DNA from: Actinomycetota bacterium
Lineage (GTDB): Bacteria; Actinomycetota; Coriobacteriia; Anaerosomatales; UBA912
Direction of reading: 5' to 3'
DNA: 64,000 bases
NCBI GenBank assembly: GCA_018334075.1
Contig: JAGXSC010000021.1
Location: 1 to 64,000, forward strand
Position 1 is the first letter of the stretch; every line of letters starts with the position of its first letter. A program made the translations under genes and the position numbers. Below the pieces are notes generated by a model. It was given only the letters and a program-made list of their open reading frames with translations. It was not told the origin of the DNA and made no database searches. Of the stretch, positions 1-64,000 are shown one piece after another.

Positions 1-1856
1 GCTGTTGCCTCTGCGCTCCTGTGACACTTCAGGCAGTTGCCGTCAAAGGCCTTTTGCTCTTCGGATGCGACAGGTTGCCTTGTAGCTCCCACAGATCCTG
101 CCCAGCTCATCCAAAGCCATGCTCTGGAAGGTCCTGTGGCACTAGTGCCCCTTGGAGTTTGTGAGTGCGGGAAGGTATAGCCTGTTCGGGTAGAGCTATC
201 GGTTTGGTCGTGGCAGCTTTCGCAATCTGTGACAGGAGCCCATGCGATCGGAAGACCGGCTCTGCTCGTAGCTGTAGTAGAGCCTACAGTTGGATGTCCT
301 GTTTTCGATACAGGCGTGTGATCACCTATGTTTTGGTGGCGATTCTCCGCCCACCACCGCGTCTCCCCATCAACGGTCCAGCTTCCCACCACCGCTAGCA
401 TCGTGGAGGTGTGGCAAAGGTTGCAGTTGTATCCGGTTCGAACGATCGACTCTGTTGAATCGGGCCAAACGGTGCCTGAAAGGGCGGTTGTCGTGATGCC
501 TGAAAGATTAGGGCTTGCAAGCGCTGTTGTAAGCAGAGCATCGGTTGCCGGGTTCAAAAGCTTCTGAGAGATGACTTGATACTGCGAGCCTCCGACACCA
601 TGCGGGTTGTTCAGATGACATCCGATAGAGGTGCAAGCGGCATTGTCTCCAGAACCGTGAGGTCCTCCGGCCTCCCACGTTATAACGACGTTTGTGACCG
701 TGGAAGCCCCAGCCCTGTGACACCCCGTGCAGGTGGCATCTTGAGTGTTTAGAAGGAATATCCCATCCCCTCTTGCCCTGTGGACAGAGTGACACACTCC
801 GCACTTGGCGGTTGTGGCCTTATATCCTCCGTGTACTCCAGGCGATGTGGGGTTGTCCCCGATCCACCTCAAGTAATCGCCTCTGCCGCCAGGACCTCCC
901 CTTGTATCTGGAGCGTAGTAATCAGGAGCTCCCCAGGTCCTTACGTGAAGTCCGGGGTGGCAGCTGTTGCACCTGACATCGTTATTGGCAACCGCTGTAG
1001 ATATCGTGATATCGACGTTTGGAGCGTGGCAAAGTGCGCAATCTCCGTTGTGTTCAGGGATAAGGTTTGAGACGTGACACGCACTGCAGCTTGCGGGGAA
1101 GGGTGCTAGCCCTCCGTCGTGAAGCACATCGTGGCCGGCTCCCACATGACAGGTCTCACAGGCGAAAGGCTCAGTCACATTCATCGCCGAGACTTGCTGA
1201 GCTGAGAGTTCCCCTGAATCTCCAGATAAAGACTGCCCTGATACTCCAGAAGATCCCGCCGGCAAGATAGCAAAGGCTGGAACTGATCCTGAAGGCCCAG
1301 CGTGGCACGTAAGACAGGTAAAGGGCTGGCCTGCTCGGGTTGTAAGCCCTTCGTGCTCAGCGGTGATCGCAAGATCATGGCAAAGCCCACACTGGGGCGA
1401 GCTTGTGGTTTGGTGACGGGCGTCTTCAAGTGCAACGGAGTGGGGCGGTGCTGGGTCTGCCACGACATGAACGTCAAATGCGGGAGGATCGTGAGGTATC
1501 CACCTGCTTGGACGCGGCACTGCTCTATAATGGCAACTCAGGCAGTCCCGATAAAAGGCCGACGAGTGAAATGCTGGGCCGAACACGGCTCCCAGCCAGG
1601 CCGCGCTGTGAACACCATGGCAGCCGCTAGCCTCGCATGCCACATAATTAGAGAAATTGCCGTGGCATATCGAGCAAGTCGTCTGACTGATCCTGTCTTG
1701 GTGAAGCGTCTGTCCGTGGCAACTCCAACACTCTTCGACCCCGATACTTGGAGTTGTTGTGGAAGCCGTGGCTTCGGGGATCGACAGACACAACCAAGCC
1801 CCAAGAAAAGCCGCAATTAAGCAGCCAAGCTGCGTATATCGAAGATTCACCCTCAT
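1..1856 (-). CDS. Large multiheme c-type cytochrome, 3' part beyond window (at least 16 hemes)
   Basis: Reading the minus strand from the ATG at 1856-1854 gives an open frame without a stop to the left edge (618 codons), so the gene is partial. It starts with a signal peptide (hydrophobic core, cleavage likely after an EATA motif near residue 31). I count 16 heme-attachment motifs: 14 CXXCH and 2 CX4CH. The last six, in the C-terminal third, match motif for motif the 6-heme cytochrome at 9976-11091, with long near-identical stretches; the ten before them are extra. Exported electron-transfer role is inferred from the family. The stop of the upstream glycosyltransferase gene is 5 bases away and an AAGGGG motif inside that gene's last codons can serve as ribosome site, so the two are coupled. 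Confidence 0.9.
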   Translation of the reverse strand, partial: MRVNLRYTQLGCLIAAFLGAWLCLSIPEATASTTTPSIGVEECWSCHGQTLHQDRISQTTCSICHGNFSNYVACEASGCHGVHSAAWLGAVFGPAFHSSAFYRDCLSCHYRAVPRPSRWIPHDPPAFDVHVVADPAPPHSVALEDARHQTTSSPQCGLCHDLAITAEHEGLTTRAGQPFTCLTCHAGPSGSVPAFAILPAGSSGVSGQSLSGDSGELSAQQVSAMNVTEPFACETCHVGAGHDVLHDGGLAPFPASCSACHVSNLIPEHNGDCALCHAPNVDITISTAVANNDVRCNSCHPGLHVRTWGAPDYYAPDTRGGPGGRGDYLRWIGDNPTSPGVHGGYKATTAKCGVCHSVHRARGDGIFLLNTQDATCTGCHRAGASTVTNVVITWEAGGPHGSGDNAACTSIGCHLNNPHGVGGSQYQVISQKLLNPATDALLTTALASPNLSGITTTALSGTVWPDSTESIVRTGYNCNLCHTSTMLAVVGSWTVDGETRWWAENRHQNIGDHTPVSKTGHPTVGSTTATSRAGLPIAWAPVTDCESCHDQTDSSTRTGYTFPHSQTPRGTSATGPSRAWLWMSWAGSVGATRQPVASEEQKAFDGNCLKCHRSAEAT

Positions 1857-1861
1857 TTCAT

Positions 1862-3238
1862 TCACTGCCCCTTGTGAGATGCGCTGCTCGAATCAGACCT
1901 TTCGCAAAGTTCCCTGAAGTAGTCTAAATAATAACCCACTTGCCTATCTAACGTAAACTTCGACTTCACTCGTCTGACTCCTGCCATGGCATACTCACGC
2001 CGCAATCCCTCATCGGAAAGAAGCCGCACCAGACCGGAAGCGAACTCTTTCGAGGAGCCGGCCTTGGCACAAATACCGGTTTTACCATGGAGCACGATCT
2101 CGGGAATGCCGCCGATATCACTTGCGATGACAGGTATCCCACACGCCATCGCCTCTACGGTTACGAGAGAAAAACTCTCGGCGAGCGATGGGTTCACAAA
2201 GACATCGGCAGCCCTGTAGTAATCGGCGAGCACCATCGGGTCGCTCGCAAATGGCACGCCCCTTACCTCGACCGGGCTGCCTGCAAAGCGCTCTCCCTGC
2301 CCACTCGTGTCCTCGCCGAGCACGAGCACAAGCAGGTCCTTTGCAACTTCGACGGGAAGCTCACTAAGCGCCGCGCTGAGCACACCGAAGCCCTTGAGGG
2401 GATTGCTGAAAGCTCCTTTGGCGACAACGAGCGCGATCTTTTTTCCCATTGGCAAACCCAAGCGCGCCCTGGCCTCCTCGAGGTTACCCGGGACGAAAAC
2501 CCCTTCCGCATCGATGCCGTTGTAGATGACGCGGGCCTCGCGTCCCTCTGTAAGCAAGCCCGCCTTCTCTGCCATCGAAAGCATCCATTGCGATGGAGCT
2601 ACCAGCGCCACTTCGCTTGAAAGCAGCGAGCGACGCTTCACTTCGAGATTTTCCGCGCTCTTATCGGCCCTGATAGGAACGTAGCGCTTGAGGTCTGGAC
2701 ACGAACCGCATCCTGTCTTCCAGCGCAGGCACTCGAGCGGCTGCGCGCAGTGCCCCGTCAACAGCCATGTATCGTGCAAGGTAATCACGGTAGGCACTTG
2801 CGCCGAGATCGCCGGCAGTGCCCTGACATCAAAATACCCACCGTGCAAGTTGTGCAGGTGAACGATGTCCGGCAAAAAAGGACTGAGGTCGAGCAGGTGC
2901 TTTGTCCAGGGAAAATCGAAATCTTCGTGCCCGCGGGCGACACGCAGCCAGCGATCCGGCTCTGCGGCGACCCTAAGGCCCCTGGAAAGCGTCGCACGAA
3001 CGCCCGGGCGGGCGGTGTACCCACCCTGCACTCGCCAAGCAGCTCTAAGCAACTCTCGCGCCCAGGCGCTTCGGTAAGCGTCGCGCGGAATCTCCATGAC
3101 ACCGTCAGCCTCAGCGTTATAGTTGGCAACCGCCAGTACGGACTCAACGCCACGGGCCAGATACGACTCGTGCAGTGACAGGGCGGATTTCTCGGCGCCT
3201 CCTCCGAGCACGGCGGCGTTGACGGAGAGCACCTTCAC
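1862..3238 (-). CDS. Glycosyltransferase family 4 protein
   Basis: 458 residues, GT-B fold retaining glycosyltransferase. The N-terminus (MKVLSVNAAVLGGGAEKSA) is the glycine-rich acceptor loop of the GT4 family, and the C-terminal domain has the EX7E nucleotide-sugar motif at about E354-E362 followed by ACGIPVIASDIGG. Expected to add a sugar, probably mannose or a derivative, to a lipid-linked or cell-surface glycan at the cytoplasmic face. GTG start with GGAGG 9 bases upstream. It follows gmd by 31 bases and precedes a cytochrome gene by 5. Acceptor and donor cannot be read from sequence; the gmd/manC context points to a GDP-sugar. Confidence 0.88.
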   Translation of the reverse strand: MKVLSVNAAVLGGGAEKSALSLHESYLARGVESVLAVANYNAEADGVMEIPRDAYRSAWARELLRAAWRVQGGYTARPGVRATLSRGLRVAAEPDRWLRVARGHEDFDFPWTKHLLDLSPFLPDIVHLHNLHGGYFDVRALPAISAQVPTVITLHDTWLLTGHCAQPLECLRWKTGCGSCPDLKRYVPIRADKSAENLEVKRRSLLSSEVALVAPSQWMLSMAEKAGLLTEGREARVIYNGIDAEGVFVPGNLEEARARLGLPMGKKIALVVAKGAFSNPLKGFGVLSAALSELPVEVAKDLLVLVLGEDTSGQGERFAGSPVEVRGVPFASDPMVLADYYRAADVFVNPSLAESFSLVTVEAMACGIPVIASDIGGIPEIVLHGKTGICAKAGSSKEFASGLVRLLSDEGLRREYAMAGVRRVKSKFTLDRQVGYYLDYFRELCERSDSSSASHKGQ

Positions 3239-3269
3239 GAATCGCTCCCTCCGTTGTTTGACGAACTGA

Positions 3270-4241
3270 TCACCCTTGCTGCCTGGCGAGCCGCTCCATG
3301 TCGGCGTCGACCATCATCGCGACCAGTTCCTCGAACGTAACCCTTGGCTCCCAGCCCAGCTTATCGCGAGCTTTTGTGGAGTCGCCCAAAAGCCTGTGGA
3401 CCTCAGCTGGGCGCCAAAATTCGGGATCCTCCACAACATGATCGCGGTAATCCAGCCCTACCCGCGCGAACGCGATTTCGCAAAACTCACGCACGGAGTG
3501 CTCGTGACCCATCGCAACAACGTAGTCATCAGGCTCATCATGCTGGAGCATCAGCCACATGGCTTTTGCAGAGTCGCCGGCAAAACCCCAATCCCTCTTG
3601 GCTTCCAGGTTACCGAGCCTAAGCTCGCGCGCGAGCCCCAGCTTGATGCGTGCCACACCATCGGTGATCTTTCTGGTGACGAACTTCATGCCTCGGCGAG
3701 GCGATTCGTGATTGAAAAGGATGCCGTTGCTGGCATGAATTCCGTAAGACTCGCGATAGTTCACGGTAATAAAATGCGCGTATGCTTTTGCGACACCGTA
3801 AGGTGAGCGCGGATGAAAGGGGGTCATCTCGGTTTGCGGAACCTCGCGAACGTGCCCGAACATCTCTGAGGTCGAAGCCTGATAGAAGCGCGTGTCAGGC
3901 GCAAGGCGCCTTATGGCCTCCAGAAAACGCAAGGGCCCTAACGCGTTGTACTGCGCTGTAAGCATCGGCTGCGAAAAGGAGGTCGGTACGAACGACTGCG
4001 CGGCTAGGTTGTAGACCTCGCCCGGCGAGGTGCTCGTCAGAACATCCATTATCGAGTACTCGTCGAGCAGGTCACCTTCGACGAGCTTGACCTGGTCGAG
4101 CAGGTGCTCCACCCTCTCATAGTTCTCAGCTGAGAGGCGTCTTACCATGCCAAAAACCTCATACCCCTTCTCAAGCAGAAGCTCGGCCAGATAGGAGCCG
4201 TCCTGCCCGGTAAACCCTGTTATTAGCGCACGTTTCCCCAC
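3270..4241 (-). CDS. gmd: GDP-mannose 4,6-dehydratase
   Basis: 323 residues, extended short-chain dehydrogenase. The Rossmann motif [11 protein letters not shown] is at 8-18, the catalytic S/T-E pair near 124-126 and the Y148-X3-K152 pair in SPYGVAKA; the [13 protein letters not shown] segment is typical of Gmd. Converts GDP-D-mannose to GDP-4-keto-6-deoxy-D-mannose, the precursor of fucose, rhamnose or perosamine nucleotide sugars. GTG start; its ribosome site (GGAGG) lies in the upstream manC stop region, only 5 bases away, so the two are translationally linked. The reductase or aminotransferase for the next step is not in this window. Confidence 0.95.
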
Positions 4242-4246
4242 TATAT

Positions 4247-5746
4247 CTAAACCTCCCTGTTCCAGTCGTCCTCGATCCGAACGATATCGTCCTCGCCCAG
4301 GTACTCGCCCACCTGAACCTCGATAACTTTCAGCGGCACTTTACCGCAATTCTCGATCCTGTGTGTCGATCCGATGGGTATATACGCACTTTCATTGACG
4401 TGGACCTCGAAGCGCTCGTCGCCTCGGGTCACAAGCGCGGTACCCGCCACGACGATCCAGTGCTCGGATCGATGATGATGCCGTTGCAAGCTCGGCTTGG
4501 CGCCGGCATGTATCTCCAGAAGCTTGATTTGAAAGCCTGGACCCTTCAGAAGGCTCGTCCAAGAGCCCCATGGGCGCAGGCTGACCTTCGGCAAGACCGC
4601 CTCCTCGGCCTTGAGCGCCAATAGCGCATCAACGACAAGGCGCACATCCTGCGCGCGATCCTTGGCGGCCACCAAGGTCGCGTCCGCAGTGTCGATCACG
4701 AGCAGGTCCTTTACCCCCAAGGTGGCGACGAGACGATCGGTCGAGTACACAATCGTCGAAGAGGTATCAATATCGACGCCTCTTCCTGACCGAACGACCC
4801 CGCCCTCATCGGGAGTTGCGACACCCTCTAGCGCAAGCAGGGAGCCCACGTCACTCCACTTAAGTGAAGCCGGAATAACCGCGACGCTTTCGGATCGCTC
4901 CAAAACCGCGTGATCTATCGATATGGCCGAGAGCTTCGAGAACCTCTCACGAGCCTCATCGAGATCGGGAGAACCGCCGGCACTTTGCCGCGCAAGCCAA
5001 CGCGCCGTTTGAGCGATAGGGGCAGTGTCCTCGAAAGAATCCATCTCTTCGAGCACTTGCGCTGCGCGCATCACAAAGATGCCGGAGTTCCACAGATAGC
5101 CCCCTTCGGCCAAAAGCGCCTTCGCGACCGAGAGCTCGGGCTTCTCGACGAAGCGCTCCGCCACATGCGCGAGCGCTTCACCGCGCGGGCCCGCAGAAAG
5201 AGTCGGGTCGATCTCTGTGCCATGCGCAGTATCTGGCAACAGGTGGCCGACCTTGATGTAGCCATATCCAGTCTCAGGCCCCGTCGGGGTGATCCCGATA
5301 GTCACCAGAAAACCGCTCCTGGCGGCATCTATGGCCGAGCGCACGCACGATTTCCACTCCTGGCCTGCGTCAAGCAGGTGATCGGAGGGGGAAACGATCA
5401 TAACCGCTTCCGGGTCAGCAAGCTCCAGCGTAGCAGCAGCATAGGCGATCGCGGGCGCCGTATTGCGCGCAAGCGGTTCGACCAGATATCTGACCTTGCG
5501 CGCCGAACTTTCCGACTGAGAAGAGAGGTGGTTTCTCAACTCATCGAAGAGCCGCTCGCCTGTGACCACCAAAACGTCGCCGGGCTCCACAAAATCGTCC
5601 ACGCGATGTATGGCCTGCACAATAAGGGAGTTGTGCCCAAAGACGGTGAGCATTTGCTTTGGGGACAGCTCACGCGAGAGCGGCCAGAACCGCTGACCGC
5701 TACCACCAGCGAGTATGACCGCATAAACACAACCTCTAGTTTCCAA
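4247..5746 (-). CDS. manC: Mannose-1-phosphate guanylyltransferase / mannose-6-phosphate isomerase
   Basis: About 499 residues, type II bifunctional ManC/AlgA architecture. N-terminal nucleotidyltransferase domain with [18 protein letters not shown] near residues 12-30 and FVEKP near 199-203; C-terminal cupin (RPWGSW, then a [10 protein letters not shown] metal-binding stretch) for the isomerase or its remnant. Makes GDP-mannose for Gmd next door. The frame extends to a GTG at 5770 that overlaps the upstream stop, but AAGGAGG sits 6 bases before a TTG at 5746, giving a product that starts just before the nucleotide-binding motif; I prefer that start. Confidence 0.93.
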
Positions 5747-5766
5747 GCAAATCCTCCTTATATCTG

Positions 5767-7650
5767 TCACTGCCTATCGCCGATAAGGGCTTCGGCGCGC
5801 TCAAAGTAATCGTCGATGAAGGGATAATAATTACCCCACCTACGGGCATCAGGCAACGCTTCGAGAACCCGATCCGGGTCGCCGGTAAGGACGGCGAGGT
5901 GCAGCTGCTCGGCCACAAGGGCGGGAGTGGGCGGAATCCTGGCTGCCGCTGTATCGAGCAGCTCTTGTTCCCACGACAGGTCGGTACGGCCGGTATTTCG
6001 GGCCTGATAAAGTGAGTGGGTCGCGATACTCACGAGGTTTGGGGCGAACGCGGCGATGTGCTCGGGTGCCCGCTCGACGGCCTGACGGGCGTAAAGATGC
6101 TCGTCAGCATCGCGAGCGACAAGCAAACGCGTCTCAAGCGCTTGTCTTTGGACCTGGGGGTGACCGGGTATCTTTTCAAGCGTTTCCTCGAAAAAGACAA
6201 GCGCTTGTCTTGGATCGTCAGCATGGAAAGCTGTAAGCCGCATCTCGGCATAACCAAGCCACACCGCGACAATCGCTGTTAGCAGGCCGGAAGCGACAAA
6301 CAGGAGTCGCAGTCGGCCGAATATGCCCGCGTCGCCCGGCGCAGGGTTTCGCTTCCGCACCGGATTTTCAGCTTCCGCCGACGCCAACGGGGCGACCGCG
6401 AGCCCGGCCATAACCGGAGCAAAAAGGCCGATCGCGAAGATCACCGGATTGACAAGCAACGCAAAGAGAGCCGAGAGAAACCCAGCCGCGAGCCCGAGCC
6501 GCAAAGTTGCAGCCGAGTCGGGCACCTTCAACTTCTCCCTTAGCACCAGCGCCCAAACCGCGAAAAGCCCCATAAAAGCTATAAGCCCGAGGAGTCCCAG
6601 TCGCGTGGTGATCTCCCAGATGATCGAGTGAGGCGACTGAGGGCTATACACCGTCGGATCTATGCTGTCGGGTCGATCGGGAATGTGCTGAAACGCTTCG
6701 GGCGGAAGGTACTCCACGGCGGCCACACGATATCCACTTGGGCCAAAGCCAGTCAGCGGTCGGTCGAGAAGCATCTCCTGTGCGCCCTGCCACATGTGAA
6801 CTCGCGAAAGCATATTTCCGTCCCCAGCAGCCAGCGCATGAAAGTCGACAAACCTTGCGCTAAGCGCGGGAACTTGCGCGAAAATCAGGGCTGAAGCCAG
6901 CAAGAGAGCGACAAGCATCGCTGAAGCGCGAAGAGCTCGAAACACACCTCCCGCCCCGTGCAAGATCGCCGGATGAACGAATACCGCCAGCGCGACCGAG
7001 AACACAACGCTCAAAAGCCCCATCGTCGAGCCGGAAAACACCCCCGCCCCGATGCCGATCACCAACGCCGAGGCATACATTACCAGACGCGTCGCTCCCA
7101 CTGTTCGAGACGCGATAGCGACAGCGATGGGTATCAGCGGCATCAGCGCCGTTGTGCTGTACCCCGTCGAGCCAAAAACCCTGATCGTCGCTGTCGTTAT
7201 CTGCTGATAGGCAACGATCGCCGATAGGAGCGCGGCGACGCACACAACTACCAAAAGGGAAGATTTCATCTCACTTTCATCAAGCAGGAGTCTGGCCGCC
7301 AACAGAAACATCGCAGGGAAAGCGAGCCACTGCACGAGTGGCATATTCGCGTAAAGATCGTAGAAAAAAGCCGCAAACAGGCTGCCTGCGCCGAGCCACG
7401 AGATCGCGATCGCAACTAAAACGGCTGCAACTCCCAGAGAAAGACGCCTATCCAGCCTGGTGGTGGCGACAACACCTAGGCCTAACGCGATAAGCCAGAG
7501 CGCGACAGTCAAAAGGTTGAGCGCCTTGGCGATCGGCACTGGAGGAAGATTGGTGATAAGCCAAGCGCCGGGAGAGAGAAACGCAAGCAAAATCAGGGCA
7601 CCAAACATCCAGCGTGAGCTCAAGATTGGACTACCCTGGATGCCTGACAT
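5767..7650 (-). CDS. O-antigen ligase / O-oligosaccharyltransferase-like membrane protein (Wzy_C family)
   Basis: 627 residues. Around 11-12 hydrophobic helices fill residues 15-470, with a large extracytoplasmic loop containing RPLTGFGPSGY and the SPHSIIWEITTRLGLLG stretch conserved in WaaL, Wzy and PglL-type enzymes. The last about 150 residues are soluble, Ala/Leu/Arg-rich and helical, TPR-like. Such proteins transfer or polymerise lipid-linked glycans outside the membrane; PglL relatives glycosylate proteins. Start ATG has GGAGG 8 bases upstream. It sits 12 bases after a 12-heme cytochrome and overlaps the manC region, so the glycan and cytochrome genes are one transcription unit. Ligase, polymerase and protein-glycosylation roles cannot be separated by eye. 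Confidence 0.8.
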   Translation of the reverse strand: MSGIQGSPILSSRWMFGALILLAFLSPGAWLITNLPPVPIAKALNLLTVALWLIALGLGVVATTRLDRRLSLGVAAVLVAIAISWLGAGSLFAAFFYDLYANMPLVQWLAFPAMFLLAARLLLDESEMKSSLLVVVCVAALLSAIVAYQQITTATIRVFGSTGYSTTALMPLIPIAVAIASRTVGATRLVMYASALVIGIGAGVFSGSTMGLLSVVFSVALAVFVHPAILHGAGGVFRALRASAMLVALLLASALIFAQVPALSARFVDFHALAAGDGNMLSRVHMWQGAQEMLLDRPLTGFGPSGYRVAAVEYLPPEAFQHIPDRPDSIDPTVYSPQSPHSIIWEITTRLGLLGLIAFMGLFAVWALVLREKLKVPDSAATLRLGLAAGFLSALFALLVNPVIFAIGLFAPVMAGLAVAPLASAEAENPVRKRNPAPGDAGIFGRLRLLFVASGLLTAIVAVWLGYAEMRLTAFHADDPRQALVFFEETLEKIPGHPQVQRQALETRLLVARDADEHLYARQAVERAPEHIAAFAPNLVSIATHSLYQARNTGRTDLSWEQELLDTAAARIPPTPALVAEQLHLAVLTGDPDRVLEALPDARRWGNYYPFIDDYFERAEALIGDRQ

Positions 7651-7662
7651 CGATAAAACCTC

Positions 7663-8892
7663 CTACCGAGGACTATACCGGTAAGCGGCCTCTGTATGAC
7701 ACACATCTAGACAAAAGTCCCGCTGGGCAGAGTAGGCCCACTGTTGATGGCAGGTATCACACGCTGCCTCATCCGCGCCCTGATGATCACTCATCAGCGA
7801 AGGCGGATGCCCAACTCCAAGCATCTGTCCGTGACATTGGGTGCATGGGCGTCTCGTCTCCGTATGACACGGCTGGCAAAGACGACCGTCACCGGTCCAG
7901 AAATCCACCGCCGCCTGGCGAGCATGCGCATACAGCTTGAACTCGTTCGAATGCGGCAACCTGAGTCCATGGCAAGGATCGCAGTCCCTCACTTCGTTGT
8001 GGCATCCACCACATCGAAGCTCCTGAACTAACGCTGCGGGCTGGAACGTGGCGGGAACGCTGGCCGAGGCGGCCGGGTCTCCCTCATGACAGACCGCACA
8101 ATCACTCGATGCGATCACTTGGTTGTGACAGCGCAAGCACGGCGCCATCCCCGCACTGTGACTGGCGACAACCCCGTCGTAGAGAGTGTGACAATCAAGA
8201 CAGGCAGCCCCTGCCTCTAAAGGTTCATCGTGAGACATTCTGATGCCGCGCCGCTCGTTGAAGGTATCTGCAGCAATTTCAGCAGAGTGACAGGTGCGAC
8301 AGGCCGACTGCGTAACCCTGCCATAGTAGTCGTAGTCCACAAAACCGGTAAGTGCGCCGAAGATATGCAAAGAGCGCGATGGGAGTTCCGTGGTCACCCT
8401 TGCCAGAACACCTCCAGGCTCATGGCAAGCAACACAGGTGACCCCCTCGTGCGGATCCTCAGCCACATCCGAAATCGTATGCACGCTCTCGACATGACAG
8501 CCGGTACAGACGAACGAAACCGATGTCGTATAGCCTGTAACCATCCAGACTCCGCCAAAAAAGAGCAAAAAGATCCCGGCACTCGCAAGCCTTTGCCGTA
8601 AAGGCACGTAGGATTTTTTCGCCGAGATGGGCGCGGGAGAGTCCTGGTTCACCTCCTCAACTACCAGGTCAGGCGAGGCTACCGCCTGGTCGGCATCTGG
8701 CTCAAGCTCTTCATCCTCCTGGTCATCGCCGGAGGCAACAAACATGATCGCAATGACGAGCAGTATCGCAAGGAGTGTCCCGATGATCGCGTATAGAAGC
8801 AGGGCAGCCGCAAGATCGGAGATAGGATCAAGTAGCAACGTGAGGAGCAGAGCGCCGACATTTTCCAGCCCCAATTCGCCTCCGGGCATCAT
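7663..8892 (-). CDS. Membrane-anchored 12-heme c-type cytochrome
   Basis: 409 residues. One or two hydrophobic helices at 10-52, an acidic linker, a further helix around 106-127, then an extracytoplasmic domain with 11 CXXCH motifs and one CX3CH (CLDVCH near the C-terminus). The arrangement, a membrane helix directly followed by CTGCH, recalls NapC/NirT-type quinol-oxidising cytochromes but with many more hemes. Likely passes electrons between the quinone pool and envelope cytochromes (inference). The ATG overlaps the stop of the upstream 12-heme gene by four bases, so the two cytochromes are translated together and may form one complex. Confidence 0.92.
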   Translation of the reverse strand: MMPGGELGLENVGALLLTLLLDPISDLAAALLLYAIIGTLLAILLVIAIMFVASGDDQEDEELEPDADQAVASPDLVVEEVNQDSPAPISAKKSYVPLRQRLASAGIFLLFFGGVWMVTGYTTSVSFVCTGCHVESVHTISDVAEDPHEGVTCVACHEPGGVLARVTTELPSRSLHIFGALTGFVDYDYYGRVTQSACRTCHSAEIAADTFNERRGIRMSHDEPLEAGAACLDCHTLYDGVVASHSAGMAPCLRCHNQVIASSDCAVCHEGDPAASASVPATFQPAALVQELRCGGCHNEVRDCDPCHGLRLPHSNEFKLYAHARQAAVDFWTGDGRLCQPCHTETRRPCTQCHGQMLGVGHPPSLMSDHQGADEAACDTCHQQWAYSAQRDFCLDVCHTEAAYRYSPR

Positions 8893-9845
8893 CGACCCCC
8901 TCCCTCGTCCGGCAGCGTTCCGATCGCGCCTCCGGGATGTACATGCGCGTCATGGCAAAGATTGCAGTCAGCCTGTAAATGACAGCGATTACAAGACCGC
9001 TCATCCTCTTGCGCTGGCTGTGCGTGTGTCCGAACGAATTCGCCTGTATGAGGCATTTCCGTCCCATGACAATCGTCGCAGAAGCGCTGCTGATGGCAGT
9101 CGGTGCACTGTGCCTCAGGGCTTAGCGCGTAATCCGAGTGCGCTCGAACGAAGTTAGGGCTATGGGGAGTTCCGACCCCATGGCAAGTATCACAAGAAGC
9201 GGCCGTGTGACAGGCCACGCACGTCGTGGAGTCTCCCATGCCATGCGTCTGTTCCCATCGCTCACCGTGAGTGACAGCAAACGTCCCTGAGGTAATGCGA
9301 TCCTCCCTGGACCGACCCTCGTGACACATCGCGCAATCCATAGCCGCTTGTGCGACATGGCACGTCAGGCATGTATCCATCGAATAGGTACGCACCCAGG
9401 ATATCTGCGCCCCATGAGCTACCGTCGAGTGACACTCGGCGCAATCCGTTTCGACCGCACAGTATGCATGCTCGATTCTGATCCCGTTATTCGTCAGCCG
9501 CGCCTCCACCACTTCTTCGTGGCAGCCCAAGCAGGCAGAGTTACTGACATAACTCAAATCCCTCGCGCCGTAAGGGCGAGAGAAAACAACGTTGGCGAGA
9601 TGCTGAGCTCCGAATTCAACTCTACCAATAACGCCGCGCGGGATATGGCAAGACGCGCAATCGACTTCGGAGTGTGGAGAGGCGGCTGTGGCGTTTACGA
9701 AGGACTCCTGCTGATGGCATGAAAGGCATGATGGAAATGCCATGTAATGGTAGGTGCCCGCAAAGAGCGCCAACGTAAAGGGAGCGACAACAACAAGCCA
9801 CATCCACAGCTTGTTCTTGTCGCTCAATACGGGCCACTTAATCAC
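8889..9845 (-). CDS. Membrane-anchored 12-heme c-type cytochrome (NapC/NirT-like N-terminus)
   Basis: 318 residues. A single helix at about 13-31 is followed within ten residues by CLSCH, as in NapC/NirT proteins; twelve CXXCH motifs follow, all canonical, with short spacing toward the C-terminus and many isolated His residues that can act as distal ligands. GTG start with AAGGTG upstream. It is the first gene of the operon that continues through a second 12-heme cytochrome, glycan genes and a large cytochrome. Menaquinol oxidation with transfer to the neighbouring cytochromes is the family-based expectation, not shown by sequence. Confidence 0.92.
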   Translation of the reverse strand: MIKWPVLSDKNKLWMWLVVVAPFTLALFAGTYHYMAFPSCLSCHQQESFVNATAASPHSEVDCASCHIPRGVIGRVEFGAQHLANVVFSRPYGARDLSYVSNSACLGCHEEVVEARLTNNGIRIEHAYCAVETDCAECHSTVAHGAQISWVRTYSMDTCLTCHVAQAAMDCAMCHEGRSREDRITSGTFAVTHGERWEQTHGMGDSTTCVACHTAASCDTCHGVGTPHSPNFVRAHSDYALSPEAQCTDCHQQRFCDDCHGTEMPHTGEFVRTHAQPAQEDERSCNRCHLQADCNLCHDAHVHPGGAIGTLPDEGGGR

Positions 9846-9887
9846 GAATCAACACCTTCGCGTAGAGTACGACCGGCTCCTGACATT

Positions 9888-9919
9888 GGGGCCGGTCCCA
9901 CATACGTGAGACCGGCCCC
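9888..9919 (-). terminator. Strong hairpin between cytochrome genes
   Basis: A perfect 10-bp inverted repeat (GGGGCCGGTC ... GACCGGCCCC) with a 12-base loop lies between the 6-heme gene (stop at 9976) and the 12-heme gene (start at 9845). No T-run follows on either strand, so it may attenuate, stabilise the upstream mRNA 3' end or act as a factor-dependent terminator. Confidence 0.55.
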
Positions 9920-9975
9920 CACTTCTGCTTACAACCATAAAGGTTACAGCCGTAAACAGTTCATGCGTCTGAATG

Positions 9976-11091
9976 CTAGTAGGTCACACCGACACCAGCA
10001 TCACCAGCAGTGTTACGATGGCACTTGAGGCAGTTGCCGTCGAATGCCTTCATTTGATCATTTTCGATGCGGCTCAGAGGCTGTCCTACGCCGCCGGACC
10101 AACCCATCCACAGCAAGGACCTACCCGCCGGCAAATTGCTTGCACCAACCGGAGTCTGTCCGTGCGGGAAGGTAAAACCGGACCATGTCGCGGCATCTGT
10201 CTGGTCGTGGCAGCTCTCGCAGTCAGAGACCGGAGCCCACGCGATCGGGACACCCGCTCTGCTCGTAGCAGCCGTAGAGCCTATAGTTGGATGTCCAGTC
10301 TTTTGAACCTGAGCGGTCTGAGTCGCGGCTATGTTGGCATGACGATCTTCCGCCCACCACCGTGTCTCACCCTCAACAGTCCAGCTTCCGACTACCGCAA
10401 GCATCGTGGAGGAATGGCAGATGTTGCAGTTGTATCCTGTGCGAACAGCTGACTCGGTGGAGTCAGGCCAAACGGCACCATCCAGCGCGGCCACGGTTAT
10501 ACCCGAAGAGACGGGGTTGGCGAGCGCTGTGGTAAACATGGAGTCCGTGTAAGGATTGAGCAGCTTCTCAGCCACAATCGTGTACTGTGAACCACCGGCG
10601 CCATGCGGGTTGTTCATATGGCACGCCCGGTTGAGACACAATGCGGGGTTACCTGAAGAGTGCGGACCACCTGACGCCCAGTTAATAACTACGTTCGTAA
10701 CTGTAGAACCAGTCATATGACAGCCAGCACACGTACCGAATTGAGCATTGAGCAGCTTGACTCCATCACCTCTGGCTCGGTGAACCGAGTGGCAGATACC
10801 GCACTTGGCGGTGTTTGCCAGATAGTTGGCGTGAACTCCAGGGTTGGCCGGGTTAGCGCCAATCTCTGCAATTGTAATGCCTCCGGCCACGCCGCTTCCT
10901 ATCGGGGTTCCCCAAGTGTAGTAATCAGTCATCCAGTTGAAAGTCCTGGCCCGGGTTGGAGCCAGGTATGCGTATGCGGAAGCCGCGAAAGCAAAGACAA
11001 GGGCGACCGTCAACGCGACAAACAGAATACTTCTTTTGCGATTCACCATACCTCCTTTTGTACCAAATGTACGTGAAATTACTTGTTTCAT
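9976..11091 (-). CDS. Secreted 6-heme c-type cytochrome
   Basis: 371 residues. ATG at 11091 with GGAGG 8 bases upstream; the signal peptide has a long n-region (residues 1-20) and a hydrophobic core about 21-40. Six heme motifs: five CXXCH (CGICH, CAGCH, CNICH, CESCH, CLKCH) and one CX4CH (CLNRACH). The whole mature region is paralogous to the C-terminal part of the large cytochrome at 1-1856, including the RWWAE and PIAWAPV segments between hemes. No membrane helix beyond the signal, so probably extracellular or surface-associated. It has its own promoter and is followed by a strong hairpin, so it is likely expressed separately and strongly. Confidence 0.92.
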   Translation of the reverse strand: MKQVISRTFGTKGGMVNRKRSILFVALTVALVFAFAASAYAYLAPTRARTFNWMTDYYTWGTPIGSGVAGGITIAEIGANPANPGVHANYLANTAKCGICHSVHRARGDGVKLLNAQFGTCAGCHMTGSTVTNVVINWASGGPHSSGNPALCLNRACHMNNPHGAGGSQYTIVAEKLLNPYTDSMFTTALANPVSSGITVAALDGAVWPDSTESAVRTGYNCNICHSSTMLAVVGSWTVEGETRWWAEDRHANIAATQTAQVQKTGHPTIGSTAATSRAGVPIAWAPVSDCESCHDQTDAATWSGFTFPHGQTPVGASNLPAGRSLLWMGWSGGVGQPLSRIENDQMKAFDGNCLKCHRNTAGDAGVGVTY

Positions 11092-11195
11092 TAGCTACAC
11101 CTCCATTCCCAAGTTTAGATTTTGGTGCGACCCCAATATCAGGGTTCGCGAGCCAATTCTTAGACAGCCTACATTAAGTAAACTGTACTCTTCAC

Positions 11196-11224
11196 AGAAT
11201 ACTCAAAACTCCACACGTTGTCCA
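11196..11224 (-). promoter_or_regulatory. Sigma70-like promoter of the 6-heme cytochrome gene
   Basis: On the minus strand TGGACA and TATTCT are separated by exactly 17 bases, about 105 bases before the ATG at 11091. It lies just downstream of the NHL-propeller gene stop, giving the cytochrome its own transcript with a long 5' leader. Confidence 0.55.
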
Positions 11225-11239
11225 TACCCCTGCAGCCCC

Positions 11240-12472
11240 TCAGGAGGTGGTCAACGCATCTTTCTGCTTCTTCTTGCGCGCCCTGCTGATAAGGAAGACT
11301 GCCAGAGCCATTATGACGAGCGCAAGCGGTATCGCACACGCTCGAACCGGGCCGGTAAGCGCCCTGTTCGCAGCTGCTACCAGATCGCCACCTCCGGATG
11401 ATCCCGGAATCCTTACGATCTGCGCCCTGCTGTTCAGGCTATCGGCAACCGTAAACCAATCCCGCTGAGGATCGTAACTGACACTTGTCGGGTAGAAAAA
11501 CTTTCCGTCTTCGGCTCCCACGTTGCCAAACTTGCCAACAAACGAACCGTCCTCGGCGTTGAAGACCGCTAAAGTGCATTCGAACATATCGGCTACCACG
11601 ATGCGTCCCGCACCATCGAGAGTGATGCCCAACGGCAACTGCAAGGCATCCTGACCCTTGAGCACCTGATCCTCGGCCTCTCTTACCGTAAGGCGACCAT
11701 CCTCCATATCGGCCTGGTTGCCGGGCATGCCGGTACGTACGATCCAAAGCCGGTTTCCATCCGCGTCATAAGCGCTAAGACGATTGTTGAATGAGTCGGC
11801 GACAAAGATATTACCGTTCTCCGCAATTGCAACACCGTGAACATAGTCGAACTGATAGTCTGCTTGGCCTCTTGAGCCGATAATCTCGATGGGACTACCC
11901 TCTTTATCCAATATCGCAAAACCCATTATCGATCCGACCACAATCCTGTCATCGCTGACAGCCACAGAAACGGGTCTGGGGATATTGAAGGAGCCCGCAT
12001 CGTTTCCGGCCGAGTCAAGTACCCTGACCCTGTCTTGCTGCGTCTCTACTATATACATAAGGCCATCAGAGCTAACCGTCATACGCGATGGAGAGATCAG
12101 CGGATCATCTTCGGGTCCCCTGAACATCTCAATGAACCTGCCATCAGGAGTGAATCTCATAACCGCGCGGTGCTGAGAGTCGATGATATATATCGAGCCG
12201 TCCGGGCCGGGAACAGCCGACGCGGTACGGAGAAACTGATCTTCCGGGGCCAAGCTCATTCCATATATGGATCGCACCCAAGTGACACCACCCAAATCGG
12301 CTTCAGCCACTGGATCTCCAGGGGGATCGATCAGCCTTAGCAACAGAAATGTAGCGAGCCCGAGCAAGAGAAAGAGCACGACGAGGGTCAATCCTAAAAT
12401 TCGCCTGCCCCTGCGTGACTTTTTCGCCGGAGCCGGTGCTGCAGGTGTGAGTGTAATGGGCAGATCGCTCAT
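11240..12472 (-). CDS. NHL-repeat (six-bladed beta-propeller) membrane protein
   Basis: 410 residues. A basic cytoplasmic N-terminus, a transmembrane helix about 27-46, then repeated blades of the NHL type (DGSIYIIDSQHRAVMRF, NGNIFVADSFNNRLSAYD, AGRIVVADMFECTLAVF) spanning about 65-365, and a second helix about 381-400 with a Lys/Arg-rich tail. The propeller is therefore outside the membrane, anchored at both ends. Function unknown; such propellers are protein- or ligand-binding platforms, and adjacency to cytochromes suggests an assembly or docking role. Its start overlaps the TPR gene stop by four bases. Confidence 0.82.
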   Translation of the reverse strand: MSDLPITLTPAAPAPAKKSRRGRRILGLTLVVLFLLLGLATFLLLRLIDPPGDPVAEADLGGVTWVRSIYGMSLAPEDQFLRTASAVPGPDGSIYIIDSQHRAVMRFTPDGRFIEMFRGPEDDPLISPSRMTVSSDGLMYIVETQQDRVRVLDSAGNDAGSFNIPRPVSVAVSDDRIVVGSIMGFAILDKEGSPIEIIGSRGQADYQFDYVHGVAIAENGNIFVADSFNNRLSAYDADGNRLWIVRTGMPGNQADMEDGRLTVREAEDQVLKGQDALQLPLGITLDGAGRIVVADMFECTLAVFNAEDGSFVGKFGNVGAEDGKFFYPTSVSYDPQRDWFTVADSLNSRAQIVRIPGSSGGGDLVAAANRALTGPVRACAIPLALVIMALAVFLISRARKKKQKDALTTS

Positions 12473-13266
12473 TGCGAAGCTCCGATTCTCTCAAGTCCAT
12501 CGTGCGCCCTCGGATAGTAGGGGTCGAATCTCAGCGCCTCGCGGAAATCAGCCTCCGCCCCACTCTCGTCTCCCAGCCTTAGCTTTACGTTTCCGCGATC
12601 AACAAGGATATCGGCAGCTCCGGGGTTGCCCTCAATGAACTGGTTGTAATACTCCAGGGCGCCTTCCCAGTCTTCCATGTCTTCGTAAATCTTCGCTTTG
12701 AGAAGCTTAGCTGTGTAGTAGTTCTCGTGTTTCCCCTGCAGTTCCGCAGCACGCCCGACCACCCCGCCGCGAGCAATTTGTGCTTCGTAGTATTTGTCGA
12801 TCTGCTCGATGGCTTTATCGGCAGCGGTAAGTGCCTGCTGATACTCGCCTTGTGCTCGCAACAGACGCGCCTCCCCTAAAGCGATATCAGCGGTTTTCGA
12901 GTCATCGACGCTTTCGCGCGCATCCGCGATGGCCGCTCTTGCACGAGCATACTGCTCGGTAGCGACGAGCGCCGCTATGTGCTGACCCCAGACACTGGCG
13001 TCGGTTGTTCCCGCGTCGATAGCCTGACCAGTGACGGTCAACTCTCTTTCCATCAAGGTCCTGGGTCCGGTCTGCTGAAGCACCCCTGTGAGCAATGCGC
13101 TCACTACGGTAACGAGGAACAGAATCAATACTCCCGTAGCGACAAACGCCATGATGCGAACGGCTTTGTCGTCAAAGATTGAAGATGGGCGTTTTGTCCT
13201 GCCCGGGCCAGGAGTTCGGTTTGCTTGCGTCTTAGAGTCGCCTTGCTGGACGGGATCTTCCGGCAT
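12469..13266 (-). CDS. TPR-repeat membrane protein
   Basis: About 265 residues. Short charged N-terminus, one transmembrane helix near 35-60, then helical TPR units; the last is clear (ALEYYNQFIEGNPGAADIL, then ADFREALRFDPYYPRAHDGL). The frame continues upstream to a GTG at 13293, but GGAGG lies 7 bases before the ATG at 13266, so I take that start. TPR domains mediate protein contacts; the four-base overlap with the NHL-propeller gene suggests the two products act together in the envelope. It follows leuC by about 150 bases and may have its own promoter. Confidence 0.8.
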   Translation of the reverse strand: MPEDPVQQGDSKTQANRTPGPGRTKRPSSIFDDKAVRIMAFVATGVLILFLVTVVSALLTGVLQQTGPRTLMERELTVTGQAIDAGTTDASVWGQHIAALVATEQYARARAAIADARESVDDSKTADIALGEARLLRAQGEYQQALTAADKAIEQIDKYYEAQIARGGVVGRAAELQGKHENYYTAKLLKAKIYEDMEDWEGALEYYNQFIEGNPGAADILVDRGNVKLRLGDESGAEADFREALRFDPYYPRAHDGLERIGASQ

Positions 13267-13415
13267 CAAAAATCCTCCATCATGTTGGGTCACACACCAG
13301 TAATTGATTCGAGCTCGCGATCTCCTGTCATCAGGCCGCGATTACCAGCCGCTAAGTCTACAGCAAGTAAATGGCCAATTCCTAGAGCAGGGAGCAGATT
13401 ACTGAAGTGGACCTG

Positions 13416-14684
13416 TCATGTCAGGTCATCAGGCAGGGCAATGTGTCCGGCCACAGCGCTTGCGGCGGCAACCGCGGGAGAGCTCAGGTAAACCTCGCTC
13501 GTCGGGTCTCCCATGCGCCCGACAAAGTTGCGATTGGTAGTCGCCACCGCACGTTCGCCCGCAGCTAAAATGCCCATATGGCCACCCAGACACGGACCGC
13601 ATGTGGGAGTCGAGATGGCGGCGTTTGCGTCCAGGAAGATATCGAAGAGTCCTTCGTGCATCGCTTGCTGGTATATCCGCTGAGTCGCCGGAATTACTAT
13701 AAGCCGAACCCTGTCATGAACTTTTCGGCCCTTCAAGACAGAGGCGGCGATCCTAAGATCCTCGATGCGCCCGTTTGTGCACGAGCCGATCACGACCTGG
13801 TCGATCGCGACATCGCGGGACTCCTCGGCAAGACGGGTGTTGGACGGCAGATGCGGGAAGGAGACAGTCGGCCTGAGAGCGGATGCGTCGATCTCGATGA
13901 TGCGAGCATATTCGGCGTCTGGATCGGAGTAATACTCGACCCACGGACGCTTTGCTCGGCCGGTCAGATACTCACGCGTGATATCGTCGACGGCGATAAT
14001 CCCGGATTTGGCGCCCGCCTCGATGGCCATGTTGCAGACAGTCATCCGATCGTCCATCTCCATGCTATCGATGGTAGATCCGGTGAACTCCATCGCCTGA
14101 TATATCGCTCCATCCACGCCGATCATGCCTATGATGTGCAATATGAGGTCCTTGCCGCACACCCAGGGCTGAAATTCGCCGTTAACCACGAACTTGATCG
14201 AGGCCGGAACCTTGAACCAGGCCTCGCCGATAGCCATTCCGGCAGCAGCGTCGGTGCTACCCACCCCTGTGGAAAAGGCGCCCAATGCGCCATAGGTGCA
14301 GGTGTGGGAGTCAGCGCCGATGATAACATCTCCGGCCACCACTATCCCTTGCTCAGGCAGCAAGGCATGCTCAACACCCATGCACCCGATCTCGAAGTAG
14401 TTGGTTATGGATTGCTCGCGCGCGAAATCGCGCATGATCTTCGCCTGCTCGGCTGATTTGATGTCTTTATTCGGCGTATAGTGATCCGGAACGAGCACTA
14501 CCCTCTCTGGATCCCAGACCTTACCGGCGCCCGTGCGCCTGAACTCACGGATCGCGATAGGCGCGGTCACGTCGTTTGCCAGGACGATGTCCAGCCGGCA
14601 GGTAATGAGCTCGCCTGGCGTAACCTCATCCATGTCAGTATGTGCGGCAAGTATCTTTTCCGTGATCGTCATCGGGCGGGGCAT
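13416..14684 (-). CDS. leuC: 3-isopropylmalate dehydratase large subunit (LeuC family)
   Basis: 422 residues, aconitase superfamily large subunit of the bacterial/archaeal short LeuC type. The [4Fe-4S] ligands are visible as C302 (GSCTNGR) and C362/C365 (TCGPCLGG). Isomerises 2- to 3-isopropylmalate in leucine synthesis together with a separate small subunit. It is the last gene of the ilv-leu operon, after leuA. No leuD or leuB follows, which is unusual; the only small subunit in the window is at 30601-31104 beside a second LeuC paralogue. The two LeuC-type proteins clearly differ, so different substrates are likely; the leuA context favours isopropylmalate here. Confidence 0.88.
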
Positions 14685-14739
14685 TCGCTGTTTCCTCCTT
14701 GTTTAGGGATGTGACTTACCAAACCTTCAAAACCCCTGA

Positions 14740-16311
14740 TCAGGGCTCGTCAATAGCTGAGGGTTTTTGCGCTGCAAGCAGCAGCCTGTTGAGCGCGTTG
14801 ACGTACGCTCGCGCAGAGGCTGTGATGATGTCGCTGTGTGCGCCTCGGCCGGTAAACACCCTGCCATCCGAGCTACGCACGCGGATCGTGACTTCACCCA
14901 GGGCATCGATGCCGCGCGTGACGCTTTGGACGCTGAACTCGATCAGGTCATTTTCCACATCTATCATGCGATTGATCGCGCAGTACACGGCATCAACGGG
15001 GCCGGTCCCGTGACTCGAGTCGATCATCCGCTCGCCGGTTGCGACCACCTCAAGCTCCACGGTCGCTGTCGGAATACCCGGCTCGCCACACATGACGTGA
15101 ATCGACTGAAGATGATAGACCTCGCCGGCAAGCGCACGCTCGGACTCGGAGACCAGAGCCTCGAGGTCTTCGTCGTATATCTCCTTCTTCTTGTCGGCGA
15201 GCTCCAAAAACTCCGTGTACACGCGCTCGAACTCGTGGTCTTTGAGCTCGTGTCCGAGCTGCTCGACCCTGTGGCGTAACGCGTGCCGACCACTTCGCGC
15301 GGTAAGGACTATGGCGCTGCCGCGAAGACCGACTTCGACAGGATCGATGATCTCGTAGGTTGTGCGCTCCTTCAACACGCCGTCCTGATGGATTCCGCTT
15401 GAATGCGCGAACGCATTGGCTCCGACGATCGACTTGTTGGGCTGTACGAAGATGCCCGTGACGTTGCTGACCAGGCGCGAAGTGCGCATGATCTCGCGCG
15501 TGTTTATCGACGTGTCGACTCCGAAGTACTCGCTGCGGGATCGAAGCGCCATTACCACCTCTTCAAGGGCGGTATTTCCGGCCCGCTCGCCGATGCCGTT
15601 TATCGTGCACTCGACCTGCCGAGCGCCCGCCTTGACGCCCGCGAGCGCATTGGCGGTGGCCATGCCCAGATCATTGTGGCAATGAACGGCCACGGTCACG
15701 CCCTCGATGCCGTCGACAGAGTCGAAAAGTCCACGCACCAAGGCTCCGAACTCCTCCGGATAGGTGTACCCCGTGGTGTCCGGAATATTGATGACGGTCG
15801 CGCCTGCCGAGATAACCTCCTGAACCATCCTGTAGAGGAAGAGCGGATCCGCCCGACCGGCGTCCTCGGCGTAAAACTGCACGTCATCGACGAGGGAGCG
15901 AGCCAACTTCACCGCAGCTACCGCTCGCTCGATGGCGGTTTCCGGAGTGACGCGCAACTTGTCGCGCATGTGACTCTCAGACACCCCTATCCCGGTATGG
16001 ATCCGTGGCCTTTTCGCGCCGACAAGCGCGGCCGCGGCGCTCTCGATATCAGCAGGAACCGCACGTGAAAGCGCGCACACCACAGCTGCGTCGCCCACCT
16101 CGGCGGCGATTAGCCTGACGCTCTCAAAATCGCCGGGGCTCGAAGCCGGAAATCCGGCCTCGATCACATCGACGCCGAGCCGCACGAGCTGACGGGCGAT
16201 CTCGAGCTTCTCCTCGGTGTTCATACTCGCGCCCGGGGACTGCTCCCCGTCACGCAAAGTGGTGTCGAAGATGAAGACCTTCTCTGGCGCTTTAGGTGAT
16301 GGATCGCTCAC
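14740..16311 (-). CDS. leuA: 2-isopropylmalate synthase
   Basis: About 523 residues, full-length Leu[16 protein letters not shown] near the N-terminus, catalytic-barrel motifs [15 protein letters not shown] and GERAGN, and the C-terminal regulatory (LeuA dimer) domain with GTGPVDAV, which binds leucine for feedback inhibition. Condenses acetyl-CoA with 2-oxoisovalerate. The frame extends to 16377, inside serA, but a GTG at 16311 has GAGGGG about 9 bases upstream and starts just before the conserved core, so I use it. Distinct from the shorter homocitrate-type paralogue at 32381-33574. Confidence 0.93.
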
Positions 16312-16351
16312 TAGGTGATTCCCCTCGCGACTCCGCGCTCCATGATTCCTC

Positions 16352-17932
16352 TCACAGCTCCACGCCCCACGCCTCATCCATGCCGACTTTCTCGACTATC
16401 GTACGCAGCAACTCAGCGCTTATCGAAGAATCGACCGTCACGCCCATCAAGGCCTTTCCGCCGGCCTCGTCCCTGCCGACCTGCATGGAGGCGATATTGA
16501 TGCCCTCGGAGCCAAGGATCGTTCCGACATTGCCGATCATGCCTGGCCGGTCGCGATAGGTGAAAAAGGCCATGAACTGTGATGGCGCCATGTCGAGATC
16601 GTAACCGAACAGCGACACGATTCTCGGCTCATTCTTCTTGCCGATGAGCGAGGCCGCAACCTCGATGCGCCCGCCCGGGCCCACTCCGGTGACCGAGACC
16701 ATCGAAACATAATCCGTAGCCTCGGTCTGCTTTGTCTCGATGACGTGAATGCCGCGCTGCTCGGCGTAGTAATCAGCATTTACGAAGTTGACCGACTCGG
16801 CGCTGACAACCGCCAGAAGTCCTTTGAGCATCGCGGTCTTGAGGATGCGGGTGTCGGTCTCGGCGAGCGCTCCCACAAACCTGATATCGAGTGATTCGAG
16901 GCCTTGATGCGCCATCTGGGCGACCATCTTTCCAAGGTCCTCGGTAATCGAAAGGTACGGTCCGACCTTTTCATAAACCTCAGGGGAGACCGGCACTATG
17001 TTCACAGCGGTGGGAACCATCTCGCCGCGAAGCCCAGCCGCCACATAGGCGGCGATCTGCTCGCCCGCCCTGTCCTGCGCCTCGGCGGTACTTGCGCCAA
17101 GGTGCGGCGTGAGAATGACGTTGTCGAAGTCGATCAGGGAGGAGTCTGTGCACGGCTCGACCTCGAATACATCGATCGCGGCGCCGGCCACTTTGCCGTC
17201 TTCGAGGGCCTTGCGAAGCGCTTGCTCCTGGAAGATGCCTCCGCGAGCTGTGTTTATCAGCCGCACTCCGTCTTTCATCTTCGAGAACTGCTCGGCGCCG
17301 AACATGCCGATCGTCTCTTTGGTCTTGGGCAGATGCACCGTGATGTAATCGGCCTGGGCCAATACCTCATCGATGTTGTCGAGCATTTCGACGCCCATCG
17401 CCGAGGCGCGCTCGGGCGTAGTGTATGGATCGAAGCCGATGATGCGCATACCAAAGCCGCGGGCGCGCTCAGCCACAAGTGAGCCGATTCTTCCGAGGCC
17501 AAATATCGCCAGCGTTTTCTCGTAAAGCTCCGCGCCGGTGTACTTTGAGCGCTCCCACTTGCACTGCTTCATGCTTGCATTCGCCTGCGCGATATTTCGC
17601 GACTGTGCCAGCATCAGAGCAACAGTGTGCTCGGCGGCCGAAACGATGTTGGACGTCGGCGCGTTGCACACGATGATGCCTCTTTCCGTGGCCGCCTGAA
17701 CATCCACGTTGTCAACACCGACACCGGCGCGTCCGATGACCTTCAAGTCCACACCCGCTTCGATCACCTCGCGCGTGGCTCGTGTCGCCGAGCGCACAAT
17801 AAGCGCGTCATACCCGGGTATCATCTCAACGAGCTGCTCAGGGGTAAGATCTGTTCGCACTGTAACCTCGAACTCCTCGTTGAGCTTGTCGATGCCTTGC
17901 TTGGCGATCTTTTCCGCGACCAATATCTTCAT
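16352..17932 (-). CDS. serA: D-3-phosphoglycerate dehydrogenase
   Basis: 526 residues, the long SerA form. NAD-binding GLGRIG at 145-150, catalytic Arg in NTARGGIF and catalytic His in LTPHLGAST; then the allosteric substrate-binding domain (about 320-440) and a C-terminal ACT domain (about 455-526) that binds serine. Catalyses the first step of phosphoserine-route serine synthesis. It lies between a class V aminotransferase and leuA in the branched-chain operon, so serine and branched-chain synthesis are probably co-expressed. Confidence 0.95.
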
Positions 17933-17957
17933 GATCTGCTCCTCATATGTGCGCCTC

Positions 17958-19103
17958 TCATGATTCCATAAAAACAGACTCGGCGGCTCTCACACCTGCG
18001 CCACGCTCAAATTGATAGCCGAGAGAAGCCAGCGTCATCTCAAGGGCCGTAAGGGTCACGATTATGTCGAACTGACCGAAGTACCCCAGGTGACCGATAC
18101 GGAAAATGCGACCTGTGTACTCGTCCTGGCCACCCGCGATAGTCACGCCGTACTTGTCTTTCATCATCTTTACCAGCGCTTTGCCGTCGATATCATCCGG
18201 AACCCAGACCGGTGTCACCGCATTGCCGCGACCCTCTGGCGGAGCGAAAAGCTTCAGTCCGAGCGCCTCGCATCCCGCACGTGTAGCCTCGGCAAGCCTG
18301 GCATGGCGGGCTATGGTGTTACCCAGGCCCTCCTCGGCGATCATGGAAAGCGCTACGTTCAGACCGAGCACGAGTGAGACCGCCGGGGTGAAAGGCGTGG
18401 TGTCCTTTTCGATGTTCTTCTTGTACTTCATCCAGTCGAAGTAAAACTTCGGCAGAGTCGAGCGCTCATAAGCCCGCCACGCTTTCTCGCTGACCGAACA
18501 GGCGGCCAGGCCGGGCGGAAGCATAAGGCCCTTCTGGGAGCCCGTCATAACGACATCGAGTCCCCACTCGTCGGCTCTGCATTCGACGGCTCCGATACCG
18601 GTGATGCTGTCGACGATCAGAACACAATCGGGGTAATCGCGAACGATAGCGCCAATTGCCTTCACGTCGTTTAGGACACCGCTGGAGGTTTCGGATTGCG
18701 TGACTATTACGCCCCTTGCGTCCGGATTGTCCCGGAGCGCCTGGGCAATATCTTCGGGGCTTGCGACCTGTGTCCATTCGTATCTCAAGTCAACGACTTG
18801 AAGCCCATAGACCTCGCAAATCTGCTTTTGCCTGTCCCCGAATTTGCCGTTGCGCGCGACGATAACCTTGTCGCCCGCGCAGAAACAATTCGCGATCGCG
18901 GCTTCCATAACTCCAGTACCCGAGCTGGCGAAGAGAAGAACGTCGCTGGTGGTCTGGAAGACATACTTGAGGCCCTCGATGGCTTGCGCGAAAGCCTTGG
19001 AGAACTCAGGTGTCCTGTGATGGATGATCGGCGCTGCCTGCGTGAGTAACACCTCGGCGGGAACCGGTGTGGGCCCAGGTGTCATGAGGTAGCTTTTTTT
19101 CAT
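17958..19103 (-). CDS. Class V aminotransferase (serine-pyruvate/alanine-glyoxylate type)
   Basis: About 381 residues, PLP-dependent class V family. N-terminal [19 protein letters not shown] phosphate-binding region, D in VDSITGIGA, and the PLP lysine at about K191 in GSQKGLM. The frame begins at 19127, but AAGGAG lies 8 bases before the ATG at 19103. Directly followed by serA, so it may serve as the phosphoserine or 3-phosphohydroxypyruvate transaminase in place of SerC, or as an alanine-forming enzyme; sequence alone does not decide. It begins 5 bases after the ilvC stop. Confidence 0.88.
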
Positions 19104-19108
19104 GCTGC

Positions 19109-20122
<1,014 letters not shown>

Positions 20123-20617
20123 TTATGCCTTGGTGTTTTCTTTGGGGCCGCGCGCGAGGGCGACCCTGCCTGTCCGTGCAAGCTCCTTGATGCCGTACGC
20201 TCGAAAAAGATCCTCCAGGGCCTCTATCTTGCTGGCCGATCCGGTGGCCTCTATCGTCAAAGAATTCTTCCCCACATCAATTATCTTTGCGCGAAAGACG
20301 TTCGCTATCTCAATGATTTCATGACGGCGTTCCGGCGCGGCATTGACCTTGAAAAGCACGAGCTCCCTGTCGACCAACTGCGATGGATCGAGATCCTGGA
20401 TCTTTATCACGTTCACGAGCTTGTGAAGCTGCTTTGTGATCTGCTCAAGTGGAGTGTCTGCGGCGCTGACCACGATAGTGATCCGCGAGAGCGTGGGATC
20501 CTCGGTAGGTCCAACAGCCAGAGAGTCGATATTGAAACCCCGGCGCGCGAAAAGCGATGCCACGCGAGTTAGCACTCCGGGCTTGTTCTCCACCAAAACC
20601 GACAACGTATGGTTCAT
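20123..20617 (-). CDS. ilvN: Acetolactate synthase small (regulatory) subunit
   Basis: 164 residues from the ATG at 20617, which lies one base after the ilvB stop. N-terminal ACT domain (HTLSVLVENKPGVLTRVASL) that binds valine, then the conserved C-terminal ALS_ss domain. The longer open frame reaching 20848 overlaps ilvB and has no family similarity upstream of MNHTLS, so it is discarded. Activates and gives feedback control to the IlvB catalytic subunit. Confidence 0.95.
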   Translation of the reverse strand: MNHTLSVLVENKPGVLTRVASLFARRGFNIDSLAVGPTEDPTLSRITIVVSAADTPLEQITKQLHKLVNVIKIQDLDPSQLVDRELVLFKVNAAPERRHEIIEIANVFRAKIIDVGKNSLTIEATGSASKIEALEDLFRAYGIKELARTGRVALARGPKENTKA

Positions 20618-20618
20618 C

Positions 20619-22373
20619 TTACTCCCACACCTCCTCAAGCAGATCGTCGCCGAGCATCTCCGAGACCGGACACCCCGGAACACCGCCGAGCATCTCATCG
20701 ATACTGGCCCCTGGAGCCACCATCGGATAAACGCACTCCTCGGGGGCGACCCGGAAATCAAGCATAGCTGGACCCGGATGCTCGAAGGCACGAAGAAGAG
20801 CGGCATCGACATCTTCGGGGTGAGATATCTTCTCGCCCATCCATCCATAAGCCTCGGCGAGCTTCACGAAATCCGGTATATCCCGAGACAGGACAGATGC
20901 CGAGTAGCGTCTTTCATAAAAGAGCTCCTGCCACTGACGAACCATGCCCAGGAAGCCGTTGTTCAATATAACTACCTTGACCGGCAGATTGTTGATAGCC
21001 GCCGTGGCCATCTCTTGGCTGTTCATCTGAATAGAGCCGTCGCCTGCAATGTCGATGACAAGCGCGTCCGGCCTTCCGACCTGAGCGCCGATCGCTGCGG
21101 GCAATCCATAGCCCATCGTACCGAGTCCGCCCGAGGAGGCCCAGGAGCGAGGGTGCCTCAGTGTGTAGAACTGGCATGCCCACATCTGGTTCTGGCCAAC
21201 TTCAGTGCAGATTATCGTATCGCGATCTTTTGTAAGCTCGCTGACCCTCTCAACCACATACTGAGGGTAGAGAACTCCCGGCTCGGTAGCGTAATGCAGG
21301 GGGAACCTCTTGCGCCAGTCATCGATCACTCTCATCCACGCATCGGTTCGCGGCTGCGCGACCATCTTGCGCAACTCAGCGACTATACCCGCGAGAATGG
21401 TTTTTGCGTCCCCGACTACCGGGACGTCCACGTTCTTATTTTTTCCAATCTCGGCTGGATCGATGTCGATGTGGATGACTTTCGCTTTGCTGGCAAAGGC
21501 CGAGAGCTTGCCCGTCACCCTGTCGTCAAAGCGAACTCCAACCGCGATGAGCAGGTCGGTCTCAGTAATCGAGTAGTTGGTGTACTTGGCGCCGTGCATT
21601 CCAGGCATGCCGATCCAAAGATGATGGTCCTCAGGAAAGGCGCCCTTGCCCATCATCGTAGTTGTCACCGGAATCTGCATGAGCTCGGCGAGATCCTTCA
21701 GCTCTTTGGCAGCGGCACTGGCGATAACTCCGCCGCCGACGTAAAGGAGTGGTTTGCGAGCCTTCGAGATCATCTGGGCTGCCTGCTTGATCTGTTTGGC
21801 GTGCCCGCGATAGGTGGGCCTATAGCCCGGAAGATGTGCGACCTCGGGCCACTCGTACTCCAGCTCACCCTTGCTGACATCAACCGGAATGTCTATGAGC
21901 ACCGGGCCTGGCCTTCCAGTCGTCGCTATATGGAAAGCCTCTTTCACCACTGACGGCACCTCGCTCGCGCACTTTATCAGGTAGTTGTGCTTGGTGATAG
22001 GCAAGGTTATTCCGGTGATGTCAGACTCCTGGAATGCATCCGTGCCGATAACGCTGGTAGCGACCTGCGCTGTGATAACAACAATCGGAATGGAGTCCAT
22101 GTAAGCGGTGGCGATGCCGGTCACGGTGTTAGTGGCCCCCGGCCCGCTTGTGGTAAGAGCGACACCGCATCTGCCTGTCGCGCGAGCATAGCCATCCGCC
22201 ATATGAACAGCACCTTGCTCATGGCGAGGCAGAATAGTGCGAACTTGGTCGTGCTCATAGAGGGCGTCGAAGATGGGAAGAGCGACGCCACCCGGATAGC
22301 CGAAGATCGTGTCAACGCCTTCAGCAACCAATCCTTTGACGAGTGCTTGGGCACCAGTAACTTTATTGCTCAT
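20619..22373 (-). CDS. ilvB: Acetolactate synthase large (catalytic) subunit
   Basis: 584 residues, thiamine-diphosphate enzyme of the biosynthetic acetohydroxyacid synthase type. The catalytic Glu is E52 (RHEQGAVHMADGYAR), followed by the FAD-binding middle domain and the C-terminal ThDP motif GDGSIQMN...NN. Forms acetolactate from pyruvate, or acetohydroxybutyrate with 2-oxobutyrate. First gene of the operon running to leuC. The ribosome site is weak, and a regulatory leader of about 390 bases precedes it. Confidence 0.96.
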   Translation of the reverse strand: MSNKVTGAQALVKGLVAEGVDTIFGYPGGVALPIFDALYEHDQVRTILPRHEQGAVHMADGYARATGRCGVALTTSGPGATNTVTGIATAYMDSIPIVVITAQVATSVIGTDAFQESDITGITLPITKHNYLIKCASEVPSVVKEAFHIATTGRPGPVLIDIPVDVSKGELEYEWPEVAHLPGYRPTYRGHAKQIKQAAQMISKARKPLLYVGGGVIASAAAKELKDLAELMQIPVTTTMMGKGAFPEDHHLWIGMPGMHGAKYTNYSITETDLLIAVGVRFDDRVTGKLSAFASKAKVIHIDIDPAEIGKNKNVDVPVVGDAKTILAGIVAELRKMVAQPRTDAWMRVIDDWRKRFPLHYATEPGVLYPQYVVERVSELTKDRDTIICTEVGQNQMWACQFYTLRHPRSWASSGGLGTMGYGLPAAIGAQVGRPDALVIDIAGDGSIQMNSQEMATAAINNLPVKVVILNNGFLGMVRQWQELFYERRYSASVLSRDIPDFVKLAEAYGWMGEKISHPEDVDAALLRAFEHPGPAMLDFRVAPEECVYPMVAPGASIDEMLGGVPGCPVSEMLGDDLLEEVWE

Positions 22374-22765
22374 AAGCTACCGGCCAATGCAGGAAACCCT
22401 GGAGCAACCCCAGGAGCTAATCTGATTTTGACAATGCGGCGCATCATGTTGTACCTGCACTTTCGGGTCAAGTACAACCGCAACGCCGCACGAAGTGAAC
22501 ACCATAAACTGATGTCGACAAGCCCTTGACCGCAAAAAGCATACGACCTTGGGCTCGCACGGCAGATAACGGTTGCCACCGACTCGACTTACTTGCCTCT
22601 TGCGCCCATGAAGGTCATTCGTGGATCGCATGAAACTTTTGGCCGAGTGGCTCGGGAGTGGTTTCGAGTCGTCTCGCGTCAGGCTTCCACGATAAATCCC
22701 GACTCACTGTAACGAAGGTTCGCCTCTACTCGTCTCCGTCAAAGCCATATTCCGATATTTACTTA
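22374..22765 (-). promoter_or_regulatory. T-box-like leader of the ilv-leu operon
   Basis: This gene-free stretch, read on the minus strand from the predicted transcript start near 22765, has T-box hallmarks: a GACGAGTAG element near 22731, paired GAGTCG/CGACTC arms of a stem I, a CGAA-NNN-A...GAG specifier-like segment near 22651-22666, and a GGTGGCAACC T-box core at about 22571-22580. Further on is a strong hairpin (22436-22489, GCGGCG and TTGTAC arms) and a CCTGG/CCAGG hairpin near 22398-22415. By position the specifier reads ACC (Thr) at 22660-22662, or AAC by a one-base shift, not a branched-chain codon, so identity of the sensed tRNA is uncertain. A small open frame ending on the ilvB start codon is also present. 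Confidence 0.65.
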
Positions 22766-22771
22766 TCGCGA

Positions 22772-22800
22772 AGTATATTGAAGTTCCAAAGATACGGCAA
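22772..22800 (-). promoter_or_regulatory. Sigma70-like promoter of the ilv-leu operon
   Basis: Minus-strand TTGCCG and TATACT separated by 17 bases, close to consensus. Transcription would start near 22765 and run through the T-box-like leader into ilvB. The -35 element abuts the terminator hairpin of the 43-heme cytochrome gene. Confidence 0.7.
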
Positions 22801-22837
22801 TCGCCAGGGCTGCTGGAGATACCAAAAGCCCTGACGA
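22801..22837 (-). terminator. Hairpin terminator after the 43-heme cytochrome gene
   Basis: An 11-bp inverted repeat (UCGUCAGGGCU ... AGCCCUGGCGA, one G-U pair) begins about 23 bases after the stop of the cytochrome gene. Only a short T-rich stretch follows. It separates the cytochrome transcript from the ilvB promoter. Confidence 0.6.
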
Positions 22838-22859
22838 TCTTTACCACACGCCACTTTCG

Positions 22860-25800
22860 CTACTGAAATACCCTTAGCTCAGCGACGCCATAGCCATTGG
22901 ATCGCCCAGTGCCAGTCCTACTGCACTCGACTCGAATCCATCGTGCGTCCCGTGCTGAGAACGTGATTCGCTGCACGGCAGATGTTCCGCTTTCTGTTCT
23001 GAACGCCTCGGTCCAATTTCGATTATCCGTTGAGACCAATATGCGATAGTTTCTCGCCCAAAGATCACCGCTCCATGCGATCTCTACAGTCCTTACCCTG
23101 AACCTTGACCCCAAATCAACAGCAAGCCACTCCGTAGTCGTACTGCCTCCGGTCCTGTTTGACCACCAGAAGGTGCTCAGATTGCCGTCGCCTGCCGTAC
23201 CCGGTGTATTAGTCGTGCTTGCCGATCGCGATGCCGTGAAGGCCCTGTTCAGCGCGAGATTGGTAGGCGCCACCGCGACCGCAGATAGAGCCACGTTTCT
23301 CGTCGTGGTCCCTCCCGCAGTAACGGTTACGGAACCCGACCATGTGTGATATCCGGTTCTCGAGACGGTCATCGAATACGTTCCTGGAACGATATTGGCC
23401 AGCGTGTAAGTTCCATCAGATGCGGTTGTCGCTGACCCAACGTTGACGACGGTCACTGTGGCGCCACCGACCGAGGCGGTAGTTGTCGCGTCAGTTACGC
23501 GACCCGCTACGATACCGGTCGTCATACCCGGTATCCCGCCAGGCATGATGTTCGGCCAGAATGTACCTTGCCGCGGATGCTCCTCTGGATCGCACGCCGC
23601 ACCGCAATCTTGTTCCTGCCAACCCTGCGGCGTATAGCTCCTAACGCTTATACGCGAAGTACCACCATCGTTTTGGCCGGTCCCGGGCCATGCCCTGTAA
23701 GCAGGTGGATCACATACTGTGCCGAGCAACCGGGGCCTGCCCCAGCCATGTGGAATAGCTACATGACACTGATTACAGTAAGCTCCTTCCCGACCCCTGT
23801 CATCGTGCTCCTGATGCGCATTCGTGCTCCAGGTTCCTCCAGGAGTCCGAAGATCATGGCACTTTTCGCAGATTATCCTGGCCGGCTGTGAGCCCTCCTT
23901 TGTCATGCTCATCCCCGTCGGGGAGTTGGCGCTTAGTTGCGCGGTATTGCTCTCGTTGCCCGTCGTGACACGGAATGGATTCGGAAACGCCGGATCGATA
24001 TTGATTCTCATCGCCGCGCCATGAGGCCCTGCCGCGTTGGTATATGTATGGCAATCATTGCATGTGACAATAGAGTCGTATGTCCATCCCGGCAAAAGGA
24101 ATGTATTCACTGGTGGCAGTGCCCATGTATAGGTGATCCCGTTTACCACAAATCTGTTACGCATGCCCGGAAGATCCGCTCGCACCCTGTGCATCGACGC
24201 ATTCCTAGGATCGAACTCCATCGCTTGGCGCGCATTGTGCGCGGAGTCAGGGTGACAAGTCAGGCAACGAAGATCGTTAGCTTCGATGGCCGCGCGCACG
24301 ACAGGGTTCGTGGACCTGTGGCATGTCGCACAGTTATAACCCAGCACTAAATGCTCCTCGTCCACAAACCGGAAGTGGCAACCCTCGCACCCAACACCAT
24401 TGGCCGGTCTTCCATCATGTACTCCCCTGTGCCTGTCAAGCCCAATCCCTGGGTGGCATGTGGAGCAGTTCGTGGTCGTGGCTGGCTGACTCGGACTGAT
24501 GTGACACACCGAACACCCTCCACCAGGAGCAGCGGTAGTATGAATGGTGGCAACATCCTGAATGTTATGGCAGCCGGCACCCGCGCAACCGGTGTTCGTT
24601 GACACGTGTCGCTGAGGCATTTGATCGTGGTAAACAGGATGACATTGTGTGCACCCACGATCCCAGACAGCTGGGAACCTCTCATAGACATGGCACCGCA
24701 CGCAACCTATAGGTCCAACTCCTGGCCTTCTGTGCTCAGCTGAGAGATCCACGTAGTGACACGCCCTGCAGTTCTGCTGCAGTGTTGCCTGATGAGCGGC
24801 TGCCGGATAGTGCCTCTGCTCTACAGGCGAGTAATCATGACAGTTGACGCACCTGGCGGTTACTGTAGTGTCCACTGCCGCGTTATGGCAGGTTCCACAC
24901 TCAGGATGCAGGGCAATCACATCCGCGGTCCTGTGGCACGCGACGCACTCCTGGCTATCTGGCGCCTGATGAATTACATCAATGTCTCCGTGCACGACGT
25001 GGCACGTCGAGCAGTCCGCCGTGGCCCTACTCCAGTCAATGCGAGCTGTATCGGTGTTTAGATGACATAGCGCACAGGTATCGGTGTACTGGGGATACCT
25101 GTCCATAAACGGCTCATGCACCTGAGGTAGCATGTTCGAGCCATGGCATCCCGCCAAGGCGCACGAGGGATCCATTGCGCCAAACTCATGCAGGGTGTCC
25201 ATATTCCGATGGTATTCAACGCCGGTGACAGCATGACAGCTTGAACACTCCGCGGTCTCGGCGGCCAGGTCAGGTACGCGCGCTCGATTTGCATGACAGA
25301 CGTTGCAACTTTGCGGAGCTCCTGCGTGCAATGGCGCGACGTCTATGGCACCATCAACAATGACACCATGGCAACGCCCGCATCCCGCAACCGATGCAGT
25401 ACTGGTGGCAAGATGCGCTGTCAAATCATCATGATAAGTAACATGGCAGGCTGTGCATCGGGTATCGCGCGCGTCGATCGCGGCTTCCGATCGCTGACCC
25501 ATCTCGCCTTCGAAGTAAGAGTGACATATCGCGCAACCGGTAAGTTGGCGTCCGGAAGGAGTCGTTGCGGTCATCCCAGTACCGTGCTCTATCGTCAGGT
25601 CGGCGGAGTGACAGCTAACGCACGATACCTCGGGATCCTCGGCGAACACAGACTGATGTATCTCACCGATCGGCCCATGAACATCGTGACACGCATTGCA
25701 ACCTGTCTGCCGGGTAGCGATTGCGATGCCGGTTCTCAAATCAGTGGACCGATGACAGCTTGCGCAAGACAAGGCGTTGCCTCGTGCGTCGTAGCGCGGC

Positions 25801-27374
25801 AGCCGGGTCACCACTTCGACTCCACCCACCATTTCAAAGGTGCCCATATGCTCATCAACAAGGTTGCTGGTATGGCACATCGCACAGTCGGTAGTGGCCG
25901 GGCCAGCCAGTGACCCCGTCCAGTATGCGTAATTTGGTATCCCGCCGGCTCCAATCAATAGTGGACTGGCCCAATGCACCGGCCTGTGAGCCACGTCTTG
26001 CTCCACTCTTACGTGGCAGGCGTCACATGCGGTCTGACGCTGCTCGATCGCCCTGATGACAACAGGATCCGCGGAACGATGACAGTCCATACATGTAAAA
26101 TCGCGGACGATTTCCGTGTGGGCCAGCATCAGGTCGGGAGTGGTATGACAGCCATCTCCGCCGCAACCCGCCATATCCCACGTGCTGCGATGCGCAACTT
26201 CGTCGTAGTGCTGCTCGAAAGTGAAATGGCACACAGTGCAATCGCCTGTAGCCGGCAAGGTCGCAGGCTGAGACGGTGCGACCGGCGAATGGCACACCAG
26301 GCAAGATCGCCTTTCGGGGATCGCCGGATATACCGCGGCGGTGTGAATCTCGGCAAGATCGGTCCCGGCATGGCAGGCAAGGCAGACCTCACCGGCCGCC
26401 ACTATCACATGCCCGGCTTCCGCCGCAGCATGATATGGATCCGCGGAACCGACTGTGTGACAGCCGCCTTGTATGCAGCTCTGATTCCATACCGTATAAG
26501 TATCACGCGGGTAGGGATGGCAGACCGCACACCCGATCCCCGTAGTGCTCGCGCTGGGTCTCTGATGCTCGGCTTCCAGATCAAGAGCGTGACATGAGGA
26601 GCAGGTGACTCCCTCGATCACTCCATCTTCGGCGACGTGATCGATGCTTTCGTAGCCATGATACGCCTCGTACCCGACATGACAGACATCGGCACATCCT
26701 GGTGAAAACCCAGGAAGCCCAGCTTGCGATACAGCATGACACGCAGGGTTTATGCACGTCGATGTCGTAACACCCACAATAAGTCCATCGGTTTGTCTCA
26801 TCGGGACAGCGGGATAATCCGGCAGCGCGTGATTCTCATGAGCCACAGGGGCCACATGACAGGCCGAGCAGGCTGCCGAGGCATGACATCGCGAGCACTG
26901 TGGGTACTCGTCACCGAACTCCCGCTCAACCCAATCCTCTGTGATATGAATCTGATGGAGGGCGGCGGGAGAGGCCAGTAAGGACTGCGCGTTCGCAAAA
27001 AACCCGTACTCCGTCAAAGTCAGATTGTTCACCCGAGGCTCGGGCATCGGGAACCAAAAGTCCTGCGAGCCATCGTGACAGCTATGACAGAACCTCATCT
27101 CCGCATGGTAGTGAATCAATACGTCCCTACCTGCCCAGCGAGTTTGGTCGGGAAGATTGAAGTGACATGTTCGACATCGGTTGTAATCAACCAGCTCAGA
27201 CACAGAAAAGTTGACTCGGCTGAATACGGGAGCGTCGGCCGCTACGTCGTGACACGCGATACACTCAGCGTTGGTCTCGAAAGGCGGCTCCGGCAGTGCA
27301 GCAAAAGCTGACGTCGTCCCCCAAAAAAAGGCAGAAACCAACATTAACGCAATAACCCCAAATCGAACACGCAT
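22860..27374 (-). CDS. Giant 43-heme secreted cytochrome with carboxypeptidase-regulatory and F5/8C domains
   Basis: 1504 residues. Signal peptide at 1-26 (cleavage after SAFA). Residues about 36-1200 carry 43 heme motifs by my count: 37 CXXCH, five CX4CH (CINPACH, CIQGGCH, CGGDGCH, CALAGCH, CAGAGCH) and one CX3CH (CADVCH), at an average of one per 27 residues. Then comes a carboxypeptidase-regulatory-like beta domain (GRVTDATTTASVGGATVTV ... DGTYTLANIVPGTYSM) and a C-terminal discoidin/F5-8C domain (TAGDGNLSTFWWSN ... EWLAVDLGS ... WIRVECSRTG), families that bind carbohydrate or surfaces. No C-terminal membrane helix. Likely an extracellular electron conduit anchored to a glycan or mineral. 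Single-gene unit with its own promoter region and terminator. Confidence 0.93.
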   Translation of the reverse strand: MRVRFGVIALMLVSAFFWGTTSAFAALPEPPFETNAECIACHDVAADAPVFSRVNFSVSELVDYNRCRTCHFNLPDQTRWAGRDVLIHYHAEMRFCHSCHDGSQDFWFPMPEPRVNNLTLTEYGFFANAQSLLASPAALHQIHITEDWVEREFGDEYPQCSRCHASAACSACHVAPVAHENHALPDYPAVPMRQTDGLIVGVTTSTCINPACHAVSQAGLPGFSPGCADVCHVGYEAYHGYESIDHVAEDGVIEGVTCSSCHALDLEAEHQRPSASTTGIGCAVCHPYPRDTYTVWNQSCIQGGCHTVGSADPYHAAAEAGHVIVAAGEVCLACHAGTDLAEIHTAAVYPAIPERRSCLVCHSPVAPSQPATLPATGDCTVCHFTFEQHYDEVAHRSTWDMAGCGGDGCHTTPDLMLAHTEIVRDFTCMDCHRSADPVVIRAIEQRQTACDACHVRVEQDVAHRPVHWASPLLIGAGGIPNYAYWTGSLAGPATTDCAMCHTSNLVDEHMGTFEMVGGVEVVTRLPRYDARGNALSCASCHRSTDLRTGIAIATRQTGCNACHDVHGPIGEIHQSVFAEDPEVSCVSCHSADLTIEHGTGMTATTPSGRQLTGCAICHSYFEGEMGQRSEAAIDARDTRCTACHVTYHDDLTAHLATSTASVAGCGRCHGVIVDGAIDVAPLHAGAPQSCNVCHANRARVPDLAAETAECSSCHAVTGVEYHRNMDTLHEFGAMDPSCALAGCHGSNMLPQVHEPFMDRYPQYTDTCALCHLNTDTARIDWSRATADCSTCHVVHGDIDVIHQAPDSQECVACHRTADVIALHPECGTCHNAAVDTTVTARCVNCHDYSPVEQRHYPAAAHQATLQQNCRACHYVDLSAEHRRPGVGPIGCVRCHVYERFPAVWDRGCTQCHPVYHDQMPQRHVSTNTGCAGAGCHNIQDVATIHTTAAPGGGCSVCHISPSQPATTTNCSTCHPGIGLDRHRGVHDGRPANGVGCEGCHFRFVDEEHLVLGYNCATCHRSTNPVVRAAIEANDLRCLTCHPDSAHNARQAMEFDPRNASMHRVRADLPGMRNRFVVNGITYTWALPPVNTFLLPGWTYDSIVTCNDCHTYTNAAGPHGAAMRINIDPAFPNPFRVTTGNESNTAQLSANSPTGMSMTKEGSQPARIICEKCHDLRTPGGTWSTNAHQEHDDRGREGAYCNQCHVAIPHGWGRPRLLGTVCDPPAYRAWPGTGQNDGGTSRISVRSYTPQGWQEQDCGAACDPEEHPRQGTFWPNIMPGGIPGMTTGIVAGRVTDATTTASVGGATVTVVNVGSATTASDGTYTLANIVPGTYSMTVSRTGYHTWSGSVTVTAGGTTTRNVALSAVAVAPTNLALNRAFTASRSASTTNTPGTAGDGNLSTFWWSNRTGGSTTTEWLAVDLGSRFRVRTVEIAWSGDLWARNYRILVSTDNRNWTEAFRTESGTSAVQRITFSARDARWIRVECSRTGTGRSNGYGVAELRVFQ

Positions 27375-27420
27375 AGCGACAGCCGCCCTCTCCTAAAGCC
27401 GCATTGGCTACTATGCGTAA

Positions 27421-27449
27421 AGTATGTGATTTACATCACAATTCCACAA
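27421..27449 (-). promoter_or_regulatory. Possible promoter of the 43-heme cytochrome gene
   Basis: Minus-strand TTGTGG (27444-27449) and CATACT (27421-27426) are 17 bases apart; transcription would begin about 40 bases before the ATG at 27374. Match to consensus is moderate. The Crp-type palindrome fills the spacer. Confidence 0.4.
27425..27440. promoter_or_regulatory. Crp/Fnr-family operator palindrome
   Basis: TGTGATTTACATCACA, a perfect match to TGTGA-N6-TCACA, 51-66 bases upstream of the giant cytochrome start. Crp-type regulators bind this sequence; the regulator is not in the window. A CCCCTAGGGG palindrome lies 13 bases further upstream (27453-27462). Confidence 0.65.
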
Positions 27450-27524
27450 TACCCCCTAGGGGATAATCGCAAATAATTCCCCGATAATCCTGCCTCAATC
27501 GCCTATTATCCTGCTTGGCACCGG

Positions 27525-28769
27525 TCAACGAGCACCCTGAACTACCACTTCTCGGCCTGTTCCGTCTTTACGCGCCCCCAGCAAGGAACTTGACTCTCCC
27601 TGAAAGGCATTGCCCTCGAAGAATCTTACTTCCGCGCCATCGGCGGTCCATCCCATCGGATAGGTATCACGCCTCACCGTAAGGTGGGTCACGCCCCCGG
27701 TACCCAAGTCGATCACTTGGACCCTGGAGTAACCGTCATCCCCAGAAAGAGTCGCCAAAACATGCCTGCCCGTAGGCGACAAACGCAAGTCGCTGTAGCC
27801 AAACGGCCGGTTTCCTGGAGACCCCTGTATGACCCGCCGAGAATCCCTGCCATCGATTGCGGCAATCCATATCGCCGGACCCGTGCCACCCATCGATCCG
27901 CCGCCGGTAGCGTAGACGACCCTGCCCGACATGACATCGATAGCGTTGACGCGGGCTGCCGTCTTTGATCTTGAAAGCGCGCTGCCGGGCCTGAGCACCC
28001 AGAAATACGCCTGCTCGGCCTCAGGTTTGGCAGGATCAAAAGGTGGGATCGCAACCACGGTTCCATCCGCCGCAGCTGCTGGAGAGTGCCCATCGACGAC
28101 CTTTTGCGCTCCGCCTCCCGACACAGGCAGCCTCCAAACCTCAGGACTCGCCGAGCCTGAAGTCACACGCACATATAGCACAGCCGAGGAGTCTTTGAGC
28201 CAAACAGGACGCATAGCCTCGGCGGGACCAGCGCTCCTCGCGACTCCTGTCGAGACGTTCACGAGAACAATCGACCCATCATGCACCGTCGCGATAAAAG
28301 CGCCGTTCGGAGAGAGTGTGATCGGGCCAGTCCCGAGCGAGGCGACCCTCACGGGGTCACGCCCGTCCTCACAAGCCACCCACACTGCGTCTTCAAGGCG
28401 ATAGGCGATCCGCCCGCGAAGGCCACCGGCGCCAGTAGCTGCCTGACTGCCGGTCGTAGTTTCCGTCTTCGGAGGCGCGGCGGAGGTGGCGGCCGGCGTC
28501 GGTTCAGCTGTCGGCGTCGGTTCAGCTGTCGGCCCACCAGAAGCATTCGAGGAAGTCGTGTCGCGATCACCGGATCCTGAACGGTTTTCGGTGGTGTCAG
28601 CGACCTGTCCGCGCTCATCTTTGGCGCTCGGGTCCTGAAAATAGACCGCAACGGCAATGGCTGTCACGACAATCGCAGTGATAGCCGCTACCATGACCGT
28701 CTTTCGCCTGGGGCTGGCGGCTGCAAGCTGCTTCAGAATCTCGCCAACCGCCTCACGTCGGCCCTTCAT
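27525..28769 (-). CDS. Membrane-anchored TolB/WD40-like beta-propeller protein
   Basis: 414 residues. Cytoplasmic N-terminus with RRKTVMV, a transmembrane helix about 25-43, a low-complexity linker rich in Thr, Pro, Ala and Glu with a TAEPTP repeat (about 60-110), then blades typical of TolB-like propellers (PITLSPNGAFIATVHDGSIV, LSPTGRHVLATLSGDDGY, VTHLTVRRDTYPMGWTADG). The propeller is extracytoplasmic. Function unknown. It lies 16 bases after the isocitrate dehydrogenase gene and probably shares its transcript, but nothing links it to that pathway chemically. Confidence 0.8.
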   Translation of the reverse strand: MKGRREAVGEILKQLAAASPRRKTVMVAAITAIVVTAIAVAVYFQDPSAKDERGQVADTTENRSGSGDRDTTSSNASGGPTAEPTPTAEPTPAATSAAPPKTETTTGSQAATGAGGLRGRIAYRLEDAVWVACEDGRDPVRVASLGTGPITLSPNGAFIATVHDGSIVLVNVSTGVARSAGPAEAMRPVWLKDSSAVLYVRVTSGSASPEVWRLPVSGGGAQKVVDGHSPAAAADGTVVAIPPFDPAKPEAEQAYFWVLRPGSALSRSKTAARVNAIDVMSGRVVYATGGGSMGGTGPAIWIAAIDGRDSRRVIQGSPGNRPFGYSDLRLSPTGRHVLATLSGDDGYSRVQVIDLGTGGVTHLTVRRDTYPMGWTADGAEVRFFEGNAFQGESSSLLGARKDGTGREVVVQGAR

Positions 28770-28784
28770 CGCCGAAAACGCTCC

Positions 28785-29879
28785 CTACGCCATCGCCTCA
28801 ATCAGTGCATCGGCATACTCCTGCGTGCCGACAGCGCCATCAGTGTTTCCATAACGCGAGCGCCTGATATCGTAGGTGACCTTCTCGCCGGCGCCAATGA
28901 CCTCGTACACGGCGCCTAGGAGACGGTCAGCCGCATCGCTCTCGCCGAGGTGTCTTAGCATGAGCGTCGCCGAGAGAATCTGCGCCGTCGGGTTTGCCAT
29001 GTTCTTGCCTGCGTACTTTGGCGCCGAGCCATGTACCGGCTCGAACAGAGCGCACTCGGTGCCAATGTTCGCTCCGGGAGCAATGCCCAGTCCTCCGACA
29101 AGACCGGCGGACAGATCGGAAACTATGTCCCCGTAAAGGTTGGGCAGCACGAGTACGTCCCACCATTTCGGGTGAAGCACCAGCTGCATGCAGGTGGCGT
29201 CCACTATGTAATCCTCAAACTCAATTCCGCTGTCGGAGTACTCTTGCGCCACCTCACGGGCGACCTTGAGAAAGAGTCCGTCGGAGTGCTTGAGGATGTT
29301 TGCCTTATGCACCGCTGTGATTTTTTTCCGGCCGTTTGCTATCGCGTAATCAAAGGCGAACTTCACGATTCGCCTTGTGCCAGTGATCGATATCGGCTTT
29401 ATAGACAGTCCGGAGTCCGGACGGATCTTTCCGGCACCACGCTCTTCGGCAAACCGGATGAGATCGGCGGCGTCCTGTGAGCCCTGCTCGAACTCGACTC
29501 CAGCGTAGAGGTCTTCCGTGTTCTCCCTGACGATTACCAGGTCGATATCCTCGAAACGCGCGCCGCTGCCGGGAATCGAAAACGCGGGGCGGAGACAGGC
29601 GTAAAGATCGAGCTCTTTGCGCAAGGCGACATTGACGCTGCGAAAGCCAGTACCTACAGGCGTCGTAATCGGGCCCTTGATAGCGACCTTGTTCTTGCGG
29701 ACGGATTCCAGCACCTCGTCTGGCAGGGGTGTTCCGTACTCGGCCATTACATCCGTGCCGGCGTAAGCGAACTCCCACTCAATATCCACGCCCGTTGCCT
29801 CAACGACGCGGATCATGGCCTGGGTTAGCTCAGGACCAATACCATCGCCGGGAATCACTGTTACCGTGTGCCTCGTCAT
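28785..29879 (-). CDS. icd: Isocitrate dehydrogenase (beta-decarboxylating family, NADP type by residues)
   Basis: 364 residues. The substrate segment RSVNVALRKELDLYACLRP (S81, N83, R87, R98) is the isocitrate form; LeuB has a different sequence there. At the cofactor site K288-Y289 (HGSAPKYAG) and Y336/R340 (VTYDIRR) correspond to E. coli Icd K344, Y345, Y391 and R395, the NADP determinants; NAD forms carry Asp-Ile at the first pair. Oxidises isocitrate to 2-oxoglutarate and CO2. Last enzyme of the citrate-type module starting at 33574. A homoisocitrate role is possible but less likely. Confidence 0.82.
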   Translation of the reverse strand: MTRHTVTVIPGDGIGPELTQAMIRVVEATGVDIEWEFAYAGTDVMAEYGTPLPDEVLESVRKNKVAIKGPITTPVGTGFRSVNVALRKELDLYACLRPAFSIPGSGARFEDIDLVIVRENTEDLYAGVEFEQGSQDAADLIRFAEERGAGKIRPDSGLSIKPISITGTRRIVKFAFDYAIANGRKKITAVHKANILKHSDGLFLKVAREVAQEYSDSGIEFEDYIVDATCMQLVLHPKWWDVLVLPNLYGDIVSDLSAGLVGGLGIAPGANIGTECALFEPVHGSAPKYAGKNMANPTAQILSATLMLRHLGESDAADRLLGAVYEVIGAGEKVTYDIRRSRYGNTDGAVGTQEYADALIEAMA

Positions 29880-29897
29880 GCGTTGCAGACCTCCATT

Positions 29898-30587
29898 TCA
29901 GCGCTTCAGTTTCTTCTTCTTTGTTGGCGCACATCCAACTATCATTCTGGCCCGATGGCCGACGATACCTTTAGCGGTTTCCGCATCAAACTCCATCCTT
30001 TTGGCAGCCGCCAACTTCACCTCATCTGAGGCGGCACCGGTCACGAGACGATACACTCCCAGAAGCATACTCGGGAACTCCGGATCCCCATGATAGACGC
30101 GAACCGCCTCATCGATGAAGGGCCAAACCTTCTCCGAGCGATGGGCGGTCGTTGCGCCATAAGAACACAGCAGTTGAAACGCAGCGAGTCGGGTAATCCC
30201 GGACTCTGCGTCGTGCAGGGATGTAACCGTAGCGCCGATGGCCCGATCCGCGACCCTTGCATCCTGGGCCACCATCTTCTCCAGCGCGGCGAGTATCTCC
30301 CAGCGCGTTTGCGCCTCCGGTCTCAAAAGGGCATCGGCGAGCTCGGGTCCGTAACCCCTGAGCAGATCCGGCCTGCTTTCCGTCAACAAGCGCACTACAC
30401 GAGCAGCAAGCGTGCGCTGCGTCCTTCGATCGCACGACAGTGAGCCCACCACCAAAAGCAGTGTCTCCTCGCTGCCGGAAGCCATCTCGGCGATCTCTTC
30501 GACCGTGCCTCTAAGGAGAGCGCCATCGGCTTCGGGTGTATTCTTTTCGAGTGCCTTCTTTTTGCTCACTGCCACTGTCCATCCCAT
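29898..30587 (-). CDS. HEAT-repeat-like hypothetical protein
   Basis: About 229 residues, all helical, Ala/Leu/Arg-rich, with HEAT-like helix pairs (RRTQRTLAARVVRLL, RWEILAALEKMVAQDARVAD, ESGITRLAAFQLLCSYG) and a Lys-rich C-terminal tail. No signal or membrane segment, so cytoplasmic. It lies between the LeuD-like gene and the isocitrate dehydrogenase gene, 13 and 18 bases from them, hence co-transcribed. No catalytic motif. Start is uncertain: ATG at 30587 or nearby in-frame GTG codons at 30575 and 30569. Possibly a scaffold or stability factor for the module; this is a guess. Confidence 0.68.
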   Translation of the reverse strand: MGWTVAVSKKKALEKNTPEADGALLRGTVEEIAEMASGSEETLLLVVGSLSCDRRTQRTLAARVVRLLTESRPDLLRGYGPELADALLRPEAQTRWEILAALEKMVAQDARVADRAIGATVTSLHDAESGITRLAAFQLLCSYGATTAHRSEKVWPFIDEAVRVYHGDPEFPSMLLGVYRLVTGAASDEVKLAAAKRMEFDAETAKGIVGHRARMIVGCAPTKKKKLKR

Positions 30588-30600
30588 TTAAAAACGCGAC

Positions 30601-31104
30601 CTACAGCGCGAATCCGCCGTGTTTCTTGAAGTGCTCCACCAGGCCGCCATCGGCCAAAAGCTGCGCCATCACCGGAGGCAGTGGCGGAAAGGGTATCTCT
30701 GTGCCCTTGGTGTGGTTGGTGATGATTCCAGCCGTCAAATCGACAGTGAGCTCATCGCCGTCATCGATCAGATCGGTATCGCACTCGACAACGGGAAGTC
30801 CTGTGTTGATCGCATTGCGAAAGAATATCCTGGCGAAACTCTTGGCCAGCACAGCTTTTGTGTTGCTGTGAATCAATACCAACGGCGCCTGCTCACGGCT
30901 GGATCCCATGCCGAAGTTCTTCCCGGCGACAAGAAATCCGCCTTCCGGGCTGACCTTCTCGTAGTACCGGGGATCGAGGTCTTCCATGGCGTGAACCGCC
31001 ATCGCTTCCATATCAGCCGATTTGAACTTGTACTTGCCGGAAATTATGTAATCGGTATTGATGTCGTCACCGTATTTATATGCCTTCGCGGAAAGCGTCT
31101 TCAT
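30601..31104 (-). CDS. LeuD-like hydratase small subunit (aconitase/isopropylmalate isomerase family)
   Basis: 167 residues, swivel domain of the aconitase superfamily. DDINTDYII near 13-21 and the GKNFGMGSSREQAP substrate/phosphate loop are conserved; the substrate-recognition loop reads GKYKFKS rather than the YLRT/YLVY-type sequences of known homoaconitases and isopropylmalate isomerases. Overlaps the LeuC-like gene by four bases, so the two subunits are made together. Isomerises a citrate-like acid; the flanking enzymes favour citrate/isocitrate. As the only small subunit in the window it might also partner the leuC at 13416. Confidence 0.88.
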   Translation of the reverse strand: MKTLSAKAYKYGDDINTDYIISGKYKFKSADMEAMAVHAMEDLDPRYYEKVSPEGGFLVAGKNFGMGSSREQAPLVLIHSNTKAVLAKSFARIFFRNAINTGLPVVECDTDLIDDGDELTVDLTAGIITNHTKGTEIPFPPLPPVMAQLLADGGLVEHFKKHGGFAL

Positions 31105-32369
31105 GAAAGCACCTCTCTGGGGTCGACTATTTTGCCCTCAAGCACCGAAGCGGCGACCGTGGCTGGAGAACCTAGGTAGATAAACGCGTTGCTATTACCC
31201 ATGCGCCCCTTGAAGTTTCTGTTGGCGGTGCTTATCACATTCTCGCCATCGGACGGCACTCCATTGTGGGTTCCCACGCAAGGACCGCAACCCGGAGTAA
31301 CAAAGACAGCGCCTGCCTCGATAAGATCGCTCACATAACCGGCGTTCATCGCGTCGAGAAAAATCCGCTTGCTCGCTGGCGCAACGATGAGACGCACGTC
31401 AGGATGAATCTTTCTCCCGCGCAAAATGTCAGCCGCGATCTTCAAGTCCTCAAAACGGCCATTGGTACACGTGCCGAGAACACCCTGGGCGATTGGAGTG
31501 CCTGCTACCTCCTCGATGGGAGAGACATTGTCCACCGCATGGGGTTTGGCGATCTGGGGACCTATCCCAGATACATCGAAAGTCAGCTCTCTAATATATG
31601 TAGCATCTTCGTCGGGCTCAACGGGAGCGGGGGATTTTGGACTCCTACCCTCAAACCAGGCCAGAGTCTTGGCGTCGGCCTTCATGAGACCGGCCTTCGC
31701 GCCCACCTCGACCGCCATGTTAGAGATCGTCATCCGGGCGTCTATCGACAGCGCATCTATTACCGGCCCGTGAAACTCTATGGCCTCATATGTCGCGCCG
31801 TCCACGCCGATCTTTCCCGAGAGATGCAAAATAAGGTCCTTGCTATAGACACCGGGCTGTAGCTCGCCCTCGTAGGTGACCCTCATGGTCGAAGGCACCT
31901 TGAACCAGAGCTTGCCCGAAGCCATCGCTGCCGCCCCATCGGTGCTGCCCACTCCGGTGGAAAAAACATTGAGCGCACCATAGGTGCACGTGTGGCTGTC
32001 ACAGCCAACCATGAGATCACCCGGGACGACATGCCCGTGCTCCGGGATTAGCTGGTGACAAACTCCCTCACCGATGTCGTATATCTTGCAGCCTGTCTTC
32101 TTGCAAAAGTCACGCATGATCGTATGCAGAGCACTGACACCCTCGATAGGGCTGGGGCTGCTGTGGTCTATGACTAAAGCGACCTTCGCAGGGTCGAAAA
32201 GGCTCTCGACACCCATCTTTTCCAGTGCGCGAATCGCAAGGGGCGACGTGCCGTCCTGTCCCATCACGAAATCAACATCGGCGATAACGATGTCGCCGGC
32301 ACGCGCATCGATACCCGAGTGTGCCGAGAGTATTTTCTCGGAGATTGTTTTGCCAGAAATCTTGACCAC
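31101..32369 (-). CDS. LeuC-like hydratase large subunit (aconitase/homoaconitase type)
   Basis: 422 residues with all [4Fe-4S] ligands: C301 (GTCTNGR) and C361/C364 (GCGPCVGTH). Clearly paralogous to, but diverged from, the LeuC at 13416-14684. It follows the synthase gene by 11 bases and overlaps the small-subunit gene. Predicted to carry out the aconitase step (citrate to isocitrate) or the homocitrate equivalent between the flanking synthase and NADP-type isocitrate dehydrogenase. The substrate is inferred from context only. Confidence 0.88.
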   Translation of the reverse strand: MVKISGKTISEKILSAHSGIDARAGDIVIADVDFVMGQDGTSPLAIRALEKMGVESLFDPAKVALVIDHSSPSPIEGVSALHTIMRDFCKKTGCKIYDIGEGVCHQLIPEHGHVVPGDLMVGCDSHTCTYGALNVFSTGVGSTDGAAAMASGKLWFKVPSTMRVTYEGELQPGVYSKDLILHLSGKIGVDGATYEAIEFHGPVIDALSIDARMTISNMAVEVGAKAGLMKADAKTLAWFEGRSPKSPAPVEPDEDATYIRELTFDVSGIGPQIAKPHAVDNVSPIEEVAGTPIAQGVLGTCTNGRFEDLKIAADILRGRKIHPDVRLIVAPASKRIFLDAMNAGYVSDLIEAGAVFVTPGCGPCVGTHNGVPSDGENVISTANRNFKGRMGNSNAFIYLGSPATVAASVLEGKIVDPREVLS

Positions 32370-32380
32370 CCTTTCGCTGA

Positions 32381-33574
32381 CTATGTGCGGGACTGCAAGG
32401 TCTTCATACGCTTGAACTCCGCGTACAACTCCACCAGCTCCTTGTCGAAGAGGGGGCGCTTGAGTTCAATCGCCTTTGTGCGCACCATAGGTAGCAGCCC
32501 AACAGCATCTTCATGAGTTATCTCAGCGCCGTACTCCTCGAACTTCATCTCCAGAGTGCGAGAGCCCGAGTGCTTACCTACAACTATCTGACGCTCGAGA
32601 CCCACCTCGCAAGGAGAAAATATCTCGTATGTTTTCGGATTCTTTATGACCCCGTCGGCGTGAATGCCGCTTTCGTGCGCAAATACGTTGGTACCGATGA
32701 TCGACTTCCAGACAGGAACAGTCCTTCCCGCGGCCGCCATCACAAACTCGCCCATCTTCCGGAAGCTCTCGGTGCCGATTTCGAGCTCAACTCCCTCGAT
32801 GTACTTCAGGGCCATCACGACCTCTTCGAGCGCTGCGTTACCAGCCCTTTCCCCAAGTCCACCGACGGTCACATTGACCCAGTTCGCTCCAGCGTGCAAT
32901 CCGGCAAGCGCGTTTGCCACCGCAAGGCCGAAGTCGTTGTGCGTGTGCATCTCCACATCAAGGCCGGTGGCCTCGATCAGCTCGCGGATCACCTTGTAGG
33001 TGCGAAGAGGATCGAGCGCGCCTATCGTGTCGCAAAACCTGATCCTGTCCGCTCCCTCGGCCTTGGCAGCCTTGGCGTACTCGATCAGAAAAGCCATCTC
33101 TGTGCGGCTCGCATCTTCGGCGTTGACCGACACATAGACGCCGTTACTCTTAGCAAAGGCCACGGACTCACGGATCGTGTTGAGAACCCAGGCTCTGTCC
33201 TTTTGTAGCTTCGTGGCGATGTGGATGTCGCTCGTTGCAAGGGAGATGGCGACCGCGTCGACGCCGCAATCAAGCGATGTCTGTATGTCAACGATGTTCG
33301 CGCGGTTCCAGCCGAGCACAGAAGCCCTCAGCCCCATGTTCGCGATCTCCTCGATAACGGCGCGCTCATCACCGCCCATCACGGGAATTCCGGCTTCGAT
33401 CTGGTCGACGCCGACATCGTCGAGCATCTGCGCTATCTTGACCTTCTCGGCGTTTGTAAATACCACGCCGGCGGTCTGCTCTCCATCTCGCAAAGTGGTA
33501 TCATCAAGCTTGATGGGACGTTGCCCCATCGCACTTTCTATTGGAAGTTCCCACACCATAATATGGTTTTCCAT
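32381..33574 (-). CDS. Homocitrate synthase / Re-citrate synthase family protein
   Basis: About 397 residues, DRE-TIM metallolyase. [26 protein letters not shown], the metal-binding MHTHNDFGLAVANAL and GERAGNAALEEV are present; it lacks the C-terminal LeuA regulatory domain, so it belongs with NifV, homocitrate synthase and Re-citrate synthase. The ATG at 33574 has GGGAGG 7 bases upstream, better than the upstream in-frame start at 33589. First gene of a run to LeuCD-like and isocitrate dehydrogenase genes, which suggests acetyl-CoA plus oxaloacetate to citrate (Re face). No nif or lysW/lysX genes are near. Confidence 0.82.
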   Translation of the reverse strand: MENHIMVWELPIESAMGQRPIKLDDTTLRDGEQTAGVVFTNAEKVKIAQMLDDVGVDQIEAGIPVMGGDERAVIEEIANMGLRASVLGWNRANIVDIQTSLDCGVDAVAISLATSDIHIATKLQKDRAWVLNTIRESVAFAKSNGVYVSVNAEDASRTEMAFLIEYAKAAKAEGADRIRFCDTIGALDPLRTYKVIRELIEATGLDVEMHTHNDFGLAVANALAGLHAGANWVNVTVGGLGERAGNAALEEVVMALKYIEGVELEIGTESFRKMGEFVMAAAGRTVPVWKSIIGTNVFAHESGIHADGVIKNPKTYEIFSPCEVGLERQIVVGKHSGSRTLEMKFEEYGAEITHEDAVGLLPMVRTKAIELKRPLFDKELVELYAEFKRMKTLQSRT

Positions 33575-33705
33575 TAGCAACCCTCCCATCGGCGTACGTT
33601 ATTAGCATAAGCATCTTATAATACGCTAAGTGACCCTATTCGACCAGCAGGCGGGACGTAAATGATTATTCCCTTCGGCGAGGGCCGACTAACCCGCGAG
33701 CCGCA

Positions 33706-34878
33706 ATGAGAGTGATCTTGCCCTACAGTCAGCAGATGGCCGAGTACGACTTCGGGCCGATGCATCCGATGCGGCCTGAGCGTTTCACACTCGCGCTCGA
33801 TCTTATGTACGCATGCGGGTACTTATGCGATGGTGATTCGCCGTCGAGGCGCGGTGCCAGGGCGAATATCGTTGAAGTCGAAGCCGCAGAAGTACAAGAC
33901 CTGTCGACCGTGCACAGCCGAGCATACATCGACACCGTGATGGATGCCTCGAAAGACCCTGCGCGCTTCAGCGCGAGGCGCGGCATCGGTACCGCCGACA
34001 CCCCCGCCTTCCACCAGATGCACGAGACGGCCGCACTGATATGCGGGGCCACGATCGAAGCGCTTCGCGCGGTCGTAGAAGGCGACGCTCGCAGCTCCTT
34101 GAGCATCGCGGGCGGACTTCACCACGCGCACCGCGAGTCCGCGTCCGGGTTTTGCATCTACAACGATCCCGCCTGCGCTATCGCTGTGATGACCAGAGAC
34201 CATCCTGGCCTGCGCGTGGCCTACATCGACATCGACGCTCACCATGGCGACGGCGTCGAAGGCATCTTCTATGACAGCCCGGACGTGCTTACCATCTCGG
34301 TGCACGAGTCGGGACGGTACCTGTTTCCCGGCACCGGACGGGTTCTAGACACGGGCGTCGGAGCAGGTAAGGGCTACGCGCTTAACGTACCGCTGCCACC
34401 GCTGGCCGACGATGCCTGTTACCGCCTTGTCTTGCGGGAAGTGATCGCTCCGGCGATAGCCGCGTTCAAGCCCGATGTGATCGTCGCTCAATGCGGAGCC
34501 GATGCGCTGCACACAGATCAGCTGACCCACCTCGGGCTTACCCTCTCCGGCTACAGCGGTATCGCAGAAGGCCTCGTTCAGATTGCCGAGGAGGTGTGCG
34601 GCGGACGCCTGTGCGCAACGGGCGGCGGCGGGTACGATGCTTACCTCGGCACACCTCGCGCGTGGACGCTGCTGCTAGCCGCGATGCTCAAGGTCGATCC
34701 CGACCCGCTACTGCCAGAGAAGTGGCGCTCGCAGGTGCAGGAAACCATCGGGGAGCACGCGCCTTTTCACCTGCTCGACGACTCCTTTGCCCCGATAGGA
34801 GGCGTTGCCGAGAAGGTCAGGGCCCAGACCGCAAGCGTCGTGGAACGCGTCCGGCAGGCCTCGCCGCTGCTGAGGTAG
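33706..34878 (+). CDS. AcuC-like histone deacetylase superfamily protein
   Basis: 390 residues, zinc-dependent arginase/deacetylase fold. The active-site His pair H139-H140 (GGLHHAHRE), the metal ligands D177 and H179 (YIDIDAHHGDG), and the C-terminal GGGGYD are all visible. Removes acetyl groups from proteins or small amines; in Bacillus AcuC deacetylates acetyl-CoA synthetase. It is transcribed divergently from the citrate module, separated by about 130 bases, and stands alone. The physiological substrate is unknown. Confidence 0.92.
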   Translation: MRVILPYSQQMAEYDFGPMHPMRPERFTLALDLMYACGYLCDGDSPSRRGARANIVEVEAAEVQDLSTVHSRAYIDTVMDASKDPARFSARRGIGTADTPAFHQMHETAALICGATIEALRAVVEGDARSSLSIAGGLHHAHRESASGFCIYNDPACAIAVMTRDHPGLRVAYIDIDAHHGDGVEGIFYDSPDVLTISVHESGRYLFPGTGRVLDTGVGAGKGYALNVPLPPLADDACYRLVLREVIAPAIAAFKPDVIVAQCGADALHTDQLTHLGLTLSGYSGIAEGLVQIAEEVCGGRLCATGGGGYDAYLGTPRAWTLLLAAMLKVDPDPLLPEKWRSQVQETIGEHAPFHLLDDSFAPIGGVAEKVRAQTASVVERVRQASPLLR

Positions 34879-34915
34879 GTCCGCCCAGGGTGTGTTGTGT
34901 TGGCGGTGTCTCGGC

Positions 34916-35650
34916 CTACGGCGAGGACGTTTTCTCCGCCCACGGAGGCACCCGGCTACCGGCTTCGCGCATCCGCGCACGAGCGGAGCCTACCTGCGGG
35001 CACAGTGATGAGAGCAACGCCCAGAAACGTGGCGAGTGATTCGGCTCGATGGTATGGGCCAACTCATGCAAGATGACGTACTCGACAAGATCTCTGGGAA
35101 GAAACACCAAGTTGCGGTTGAGTGAGATCGTGCCCGTACTCGAGCAGCTTGCCCACCGGGTGCGCTGGCCGCGTACCGACGCGCGCCCATACGAAATCCC
35201 TACCGCCGAGGAGAGCTCTTCGAGTAGTAGCGGCAACCGCGCTTTCGCGAGCTCGTCGCGCCACCGACGTAGTGCCGTCAGGCAGGCGACCGGGTCGCTC
35301 ACATCGCCGGAAACGACGATCGAAGCACCCTCGACTCGTGCGCGCGCGCGTTTTTGCGGCGCCGGGCGCATCGTGACAGGCCAGCGTTCAGAGAAAGCGG
35401 CGAGATCGACTACCTCGGGCAAAAGTTCGCTAGGGTGCGCGGCAAGCTCGGCTCGACGGAGCGCCACGGCCGCCATGTTTCGCTCGATCCACCTAAAGTG
35501 AGCGCGGATAGCGGTTTCGGCATCGGCCTTTCGCGCCCTTGCCGGCAAGACAACCACGAGCCCCTCGGCCGCGCTCACCCGCAACCGGACGCGTCGCGCG
35601 CGCGAGGAGCGGCGTAGCGTGTAAGCTGGCAGGTCGCTACCGAGAGGCAC
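34916..35650 (-). CDS. YgjP-type (DUF45) zinc metallopeptidase
   Basis: About 244 residues. HELAH at H195-E196-H199, preceded by RWASCSSTGTISLNRNLVFL and followed by SPRFWALLSSLCP, the M48-like YgjP/DUF45 pattern. No signal peptide, so cytoplasmic. The open frame extends into rlmL to 35749, but a GTG at 35650 has GGAGG 7 bases upstream and starts the conserved region; it overlaps the rlmL stop by 14 bases. Substrate unknown. Confidence 0.88.
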   Translation of the reverse strand: MPLGSDLPAYTLRRSSRARRVRLRVSAAEGLVVVLPARARKADAETAIRAHFRWIERNMAAVALRRAELAAHPSELLPEVVDLAAFSERWPVTMRPAPQKRARARVEGASIVVSGDVSDPVACLTALRRWRDELAKARLPLLLEELSSAVGISYGRASVRGQRTRWASCSSTGTISLNRNLVFLPRDLVEYVILHELAHTIEPNHSPRFWALLSSLCPQVGSARARMREAGSRVPPWAEKTSSP

Positions 35651-37859
35651 GGCTGATCCTCCACACGTTGTGGATCCTCTTGTTGCGCTCGAAGTCTTTC
35701 GGGATCGTCTCGGCGGTGATGTTTTTGGCCAGAAGCTGTGATCCCTCAAGCGCCGAGAGATCCATCTTGAACTTGCGCATGTTGTTGGAGAAAACGATCA
35801 CCCCGTCAGGCGCCAGCAGCTCAGCCGCCGCGGTAAGCAATTTGATGTAATCGCGCTGCACATCGAAGCTTTCTTCCATGCGCTTGGAGTTCGAAAAGGT
35901 CGGCGGATCACAGAATATGAGGTCGAAGGGGGCAAGCGATTTAGCCTCTGGTGAAAACAGCCACGCTAAGACGTCGGCACGGATCCTCACGTGCTCATCA
36001 CCAGAAAACCCGTTCGCGGCCATGTTCCTCTCCGACCACTGAAGGTAGGTCGAAGACATATCCACGCTCACCGTGGCGGCCGCCCCGCCGGAAGCGGCGT
36101 AAACACTCGCGGCGCCAGTGTACGAGAACAGGTTGAGAAACCTCTTGCCGAAGGAGCGCTCCCGCAGCATCTCGCGAGTTATCCTGTGATCGAGAAAAAG
36201 TCCTGTATCCAGGTAGTCGGAGAGATTGACGTGGAAGAGCAGCCCCCCTTCCGCGACCGTAAAGTAAGCCTGCCGCTCGCCCATTCGCTCATACTGCGAA
36301 CGGCCGCTCTGCTTCTTTCTGACCTTCACGAACACATCTTGTGCGCCGATTCCGAGCACCTCGGGAACGGCCGCCACTACCTCGGCCAGACGCCTGCTCG
36401 CGACCGCTGGATCGATGGTACGCGGTGGAGCGTACTCCGCCACGCACGCCCACACTCGGCCCGCGTCGGGGCCAGCGCCTTCATAGCGATCGACACTGAC
36501 GGCGTACTCCGGTATGTCAGCGTCGTAAAGCCGGTAGCAGCTGACGCCGGAGCGCTTGGCCCAGGAGCGCAGGTGTCTCGCGTTCTTGCGGAGCCTGTTG
36601 GCGAAGGCGGATTCGGTCGCCGAGATAACCTCCGCCGAGAAATCCGGGCTGGCGGCAAGGCCGACGCCGGAAATTACCGGGCACGGGAGCTCGAAGATGT
36701 GGATCTTTGCAGGAATGCGGCCGTTGTAGATGTCGTGCGAGGCTATAGCGGGCACTCCGATCCTCTCGGCGGGCGCGGCTTCCGGTGCGATCATCGCTAG
36801 CCGGTAGCCAGGAAACGCCTCTCGCGCACGCGCGCCGAGCAAGGCGTAAAGCTCACCCGGGCCTTCGTCGCTTTTCAGCCTTTGGCCGTAGGGCGGGTTC
36901 ATCGCCAGCAGTCCTAAAACGCCATCTTCCGAGCGGACGGCGCTCTGTGGCGGTGATGCCTCAAGAGCTTCGCCTCGGCGGATACTCACGTAACGTTCGA
37001 GTCCTGCTCGGCGAACGCACTCGTTTGCTAAAGCGACAGCGCGCGGATCGATATCCCAGCCGAAAACAGGAGGGATGCGAGCAACTCCTTCCTCGGCCCG
37101 GGTGTCAGCCTCGTCGAGGAGGTCGCTCCACGCTTGCGGATCGTGCCCGAGCCACCCATCGAAGCCCCACCTTGAGCGCAGCAAACCTGGAGCGCGGTCA
37201 CCCGCGATCGCCGCTCCCTCGATAAGTAACGTACCTGAACCGCAGACGGGGTCGATGAGGGGGCCGCCTTGCGCAGCGATTTGAGGCCACTTCGAGAAGA
37301 GCAGGACGGCCGCGGCCAGCGACTCTTTGAGCGGAGCGGTCACCTGCACTCCCGGCACCCTGTAACCGCGCCTGTGCAGCGCATCTCCCGACAGGTCGAT
37401 GCTTATCACTGCACTGCGTAAGCGCGCGACGACGTTGACCTTCAGATCCGGGGTGAGTATGTCGACATCGGGACGAACTCCCGTGCGTGCGCGGAACCTG
37501 TCGACGATCGCGTCTTTGACCTTCAGCGCGCCATAGTGCGAGTGCGTGATCGGCGATTTCGAGCCGGTGAAGTCGACCGCTATCGAGCCTGTGACCGGGA
37601 CATGATCTTCCCACGCGATCGAATTGACGCCTTCGTAAAGCTCCTCCGGGCTTGATGCCGGCACCTCGGCGAGCCTCAGCAAAACCCGCGAGGCCGTCCT
37701 GCTCCACAGGCAGACCCTGTACCCAACGGCGAGCTCGCCGGAGAATTCGACGCCCGCTCGCGCAGGCCGAACGTTACTCGCACCAAGCGAGAGTATCTCC
37801 TCGGCGAGCAGCCTTTCGATACCCAATGGGGCCGGCGCGAAAAATGAAAAGGTAGTCAT
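35637..37859 (-). CDS. rlmKL: Bifunctional 23S rRNA guanine methyltransferase RlmKL
   Basis: 740 residues. N-terminal THUMP domain, then an N2-guanine methyltransferase domain with NPPYG around residue 320, and a second Rossmann methyltransferase domain after about 530 with NLFSYTGAASVYAASGG (SAM site) and CDPPTFSNSKRM near 670. This two-enzyme fusion methylates G2445 (N2) and G2069 (N7) of 23S rRNA. Fusions are best known in Gammaproteobacteria, so its presence here is of mild interest. A YgjP gene follows with overlap. Confidence 0.93.
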   Translation of the reverse strand: MTTFSFFAPAPLGIERLLAEEILSLGASNVRPARAGVEFSGELAVGYRVCLWSRTASRVLLRLAEVPASSPEELYEGVNSIAWEDHVPVTGSIAVDFTGSKSPITHSHYGALKVKDAIVDRFRARTGVRPDVDILTPDLKVNVVARLRSAVISIDLSGDALHRRGYRVPGVQVTAPLKESLAAAVLLFSKWPQIAAQGGPLIDPVCGSGTLLIEGAAIAGDRAPGLLRSRWGFDGWLGHDPQAWSDLLDEADTRAEEGVARIPPVFGWDIDPRAVALANECVRRAGLERYVSIRRGEALEASPPQSAVRSEDGVLGLLAMNPPYGQRLKSDEGPGELYALLGARAREAFPGYRLAMIAPEAAPAERIGVPAIASHDIYNGRIPAKIHIFELPCPVISGVGLAASPDFSAEVISATESAFANRLRKNARHLRSWAKRSGVSCYRLYDADIPEYAVSVDRYEGAGPDAGRVWACVAEYAPPRTIDPAVASRRLAEVVAAVPEVLGIGAQDVFVKVRKKQSGRSQYERMGERQAYFTVAEGGLLFHVNLSDYLDTGLFLDHRITREMLRERSFGKRFLNLFSYTGAASVYAASGGAAATVSVDMSSTYLQWSERNMAANGFSGDEHVRIRADVLAWLFSPEAKSLAPFDLIFCDPPTFSNSKRMEESFDVQRDYIKLLTAAAELLAPDGVIVFSNNMRKFKMDLSALEGSQLLAKNITAETIPKDFERNKRIHNVWRISRASR

Positions 37860-37886
37860 AAGTGAGAAATTAGCACATCGAAAGCA

Positions 37887-39365
37887 TTAGCGCGTGCCCC
37901 GCATGGCGTGAGCGATCCGCGCGCGCGGGGCGTCGGAAACCGCGCCTGGGCCACCGTAGACGCGAACTTTGCCTATCTGCGCGCGCCTGACCCGAATCGC
38001 CGACTCTACGCGCTCGTCGATAGCGTGCGGCGGAGTGAGCACCAAAAGCGAGCCGAGGCGACCCTGGGCGATGCCGCCCGCGAGCGCATCGGGGAAGGTC
38101 GTGCCCGCCGCCACGCCAAGCCCGCTCCATCTCAAGCCGAGGGGCTCGCCATGCGCCGCGACGGCAAGCGAGGTAGCGTAGCGATCGGCCCCCGAAATGC
38201 GCGTGACTAGCGGCGCGACTGCGGCGACTTGCGTGGCCACGCTCGACGCAACGACCCCGGTCCCGCCGATAACGAAGACCTCGCTCAGCGGAAGGCCGCG
38301 CAGCACTTCAAGCGTGGCGGTATCTGCCGAGGAGGGGCGGGTCAACAGGATCGGGCGCTCCGTCGCATAGGCAATCGGCGAGACAGAGAGTGCATCCGGA
38401 AAGTCCTCTCCCGTGACAATGTATGCCGCGCTCGGCAAGCCCCTGCCGGCGCGCTGGCGCTCGCTTGCCGCCCTGCTGGCAATCTCGCTGGCTGTCTCGT
38501 AACGATCCACGCCGCCGATCCTCTCGACAGAGACGCCGCTGATGGTGGCAACCGCGTTCATCACATCTCGCGAGACCGCTCCTTCTTCGCCGAGCACAAT
38601 GACACGTGACGCGCCGAGGCGAACGATCTCGTTTCTGACGCCGACAGGCAGTGTATTTGCACGCGTCAGCAGTATCGGCGCGTCGAGTACGCCCGCTAGG
38701 GATGCGCCGCCTAAAGCATCGGGCCAGGTCTCCCCTGTGGCCAGAAGCACGTTTCGCGCAGATCCAGCCGCCGGAAATGCTGACCACGAAGCTCGAATGG
38801 CCGTCTCGTACCTGCAAAGACCCCACACCGGCTCTATCACATCGAGGAAATCATCGTCGACGCCAAGGTACCGAAATGGCGAATAACCGGTCTCATTCCA
38901 GAATGGGTACACGATATCTCTGGAGACCGCTCCCCTCTGCGAGTTGCTCTGCTCCAGCGAACGCCACCTGGTGCGCTCCGGATTGGCCCACCCCGCGAAT
39001 ATCGCGACATGCGAACCGGGCTTTAGCAGTATGTCACCCGGCTGTAGTTCGTCTTTTGTGATTGGGGCGCTGACTTGCGCGAGATCGCGCGTCGTGCGTC
39101 CAGGAGGCGGCAATACCCAAGCCATGGAGACAAAGCCTGAACAGTCCTGGCGATAACCCTCGAACCTGGAGGTCTGGCTGTAGGGAATCCCGAGATCGAC
39201 CCACCTTTGAGCGCGCAAGATAATTGTGTCGCGAGAGATGGCGCCTGCGTCTTGAGCGAACGCCAGCGCAAAAACCACCGTCACCACAACAAGCGTGATC
39301 GCGCGAATGAAGGTGCCTGGAATCGCCTGCAGGCAAAGGCTGATACGTGCTGGAATAGGCTCCAT
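37887..39365 (-). CDS. Secreted NlpC/P60-like peptidase with three cell-wall-binding repeats (CWB2)
   Basis: About 492 residues. Signal peptide 1-42 (hydrophobic TLVVVTVVFALAFA). An N-terminal NlpC/P60-like domain has C75 in DCSGFVSMAW and H119 in GSHVAIFAG, the catalytic pair of cell-wall endopeptidases. Three PF04122-type repeats follow (ATGETWPDALGGASLAG, VTGEDFPDALSVSPIAY, AAGTTFPDALAGGIAQG), each with the RISGADRYATS-type motif, which bind secondary cell-wall polymers in Gram-positive bacteria. AGGAG lies 5 bases before the ATG at 39365. Likely remodels peptidoglycan at the surface. Confidence 0.9.
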   Translation of the reverse strand: MEPIPARISLCLQAIPGTFIRAITLVVVTVVFALAFAQDAGAISRDTIILRAQRWVDLGIPYSQTSRFEGYRQDCSGFVSMAWVLPPPGRTTRDLAQVSAPITKDELQPGDILLKPGSHVAIFAGWANPERTRWRSLEQSNSQRGAVSRDIVYPFWNETGYSPFRYLGVDDDFLDVIEPVWGLCRYETAIRASWSAFPAAGSARNVLLATGETWPDALGGASLAGVLDAPILLTRANTLPVGVRNEIVRLGASRVIVLGEEGAVSRDVMNAVATISGVSVERIGGVDRYETASEIASRAASERQRAGRGLPSAAYIVTGEDFPDALSVSPIAYATERPILLTRPSSADTATLEVLRGLPLSEVFVIGGTGVVASSVATQVAAVAPLVTRISGADRYATSLAVAAHGEPLGLRWSGLGVAAGTTFPDALAGGIAQGRLGSLLVLTPPHAIDERVESAIRVRRAQIGKVRVYGGPGAVSDAPRARIAHAMRGTR

Positions 39366-39536
39366 CACATCTCCTGGTACGGCCACTGTTATGTATCGGC
39401 TAAAGTTGGCGTTGCGTGAAGCGCTGGTACGAATGTGTTGATTTTACCAGTTTCTCCGAAGGAAGCCACTGCGCTGCGCTGGTTCGAGGTGATACCATTG
39501 GCGTTAGCATGGCCAGCTCCCGAAAGGAGGCAGTAA

Positions 39537-40310
39537 ATGTCGACACCGTCACCGGGACAAAGAGCCCCTGAACTTGTGCTCCCGACACATCTCGGAAGCC
39601 AATTCGATCTTGCCGCCGAGCGGGGCAAAAACGTTGTTGTAGTGTTCTATCCGCTCGCGTGGACCCCTGTTTGAACCAGCCAGATTCCCTCGTATCAGGC
39701 GCAACTCGCCAGGTTCGAGGAGCTCAACACCCAGGTCCTGGGTGTAAGCGTCGATCACACACCAGCCCTCATAGCCTGGGCTGAGCACCTGGACGGCATC
39801 ACCTACCCTCTCGCATCCGATTTCTGGCCGCATGGCGCGGTTTCACGGAAGTGGGGAGTCTTCAGAGAGCCGGATGGACACTCTGAGCGCGCTATCTTTA
39901 TTGTCGATCGCGATGGCTTCATTAGGTATGTGGACGTTCATGACATCGATGACCAGCCCGACAATGAAGTGTTGTTCCGGCAGCTCGAGCTAGTTGAGCC
40001 GGATAGGTTGCCGACTCAGCGCGACGCCGAGCCATCACAAGAACCAAATTCCTCGGCAGGCACCGTCGGCGTGGTGATGTACTGCACGCCAGGCTGCTTC
40101 GACTGCATACAGGCTCGTAAGTGGCTCGCAAAGCACGCCATCGAATACGTGGAAGTCGATGTCTCCAGAGATATCGTCGCCCGCGATCGCGCTGCGGCTT
40201 ACAACGAGGGCCGCCTACACACTCCAACTTTCGAAGTCGGCGAACAGGTATGTGTCGACTTTCGCCCCGACAGGCTAAGACAACTGCTCCGGCTCGACCG
40301 CAGCTCGTAA
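39537..40310 (+). CDS. Selenocysteine-containing peroxiredoxin-glutaredoxin fusion (TGA read as Sec at residue 46)
   Basis: AAAGGAGG lies 6 bases before the ATG at 39537, and the frame is open to TAA at 40310 apart from one TGA at 39672-39674. Reading TGA as selenocysteine gives 257 residues: an AhpC/TSA peroxiredoxin (about 1-150) with FYPLAWTPV-U46-TSQ, U exactly at the peroxidatic Cys of the usual TPVCT motif, followed by a glutaredoxin domain (about 175-257) with CTPGCFDC (C183, C187, C190) and the cis-Pro in HTPTF. The peroxiredoxin part has no cysteine, so no resolving Cys; the fused CXXC pair would reduce the selenenic acid. Detoxifies hydroperoxides. A SECIS-like hairpin follows the TGA. 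Confidence 0.88.
39673..39716 (+). promoter_or_regulatory. Candidate bacterial SECIS hairpin
   Basis: Immediately after the in-frame TGA, GAACC (39673-39677) can pair with GGTTC (39712-39716), and inside, GGCG-CAACT-CGCC (39698-39710) forms a small apical hairpin starting 23 bases after the TGA, the distance range of bacterial SECIS elements. The loop does not start with the usual G, so this is a candidate only. Confidence 0.5.
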
Positions 40311-40311
40311 G

Positions 40312-40620
40312 TCAGGTTTTCTTCCGAGAACCGCCCGTCTTTTCATCCGCGCCGGGATGACGCAGCCGTGTCCTGCCCGAGCCGTACTTCAGGCCGGTAA
40401 GCCCGCCTCCGGTCAGCCCCACACCGGCAACAGCCAAATAGAGCACCCCTATCAACTGGCCGGTCAGCACCACAAACGAACCGGCCAAAACGATGCCTAT
40501 CCCCGTCAACCAAAAGACAAAGGACGCTCGAGCGCGAGTCCATTCGCCCACGGCCAGTCCCGCAAACATGCCTCCCACGGCTCCCGCCACGCCCGCTAAA
40601 GCCACAAGCAGCGTCTCCAT
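40312..40620 (-). CDS. Small integral membrane protein
   Basis: 102 residues with three hydrophobic stretches (about 3-22, 33-53 and 56-78), rich in Gly/Ala, and a basic C-terminal tail (about 80-102). No family recognised. It converges with the Sec peroxiredoxin gene (2 bases between stops) and follows the Fe-S flavoprotein gene by 7 bases, so it is probably co-transcribed with the latter. Function unknown. Confidence 0.6.
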   Translation of the reverse strand: METLLVALAGVAGAVGGMFAGLAVGEWTRARASFVFWLTGIGIVLAGSFVVLTGQLIGVLYLAVAGVGLTGGGLTGLKYGSGRTRLRHPGADEKTGGSRKKT

Positions 40621-40627
40621 TTAGCGG

Positions 40628-41212
40628 CTACCGGCCTTCCTGCTTCAACTTGCCGAGCAACCACGCCATATTCTCGCCAAGGCGGCGCATTGTCCTCACG
40701 CCTTCTTCATCCTGCAAGACATCGCCCGGTTGCCGCCCGACTCCGATGTTCCAGTAGCTCGAACCAACCATCATCATCTCGCCGATAAGGAAGAAGTGAG
40801 ACATTGTGTCTAGCGCATGGATGGCCCCCGCCCTTCTGACCGCAACGATCGCCGCTCCGGGCTTTCGAGCGAAAGTACTACCGTTGGCCCTGGACACATA
40901 CCCGACCCGATCGATCACCGCTTTCATGTCGCTACTCACATCGGCAAAATAAACAGGAGAAGCCAGGATGATGCCGTCGGCTTCTTTGAGCTCCTCGATG
41001 ATGACATTGACGAAATCATCTCGGCCATGACACTGGCCATCTGCCCTCTTATAGCAGGCCGAGCACGCGGTGCACCCCAAAACCACCTTCCCGGCGGTCT
41101 GCATCTGGACGCACTCGATACCCGCCTCCTCGAGTGGCTCGAACACCATATTCACGAGTGAAGCGGTATTGCCGCCTACTCTCGGCGACCCGTTTATGGC
41201 AACGACTTTCAT
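40628..41212 (-). CDS. Iron-sulfur flavoprotein (Isf family, flavodoxin fold)
   Basis: 194 residues. N-terminal flavodoxin-like FMN-binding loop (INGSPRVGGNTASL), the compact Cys motif C47-X2-C50-X2-C53-X7-C61 characteristic of Isf [4Fe-4S] flavoproteins, and SPVYFADVSSDMKAVIDRVG for FMN contact. Isf proteins of anaerobes reduce O2, peroxide or quinone-like acceptors with electrons from ferredoxin. Cytoplasmic. Proximity to the Sec peroxiredoxin (on the other strand) hints at oxidative-stress protection. Confidence 0.88.
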   Translation of the reverse strand: MKVVAINGSPRVGGNTASLVNMVFEPLEEAGIECVQMQTAGKVVLGCTACSACYKRADGQCHGRDDFVNVIIEELKEADGIILASPVYFADVSSDMKAVIDRVGYVSRANGSTFARKPGAAIVAVRRAGAIHALDTMSHFFLIGEMMMVGSSYWNIGVGRQPGDVLQDEEGVRTMRRLGENMAWLLGKLKQEGR

Positions 41213-41370
41213 CTTCGCTTACTCCTGACCTCGATGGACGAACCGTCCTTTAAAGATTACTCCAGCCTTTCGTCTCGTGCACGCTTCAGCTCTCCGGCAT
41301 GCCTGCCGATAGATTCGATACAAGCATGATCACATGCAACACGAGTCAAGCACGCCCGGAGGATGATACG

Positions 41371-41943
41371 GTGATCAAGACATCGCGCGGTCTTGCACTG
41401 ATACGCGATTACTATAACGATGAAACATGCTACATGTTTATGATCGTGCTTAATTCAACCTCGGCGCTGGAAGCCAACATCGCTCTCGAACTTCTGCTGA
41501 AGTCGGTTCCCGATCGCGCCTTGATATGTGCCGTGAACATGCGCGAGCTGTTCAAGTCGCTGCCCGCGCCCCCGTTTGTCATGGCTGTCGACGAGGATAC
41601 CCTGACACGGGTAGCGGGTCTCGAGAAGAACATGGCGGCACTGGAAAAGAGCATAGAAGACGAATACTCCGTAGTAGTGACCACCGCCGGCAACCTGGTG
41701 CTCGACCTGATCGTTCGGGATGGCGACGTCAAGCATTTCTGGACACCGACCCCGATTACCACCGATTTCATGAACCCCGATCTCATTGAGGCGGTTCTGT
41801 TCAGCGATTATCTTCTCGAATCGATAGTCGACCTTTTCGTAGCGATGGGCGTACCTGTGCATCCTAACTTCTTCATGTCGCTTGAAGATTGGTGCCTTGA
41901 AAACGCGACCGAGGCGATGCGGGACTTGCAAGAGCTATTCTGA
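41371..41943 (+). CDS. Hypothetical protein
   Basis: About 190 residues. The open frame starts at 41299, but GGAGG lies 8 bases before a GTG at 41371, which I take as start. No signal peptide or membrane helix; mixed alpha/beta composition, acidic, with LEANIALELLLKSVPDRALI and a middle VVTTAGNLVLDLIVRDG segment. No motif recognised. It is convergent with the pncA remnant (7 bases between the ends) and stands alone. Possibly a regulatory or sensor-type domain; not assigned. Confidence 0.65.
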   Translation: MIKTSRGLALIRDYYNDETCYMFMIVLNSTSALEANIALELLLKSVPDRALICAVNMRELFKSLPAPPFVMAVDEDTLTRVAGLEKNMAALEKSIEDEYSVVVTTAGNLVLDLIVRDGDVKHFWTPTPITTDFMNPDLIEAVLFSDYLLESIVDLFVAMGVPVHPNFFMSLEDWCLENATEAMRDLQELF

Positions 41944-41950
41944 TGCACGC

Positions 41951-42575
41951 TCATGCACCGACCACATCGGCAATGGCAATGACGTGGCAGCCCGCCTGCT
42001 TCATGCGCGTCCACGCATCACTTTCATCATTGGGAGCCAAACCAACGGCTCGGCACCCGTCTTTGACAACCACGACCTGAAAGCCAAGTCTCTTGGCATC
42101 GAGCGCTGTAAACAACACACAGTAATCGGTAGCAACTCCGGCGAGCAGCAGTCTCGAGACACGATGCCGCTTCAGCAGAACCTCCAGCCCTGTCGAGTGG
42201 CGCCGGTCGTTGTCGAAAAACCCGCTATAGCTATCGATCCTGGGATCGGCTCCCTTGCGGACGACATGGTGAATGCCGGAGATGTCCAGTCCCGAGTGAA
42301 ACGACGCGCCGGCGCTCTGCTGAACACAGTGATCCGGCCAGAGCGTCTGCTGGACGCCATCGATCTCCACTACATCCCCAGGCGCCTTTCCGCTATGAGA
42401 AGAAGCGAAGCTCAGATGCCCGGGGGGGGTGCCAGTCCTGTGTCGCTATAACCATGTTTCCGAACCGCTGAATAAGCGCGTTTGCCACCGGCACCACTTC
42501 ATCGGCACGCGGAACAGCAAGAGCGCCAGAGCTCATAAAGTCGTTTTGGATGTCCACCAACACAAGTGCGTCCAT
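41951..42575 (-). pseudogene. pncA: Nicotinamidase with a one-base frameshift in a C8 tract
   Basis: Two open frames (ATG at 42575 to a stop near 42393, and a second frame ending at 41951) together encode a complete isochorismatase-fold nicotinamidase: VDIQNDF at the N-terminus, ATQDWHPP, LWPDHCVQ, K in VRKGADPR, and the nucleophile Cys in GVATDYCVLF. The break falls in a run of eight C (plus-strand G8 at 42422-42429); removing one C restores HPPGHLSFASSH and a 207-residue protein. This may be a sequencing error, a slipped-strand phase-variable site or a true lesion. It would convert nicotinamide to nicotinate for the adjacent pncB. Confidence 0.8.
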
Positions 42576-42634
42576 CGGCGATACCTCCTGTTACAGATAT
42601 TCCCAGCCGCCCGCAAAAAGCCGAGCAAGCAGTT

Positions 42635-44110
42635 TCATCTCTTTTGGTCCGGGTCGCTCCTGTGCAGCATAATAAGATCTTTTCTCCGCTCGTATAATGA
42701 GCTCTCCAGTCCCACTGGATATCCTTGCGGGTTCAAGAAGCGCTTGATAGCAGGGTCCAGCGCGTCGACCTCCGATATAGCCCGGCTCCTGATGCTCTCA
42801 AGCGGCTCTTGCGGCTCTGTTCTCCCGCCCCCACGCAGGACAGGGCGGAGGATGTCAGTGTACCCTTGCTTCGCGTCGAAACACTTGCGCCTCGTAACAT
42901 CTAGAGGGTCGATCATGCACGCCTCGGCAGAAGGCGGCGCGTGGAGGTCATACACCATGTCGCCGGCGATTCCATCTTCCGAAAAATAACGCCGTACACC
43001 AAGGATGCCAGGGATGGTGACCTTCGCCGTCTGCTCCGATATCTTGATGCGCGGCACCCACTCGCCACCCCTGCGCCTGACCGCCGAAAGCTTGTATACG
43101 CCGCTTATCGCGGGCTGATCGAATGCGGTCACGAGCTTGGTGCCCACGCCCCAAATATCGACAGCCGCGCCTTGATTTTTCAAGCTGGTGATCACATGTT
43201 CGTCCAGCTCATTGCTGGCAACGATCTTCGCCGAGGGGAAACCGCCTTCATCCAGAATCTTCCTTGCCTCCACGGAAAGATACGCCAAATCTCCGGAGTC
43301 TATACGGATACCCGCCATCTCTTGACCGCGTAGCCGCATGCGTTTGGCGACATCGACGGCCCTTCGAACTCCTCGCAAGGTGTCATAGGTGTCAACCAGG
43401 AATGTGCAGTTGCCTGGCATGGTCCGCGCGAACGCCTCGAAAGCCTCCTCCTCTTCGTCGAAGGCGACAACCCAACTGTGAGCATGAGTTCCTGCAGCAG
43501 GTATGCCGAAAAATCTCGATGCAAGTGTGTTGGAGGTAGCTACGCACCCTCCGACGTACGCTGCCCGGCTCGCCGAAAGCGCACCGTCAGGTCCCTGGGC
43601 TCGGCGAAGTCCGAACTCCACGACCGGGTCTTTTCCGGCGGCAAGACAGACCCTTGATGCCTTGGTCGCGACAAGCGACTGGAAGTTGAGTGTGTTTAGA
43701 GTCGCGCTTTCAACCAGCTGGCAATCGGCGATGGGGCCGGTCACTTTGAGAACCGGCTCTCCCGGAAATACAACGGTGCCTTCGGCAACAGCGTCCACGT
43801 CGCCTTTGAATCTAAATTCCCGAAAGCGCTTCAGGCAGCCCGCATCGAATAGCGGTGCGCCATCTGAACCTGTCATTCCGGCGAGATGTTCGATGTCAGA
43901 GTCGCTGAACCTGAGTCTTTCCAGGTGATCGAGAACCTGCTCCAAGCCGCAAAAGAGCGTAAACCCGCCGCCAAACGGATTTTCCCTGAAAGAAACGTAA
44001 AACGAGGCCTCCATCTCACTTGCCGAGGTAAGCCAATACCCCTGAGCCATGCTCAGCTGGTACATGTCTGCGAGAAGTCCGGAGTGGCCGCCTGCCGCAC
44101 TGTGCATCAC
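42635..44110 (-). CDS. pncB: Nicotinate phosphoribosyltransferase
   Basis: 491 residues. LLADMYQLSMAQGYW at the N-terminus, HSWVVAFDEE, and IRIDSGDLAYLSVEAR with the PRPP/phosphate-binding core, ending in KISEQTAKVTIPG; all typical of the bacterial type 2 PncB family. Makes nicotinate mononucleotide from nicotinate and PRPP in NAD salvage. The pncA remnant lies about 60 bases downstream on the same strand, giving a two-gene salvage unit. Confidence 0.94.
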   Translation of the reverse strand: MMHSAAGGHSGLLADMYQLSMAQGYWLTSASEMEASFYVSFRENPFGGGFTLFCGLEQVLDHLERLRFSDSDIEHLAGMTGSDGAPLFDAGCLKRFREFRFKGDVDAVAEGTVVFPGEPVLKVTGPIADCQLVESATLNTLNFQSLVATKASRVCLAAGKDPVVEFGLRRAQGPDGALSASRAAYVGGCVATSNTLASRFFGIPAAGTHAHSWVVAFDEEEEAFEAFARTMPGNCTFLVDTYDTLRGVRRAVDVAKRMRLRGQEMAGIRIDSGDLAYLSVEARKILDEGGFPSAKIVASNELDEHVITSLKNQGAAVDIWGVGTKLVTAFDQPAISGVYKLSAVRRRGGEWVPRIKISEQTAKVTIPGILGVRRYFSEDGIAGDMVYDLHAPPSAEACMIDPLDVTRRKCFDAKQGYTDILRPVLRGGGRTEPQEPLESIRSRAISEVDALDPAIKRFLNPQGYPVGLESSLYERRKDLIMLHRSDPDQKR

Positions 44111-44248
44111 TTGGGTCTCCTCAGCTCTAAACGCCGCTAATCAGATTAATGAGAATCTTATTCGATATTGGCTGCGATTTGGGCCAATTAGGGGTATAGT
44201 TTCAACGGTTCTTCTTTCAAAATTTGTGCACCGACGGATCGGGGGAAC

Positions 44249-44449
44249 ATGAATCGATTGAACGCTTCCGAACAAAGCGCCATCTCCAATGCCGGGACAA
44301 CAGACTCGGCTGCTGGTAACAGAGCACGCAACGGAGATAGGGCAGTGGATGTGGTAACCGCCCACTATGCCGCCGAGGAGCACAGATTCAGGCAGGAGAG
44401 ATTCGCGCAAGCATTGAGGAGAGCGTCCTCGACCAAAGGAAGCTCGTGA
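44249..44449 (+). CDS. Small hypothetical protein upstream of DUF255 gene
   Basis: 66 residues, hydrophilic, rich in Ala, Arg and Ser, no recognised motif. A GGGGG stretch lies 3 bases before the ATG, and its TGA overlaps the GTG start of the next gene by four bases, which argues for coupled translation. Composition is compatible with coding but there is no family support; it could be a leader for the downstream gene. Confidence 0.4.
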   Translation: MNRLNASEQSAISNAGTTDSAAGNRARNGDRAVDVVTAHYAAEEHRFRQERFAQALRRASSTKGSS

Positions 44450-45972
44450 CCGAGGAGTCAGAGCAACCGACTCAAAACCGACTTGCCGAGCAACGATCAG
44501 CTCATCTAGCTGCACACTCGACAGACCTGGTCAACTGGCGCCCGTGGGATAGCCGGGCCTTCAAGCGGGCTGCCAAACTGGGTCGGCCGATCTTTCTATC
44601 GATAGGCCATCAGGCCTGTCATATGTGCCGCGCTATGCAGGTTGATTCTTTCAACGACTCGAGCTTTGCCGGGTTTGTCAATCGCCAGTTCGTGTGCGTA
44701 AAGGTCGATCGGGATCTAAGGCCTGACATCGACTCCTTCTATCAGACGTACGCGGGGGCAAGTACGGGAATCGGCGGGTGGCCGCTAAACGTTTTCCTCC
44801 TGCCTGACGCGCTACCCTTTCTTAGCTGGGCTTACCTGCCAAGAATCGCATCGGAGTCAAGCGGGCCAAGCGCAATTGACGCGGCCGCTTCAGCTATGGA
44901 GTCCTGGATACTTAGGCGAGAGGATGCCGAGGCAGCCGGAGCAGACGCATTGGCGTTGATGCAAAACATATACTCGGTGGACGCAAGTGAGCTTACGGTA
45001 CGCGACGCCGAAGAAGCGGCTGACAGGATTCGCGGGATGCTCGATCTTTCCTTCGGCGGGCTTGGGGAAGGCCCGAAGTATCCTCAGCCTACGGTGGTAG
45101 ACTTCCTACTCGCCTCGCACCAATCCACGAAAAAGTCTTGGCAGTTAGAGGCCGCTTCCCGTTGGGTTCAGTCGATACTCGACGGCGGACTATTTGATCG
45201 CGAGGCCGGGGGAATCTTCCGCTACACCGAAGACAGGGAGTGGCGCAAGCCATCTTCGGAGAAAGCCCTCGGCGATCAGGGGGCGTTCCTGTCTACGTTG
45301 GCCACGCTCCACAAAATCGACAGCGACGACAGTTACCGGCTTGCGGCACAAGCGATCTTCGAGTTCCTGGGGCGTGATCTTTCGCACCCCGAGGGTGGAT
45401 ACTGCTCTGCGGCGGGCAACGTCATCACCTCATACAACGCAATCGCCTCCCGAGGACTGGTAGAGGCAGGCGTCGCATTCGGCGACGACGCTATGGTGAA
45501 ATCGGGCCTGGACACGCTTGAGTGGATACTCTCGACTTGCCTCAAAGGCAACGAGCTCGTGCGCCAGCCTGACGATCGTAGTGTTGCGTCATTGCGCTTC
45601 CTCGAGGATTATGCCGCCACAACAGCCGCCTGCTTGAGCGCGTTTGAGCACACCCGGCAAGAACCGCTGTACGCTGCGGCGAGGCGGCTTCAGGCTAAAA
45701 CTGTCAGGCTTTTCGCCGGCGACTCAGGCTTTGTGGCTGTCTCCGGGAATCATCTCTTGCCCATGGCGCCGATGGAAACAGCAGACACGTCTTACCCCGC
45801 AGCGCCTTCGCTGCTGGCGGAAAACGCTATCCGGCTCAGCAAGCTCTCTGCCGACACTCCTGAAGAGCCGCTGGTTTCACAAGCGCTCGCGCAGTTCGCG
45901 AGGACGATCCTCTATGCGCCGCATCTTGCGGGACACGCGCTTCGAGTGCTCAGGATGCGCAGCGACTCCTAG
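44446..45972 (+). CDS. DUF255 thioredoxin-domain protein (YyaL/SPATA20 family, short form)
   Basis: 508 residues from a GTG. N-terminal thioredoxin-like DUF255 domain (NRLAEQRSAHL, WRPWDSRAFKRA, PIFLSIGHQACHMC with C58-X2-C61, GIGGWPLNVFLLPD), followed by an (alpha/alpha)-toroid region resembling N-acylglucosamine 2-epimerases (LGEGPKYPQPTVVDFLL, DQGAFLSTLATLH). Family members are usually around 650-700 residues; this one lacks much of the C-terminal part, and the usual WCH redox pair is HMC. Cytoplasmic; function in the family is unsettled. Confidence 0.85.
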   Translation: MTEESEQPTQNRLAEQRSAHLAAHSTDLVNWRPWDSRAFKRAAKLGRPIFLSIGHQACHMCRAMQVDSFNDSSFAGFVNRQFVCVKVDRDLRPDIDSFYQTYAGASTGIGGWPLNVFLLPDALPFLSWAYLPRIASESSGPSAIDAAASAMESWILRREDAEAAGADALALMQNIYSVDASELTVRDAEEAADRIRGMLDLSFGGLGEGPKYPQPTVVDFLLASHQSTKKSWQLEAASRWVQSILDGGLFDREAGGIFRYTEDREWRKPSSEKALGDQGAFLSTLATLHKIDSDDSYRLAAQAIFEFLGRDLSHPEGGYCSAAGNVITSYNAIASRGLVEAGVAFGDDAMVKSGLDTLEWILSTCLKGNELVRQPDDRSVASLRFLEDYAATTAACLSAFEHTRQEPLYAAARRLQAKTVRLFAGDSGFVAVSGNHLLPMAPMETADTSYPAAPSLLAENAIRLSKLSADTPEEPLVSQALAQFARTILYAPHLAGHALRVLRMRSDS

Positions 45973-46027
45973 GGGCAGTGAGCCAGAGCGTACCGCCGGC
46001 GCAACGCGGCAAATCCCTGCTCGCGAT

Positions 46028-46885
46028 TCAGTCAGCGGGCAGAACCGCAACACCCCATGCGGTTCCGGTATGAGCAGCTATAACGGAGCCTACTTCGTAA
46101 ACGGCGACCTCACTGCCCTCGAATCGCTTCGCGATATCGTCCCGCAGGCGCTCGGCACGCTCAGCGGACAGGGCGTGAAGGACATAGAATTTCCCCGTAC
46201 GGGCACTGCCCATCTGGTTTGCCACCCACTCGATAGTATGCTCGAGAGCGGCTTTTTCACCCCGGGTGCGGGCCACAGGCTGAAAAGCGCCTTCCGGATC
46301 GACCGTGATTGTCACCTTGAGGTTGAGCATGGAACCGAGAAAGGCCGAAACTTTGCCGATACGACCGCCTTTTACCAGATTATCAAGTGAATCAAATCCG
46401 ACGATCATCTTGACCCGATCCCGAATACCCTCAAGCCTTTCGATCGTCGCCTGAGGGCTCAACCCCTCCTTGGCGGCGGCCACAGCATCGTGCACCATGA
46501 ATGCCAGCCCCCCAGAAAGGTTGCGGGAGTCGAAAACGTGTGCACGCCCGTTAAAGCTCTCGGCGGCCTGGCGTGCCGAGTCCAGCGTCCCGGACAGCTT
46601 GCTCGAGATGTGAATCGACACGACCTCGTCTACCGTCTGCAACAGCCGCTCGTAAGCCTCTTTGAAAGCGCCTACCGATGGCTGTGATGTCGTCGGCAGA
46701 GCAGGCGAAGCCGCCATGCGAGCGAAGAACTCCTCCTGGGATAGCGTTCCGTCGAGCATGGACTCATCGCCAAAATTCACGTAGAGGGGAACCACCGTGA
46801 TATTCCGCTCCTCATAGACGTGTCGCGGGATATCGGCGGTACTGTCAGTCACCACTGCAAACGACTTTGCGCTTTCGCTTCCCAT
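46028..46885 (-). CDS. DegV family fatty-acid-binding protein
   Basis: 285 residues. VVTDSTADIP at the N-terminus, the TTSQPSVGAF lid, SKLSGTLDSAR, and DSRNLSGGLAFMVHDAV of the DegV fold. Such proteins (FakB in Firmicutes) bind a fatty acid and present it to the FakA kinase; no fakA is in the window. Stands as a single gene, convergent with the DUF255 gene (55 bases between stops). Confidence 0.93.
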   Translation of the reverse strand: MGSESAKSFAVVTDSTADIPRHVYEERNITVVPLYVNFGDESMLDGTLSQEEFFARMAASPALPTTSQPSVGAFKEAYERLLQTVDEVVSIHISSKLSGTLDSARQAAESFNGRAHVFDSRNLSGGLAFMVHDAVAAAKEGLSPQATIERLEGIRDRVKMIVGFDSLDNLVKGGRIGKVSAFLGSMLNLKVTITVDPEGAFQPVARTRGEKAALEHTIEWVANQMGSARTGKFYVLHALSAERAERLRDDIAKRFEGSEVAVYEVGSVIAAHTGTAWGVAVLPAD

Positions 46886-46995
46886 GATGCTCGCTCCTTA
46901 TTACGGTTTTTCAAGCTATTGAGCACACAATATACCCGACAAGCTCCCGAATGGGTACTCGCAGTCTTACAGATGCGTTCTTACCGGTCGGAGCG

Positions 46996-48558
46996 CTACT
47001 GGCCCAGCTTCTCGCGAAGCAGCTCATTGACGATGTTCGGGTTGGCCTGTCCCTTTGTCTCGCGCATCACCTGGCCCACAAAGAAGCCGAGTAGCCCGGC
47101 CTTACCTCCACGGAAGCTAGCGACCTGCCCGGGGTGCGCCTGAAGCACCCTGTCGACCGCTTCCTCAATCGCCGAGGAGTCGCTCACCTGTCGCATACCG
47201 CGAGCCTCGACGATCGATCCTGGCGCGTGCCCCGTCTCGGCCATCTCGGCGAACACCTCCTTGGCCTGTCTGCTCGATATGGACCCGCTATCCACAAGCG
47301 AAACCAGCTCCGCCAGCGACGACGGAGTGATAGAGAGGTCATGCACGCTTTTTCCTTCGAGATTCAACAGCGCCGAGACGTCATTGAGCACCAGATTGGC
47401 GACGGCCTTTGCTTTTGCGGGACTCACGATCTCGACTGTAGCCTCGAACAACGATGAGAGATCCCCTTCACTGACAAGGATGTTGGCGTCATATGCCGAG
47501 AGCCCGAAGTCGCGCATGTATCTTTCGCGCTTCGCTACGGGAAGCTCCGGCAGCTTCTCTCGAAGCGCCTCTACCCACTGCGCTGAAAACTCGAACGGAA
47601 CCATATCCGGCTCCGGAAAGTACCGGTAATCGTGCGCTTCTTCCTTGCTGCGCAGGCTTGTAGTGCGTTTTGCGGAAGCATCCCAGTGGCGCGTCTCCTG
47701 GACGACCACACCGCCCGACTCGAGTGTGTCGATCTGCCTGACGATTTCGTGCGCGACTCCATCATGGAGGGATTTAAACGAGTTCAAGTTCTTGATCTCG
47801 GCCTTGACCCCGAAGGTCGTCTCGCCGCGCTTGCGAACGCTTACGTTCGCATCGACTCGCATGGAGCCCTCCTCCATGTTGCAATCGGATATCCCAAGGG
47901 TCAGCCAGGTCAGTCGCAGCTGCTGAGCGAAGCGTCGGGCTTCCTCGGGAGTCCGGATATCGGGCTCTGTGACAAGCTCAATGAGGGGCGTCCCAGCGCG
48001 ATTGAAGTCCACGAGGGAGTGCGTGGCGCCAGCAAGCCGGCCTTCCGCTCCGCCGACGTGAATCATCTTGCCGGTGTCCTCCTCGAGGTGTATGCGCGTG
48101 ATGCCGATTTGCGTGGTATAGGCGCTTGCGTCTTGCCCGATCAAAGTCACACCGGAAGAGTGCTCACGGTCTACTCGCTGCTCGACTCCTCGGCCATCGA
48201 TCTGGATATCTATGGTGCCCTGAACGCAAAAAGGGTGATCGTACTGGGATATCTGATAGTCCTTCGGCATGTCGGGATAGAAATACTGCTTCCTGTGAAA
48301 CCTGCTTTCGAGCGCTATCTCGCACGAGGTTGCAAGTCCCGCGAGAACGGTAAGCTCAATGGCGCGCTCATTTGGTACCGGCAACGCCCCAGGCAACCCA
48401 AGGCAAACCGGACAGACCCGCGTGTTGGGCTCGCCGGCGAACTCTACCGGACATGCGCAGAACATCTTCGTGTCACATGCGGTCAGCTCAGTGTGTATCT
48501 CGAGGCCTATGACGGCTTCCCACTGAGTAAGTAGCTCATATAGCCGTTCCTTTGCCAC
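46996..48558 (-). CDS. gatB: Asp-tRNA(Asn)/Glu-tRNA(Gln) amidotransferase subunit B
   Basis: 520 residues. WEAVIGLEIHTEL, the zinc-binding cysteines (CDTKMFCACPV ... CPVCLGLPGALPVPN), GSMRVDANVSVR and the C-terminal YqeY-like tail that holds tRNA. GTG start with AAAGGA 7 bases upstream. Phosphorylates and amidates mischarged Glu-tRNA(Gln) with GatA and GatC. It is separated from gatCA by the phasin-like and ubiB genes, about 100 bases after ubiB. Confidence 0.96.
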   Translation of the reverse strand: MAKERLYELLTQWEAVIGLEIHTELTACDTKMFCACPVEFAGEPNTRVCPVCLGLPGALPVPNERAIELTVLAGLATSCEIALESRFHRKQYFYPDMPKDYQISQYDHPFCVQGTIDIQIDGRGVEQRVDREHSSGVTLIGQDASAYTTQIGITRIHLEEDTGKMIHVGGAEGRLAGATHSLVDFNRAGTPLIELVTEPDIRTPEEARRFAQQLRLTWLTLGISDCNMEEGSMRVDANVSVRKRGETTFGVKAEIKNLNSFKSLHDGVAHEIVRQIDTLESGGVVVQETRHWDASAKRTTSLRSKEEAHDYRYFPEPDMVPFEFSAQWVEALREKLPELPVAKRERYMRDFGLSAYDANILVSEGDLSSLFEATVEIVSPAKAKAVANLVLNDVSALLNLEGKSVHDLSITPSSLAELVSLVDSGSISSRQAKEVFAEMAETGHAPGSIVEARGMRQVSDSSAIEEAVDRVLQAHPGQVASFRGGKAGLLGFFVGQVMRETKGQANPNIVNELLREKLGQ

Positions 48559-48658
48559 ACAAATGTCCTTTCAATCCAATATCGCAGGTAATGCTTCGTG
48601 TATATGCCCGGGAACGCATGGACATCTCGCCATGCGATTCTACTCGAACTTAAAGGCC

Positions 48659-50344
48659 TTAGCGCTTCCTTCCCCGAAGTCTGGCAAGAATTATCGAGCC
48701 GAAAAACCAGAAGCTGATCCCGAAGGCGGCAAAAAGTCCGATCTGCCCAACATACTGCACCCACGCAGGTGCACCCGCGGCGCTAAGAAGTGAAGCGAAA
48801 CCGATTATCAGGGCCGCCACGATAATTGCAAACGCCAGTCTGTTCACCAGCTCTTGAAGCCTGCTCAACAGATCATCGTAGCCAGTGACTCTTACCGAAA
48901 CCTTTACCTCGCCTTTGGACAATCTCCTGAGCACCCGGTCTGCTGAATCCGGAAGTTGCTCCAGCACACGCATCGCGTGACCGAATGCCCTAAGCCCTCG
49001 GCCAGCAAGAACCTCGGGGCTCGAGCGTTCCTGAACGACTTGCGTAATGTAGGGCTTAGCCGTAGTCGCAAAATCGAACTCGGGATCGAGCATACGACCC
49101 ACTCCCTCAAGCACAACAAAGGTGCCGAGAATAAGTGCAAAATCACTCGGGACCCCCAGCGAGTAGTTTCGAATCAACCCCAGCATCTCGGCAGAAAGCT
49201 CAGCGAAGTTGATGCGCCCCAATTCGCGGCCATGATACTTGTTGATCAGGCGACCAACCTCTCGCCTAAGTGCGACATCATCGACCGCCGGGTTGTTGCC
49301 CACGGCGACAAGAGTATCTGTCGCCAGGCCATAGTCCCTGTTTATTGCGGCCCACACCAGATCGATAAAGCGGTGCCGAGACTCCTCGGATATCCAGCCC
49401 ATTCGCCCGAAGTCGGTGAAACCGACCCGCCCATCAGGGAGAGCAAAGTAGTTTCCTGGATGCGCGTCGGCATGGAAGTAGCCGAGCTCAAGCATTTGCC
49501 GAAGGTAGCAGTTGATGCCCCGTTGGGCTAAGATAGCGCGATTGGCTCCGGAGCTATCAAGCTCCTCGAGCCGGTTCATCCGAACTCCATCCAGCCAGTC
49601 CAGGGTAAGCACCTTCGACGTTGTAGTTGCCCAGTGAACGCGTGGGAACGCCACACTTTCATCATCCCGAAACGCTCGCCATAACATCTCGGCGTTGGAC
49701 GCCTCCTTGATGTAATCAAGCTCCTCGCGTACGGCCAGAGCGAACTCATCGGCTATCGATACCGCATCGATATCCCCGAAAACATCGGTATGCGCATCCA
49801 GCCACCTGACCTGTGAGGTCACGATCCCGATATCTCGCTCGACAATGCCTTGAACACCAGGTCTTTGAACCTTCACCGCCACGCTGGATCCGTCAAAGAG
49901 TGTTGCCTTATGGACCTGCCCTATAGAGGCAGACGCGGCAGGGACCTCATCGAAGTGGGCAAACAGCTCCTCGAGCGAAGCGCCGAGCTCGGCTTCGATG
50001 ACCGAGCGAACGACCTCGAATGACTCGGGCGCCACATCGTCCTGCAGTTTTGAGAGCGCGGTGGCCAGCTCCGGCGAGATTACGTCCGTGCGGGTCGAGA
50101 TAGCCTGTCCGACCTTCACAAACATCGGGCCGAGGCGCTCCAGCGTCCGCCGGATCCTCTCTTCAACCGTCACCTCAGAGTCGGGCTGGGTTTTCGGGGC
50201 GTGCTTGGGTATCGGGCCGAACCTTCGCAGGCCAGCAGCGGCTATCACAATGTGCAAGCCCTCCTCGGCGAGCACCTTAATTATCTCCCGATGCCGCTCG
50301 AATTGCCGCATCTTGTCTGCGGAGCTCTGGCCCCTGACTCTCAC
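48659..50344 (-). CDS. ABC1/UbiB-family atypical kinase
   Basis: 561 residues. Kinase-like core with the family KxGQ motif (FVKVGQAISTR), the Ala-rich nucleotide loop (ASASIGQVHKATL), ExD and the FHADAHPGNYF/DFGRMG catalytic segments. Two C-terminal transmembrane helices (about 498-520 and 530-552) anchor it. UbiB/COQ8-like proteins support lipid or quinone metabolism; a menaquinone-linked role is likely in an anaerobe that lacks ubiquinone (inference). GTG start overlaps the phasin-like stop. Confidence 0.9.
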   Translation of the reverse strand: MRVRGQSSADKMRQFERHREIIKVLAEEGLHIVIAAAGLRRFGPIPKHAPKTQPDSEVTVEERIRRTLERLGPMFVKVGQAISTRTDVISPELATALSKLQDDVAPESFEVVRSVIEAELGASLEELFAHFDEVPAASASIGQVHKATLFDGSSVAVKVQRPGVQGIVERDIGIVTSQVRWLDAHTDVFGDIDAVSIADEFALAVREELDYIKEASNAEMLWRAFRDDESVAFPRVHWATTTSKVLTLDWLDGVRMNRLEELDSSGANRAILAQRGINCYLRQMLELGYFHADAHPGNYFALPDGRVGFTDFGRMGWISEESRHRFIDLVWAAINRDYGLATDTLVAVGNNPAVDDVALRREVGRLINKYHGRELGRINFAELSAEMLGLIRNYSLGVPSDFALILGTFVVLEGVGRMLDPEFDFATTAKPYITQVVQERSSPEVLAGRGLRAFGHAMRVLEQLPDSADRVLRRLSKGEVKVSVRVTGYDDLLSRLQELVNRLAFAIIVAALIIGFASLLSAAGAPAWVQYVGQIGLFAAFGISFWFFGSIILARLRGRKR

Positions 50345-50709
50345 GGCTCTATCGGGCCATCGGAATCAGATCTGCGAGCGGCGAGAAGCGCCTTGATCTC
50401 GGTGAGCTCGACCTGAAGGCGCTCCACATCCTTCTGGGACGCAAGACCCATGGCCTCGATAACCTTCGTGGTCTCTTTCGCGATAGCCTTGCCGAGCGAG
50501 GACGTGGTTTCATCAGCCTTGTCGGAGAGTCGGCCAACGAATCCTTCGGAGTCGCTCTTGGTTATCTGGCCGCGCTTTATAAGCTCGTCGGCGAGCTCTT
50601 CTGCCTTTTCCCGCGCAAATACGGTTGCGCCGAGACCCATCAGAAAAGCCTTCTCAATCAATCCGGTTTCCACGCCCTGTTTCGCGTCCTTGTCGTTGTG
50701 TTCAGTCAT
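50341..50709 (-). CDS. Phasin-like small coiled-coil protein
   Basis: 122 residues from the ATG at 50709, 6 bases after GGGAGG; the frame upstream into gatA is spurious. The sequence is helical and charged: a short hydrophobic start (LIEKAFLMGLGATVFA), a heptad-rich middle and a C-terminal coiled coil (KDVERLQVELTEIKALLAA), the pattern of poly(3-hydroxyalkanoate) granule-associated or phasin-like proteins. It overlaps the UbiB-family gene by four bases, so the two may act together at the membrane. Exact role unknown. Confidence 0.75.
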   Translation of the reverse strand: MTEHNDKDAKQGVETGLIEKAFLMGLGATVFAREKAEELADELIKRGQITKSDSEGFVGRLSDKADETTSSLGKAIAKETTKVIEAMGLASQKDVERLQVELTEIKALLAARRSDSDGPIEP

Positions 50710-50738
50710 GAGCTTCCTCCCATCGGGCAATATCACAT

Positions 50739-52262
50739 CTATTGAGAATGATTCCCCGCCGGCATACATTTGAACTCTGCCACTCTCTCGAAAGCGGCCG
50801 CCGCGCGAAACATGGTCTCCTCGGCGAAGTAATCGGCGATGATCTGAACCCCTATCGGAAGTCCAGTTGAGGGACACAAGGAAGCTGGGACACTCATTGC
50901 CGGCAGACCTGCCAGGTTCACCGGAATCGTGTAGATGTCGGCAAGATACATGGCCAGCGGATCGGAAGACTTCTCGCCGAACTTGAAGGCCACCGTCGGC
51001 GAAGTCGGAGTCAAGATAATGTCGAAATCGCAAAAAGCGCGGGTGAAGTCCTGCTTGATCAACGTGCGGGCCTTCTGCGCCTGGCCGTAGTAGGCGTCGT
51101 AGTATCCGGCGGAAAGCGCGTAGGTCCCAAGCATTATGCGGCGGATGACCTCAGGTCCGAATCCCTCGGAGCGGGAGCGCATGTACAGATCGAGGATGTC
51201 GCTCGGATCCGACACCCTGTGCCCATAGCGCACACCGTCGAACCTGGCCAAGTTCGAGCTGGCCTCGGCGGGGCCTATGATGTAATACGCCGAAAGCCCG
51301 TGAGTCGCGCTGGGAAGCTCGACTTCGTCGACTTGCGCGCCGAGCGAAGCGTAGATGTCGGCCGCTTTCAGCGTCGCTTCGCGGACTTCGGCTGCGCACC
51401 CATCGGCGTGCAGAAGGCCGGTTGCAAGCCCGACTTTAAGTCCGCTCACGCCGCCATCGGCAATGCCGGCGCGGGCCGCCGCCGTGTAATCAGGAACGGG
51501 TATATTCACGCAGGTTGAATCAGCAGAATCGAAGCCGGCGATCGCGCGCAACACGAGTGCCGCATCCTCAACGCTTCGAGCGAAGGGTCCGATCTGGTCC
51601 AGAGAACTTCCGAAAGCCACCAGGCCGTACCGCGAGACCCGGCCGTACGTTGGTTTTACGGCAACGGTGCCGGTAAGCGCGCCGGGCTGCCTGACCGATC
51701 CGCCCGTGTCACTGCCCAAAGAGATCGTGACCTGACCGGAGCTGACACACGCTGCGCTTCCTCCACTGCTCCCGCCAGGGACGCGCTCTGTGTCCCAGGG
51801 ATTGCGGGTCAATCGGAAGGCTGAGTTCTCGGTAGAGCTCCCAAAAGCGAATTCATCCATGTTGCACTTACCCACCGGCAACGCTCCCGCGTCGATCAAT
51901 CTGCGGGCGGCGGTGCAGTCGTATACGCTTTCATACCCTTCGAGCATTCGGGAGCTGCAGGTGGTGCGCGTCCCGAGAAGGTTCATGTTGTCCTTGAGCC
52001 CAGCCGGCACGCCTGCAAGGGGCGGCAAGGCAAGGTCGGGATCTTCGCCTGAGCGCACAGATTGAGCTCTGGCCTCATCGATCTTTTCGGCGGCGGCTCG
52101 CGCCAGCTCGGGGGTGAGTTGATTGAATGCTCCGATCACGCCATCGGTGGCCTCAATTGTGCGAAGTGACGCCTCGGCAACCTCTCTTGCGCTGAAATCG
52201 CCCGCGACTATGCCCCTGCGAAGCCCGGTTGCGCTTAGGCGCGTATACTCGTCGAGTCTCAC
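50739..52262 (-). CDS. gatA: Glu-tRNA(Gln) amidotransferase subunit A
   Basis: 507 residues, amidase signature family. The Ser-cisSer-Lys triad is visible as K90 (GVPAGLKDN), S165 (PGGSSGGSA) and S189 (GSDTGGSVRQP), with the same spacing as in Staphylococcus GatA. Hydrolyses glutamine and channels ammonia to GatB. It overlaps gatC by four bases. Confidence 0.96.
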   Translation of the reverse strand: MRLDEYTRLSATGLRRGIVAGDFSAREVAEASLRTIEATDGVIGAFNQLTPELARAAAEKIDEARAQSVRSGEDPDLALPPLAGVPAGLKDNMNLLGTRTTCSSRMLEGYESVYDCTAARRLIDAGALPVGKCNMDEFAFGSSTENSAFRLTRNPWDTERVPGGSSGGSAACVSSGQVTISLGSDTGGSVRQPGALTGTVAVKPTYGRVSRYGLVAFGSSLDQIGPFARSVEDAALVLRAIAGFDSADSTCVNIPVPDYTAAARAGIADGGVSGLKVGLATGLLHADGCAAEVREATLKAADIYASLGAQVDEVELPSATHGLSAYYIIGPAEASSNLARFDGVRYGHRVSDPSDILDLYMRSRSEGFGPEVIRRIMLGTYALSAGYYDAYYGQAQKARTLIKQDFTRAFCDFDIILTPTSPTVAFKFGEKSSDPLAMYLADIYTIPVNLAGLPAMSVPASLCPSTGLPIGVQIIADYFAEETMFRAAAAFERVAEFKCMPAGNHSQ

Positions 52263-52561
52263 GCTTCACCGCCCGGGCCAATGATGCGCGGAATGACGAA
52301 CGCGACCCCATCTGTGTCGGGAGCGTTTTTTAGCGCCTGCTCACGCGAGAGACCGGGACGCACCTCGTCGGCGCGCATGACGTTGATCGAGTCAAGCGGG
52401 TGCGCTGTGGGCTTTACGCCGTCGAGATCGAGCTGCTGAATCGAGTCCACGTGGCCGAGAATGGAGTTGAGGTCTTGAGCAAAACTCTTGACCTGCTCAT
52501 CCGTTAGAGCGACTCGCGCCAGCAAGGCCACGTGACGCACTTGTTTTTCTGAAATCGCCAT
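52259..52561 (-). CDS. gatC: Glu-tRNA(Gln) amidotransferase subunit C
   Basis: 100 residues. VRHVALLARVALTDEQV followed by the FAQDLNSILGHVDSIQQLD helix and the extended DGVKPTAHPL segment that wraps GatA. Needed for folding and stability of the GatCAB complex. Follows ligA by 11 bases. Confidence 0.95.
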   Translation of the reverse strand: MAISEKQVRHVALLARVALTDEQVKSFAQDLNSILGHVDSIQQLDLDGVKPTAHPLDSINVMRADEVRPGLSREQALKNAPDTDGVAFVIPRIIGPGGEA

Positions 52562-52572
52562 ACCTTATCCTC

Positions 52573-55015
<2,443 letters not shown>

Positions 55016-55159
55016 AGCGTCCCCTTCGTACCCATGTTGCTCAAATTGATCAGTGTCCCGCAGGCGCAAGGTCGGCATCTTTTAGAGTGCTCAACAAAAA
55101 CCACGCATGCTAAACTGTTGCGAGCCCAAGTCAAAACCAAGTGTAAGGCGCCCACAAAA

Positions 55160-55930
55160 ATGAAATCTATCCAAACCGCATCACTTACTGCAATATTATC
55201 AATCACTCTAGCGATATGCGCACTCCACTTTCCCCATCCAGCATCCGCGGCCCCGGTCGCAGTGCAAGAGGTGAATGTGAGTCTCGATACCGCTCTGGAG
55301 AACTTCCCTGATGGGCTACTGTTTGTGACTGCGATTCTGCCGGAAAACGCCCCTTTGCCGGCCGAGGTCGACGTAATGGTTCCTGTCGGAAGAGAGATCT
55401 TGTGGGCTGGCGAGGTTCTCGGCGGAGCACTGGAGAACAACCCCTGGGTACAGTACCGCAGGATACCGTATAACGACAGCTTCGAGACCTTTCGCGCGGT
55501 ACTCACTCAATCTAGAACCCTGCAGCTGGAGATAGAAGCTGGCGGGAAAGTGACGCCGCAAGAGGGCTTCACCGAAGCGATGGTCGAGTGGCAAGCGCCA
55601 ACTGCGCTTCCCGTTGTCCGCCTGGGAATAGTCGTGCCTCCCGGATCAACTATGACGACCGGGCCAGCAAATATTCTGGCCGGGCGAGCCGGGGACAACA
55701 AGATCGTCTTCTACAGGGAGTACCGCGATGTAGCGGCAGGAGACACCTTTGAGCTCAGGGTGGGTTACGCTCCGGCCGATAATATCGACGGCTCGCTCGC
55801 TGCGGACGGCGCGCCTCAAGAACACAGAGGGATACTCTTCCCGCTTGTGGTCGGGGCGGTTTTGGCCGCAGTTACAATCGTACTTCTTGCCATCAAGGCG
55901 GACACCAAGCGCAAACGTGAGTCTCAGTAG
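55160..55930 (+). CDS. Secreted, C-terminally membrane-anchored hypothetical protein
   Basis: About 256 residues from the ATG at 55160. Signal peptide (IQTASLTAILSITLAICAL, cleavage near SAA), an extracytoplasmic beta-rich domain of about 185 residues containing VMVPVGREILWAGEVLGG and VVPPGSTMTTGP, then a transmembrane helix at about 225-245 and a basic tail. This topology is typical of surface proteins held at the cytoplasmic membrane. No family recognised. It is convergent with lipA and divergent from DUF2469. Confidence 0.72.
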   Translation: MKSIQTASLTAILSITLAICALHFPHPASAAPVAVQEVNVSLDTALENFPDGLLFVTAILPENAPLPAEVDVMVPVGREILWAGEVLGGALENNPWVQYRRIPYNDSFETFRAVLTQSRTLQLEIEAGGKVTPQEGFTEAMVEWQAPTALPVVRLGIVVPPGSTMTTGPANILAGRAGDNKIVFYREYRDVAAGDTFELRVGYAPADNIDGSLAADGAPQEHRGILFPLVVGAVLAAVTIVLLAIKADTKRKRESQ

Positions 55931-55940
55931 AAGGCTTACC

Positions 55941-56834
55941 TCACAATAGCGCCCCGGCTCGATAGCTCGAGCGCACAAAAGGAGCGCTAGCCACAGCGGA
56001 AAAGCCCATAAGCTGCGCCTCGGCCCGCAAGAGATCGAACACCTCGGGCTCGACAAATCGATCGGGTACAAAATGCCGCGCACTCGGCTGAAGGTACTGT
56101 CCGATGGTCACAACCGAAACCCCCTTCGAGCGCAGGTCCCGCAAGACTGTCAGGGTCTCATCGATGGTCTCTCCCAATCCCAGCATAAGGCCGGACTTCG
56201 TCTTCATCGAACCCGAGGATACAGCGACCGCATGCTCGAGAACCTCAAGCGAGCGATCGTATCGCGCTTTTGGTCGAATAGCCGGGTACAGGCGAGGAAC
56301 GGTCTCAACGTTGTGCGCGAAAATGTCCGGCTCGGCGCCAACAACTGTCCTTACCGAAGCGAGATCGCCGAGAAAATCGCTGGTGAGCACCTCAACTGTG
56401 GCTGAAGGCACGGCTTGGCGCAGAGAATCGATGACCCCTGCAAGGTGAGCCGCTCCCCCATCGGGCAGATCATCGCGCGAGACCATGGTAACGACAACAT
56501 GCGCGAGCCGCATCCTCTTAGCGGCCTTTGCAACTCGAAGCGGCTCCTCGGGATCGAGAGATTCAGGCCGCCGGGAAGTCACTGCGCAAAAGCTGCAGCT
56601 ACGGGTGCACGAATCGCCCATCACCAGGAAGGTCGCAGTCCCTGCCGAGAAGCACTCGGCCCGGTTCGGGCACTTTGCAGAGTGGCATACCGTGTTCAGC
56701 TTCAGGTCACCCAACGTTTCCTCGACCATACTCGCTTTACCAGGGATGCCAAGCGGGCGCTTGAGCCATGTGGGAAACGCCTTTCGGCGGTGATGCGCGA
56801 AAGCTTTATCTGTGTTTTTATCTTCCTCTGTCAT
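55941..56834 (-). CDS. lipA: Lipoyl synthase
   Basis: 297 residues. Auxiliary cluster cysteines C50-X4-C55-X5-C61 (NTVCHSAKCPNRAEC), radical SAM triad C76-X3-C80-X2-C83 (SCTRSCSFC), and the C-terminal RSSY motif whose serine binds the auxiliary cluster. Inserts two sulfurs into octanoyl groups on lipoate-dependent enzymes such as GcvH or pyruvate dehydrogenase. Overlaps the dusB stop by four bases. Confidence 0.96.
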   Translation of the reverse strand: MTEEDKNTDKAFAHHRRKAFPTWLKRPLGIPGKASMVEETLGDLKLNTVCHSAKCPNRAECFSAGTATFLVMGDSCTRSCSFCAVTSRRPESLDPEEPLRVAKAAKRMRLAHVVVTMVSRDDLPDGGAAHLAGVIDSLRQAVPSATVEVLTSDFLGDLASVRTVVGAEPDIFAHNVETVPRLYPAIRPKARYDRSLEVLEHAVAVSSGSMKTKSGLMLGLGETIDETLTVLRDLRSKGVSVVTIGQYLQPSARHFVPDRFVEPEVFDLLRAEAQLMGFSAVASAPFVRSSYRAGALL

Positions 56835-57850
56835 AAGCCTCTACCTCGCTGAGCCTGATTCGCCAGAGATGCCCGATACTCCAGGAGTAACCGGTCGATA
56901 TCGAGAGGGCTTTTGACAACATTGAGCTCGTGACGAAGTTGCCTGGCGCCAGGCAAGCCAAAGATATACCAGGCCACATGCTTGCGCATCCGAAGCACCG
57001 CCGCATCGCCCGCCGCCCTCACCGCCGAGGCCACATGCTCCCGCGCCACATCCACTCTCTCAAGCGGCGATGGCGGATCGAGCCTCTCGGCGAAATCCAG
57101 TAACGACCGTGCCTCGCGAAAGAGCCACGGATTGCCCCTTGCGCCGCGCGCGACCATCACAGCATCGACGCCAGTTCGCTCGAACATCGCCACCACATCA
57201 TCCGCCGAGAAAACATCGCCGCTACCCACAACCGGAATCCGCACAGCTTGCTTTACCTCCGCGATCAGATTCCAATCGGCGTGTCCCTGGTAAAACTGAC
57301 CCCTGGTTCTCGCATGTACAGTGACAGCCGCAACCCCTACCGACTCCATCAGGCGGGCGAAGTCCACCGCGTTGATCGAGGATGCGTCCCAACCTGAGCG
57401 AAACTTCACCGTTACGGGAACCTTGCACGCCCCTACCACGCTGCCAGCGATTCGCGCCGCCAAATCCGGGTCGCACATCAAAGCGCAGCCCTCGCCCTTG
57501 CTGACTACCTTCTTTACGGGGCAGCCCATGTTTATGTCGATAAGCGCGAGCTGTGTGCCGAGCCGCTCGACAACGCCGGCGGCTTGCTCGGCCAATATTT
57601 CGGTCTCCGCGCCGAAAAGCTGCACCGCGCAGTACTCCTCCTGGTCGGCTACTGTCAGAAGAGAGTTCGATACCCGTGACTGCGGATTGTAGTGAAGCCC
57701 CTTCGCACTGACCATCTCCGTATAGGTAAGGGATGCGCCGAGCTTTTTACAGATGGCTCGAAATGGCGCGTCGGTAATACCCGCCATAGGCCCCAAGACG
57801 ACAGCCTTTTTCGGCAGTATCTCCTCTATAGTGCGCGGTTGCTGTGGCAT
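56831..57850 (-). CDS. dusB: tRNA-dihydrouridine synthase
   Basis: 339 residues, FMN-dependent TIM barrel. PMAGITDAPFR, catalytic C110 in NMGCPVKK, VHARTRGQFY and PVVGSGDVFS for FMN binding, and the C-terminal helical tRNA-binding domain. Reduces uridine in the D-loop of tRNA with NADPH. DusB is assigned by closest pattern; DusA and DusC cannot be fully excluded by eye. Coupled to lipA by overlap. Confidence 0.92.
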   Translation of the reverse strand: MPQQPRTIEEILPKKAVVLGPMAGITDAPFRAICKKLGASLTYTEMVSAKGLHYNPQSRVSNSLLTVADQEEYCAVQLFGAETEILAEQAAGVVERLGTQLALIDINMGCPVKKVVSKGEGCALMCDPDLAARIAGSVVGACKVPVTVKFRSGWDASSINAVDFARLMESVGVAAVTVHARTRGQFYQGHADWNLIAEVKQAVRIPVVGSGDVFSADDVVAMFERTGVDAVMVARGARGNPWLFREARSLLDFAERLDPPSPLERVDVAREHVASAVRAAGDAAVLRMRKHVAWYIFGLPGARQLRHELNVVKSPLDIDRLLLEYRASLANQAQRGRGL

Positions 57851-57898
57851 TTGGCCTCGGCTTTCAATTCAGAGATGGCCGGCGGCCGGCGGTCTTGA

Positions 57899-59260
57899 CT
57901 AGCCCATTCCGAGCAACGACGACGCAACAAAGAAGTAGATGAGCAATCCCGTGACATCGACAAAAGAGGTGATCATCGGGCTTGACGCCATGGCGGGATC
58001 CATCCCGGCCCGGGTGAAGATGAACGGCAGGGACATTCCCATCAGATTGGCGACAAGCACGATCGCAGCCATCGAAAGGGCAACCACGAGGCCTATCATG
58101 GGGTCACCATGAAACACTCCGAGGAAGTAGGCGCCGGCCGCAAGAGTCACTCCGAGCATCAGACCTATTCCGATCTCTTTTATAAACGTCGTGAACCACT
58201 GTCCTATGGCGATGTCGTTAGTCACAAGCGCACGAACCATAAGCATCGCCGATTGCGAGCCGGTATTGCCTCCCGACGCGATCAGCATCGGGATGAAAAA
58301 CGCCAGCGCGATGACCTCTTCGAGCATCTCGGCATAGCTTGCGACTATCGAAGAAGAAAACAAGTTCACGAATAGCAAAAACGCCAGCCAGCCGATCCTT
58401 TTTCGGTATAGCTCAAACCCGCTCAACCGTCGATAGCTCTGGCGTAGCGGCGCCACCGAAGCGGTGCGGTGCACGTCTTCTGTGACCTCTTCTTCCAAAA
58501 CATCAAACAGGTCGTCTGAAGTAACGATACCGATCAGTACGCCTGCCGAATCCACAACCGGCAAGGCAACCTCGTCGTGGCGCTGCAGCTTGCGGACCGC
58601 CTCTTCCTGGTCGTCGAAGGCGGAAAGCGTAGCGTGCACCGGCTCCATAATGTCACCGACGAGCATCTCCGGCTCGGCGAGTATCAACGTCCTAAGCTCG
58701 CACACGCCCGTCAGGTGCCAGGCTCGATCGGTCACGTAAAGCACATCGAGCGTCTCGGAGTCACGACCGCGCTTGCGGATGTGATCGAGGGCCTGAGCCA
58801 CGGTCCACGCCGGGCGAATGGCCAGATAGTCGGTAGTGGTCAGACGGCCAACGCTTTCCTCCGGATAGCCAAGCAACTGACGAACCTCCGCGAGATCGTC
58901 TGCAGCCAGAAGGTTCAACAGCTTCTGGGTGATCTCCCCGGGCAGCTCCTCAAGGAGCTCGGTTCTGTCATCCGGCGCCATTGCTGCAAGGAGTCGTCTG
59001 GTTTCGCGATCAGTCAGCCCGCCGAGGATGACATCCTGATCCGGGCCGTCGAGGTAGGAAAACACCTCGTTGGATGTGTCGCGCGACAGAAGGCGAAATA
59101 CTAAAAGCCTCTCGGGCATTTCGATGCTGAGAAGCAGGTCAGCGATCTCCGGTACCGAGGTATCGGACATCAGGCGACGCACCGCAAGCCAGTCACGCGA
59201 CTCTACGAGGGCGCGTACGCGCTCCCTCACTTCCTCGGCTGTCATAGTTTCATCCCGCAT
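57899..59260 (-). CDS. mgtE: Magnesium transporter MgtE
   Basis: 453 residues. N-terminal helical MgtE_N domain (superhelix of MAPDDRTELLEELPGE type), two CBS domains (about 140-260), a connecting helix, and five C-terminal transmembrane helices including the pore segment with GGNTGSQSAML and the last helix pair. A homodimeric Mg2+ channel gated by cytoplasmic Mg2+. GGGGG 6 bases before the ATG. Single gene. Confidence 0.95.
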   Translation of the reverse strand: MRDETMTAEEVRERVRALVESRDWLAVRRLMSDTSVPEIADLLLSIEMPERLLVFRLLSRDTSNEVFSYLDGPDQDVILGGLTDRETRRLLAAMAPDDRTELLEELPGEITQKLLNLLAADDLAEVRQLLGYPEESVGRLTTTDYLAIRPAWTVAQALDHIRKRGRDSETLDVLYVTDRAWHLTGVCELRTLILAEPEMLVGDIMEPVHATLSAFDDQEEAVRKLQRHDEVALPVVDSAGVLIGIVTSDDLFDVLEEEVTEDVHRTASVAPLRQSYRRLSGFELYRKRIGWLAFLLFVNLFSSSIVASYAEMLEEVIALAFFIPMLIASGGNTGSQSAMLMVRALVTNDIAIGQWFTTFIKEIGIGLMLGVTLAAGAYFLGVFHGDPMIGLVVALSMAAIVLVANLMGMSLPFIFTRAGMDPAMASSPMITSFVDVTGLLIYFFVASSLLGMG

Positions 59261-59304
59261 GGTCTACCCCCTTGCTGCTCAACGAATCTGCGCTAGGGGG
59301 TCAA

Positions 59305-60765
59305 CTACTTCCGTCCGCCGAACTTCGGCATCCCATGTGGCATCTCGCCGAGAAAATCAAAGTGCTCGCCGTAGTCTTTCATCATCTGCTCGAAGGCGCT
59401 AATCATATAACGCCTCTTGAAGCCATCTTTCATCGCAAAAACCTCGGTCATCTTCATGCGGTAAAACGTCATATAGCACTTGGCCAGTGCGCGGTAGACA
59501 TCCTCCAAGGACATCTCATACGGTTCGATTATCGGCGTTATAAGATTATATTTCGACCAGTCAAATACGCGTATTCGGTCTTTTGTGTCTTCATGCAACT
59601 TGGTAAATGGCATAGGCGTGATCACCGGAAAGACGGCGATATCCGGATTCAACCGCATAGCTTCGGCCACCGTCTTGTCTATGCTCTCCAGAGTCTCATT
59701 CGGAAAGCCGATCATGAACGACGCCTCGGTCATTATGTCATGCTCGCGCAGCAAGTCTATCGCTTTTTTGTTCATATCCACGTCTGTGCCCTTATTCAGG
59801 CTGGCAAGCATCTCATCGGAGCTGCTTTCCGCGCCAAGGTACATGTGGATGATCCCTGCTTCACAGTATTTGTGAAGGATGTCCTCATCCCGGATGATAT
59901 CTTCTACACGAGTCTCCATAAGAAGGTGCACATCTATCTTGGCTTCGATAATCAAGTCGAGCTGCCTTTCCCACCGCTCCCTGTCGTGCGTCGGGTAAGG
60001 ATCGATCAACGTGATGAACTCGACTTTGTACTCGTCGACGAGATGGCGTATCTCATCGACGACCTTCTCGGGATCCCGCGCACGCCAATCGTCTCTCCAA
60101 AACATCTTGTGGGAGCAGAAGGAGCATGCCATCATGCAACCCCGAGTCGTCAATATAGAAGCCATGCGACCCCAGGGGTCGATGTTGTAGTGATAGTCGT
60201 TCCAATCCAGAAGATGCCACGCCGGCGACAGCGTATCCAGGTCAGCTATATGCGGCCGCATCTGCGTAGCAACCACTCCGTCGCCATCACGATATGCGAT
60301 ACCGGCAACCTCGGCGTAGCGACCCTCGATGACCGCTGGAATAAGCTCGCGAAACGTTTCTTCGAGCTCCCCGCGCAAGACAAAGTCCACACGATTGTCG
60401 GGATCGGCAAATATCTCCTCATACATAAAGGTTGGATGAGGGCCGCCGATGAGTGTGACCACCTCGGGGTTTACCTCTTTGGCTATGGCTAACGTCTGAA
60501 GCGCTGCCGGAACGCTCGCTGTGCTGATGGCTCCGGAGACAGGAAGGTAGTCGAGGGTAATAACAAAGTCCGGGCGATAGCCTTCGATCTCCCTTTTGAC
60601 ATCATCGAAGGTGTAGCCCTTGTTCATCGCATCCAGTATTCGAGCCTCATGACCAGAGTCCAACGCAACACCCGCAATGTATGCAAGCTGCAAGGGTGGC
60701 CAGGTACCGATAACTTGAACTCCCCAGCATCGGTAGGGAGGAGCTACAAACAGTATTCGAGCCAT
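59305..60765 (-). CDS. B12-binding-domain radical SAM protein (BchE-like)
   Basis: 486 residues. An N-terminal cobalamin-binding domain (ILFVAPPYR ... TLIGGPHPTF, about 1-150), then a radical SAM barrel with C210-X3-C214-X2-C217 (RGCMMACSFC) and a MIGFPNETLESI segment. The B12-dependent class includes methyltransferases and ring-forming enzymes such as BchE; the substrate cannot be read here. It stands alone between the ATP synthase operon and mgtE, with AGGAG 11 bases before the ATG. Confidence 0.85.
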   Translation of the reverse strand: MARILFVAPPYRCWGVQVIGTWPPLQLAYIAGVALDSGHEARILDAMNKGYTFDDVKREIEGYRPDFVITLDYLPVSGAISTASVPAALQTLAIAKEVNPEVVTLIGGPHPTFMYEEIFADPDNRVDFVLRGELEETFRELIPAVIEGRYAEVAGIAYRDGDGVVATQMRPHIADLDTLSPAWHLLDWNDYHYNIDPWGRMASILTTRGCMMACSFCSHKMFWRDDWRARDPEKVVDEIRHLVDEYKVEFITLIDPYPTHDRERWERQLDLIIEAKIDVHLLMETRVEDIIRDEDILHKYCEAGIIHMYLGAESSSDEMLASLNKGTDVDMNKKAIDLLREHDIMTEASFMIGFPNETLESIDKTVAEAMRLNPDIAVFPVITPMPFTKLHEDTKDRIRVFDWSKYNLITPIIEPYEMSLEDVYRALAKCYMTFYRMKMTEVFAMKDGFKRRYMISAFEQMMKDYGEHFDFLGEMPHGMPKFGGRK

Positions 60766-60831
60766 CGGATTCCATTCTCCTGGTTGCGTGCAAATAGCAA
60801 ATTAATTAGTCTGCACTCTTCATTATACGAA

Positions 60832-60856
60832 AGTAGCGACCCGATTGGTCGCTACT
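60832..60856 (-). terminator. Intrinsic terminator of the ATP synthase operon
   Basis: A perfect 10-bp inverted repeat (AGTAGCGACC ... GGTCGCTACT) with a 5-base loop lies 24 bases after the atpC stop and is followed by TTTCG on the minus strand. Directly after it a TATAAT (60822-60827) may be the -10 element for the radical SAM gene. Confidence 0.75.
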
Positions 60857-60880
60857 TAAGCAATCTTCACCAAAATTACA

Positions 60881-61300
60881 CTAACTGCGCTGCTTACGAC
60901 CAACATCAATCTGTAGCTGACACCACTTCAGGTCACCTTGGCAGGAGTCAAACTCGAGCGAGCCTGCCTCCGGCAGCTCATCAAGGCGACGCTGTGTGAA
61001 TTCTAGGCTTTGTCGAACGTGATCTACATCGATCTGAGAAGCCAGAATCGCCTGGTCCGCAAGGATAATAACCTTGTCGTTATAGACCTGTATGTAGCCG
61101 CCCGAAACAGCGAACCACTCAACATCATCGTTAGGGTAACGAAGCCTAATCTCGCCGGGCTTGAGCGCACTGACAAGAGGGGCATGCAGCGGCAATATGC
61201 CGATCTCACCGTCGATGGTCGGCACTATAACCATTCTCACCTCGCCGGCGTAGACGATCCGCTCCGGGGTGACAATCTCACATAGGAGAGTACGTTCCAT
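60881..61300 (-). CDS. atpC: ATP synthase epsilon subunit
   Basis: 139 residues. N-terminal beta sandwich (CEIVTPERIVYAGEVRMV, GEIGILPLHAPLVSALKPG, FAVSGGYIQVYNDKVIILAD) and a short C-terminal helical hairpin. Part of the central stalk of F1, coupling rotation to catalysis and inhibiting ATP hydrolysis. Last gene of the atp operon, before a strong terminator. Confidence 0.95.
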   Translation of the reverse strand: MERTLLCEIVTPERIVYAGEVRMVIVPTIDGEIGILPLHAPLVSALKPGEIRLRYPNDDVEWFAVSGGYIQVYNDKVIILADQAILASQIDVDHVRQSLEFTQRRLDELPEAGSLEFDSCQGDLKWCQLQIDVGRKQRS

Positions 61301-61312
61301 TGCGCCTCCCCG

Positions 61313-62746
<1,434 letters not shown>

Positions 62747-63628
62747 CTAATCTTCCAGGGCCGCCGCGCCACCGACGATTTCAGCGATCTCCGTGGTGAT
62801 CGCGGCCTGACGGGCCCTGTTGTACGAGCGCGTAAGGCTACCGATCATGTCGCTGGCGTTGTCAGTCGCAGACTTCATGGCTTTACGGCGTGCCCCGTGC
62901 TCCGAGGCGGCCGATTCCATCAATGCTCGATAGATAAGTGTCTCAATGTATGTCGGCAACAGGTTCTCCAAAACCGAACGCGCATCGGGTTCAAATATAT
63001 ACTCGGCTCTAACGTCCGAGCCCTCAGCGACTTCCTCGAGGAGCGTCGCCCTCACGGGAAGTAGCCGGTGCTCTTCGGGTATCTGCTCCGCAACATTTTT
63101 GAAGCGGTTAAAGATGATAACAACTTCATCGAGCTCACCTGCCGAGTATGCAGGAACCACATGTGAGGCGATCGACTTGGCGTCCAGGAACGTTGGCTTG
63201 TCCGAGATATCGCGATAAGCCGCCGCAGGCTCGATTCCCCTGTAGCGGAAGTACGCTCCCGCTTTTTTGCCTACGGTAATGAGGTCTACCGGAACCCCCT
63301 GGGCCCGTTTCTCCGCAATGAACTTTTCGGTCATCCGAAGGATGTTGCTATTGAGCGCGCCCGCCAGTCCACGATCCGAGGCAACGGCTATCACTGCCAC
63401 TTTCTGAGTCTCCTCGCGCACCACCAACAGGGGATGCTCAACATCTTTCGCGTACCGAGCGACATTACCCAATACTTCCATCATCGAAAGTGCATATGGC
63501 CTTGCCGCTTCAATGCGCTCCTGTGCCTTCTTGATCTTGGCGGTAGCCACCATCTCCATGGTGCGCGTGATCTGGCGGGTGGAGTGCACGCTGACGATGC
63601 GCTTCTTGATATCGCGAAGGTTTGGCAT
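62747..63628 (-). CDS. atpG: ATP synthase gamma subunit
   Basis: 293 residues. NLRDIKKRIVSVHSTRQITRTMEMVATAKI at the N-terminus contains the rotor coiled coil start, SDRGLAGALNSN the central domain, and the C-terminal helix ARQAAITTEIAEIVGGAAAL the other half of the coiled coil. Rotates inside the alpha3beta3 hexamer. Follows atpA by 8 bases. Confidence 0.96.
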   Translation of the reverse strand: MPNLRDIKKRIVSVHSTRQITRTMEMVATAKIKKAQERIEAARPYALSMMEVLGNVARYAKDVEHPLLVVREETQKVAVIAVASDRGLAGALNSNILRMTEKFIAEKRAQGVPVDLITVGKKAGAYFRYRGIEPAAAYRDISDKPTFLDAKSIASHVVPAYSAGELDEVVIIFNRFKNVAEQIPEEHRLLPVRATLLEEVAEGSDVRAEYIFEPDARSVLENLLPTYIETLIYRALMESAASEHGARRKAMKSATDNASDMIGSLTRSYNRARQAAITTEIAEIVGGAAALED

Positions 63629-63636
63629 ATCAGCCC

Positions 63637-64000
63637 CTAGCTTCCAGCCAAGAACTGGGCCTTGAACTCTTCAATGGCCTTCCCCAGCTTCGCGGAGGTC
63701 TCCTCGGAGAGTAGGCCTTCCGAAACTATGGACTGTCCTATCTCGGGATGAACTGACTGAACGAAGTCGATGAGTCCGTCCCTGAAGGCAAGAACGCGCT
63801 CCACCGGTACATCGTCGAGGTAGCCTTTGGTTCCCGCAAAAATCGCGATTACCTGCCGCTCAACAGGGTATGGGACATATTGACCCTGCTTGAGGAGCTC
63901 CACCAGACGCGCCCCACGGTTCAGTGTGGACTGGGTTGCCTTGTCGAGATCCGAGCCGAATTGAGCGAACGCGGCCAGCTCCCGGTAAGAAGCTAGATCC
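63637..64000 (-). CDS. atpA: ATP synthase alpha subunit, C-terminal part
   Basis: The minus-strand frame is open to the right edge: the visible 120 residues begin [19 protein letters not shown] and run to [11 protein letters not shown], the C-terminal helical domain of the F1 alpha subunit ([15 protein letters not shown]). The start and the nucleotide-binding region lie outside this window. Non-catalytic nucleotide-binding subunit of F1. Confidence 0.95.

Follow-up and report, generated by a model that had tools for sequence, protein, structure and literature searches.

A predicted selenocysteine-containing AhpE-type peroxiredoxin fused to a glutaredoxin in an Actinomycetota bacterium and in Anaerolineae

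The locus at 39537-40310 of the window, the whole 64,000-nucleotide stretch analysed here (contig JAGXSC010000021.1 of an Actinomycetota bacterium, order Anaerosomatales, assembly GCA_018334075.1), raises the question of whether an in-frame TGA codon ends a short reading frame or is decoded as selenocysteine (Sec) within a much longer protein, and, if the latter, what such a protein would do. From an ATG at 39537 to a TAA at 40308-40310 the gene runs in one frame in which the TGA at codon 46 is the only internal stop. As the original prediction had described, reading through this codon places it exactly at the peroxidatic position of an intact peroxiredoxin (Prx), in the context PLAWTPV-U-TSQ, and the frame runs on through a C-terminal glutaredoxin (Grx) with a CxxC centre. 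Both domains of the read-through protein are recognised by Pfam above cut-off, AhpC-TSA with 119.3 bits (residues 6-132) and Glutaredoxin PF00462 with 37.9 bits against a cut-off of 22.9 (residues 179-237). A strong ribosome site ahead of the ATG was found as claimed, and the expectation that ordinary gene calling would leave a truncated 126-residue glutaredoxin agrees with the mechanical ORF list, which in the frame of the fusion holds a GTG-initiated ORF at 39930-40310 alone, the peroxidase half being missing. The features of the locus are:

39525..39530, + strand: AGGAGG ribosome-binding site, 6 nt 5' of the ATG, read directly
39537..40310, + strand: predicted Sec-AhpE peroxiredoxin-glutaredoxin fusion, complete gene of 257 residues plus TAA, from full-length homologues
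39672..39674, + strand: in-frame TGA, predicted selenocysteine U46, the peroxidatic residue (T43-P-V-U46), from homologue codons
39688..39720, + strand: predicted bacterial SECIS hairpin, from the fold, covariation in 42 sequences and absence from Cys homologues
39552..39989, + strand: peroxiredoxin domain, AhpE subfamily, about residues 6-151, from PF00578, the best PDB match (Mycobacterium tuberculosis AhpE, MtAhpE) and Foldseek
40071..40301, + strand: glutaredoxin domain, about residues 179-255, from PF00462, with sub-cut-off YruB-, mycoredoxin- and NrdH-like matches

A promoter and terminator scan around the gene gave uninformative output. Elsewhere in the window, at 44446-45972, lies a gene for a DUF255/thioredoxin-like (DsbH) protein with the motif HQACHMC; nothing observed ties it to the fusion gene.

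The codon found at the position of residue 46 in homologues bears most directly on how the TGA is read. In the alignment, with duplicates removed, this position is TGA in 45 homologues (the window gene, 41 others that are fusions or nearly complete fusions, and three stand-alone genes) and TGC or TGT in five, with no other codon, which is the Cys/Sec exchange that had been proposed as a check. Full-length homologues in GTDB are found mainly in Anaerolineae (Chloroflexota); TGA stands at the Sec codon in L009-L014 and L019 (MAG labelled Acidobacteria), and TGC or TGT in L015-L018 and L020. Within the class of the window, five full-length fusions and one match cut near its sequence end were found elsewhere in its order, each with one TGA. 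Among 396 genomes surveyed from the class that includes Ornatilinea, 34 matches passed E <= 1e-70; every one of them contains TGA, and in those whose sequences were retrieved it lies at the peroxidatic codon. Both halves are kept after the TGA and differences concentrate at third codon positions, so that the decayed downstream sequence named beforehand as a mark of a pseudogene was not seen. Phylogenetic analysis of the Prx domain groups the window protein with the Sec fusions of its order (SH-aLRT 96) and unites four Cys fusions in a clade (100) beside Sec members, with the fifth placed elsewhere and many inner branches weak; this clustering suggests at least two Sec-to-Cys changes in the fusion family. 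TGA also occupies the peroxidatic codon of AhpE-like peroxiredoxins that stand alone (L081, L022, L032, L026, L071 and L088), in Tumebacillus flagellatus and several MAGs. A match on a Phenylobacterium plasmid was rejected as a fusion, being annotated as separate peroxiredoxin and glutaredoxin genes.

The host possesses what Sec decoding would require. Its genome (1.89 Mb, 99.7% complete) carries selA (594 bits), selB and tRNA-Sec (73.9 bits) side by side on one contig (C77), ARAGORN calling the tRNA as tRNA-SeC with anticodon TCA, and its SelD (L090, C61:63-977) is itself of the Sec type, with an in-frame TGA at the active-site codon (SKAG-U-AAKWGP), so all four genes that the original prediction had named for a search are present. 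The host has another likely selenoprotein, a Prx-like protein with the sequence NRTFT-U-PFC (UxxC; L102 1492-1923, corresponding to C9:37349-37801), which probably belongs to the known Prx-like UxxC family. Across relatives, selA and/or selB were found in 44 of 46 genomes with TGA fusions and in one of five Cys genomes, the exception (L020) having both genes and the four clustered Cys genomes neither; Fisher's exact test gives p 3e-4, a descriptive value since the rows are related and kinship is uncorrected. For selB by itself the counts among TGA-form genomes are 15/17 in the first genome set, own-genome search included, and 30/33 in the Anaerolineae survey. In three genomes (G100, G363 and G564) selA is present and selB was not found, and the only TGA genomes in which neither was found are G112 (82% complete) and G605. 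The contig of G564 (L152) exceeds 4.2 Mb and carries the TGA fusion and selA, with no selB at E <= 1e-60; its selB is possibly diverged or split. As a predictor of the presence of the fusion in Anaerolineae selB is uninformative, 22 of 27 genomes without the fusion also having it, and only the contrast between TGA and Cys forms is therefore used here.

A further element expected of a bacterial selenoprotein gene is a hairpin following the UGA, and folding the bases after the TGA had been suggested as a check. The predicted hairpin of the window gene (CCUCG-U-AUC-A-GGCG-CAACU-CGCC-A-GGU-U-CGAGG) folds at -16.4 kcal/mol and presents a loop of 5 nt (39702-39706), 27 nt 3' of the TGA. The published bSECIS model describes a loop of 3-9 nt located 16-37 nt after the UGA, an upper stem, and a G in the first two loop positions (PMC13188914). 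The window hairpin agrees with this model in loop size, distance and stem but departs from the loop G rule, since its minimum-energy loop CAACU begins with C and A; opening of the closing G-C pair would place a G there. Covariation was assessed with a 14-pair version of the hairpin on an ungapped alignment of the 42 TGA genes and 500 shuffles: 75.1% of hairpin cells are paired, 40 cells are changed on both sides compared with 20.2 in shuffles, and the covariation score is 0.210 compared with 0.141. None of the 500 shuffles reached any of the three measures, all three fall when the partner is slid by 1-3 columns, and one pair (18-48) is seen as C-G, G-C, U-A and A-U. Compared with synonymous-codon shuffles, the mean folding-energy z is -2.15 for the 45 TGA genes and +0.59 for the five Cys genes, the Cys homologues thus being without the hairpin in this comparison; for the window gene itself z is -1.3 to -1.4, a stability no more than moderate. 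The SECIS-like hairpin is well supported by this covariation but varies in register, as RNAalifold by itself yields no consensus structure from the 42-sequence alignment, and it rests on the comparison of homologues because Rfam at gathering thresholds gave no match anywhere in the window.

Two other ways of reading the TGA can be set against these observations. If the TGA were simply a stop codon, or arose by sequencing error, the locus would be a pseudogene or a pair of genes encoding a 45-residue stub and a short glutaredoxin, which is how the ORF list, ending at the TGA and spanning the Grx half with its 126-residue GTG frame, presents it. A stop or an error would hardly recur at one codon in 45 genes of separate assemblies with Cys in five others, nor would it leave mainly third-position differences 3' of the TGA, a complete Sec machinery in the host and a hairpin tied to the TGA forms. 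This explanation is very improbable, and pseudogene, stop codon and sequencing error alike were rejected on the homologue codons and the downstream conservation. Translation of the TGA as Trp or Cys through a changed code or near-cognate suppression is more improbable still: the exchange is with Cys only, the tRNA-Sec with its TCA anticodon is accompanied by selA and selB, and four of the five Cys genomes lack both of these genes, so that a changed genetic code was likewise rejected. The product of the window gene is almost certainly a selenoprotein, as judged from these comparisons of codons, genes and RNA folds.

The peroxiredoxin half belongs to the AhpE subfamily by sequence and by fold. 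Its best sequence match in the PDB is MtAhpE (E 2.4e-26), the stretch SDFWPHGAV being common to both; an AlphaFold model computed from 46 family members has pLDDT 91 and pTM 0.77, and the top 12 Foldseek matches of the fusion model are all MtAhpE (36% identity, rmsd 1.5, TM 0.9). The PxxxTxxC/U motif and conserved arginine are found in AhpE-like form as P39, T43 and R118, which are invariant in the family alignment together with C183, C187, C190 and P230, whereas the linker between the domains (residues 152-176) is poorly conserved. The cysteines of the window protein (183, 187, 190 and 239) all lie in the Grx half, so the claim that its Prx part has no other cysteine, and with it a 1-Cys type lacking a resolving Cys in that domain, holds for this protein; as a family trait it fails, since Cys occupies position 77 in 44 of the 50 family members aligned, among them the homologue of Ornatilinea apprima (L011); the residue lies in helix 75-84 and could act as a resolving Cys. 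Ala is encoded at codon 77 of the window gene (39765-39767), and Cys77 is likewise missing from L013, L107 and L109, the one-Sec architecture predicted for the window protein being unusual within its own family. The Grx half is assigned by PF00462, its CxxC and the cis-Pro position, and has the centre Y-C183-x3-C187-F-D-C190 with T229-P230 at the cis-Pro position. More specific assignments were rejected, namely mycoredoxin (TIGR02200, 37.9 bits against a cut-off of 89.5), YruB (TIGR02196, 48.0 against 88.55) and NrdH (TIGR02194, 33.3 against 85.75). The unusual Y-C-x3-C-x2-C centre recurs in close stand-alone glutaredoxins encoded elsewhere in the window's order (L110-L132), and the fusion may have recruited a stand-alone Grx gene of this type.

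The reading preferred here, with a probability of roughly 0.8, is that of a selenoprotein peroxidase in which UGA is decoded as Sec, Sec46 attacks peroxide and the fused Grx resolves the resulting selenenic acid. Docked on the hairpin 3' of codon 46, SelB would bring Sec-tRNA(UCA) to the in-frame UGA, allowing synthesis of the 257-residue protein, and Sec46, set in an AhpE-type active site with T43 and R118, would attack peroxide and form a selenenic acid. As the Prx half of the window protein has no Cys, this acid would be resolved by a thiol of the fused Grx (C187 of C187-F-D-C190), either in the same chain or in another subunit, after which C190 would close a disulfide with C187 and the CxxC disulfide would be reduced again by an NADPH-dependent thioredoxin reductase or a small thiol. 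The host has a thioredoxin reductase over cut-off, and mycothiol is unlikely there given that the best match to MshA in its genome (133 bits against a cut-off of 462) does not exceed the cut-off. In most relatives Cys77 could resolve Sec first; the window protein, with Ala77, would rely entirely on a thiol of its Grx domain or one from outside. In the one-Cys peroxidase MtAhpE the sulfenic acid is reduced by mycoredoxin-1 without an intermediary, or via mycothiol (PMC4360819), and since this separate AhpE is served by a Grx-like protein, the fusion would join a peroxidase to its likely reductant, which suggests a peroxidase and reductant in one chain. The two systems are alike in Prx subfamily, fold and Grx-type reductant, but M. 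tuberculosis has Cys and a separate redoxin where the window protein has a predicted Sec in place of the peroxidatic Cys and a fused redoxin.

The product could also be a selenoprotein in which free thiols, thioredoxin or some other redoxin reduce Sec46, the fused Grx serving other substrates or deglutathionylation-like chemistry. The Cys77 carried by most relatives, through which a selenenylsulfide could form, speaks for this possibility and means that the Grx step in cis may not be general; stand-alone Sec-AhpE proteins (L022, L032 and L081) and Cys-AhpE proteins exist without a fused Grx, relatives have stand-alone Grx genes of the same type, and the variable linker points the same way. Against it, the fusion persists in two distant lineages, Cys forms included, C187 and C190, and also C183, are invariant, the known AhpE reductant is a Grx-type protein (PMC4360819), and the window's Prx half offers no Cys of its own. 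Reduction by another partner is on balance unlikely, though it deserves far more weight than the two other readings of the TGA, and resolution of Sec46 by the fused Grx is favoured. A wider proposal is put forward tentatively, at somewhat less than even odds: the fusions may constitute a distinct Sec-AhpE family of Anaerolineae and the window's order, self-contained through its own three-Cys (C-x3-CxxC) Grx reductant and fed by thioredoxin reductase without mycothiol, with the window protein as a strict one-Sec enzyme wholly dependent on its fused Grx.

Both halves of the protein, and Sec in peroxiredoxins, are already known. PGdx, the Cys-type hybrid of Haemophilus influenzae and its relatives, likewise carries an N-terminal Prx and a C-terminal Grx in one chain, its Prx domain being of the Prx5 type with Cys. 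This hybrid uses glutathione (PMC1361801). The window Prx would differ in its predicted Sec and, as judged from domain scores and structure matches, in type: AhpC-TSA scores 119 bits against 78 for Redoxin, and AhpE is its best structure. Sec peroxiredoxins (PF00578, TxxU) and PrxU share the Sec at the peroxidatic position of PxxxTxxU, a motif given in an inventory of 2026 that covers 119 families and subfamilies of prokaryotic selenoproteins; it has Prx (TxxU) and Grx (UxxC) as separate entries and no Prx-Grx or AhpE fusion (PMC13188914). The PrxU model NF040737 gives the window protein 54.6 bits and does not reach its cut-off of 270, and the HUGP/GUXX-star fusion selenoprotein (NF045501), also a selenoprotein with a Grx-like C-terminal domain, gives 23.6 bits against a cut-off of 325 and names no peroxiredoxin in its family. 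A Sec Prx with a second domain is known from the GOS metagenome, but there the partner is a PP2C-type phosphatase (PMC2398784) and not a glutaredoxin. No model of NCBIfam 20.0 reaches its cut-off on the fusion protein, and searches of the open literature for AhpE or Prx-Grx with selenocysteine gave no description in the titles and abstracts returned. A Sec-AhpE with a fused Grx thus appears undescribed as far as the searched open literature and NCBIfam reach, and the earlier designation of the combination as unrecognised stands within those bounds only.

Selenoprotein genes are mis-annotated by default, and the window gene, which loses its peroxidase half in the ORF list, is a case in point. 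The fusion family would add AhpE-type peroxiredoxins with fused glutaredoxin to the selenoproteome, and would provide a single-chain model of the AhpE-redoxin electron transfer that in M. tuberculosis takes two proteins. The Cys clade without selA and selB would represent a clean example of Sec replacement, and the natural Sec and Cys versions of the same fusion would permit a direct comparison of what Sec contributes.
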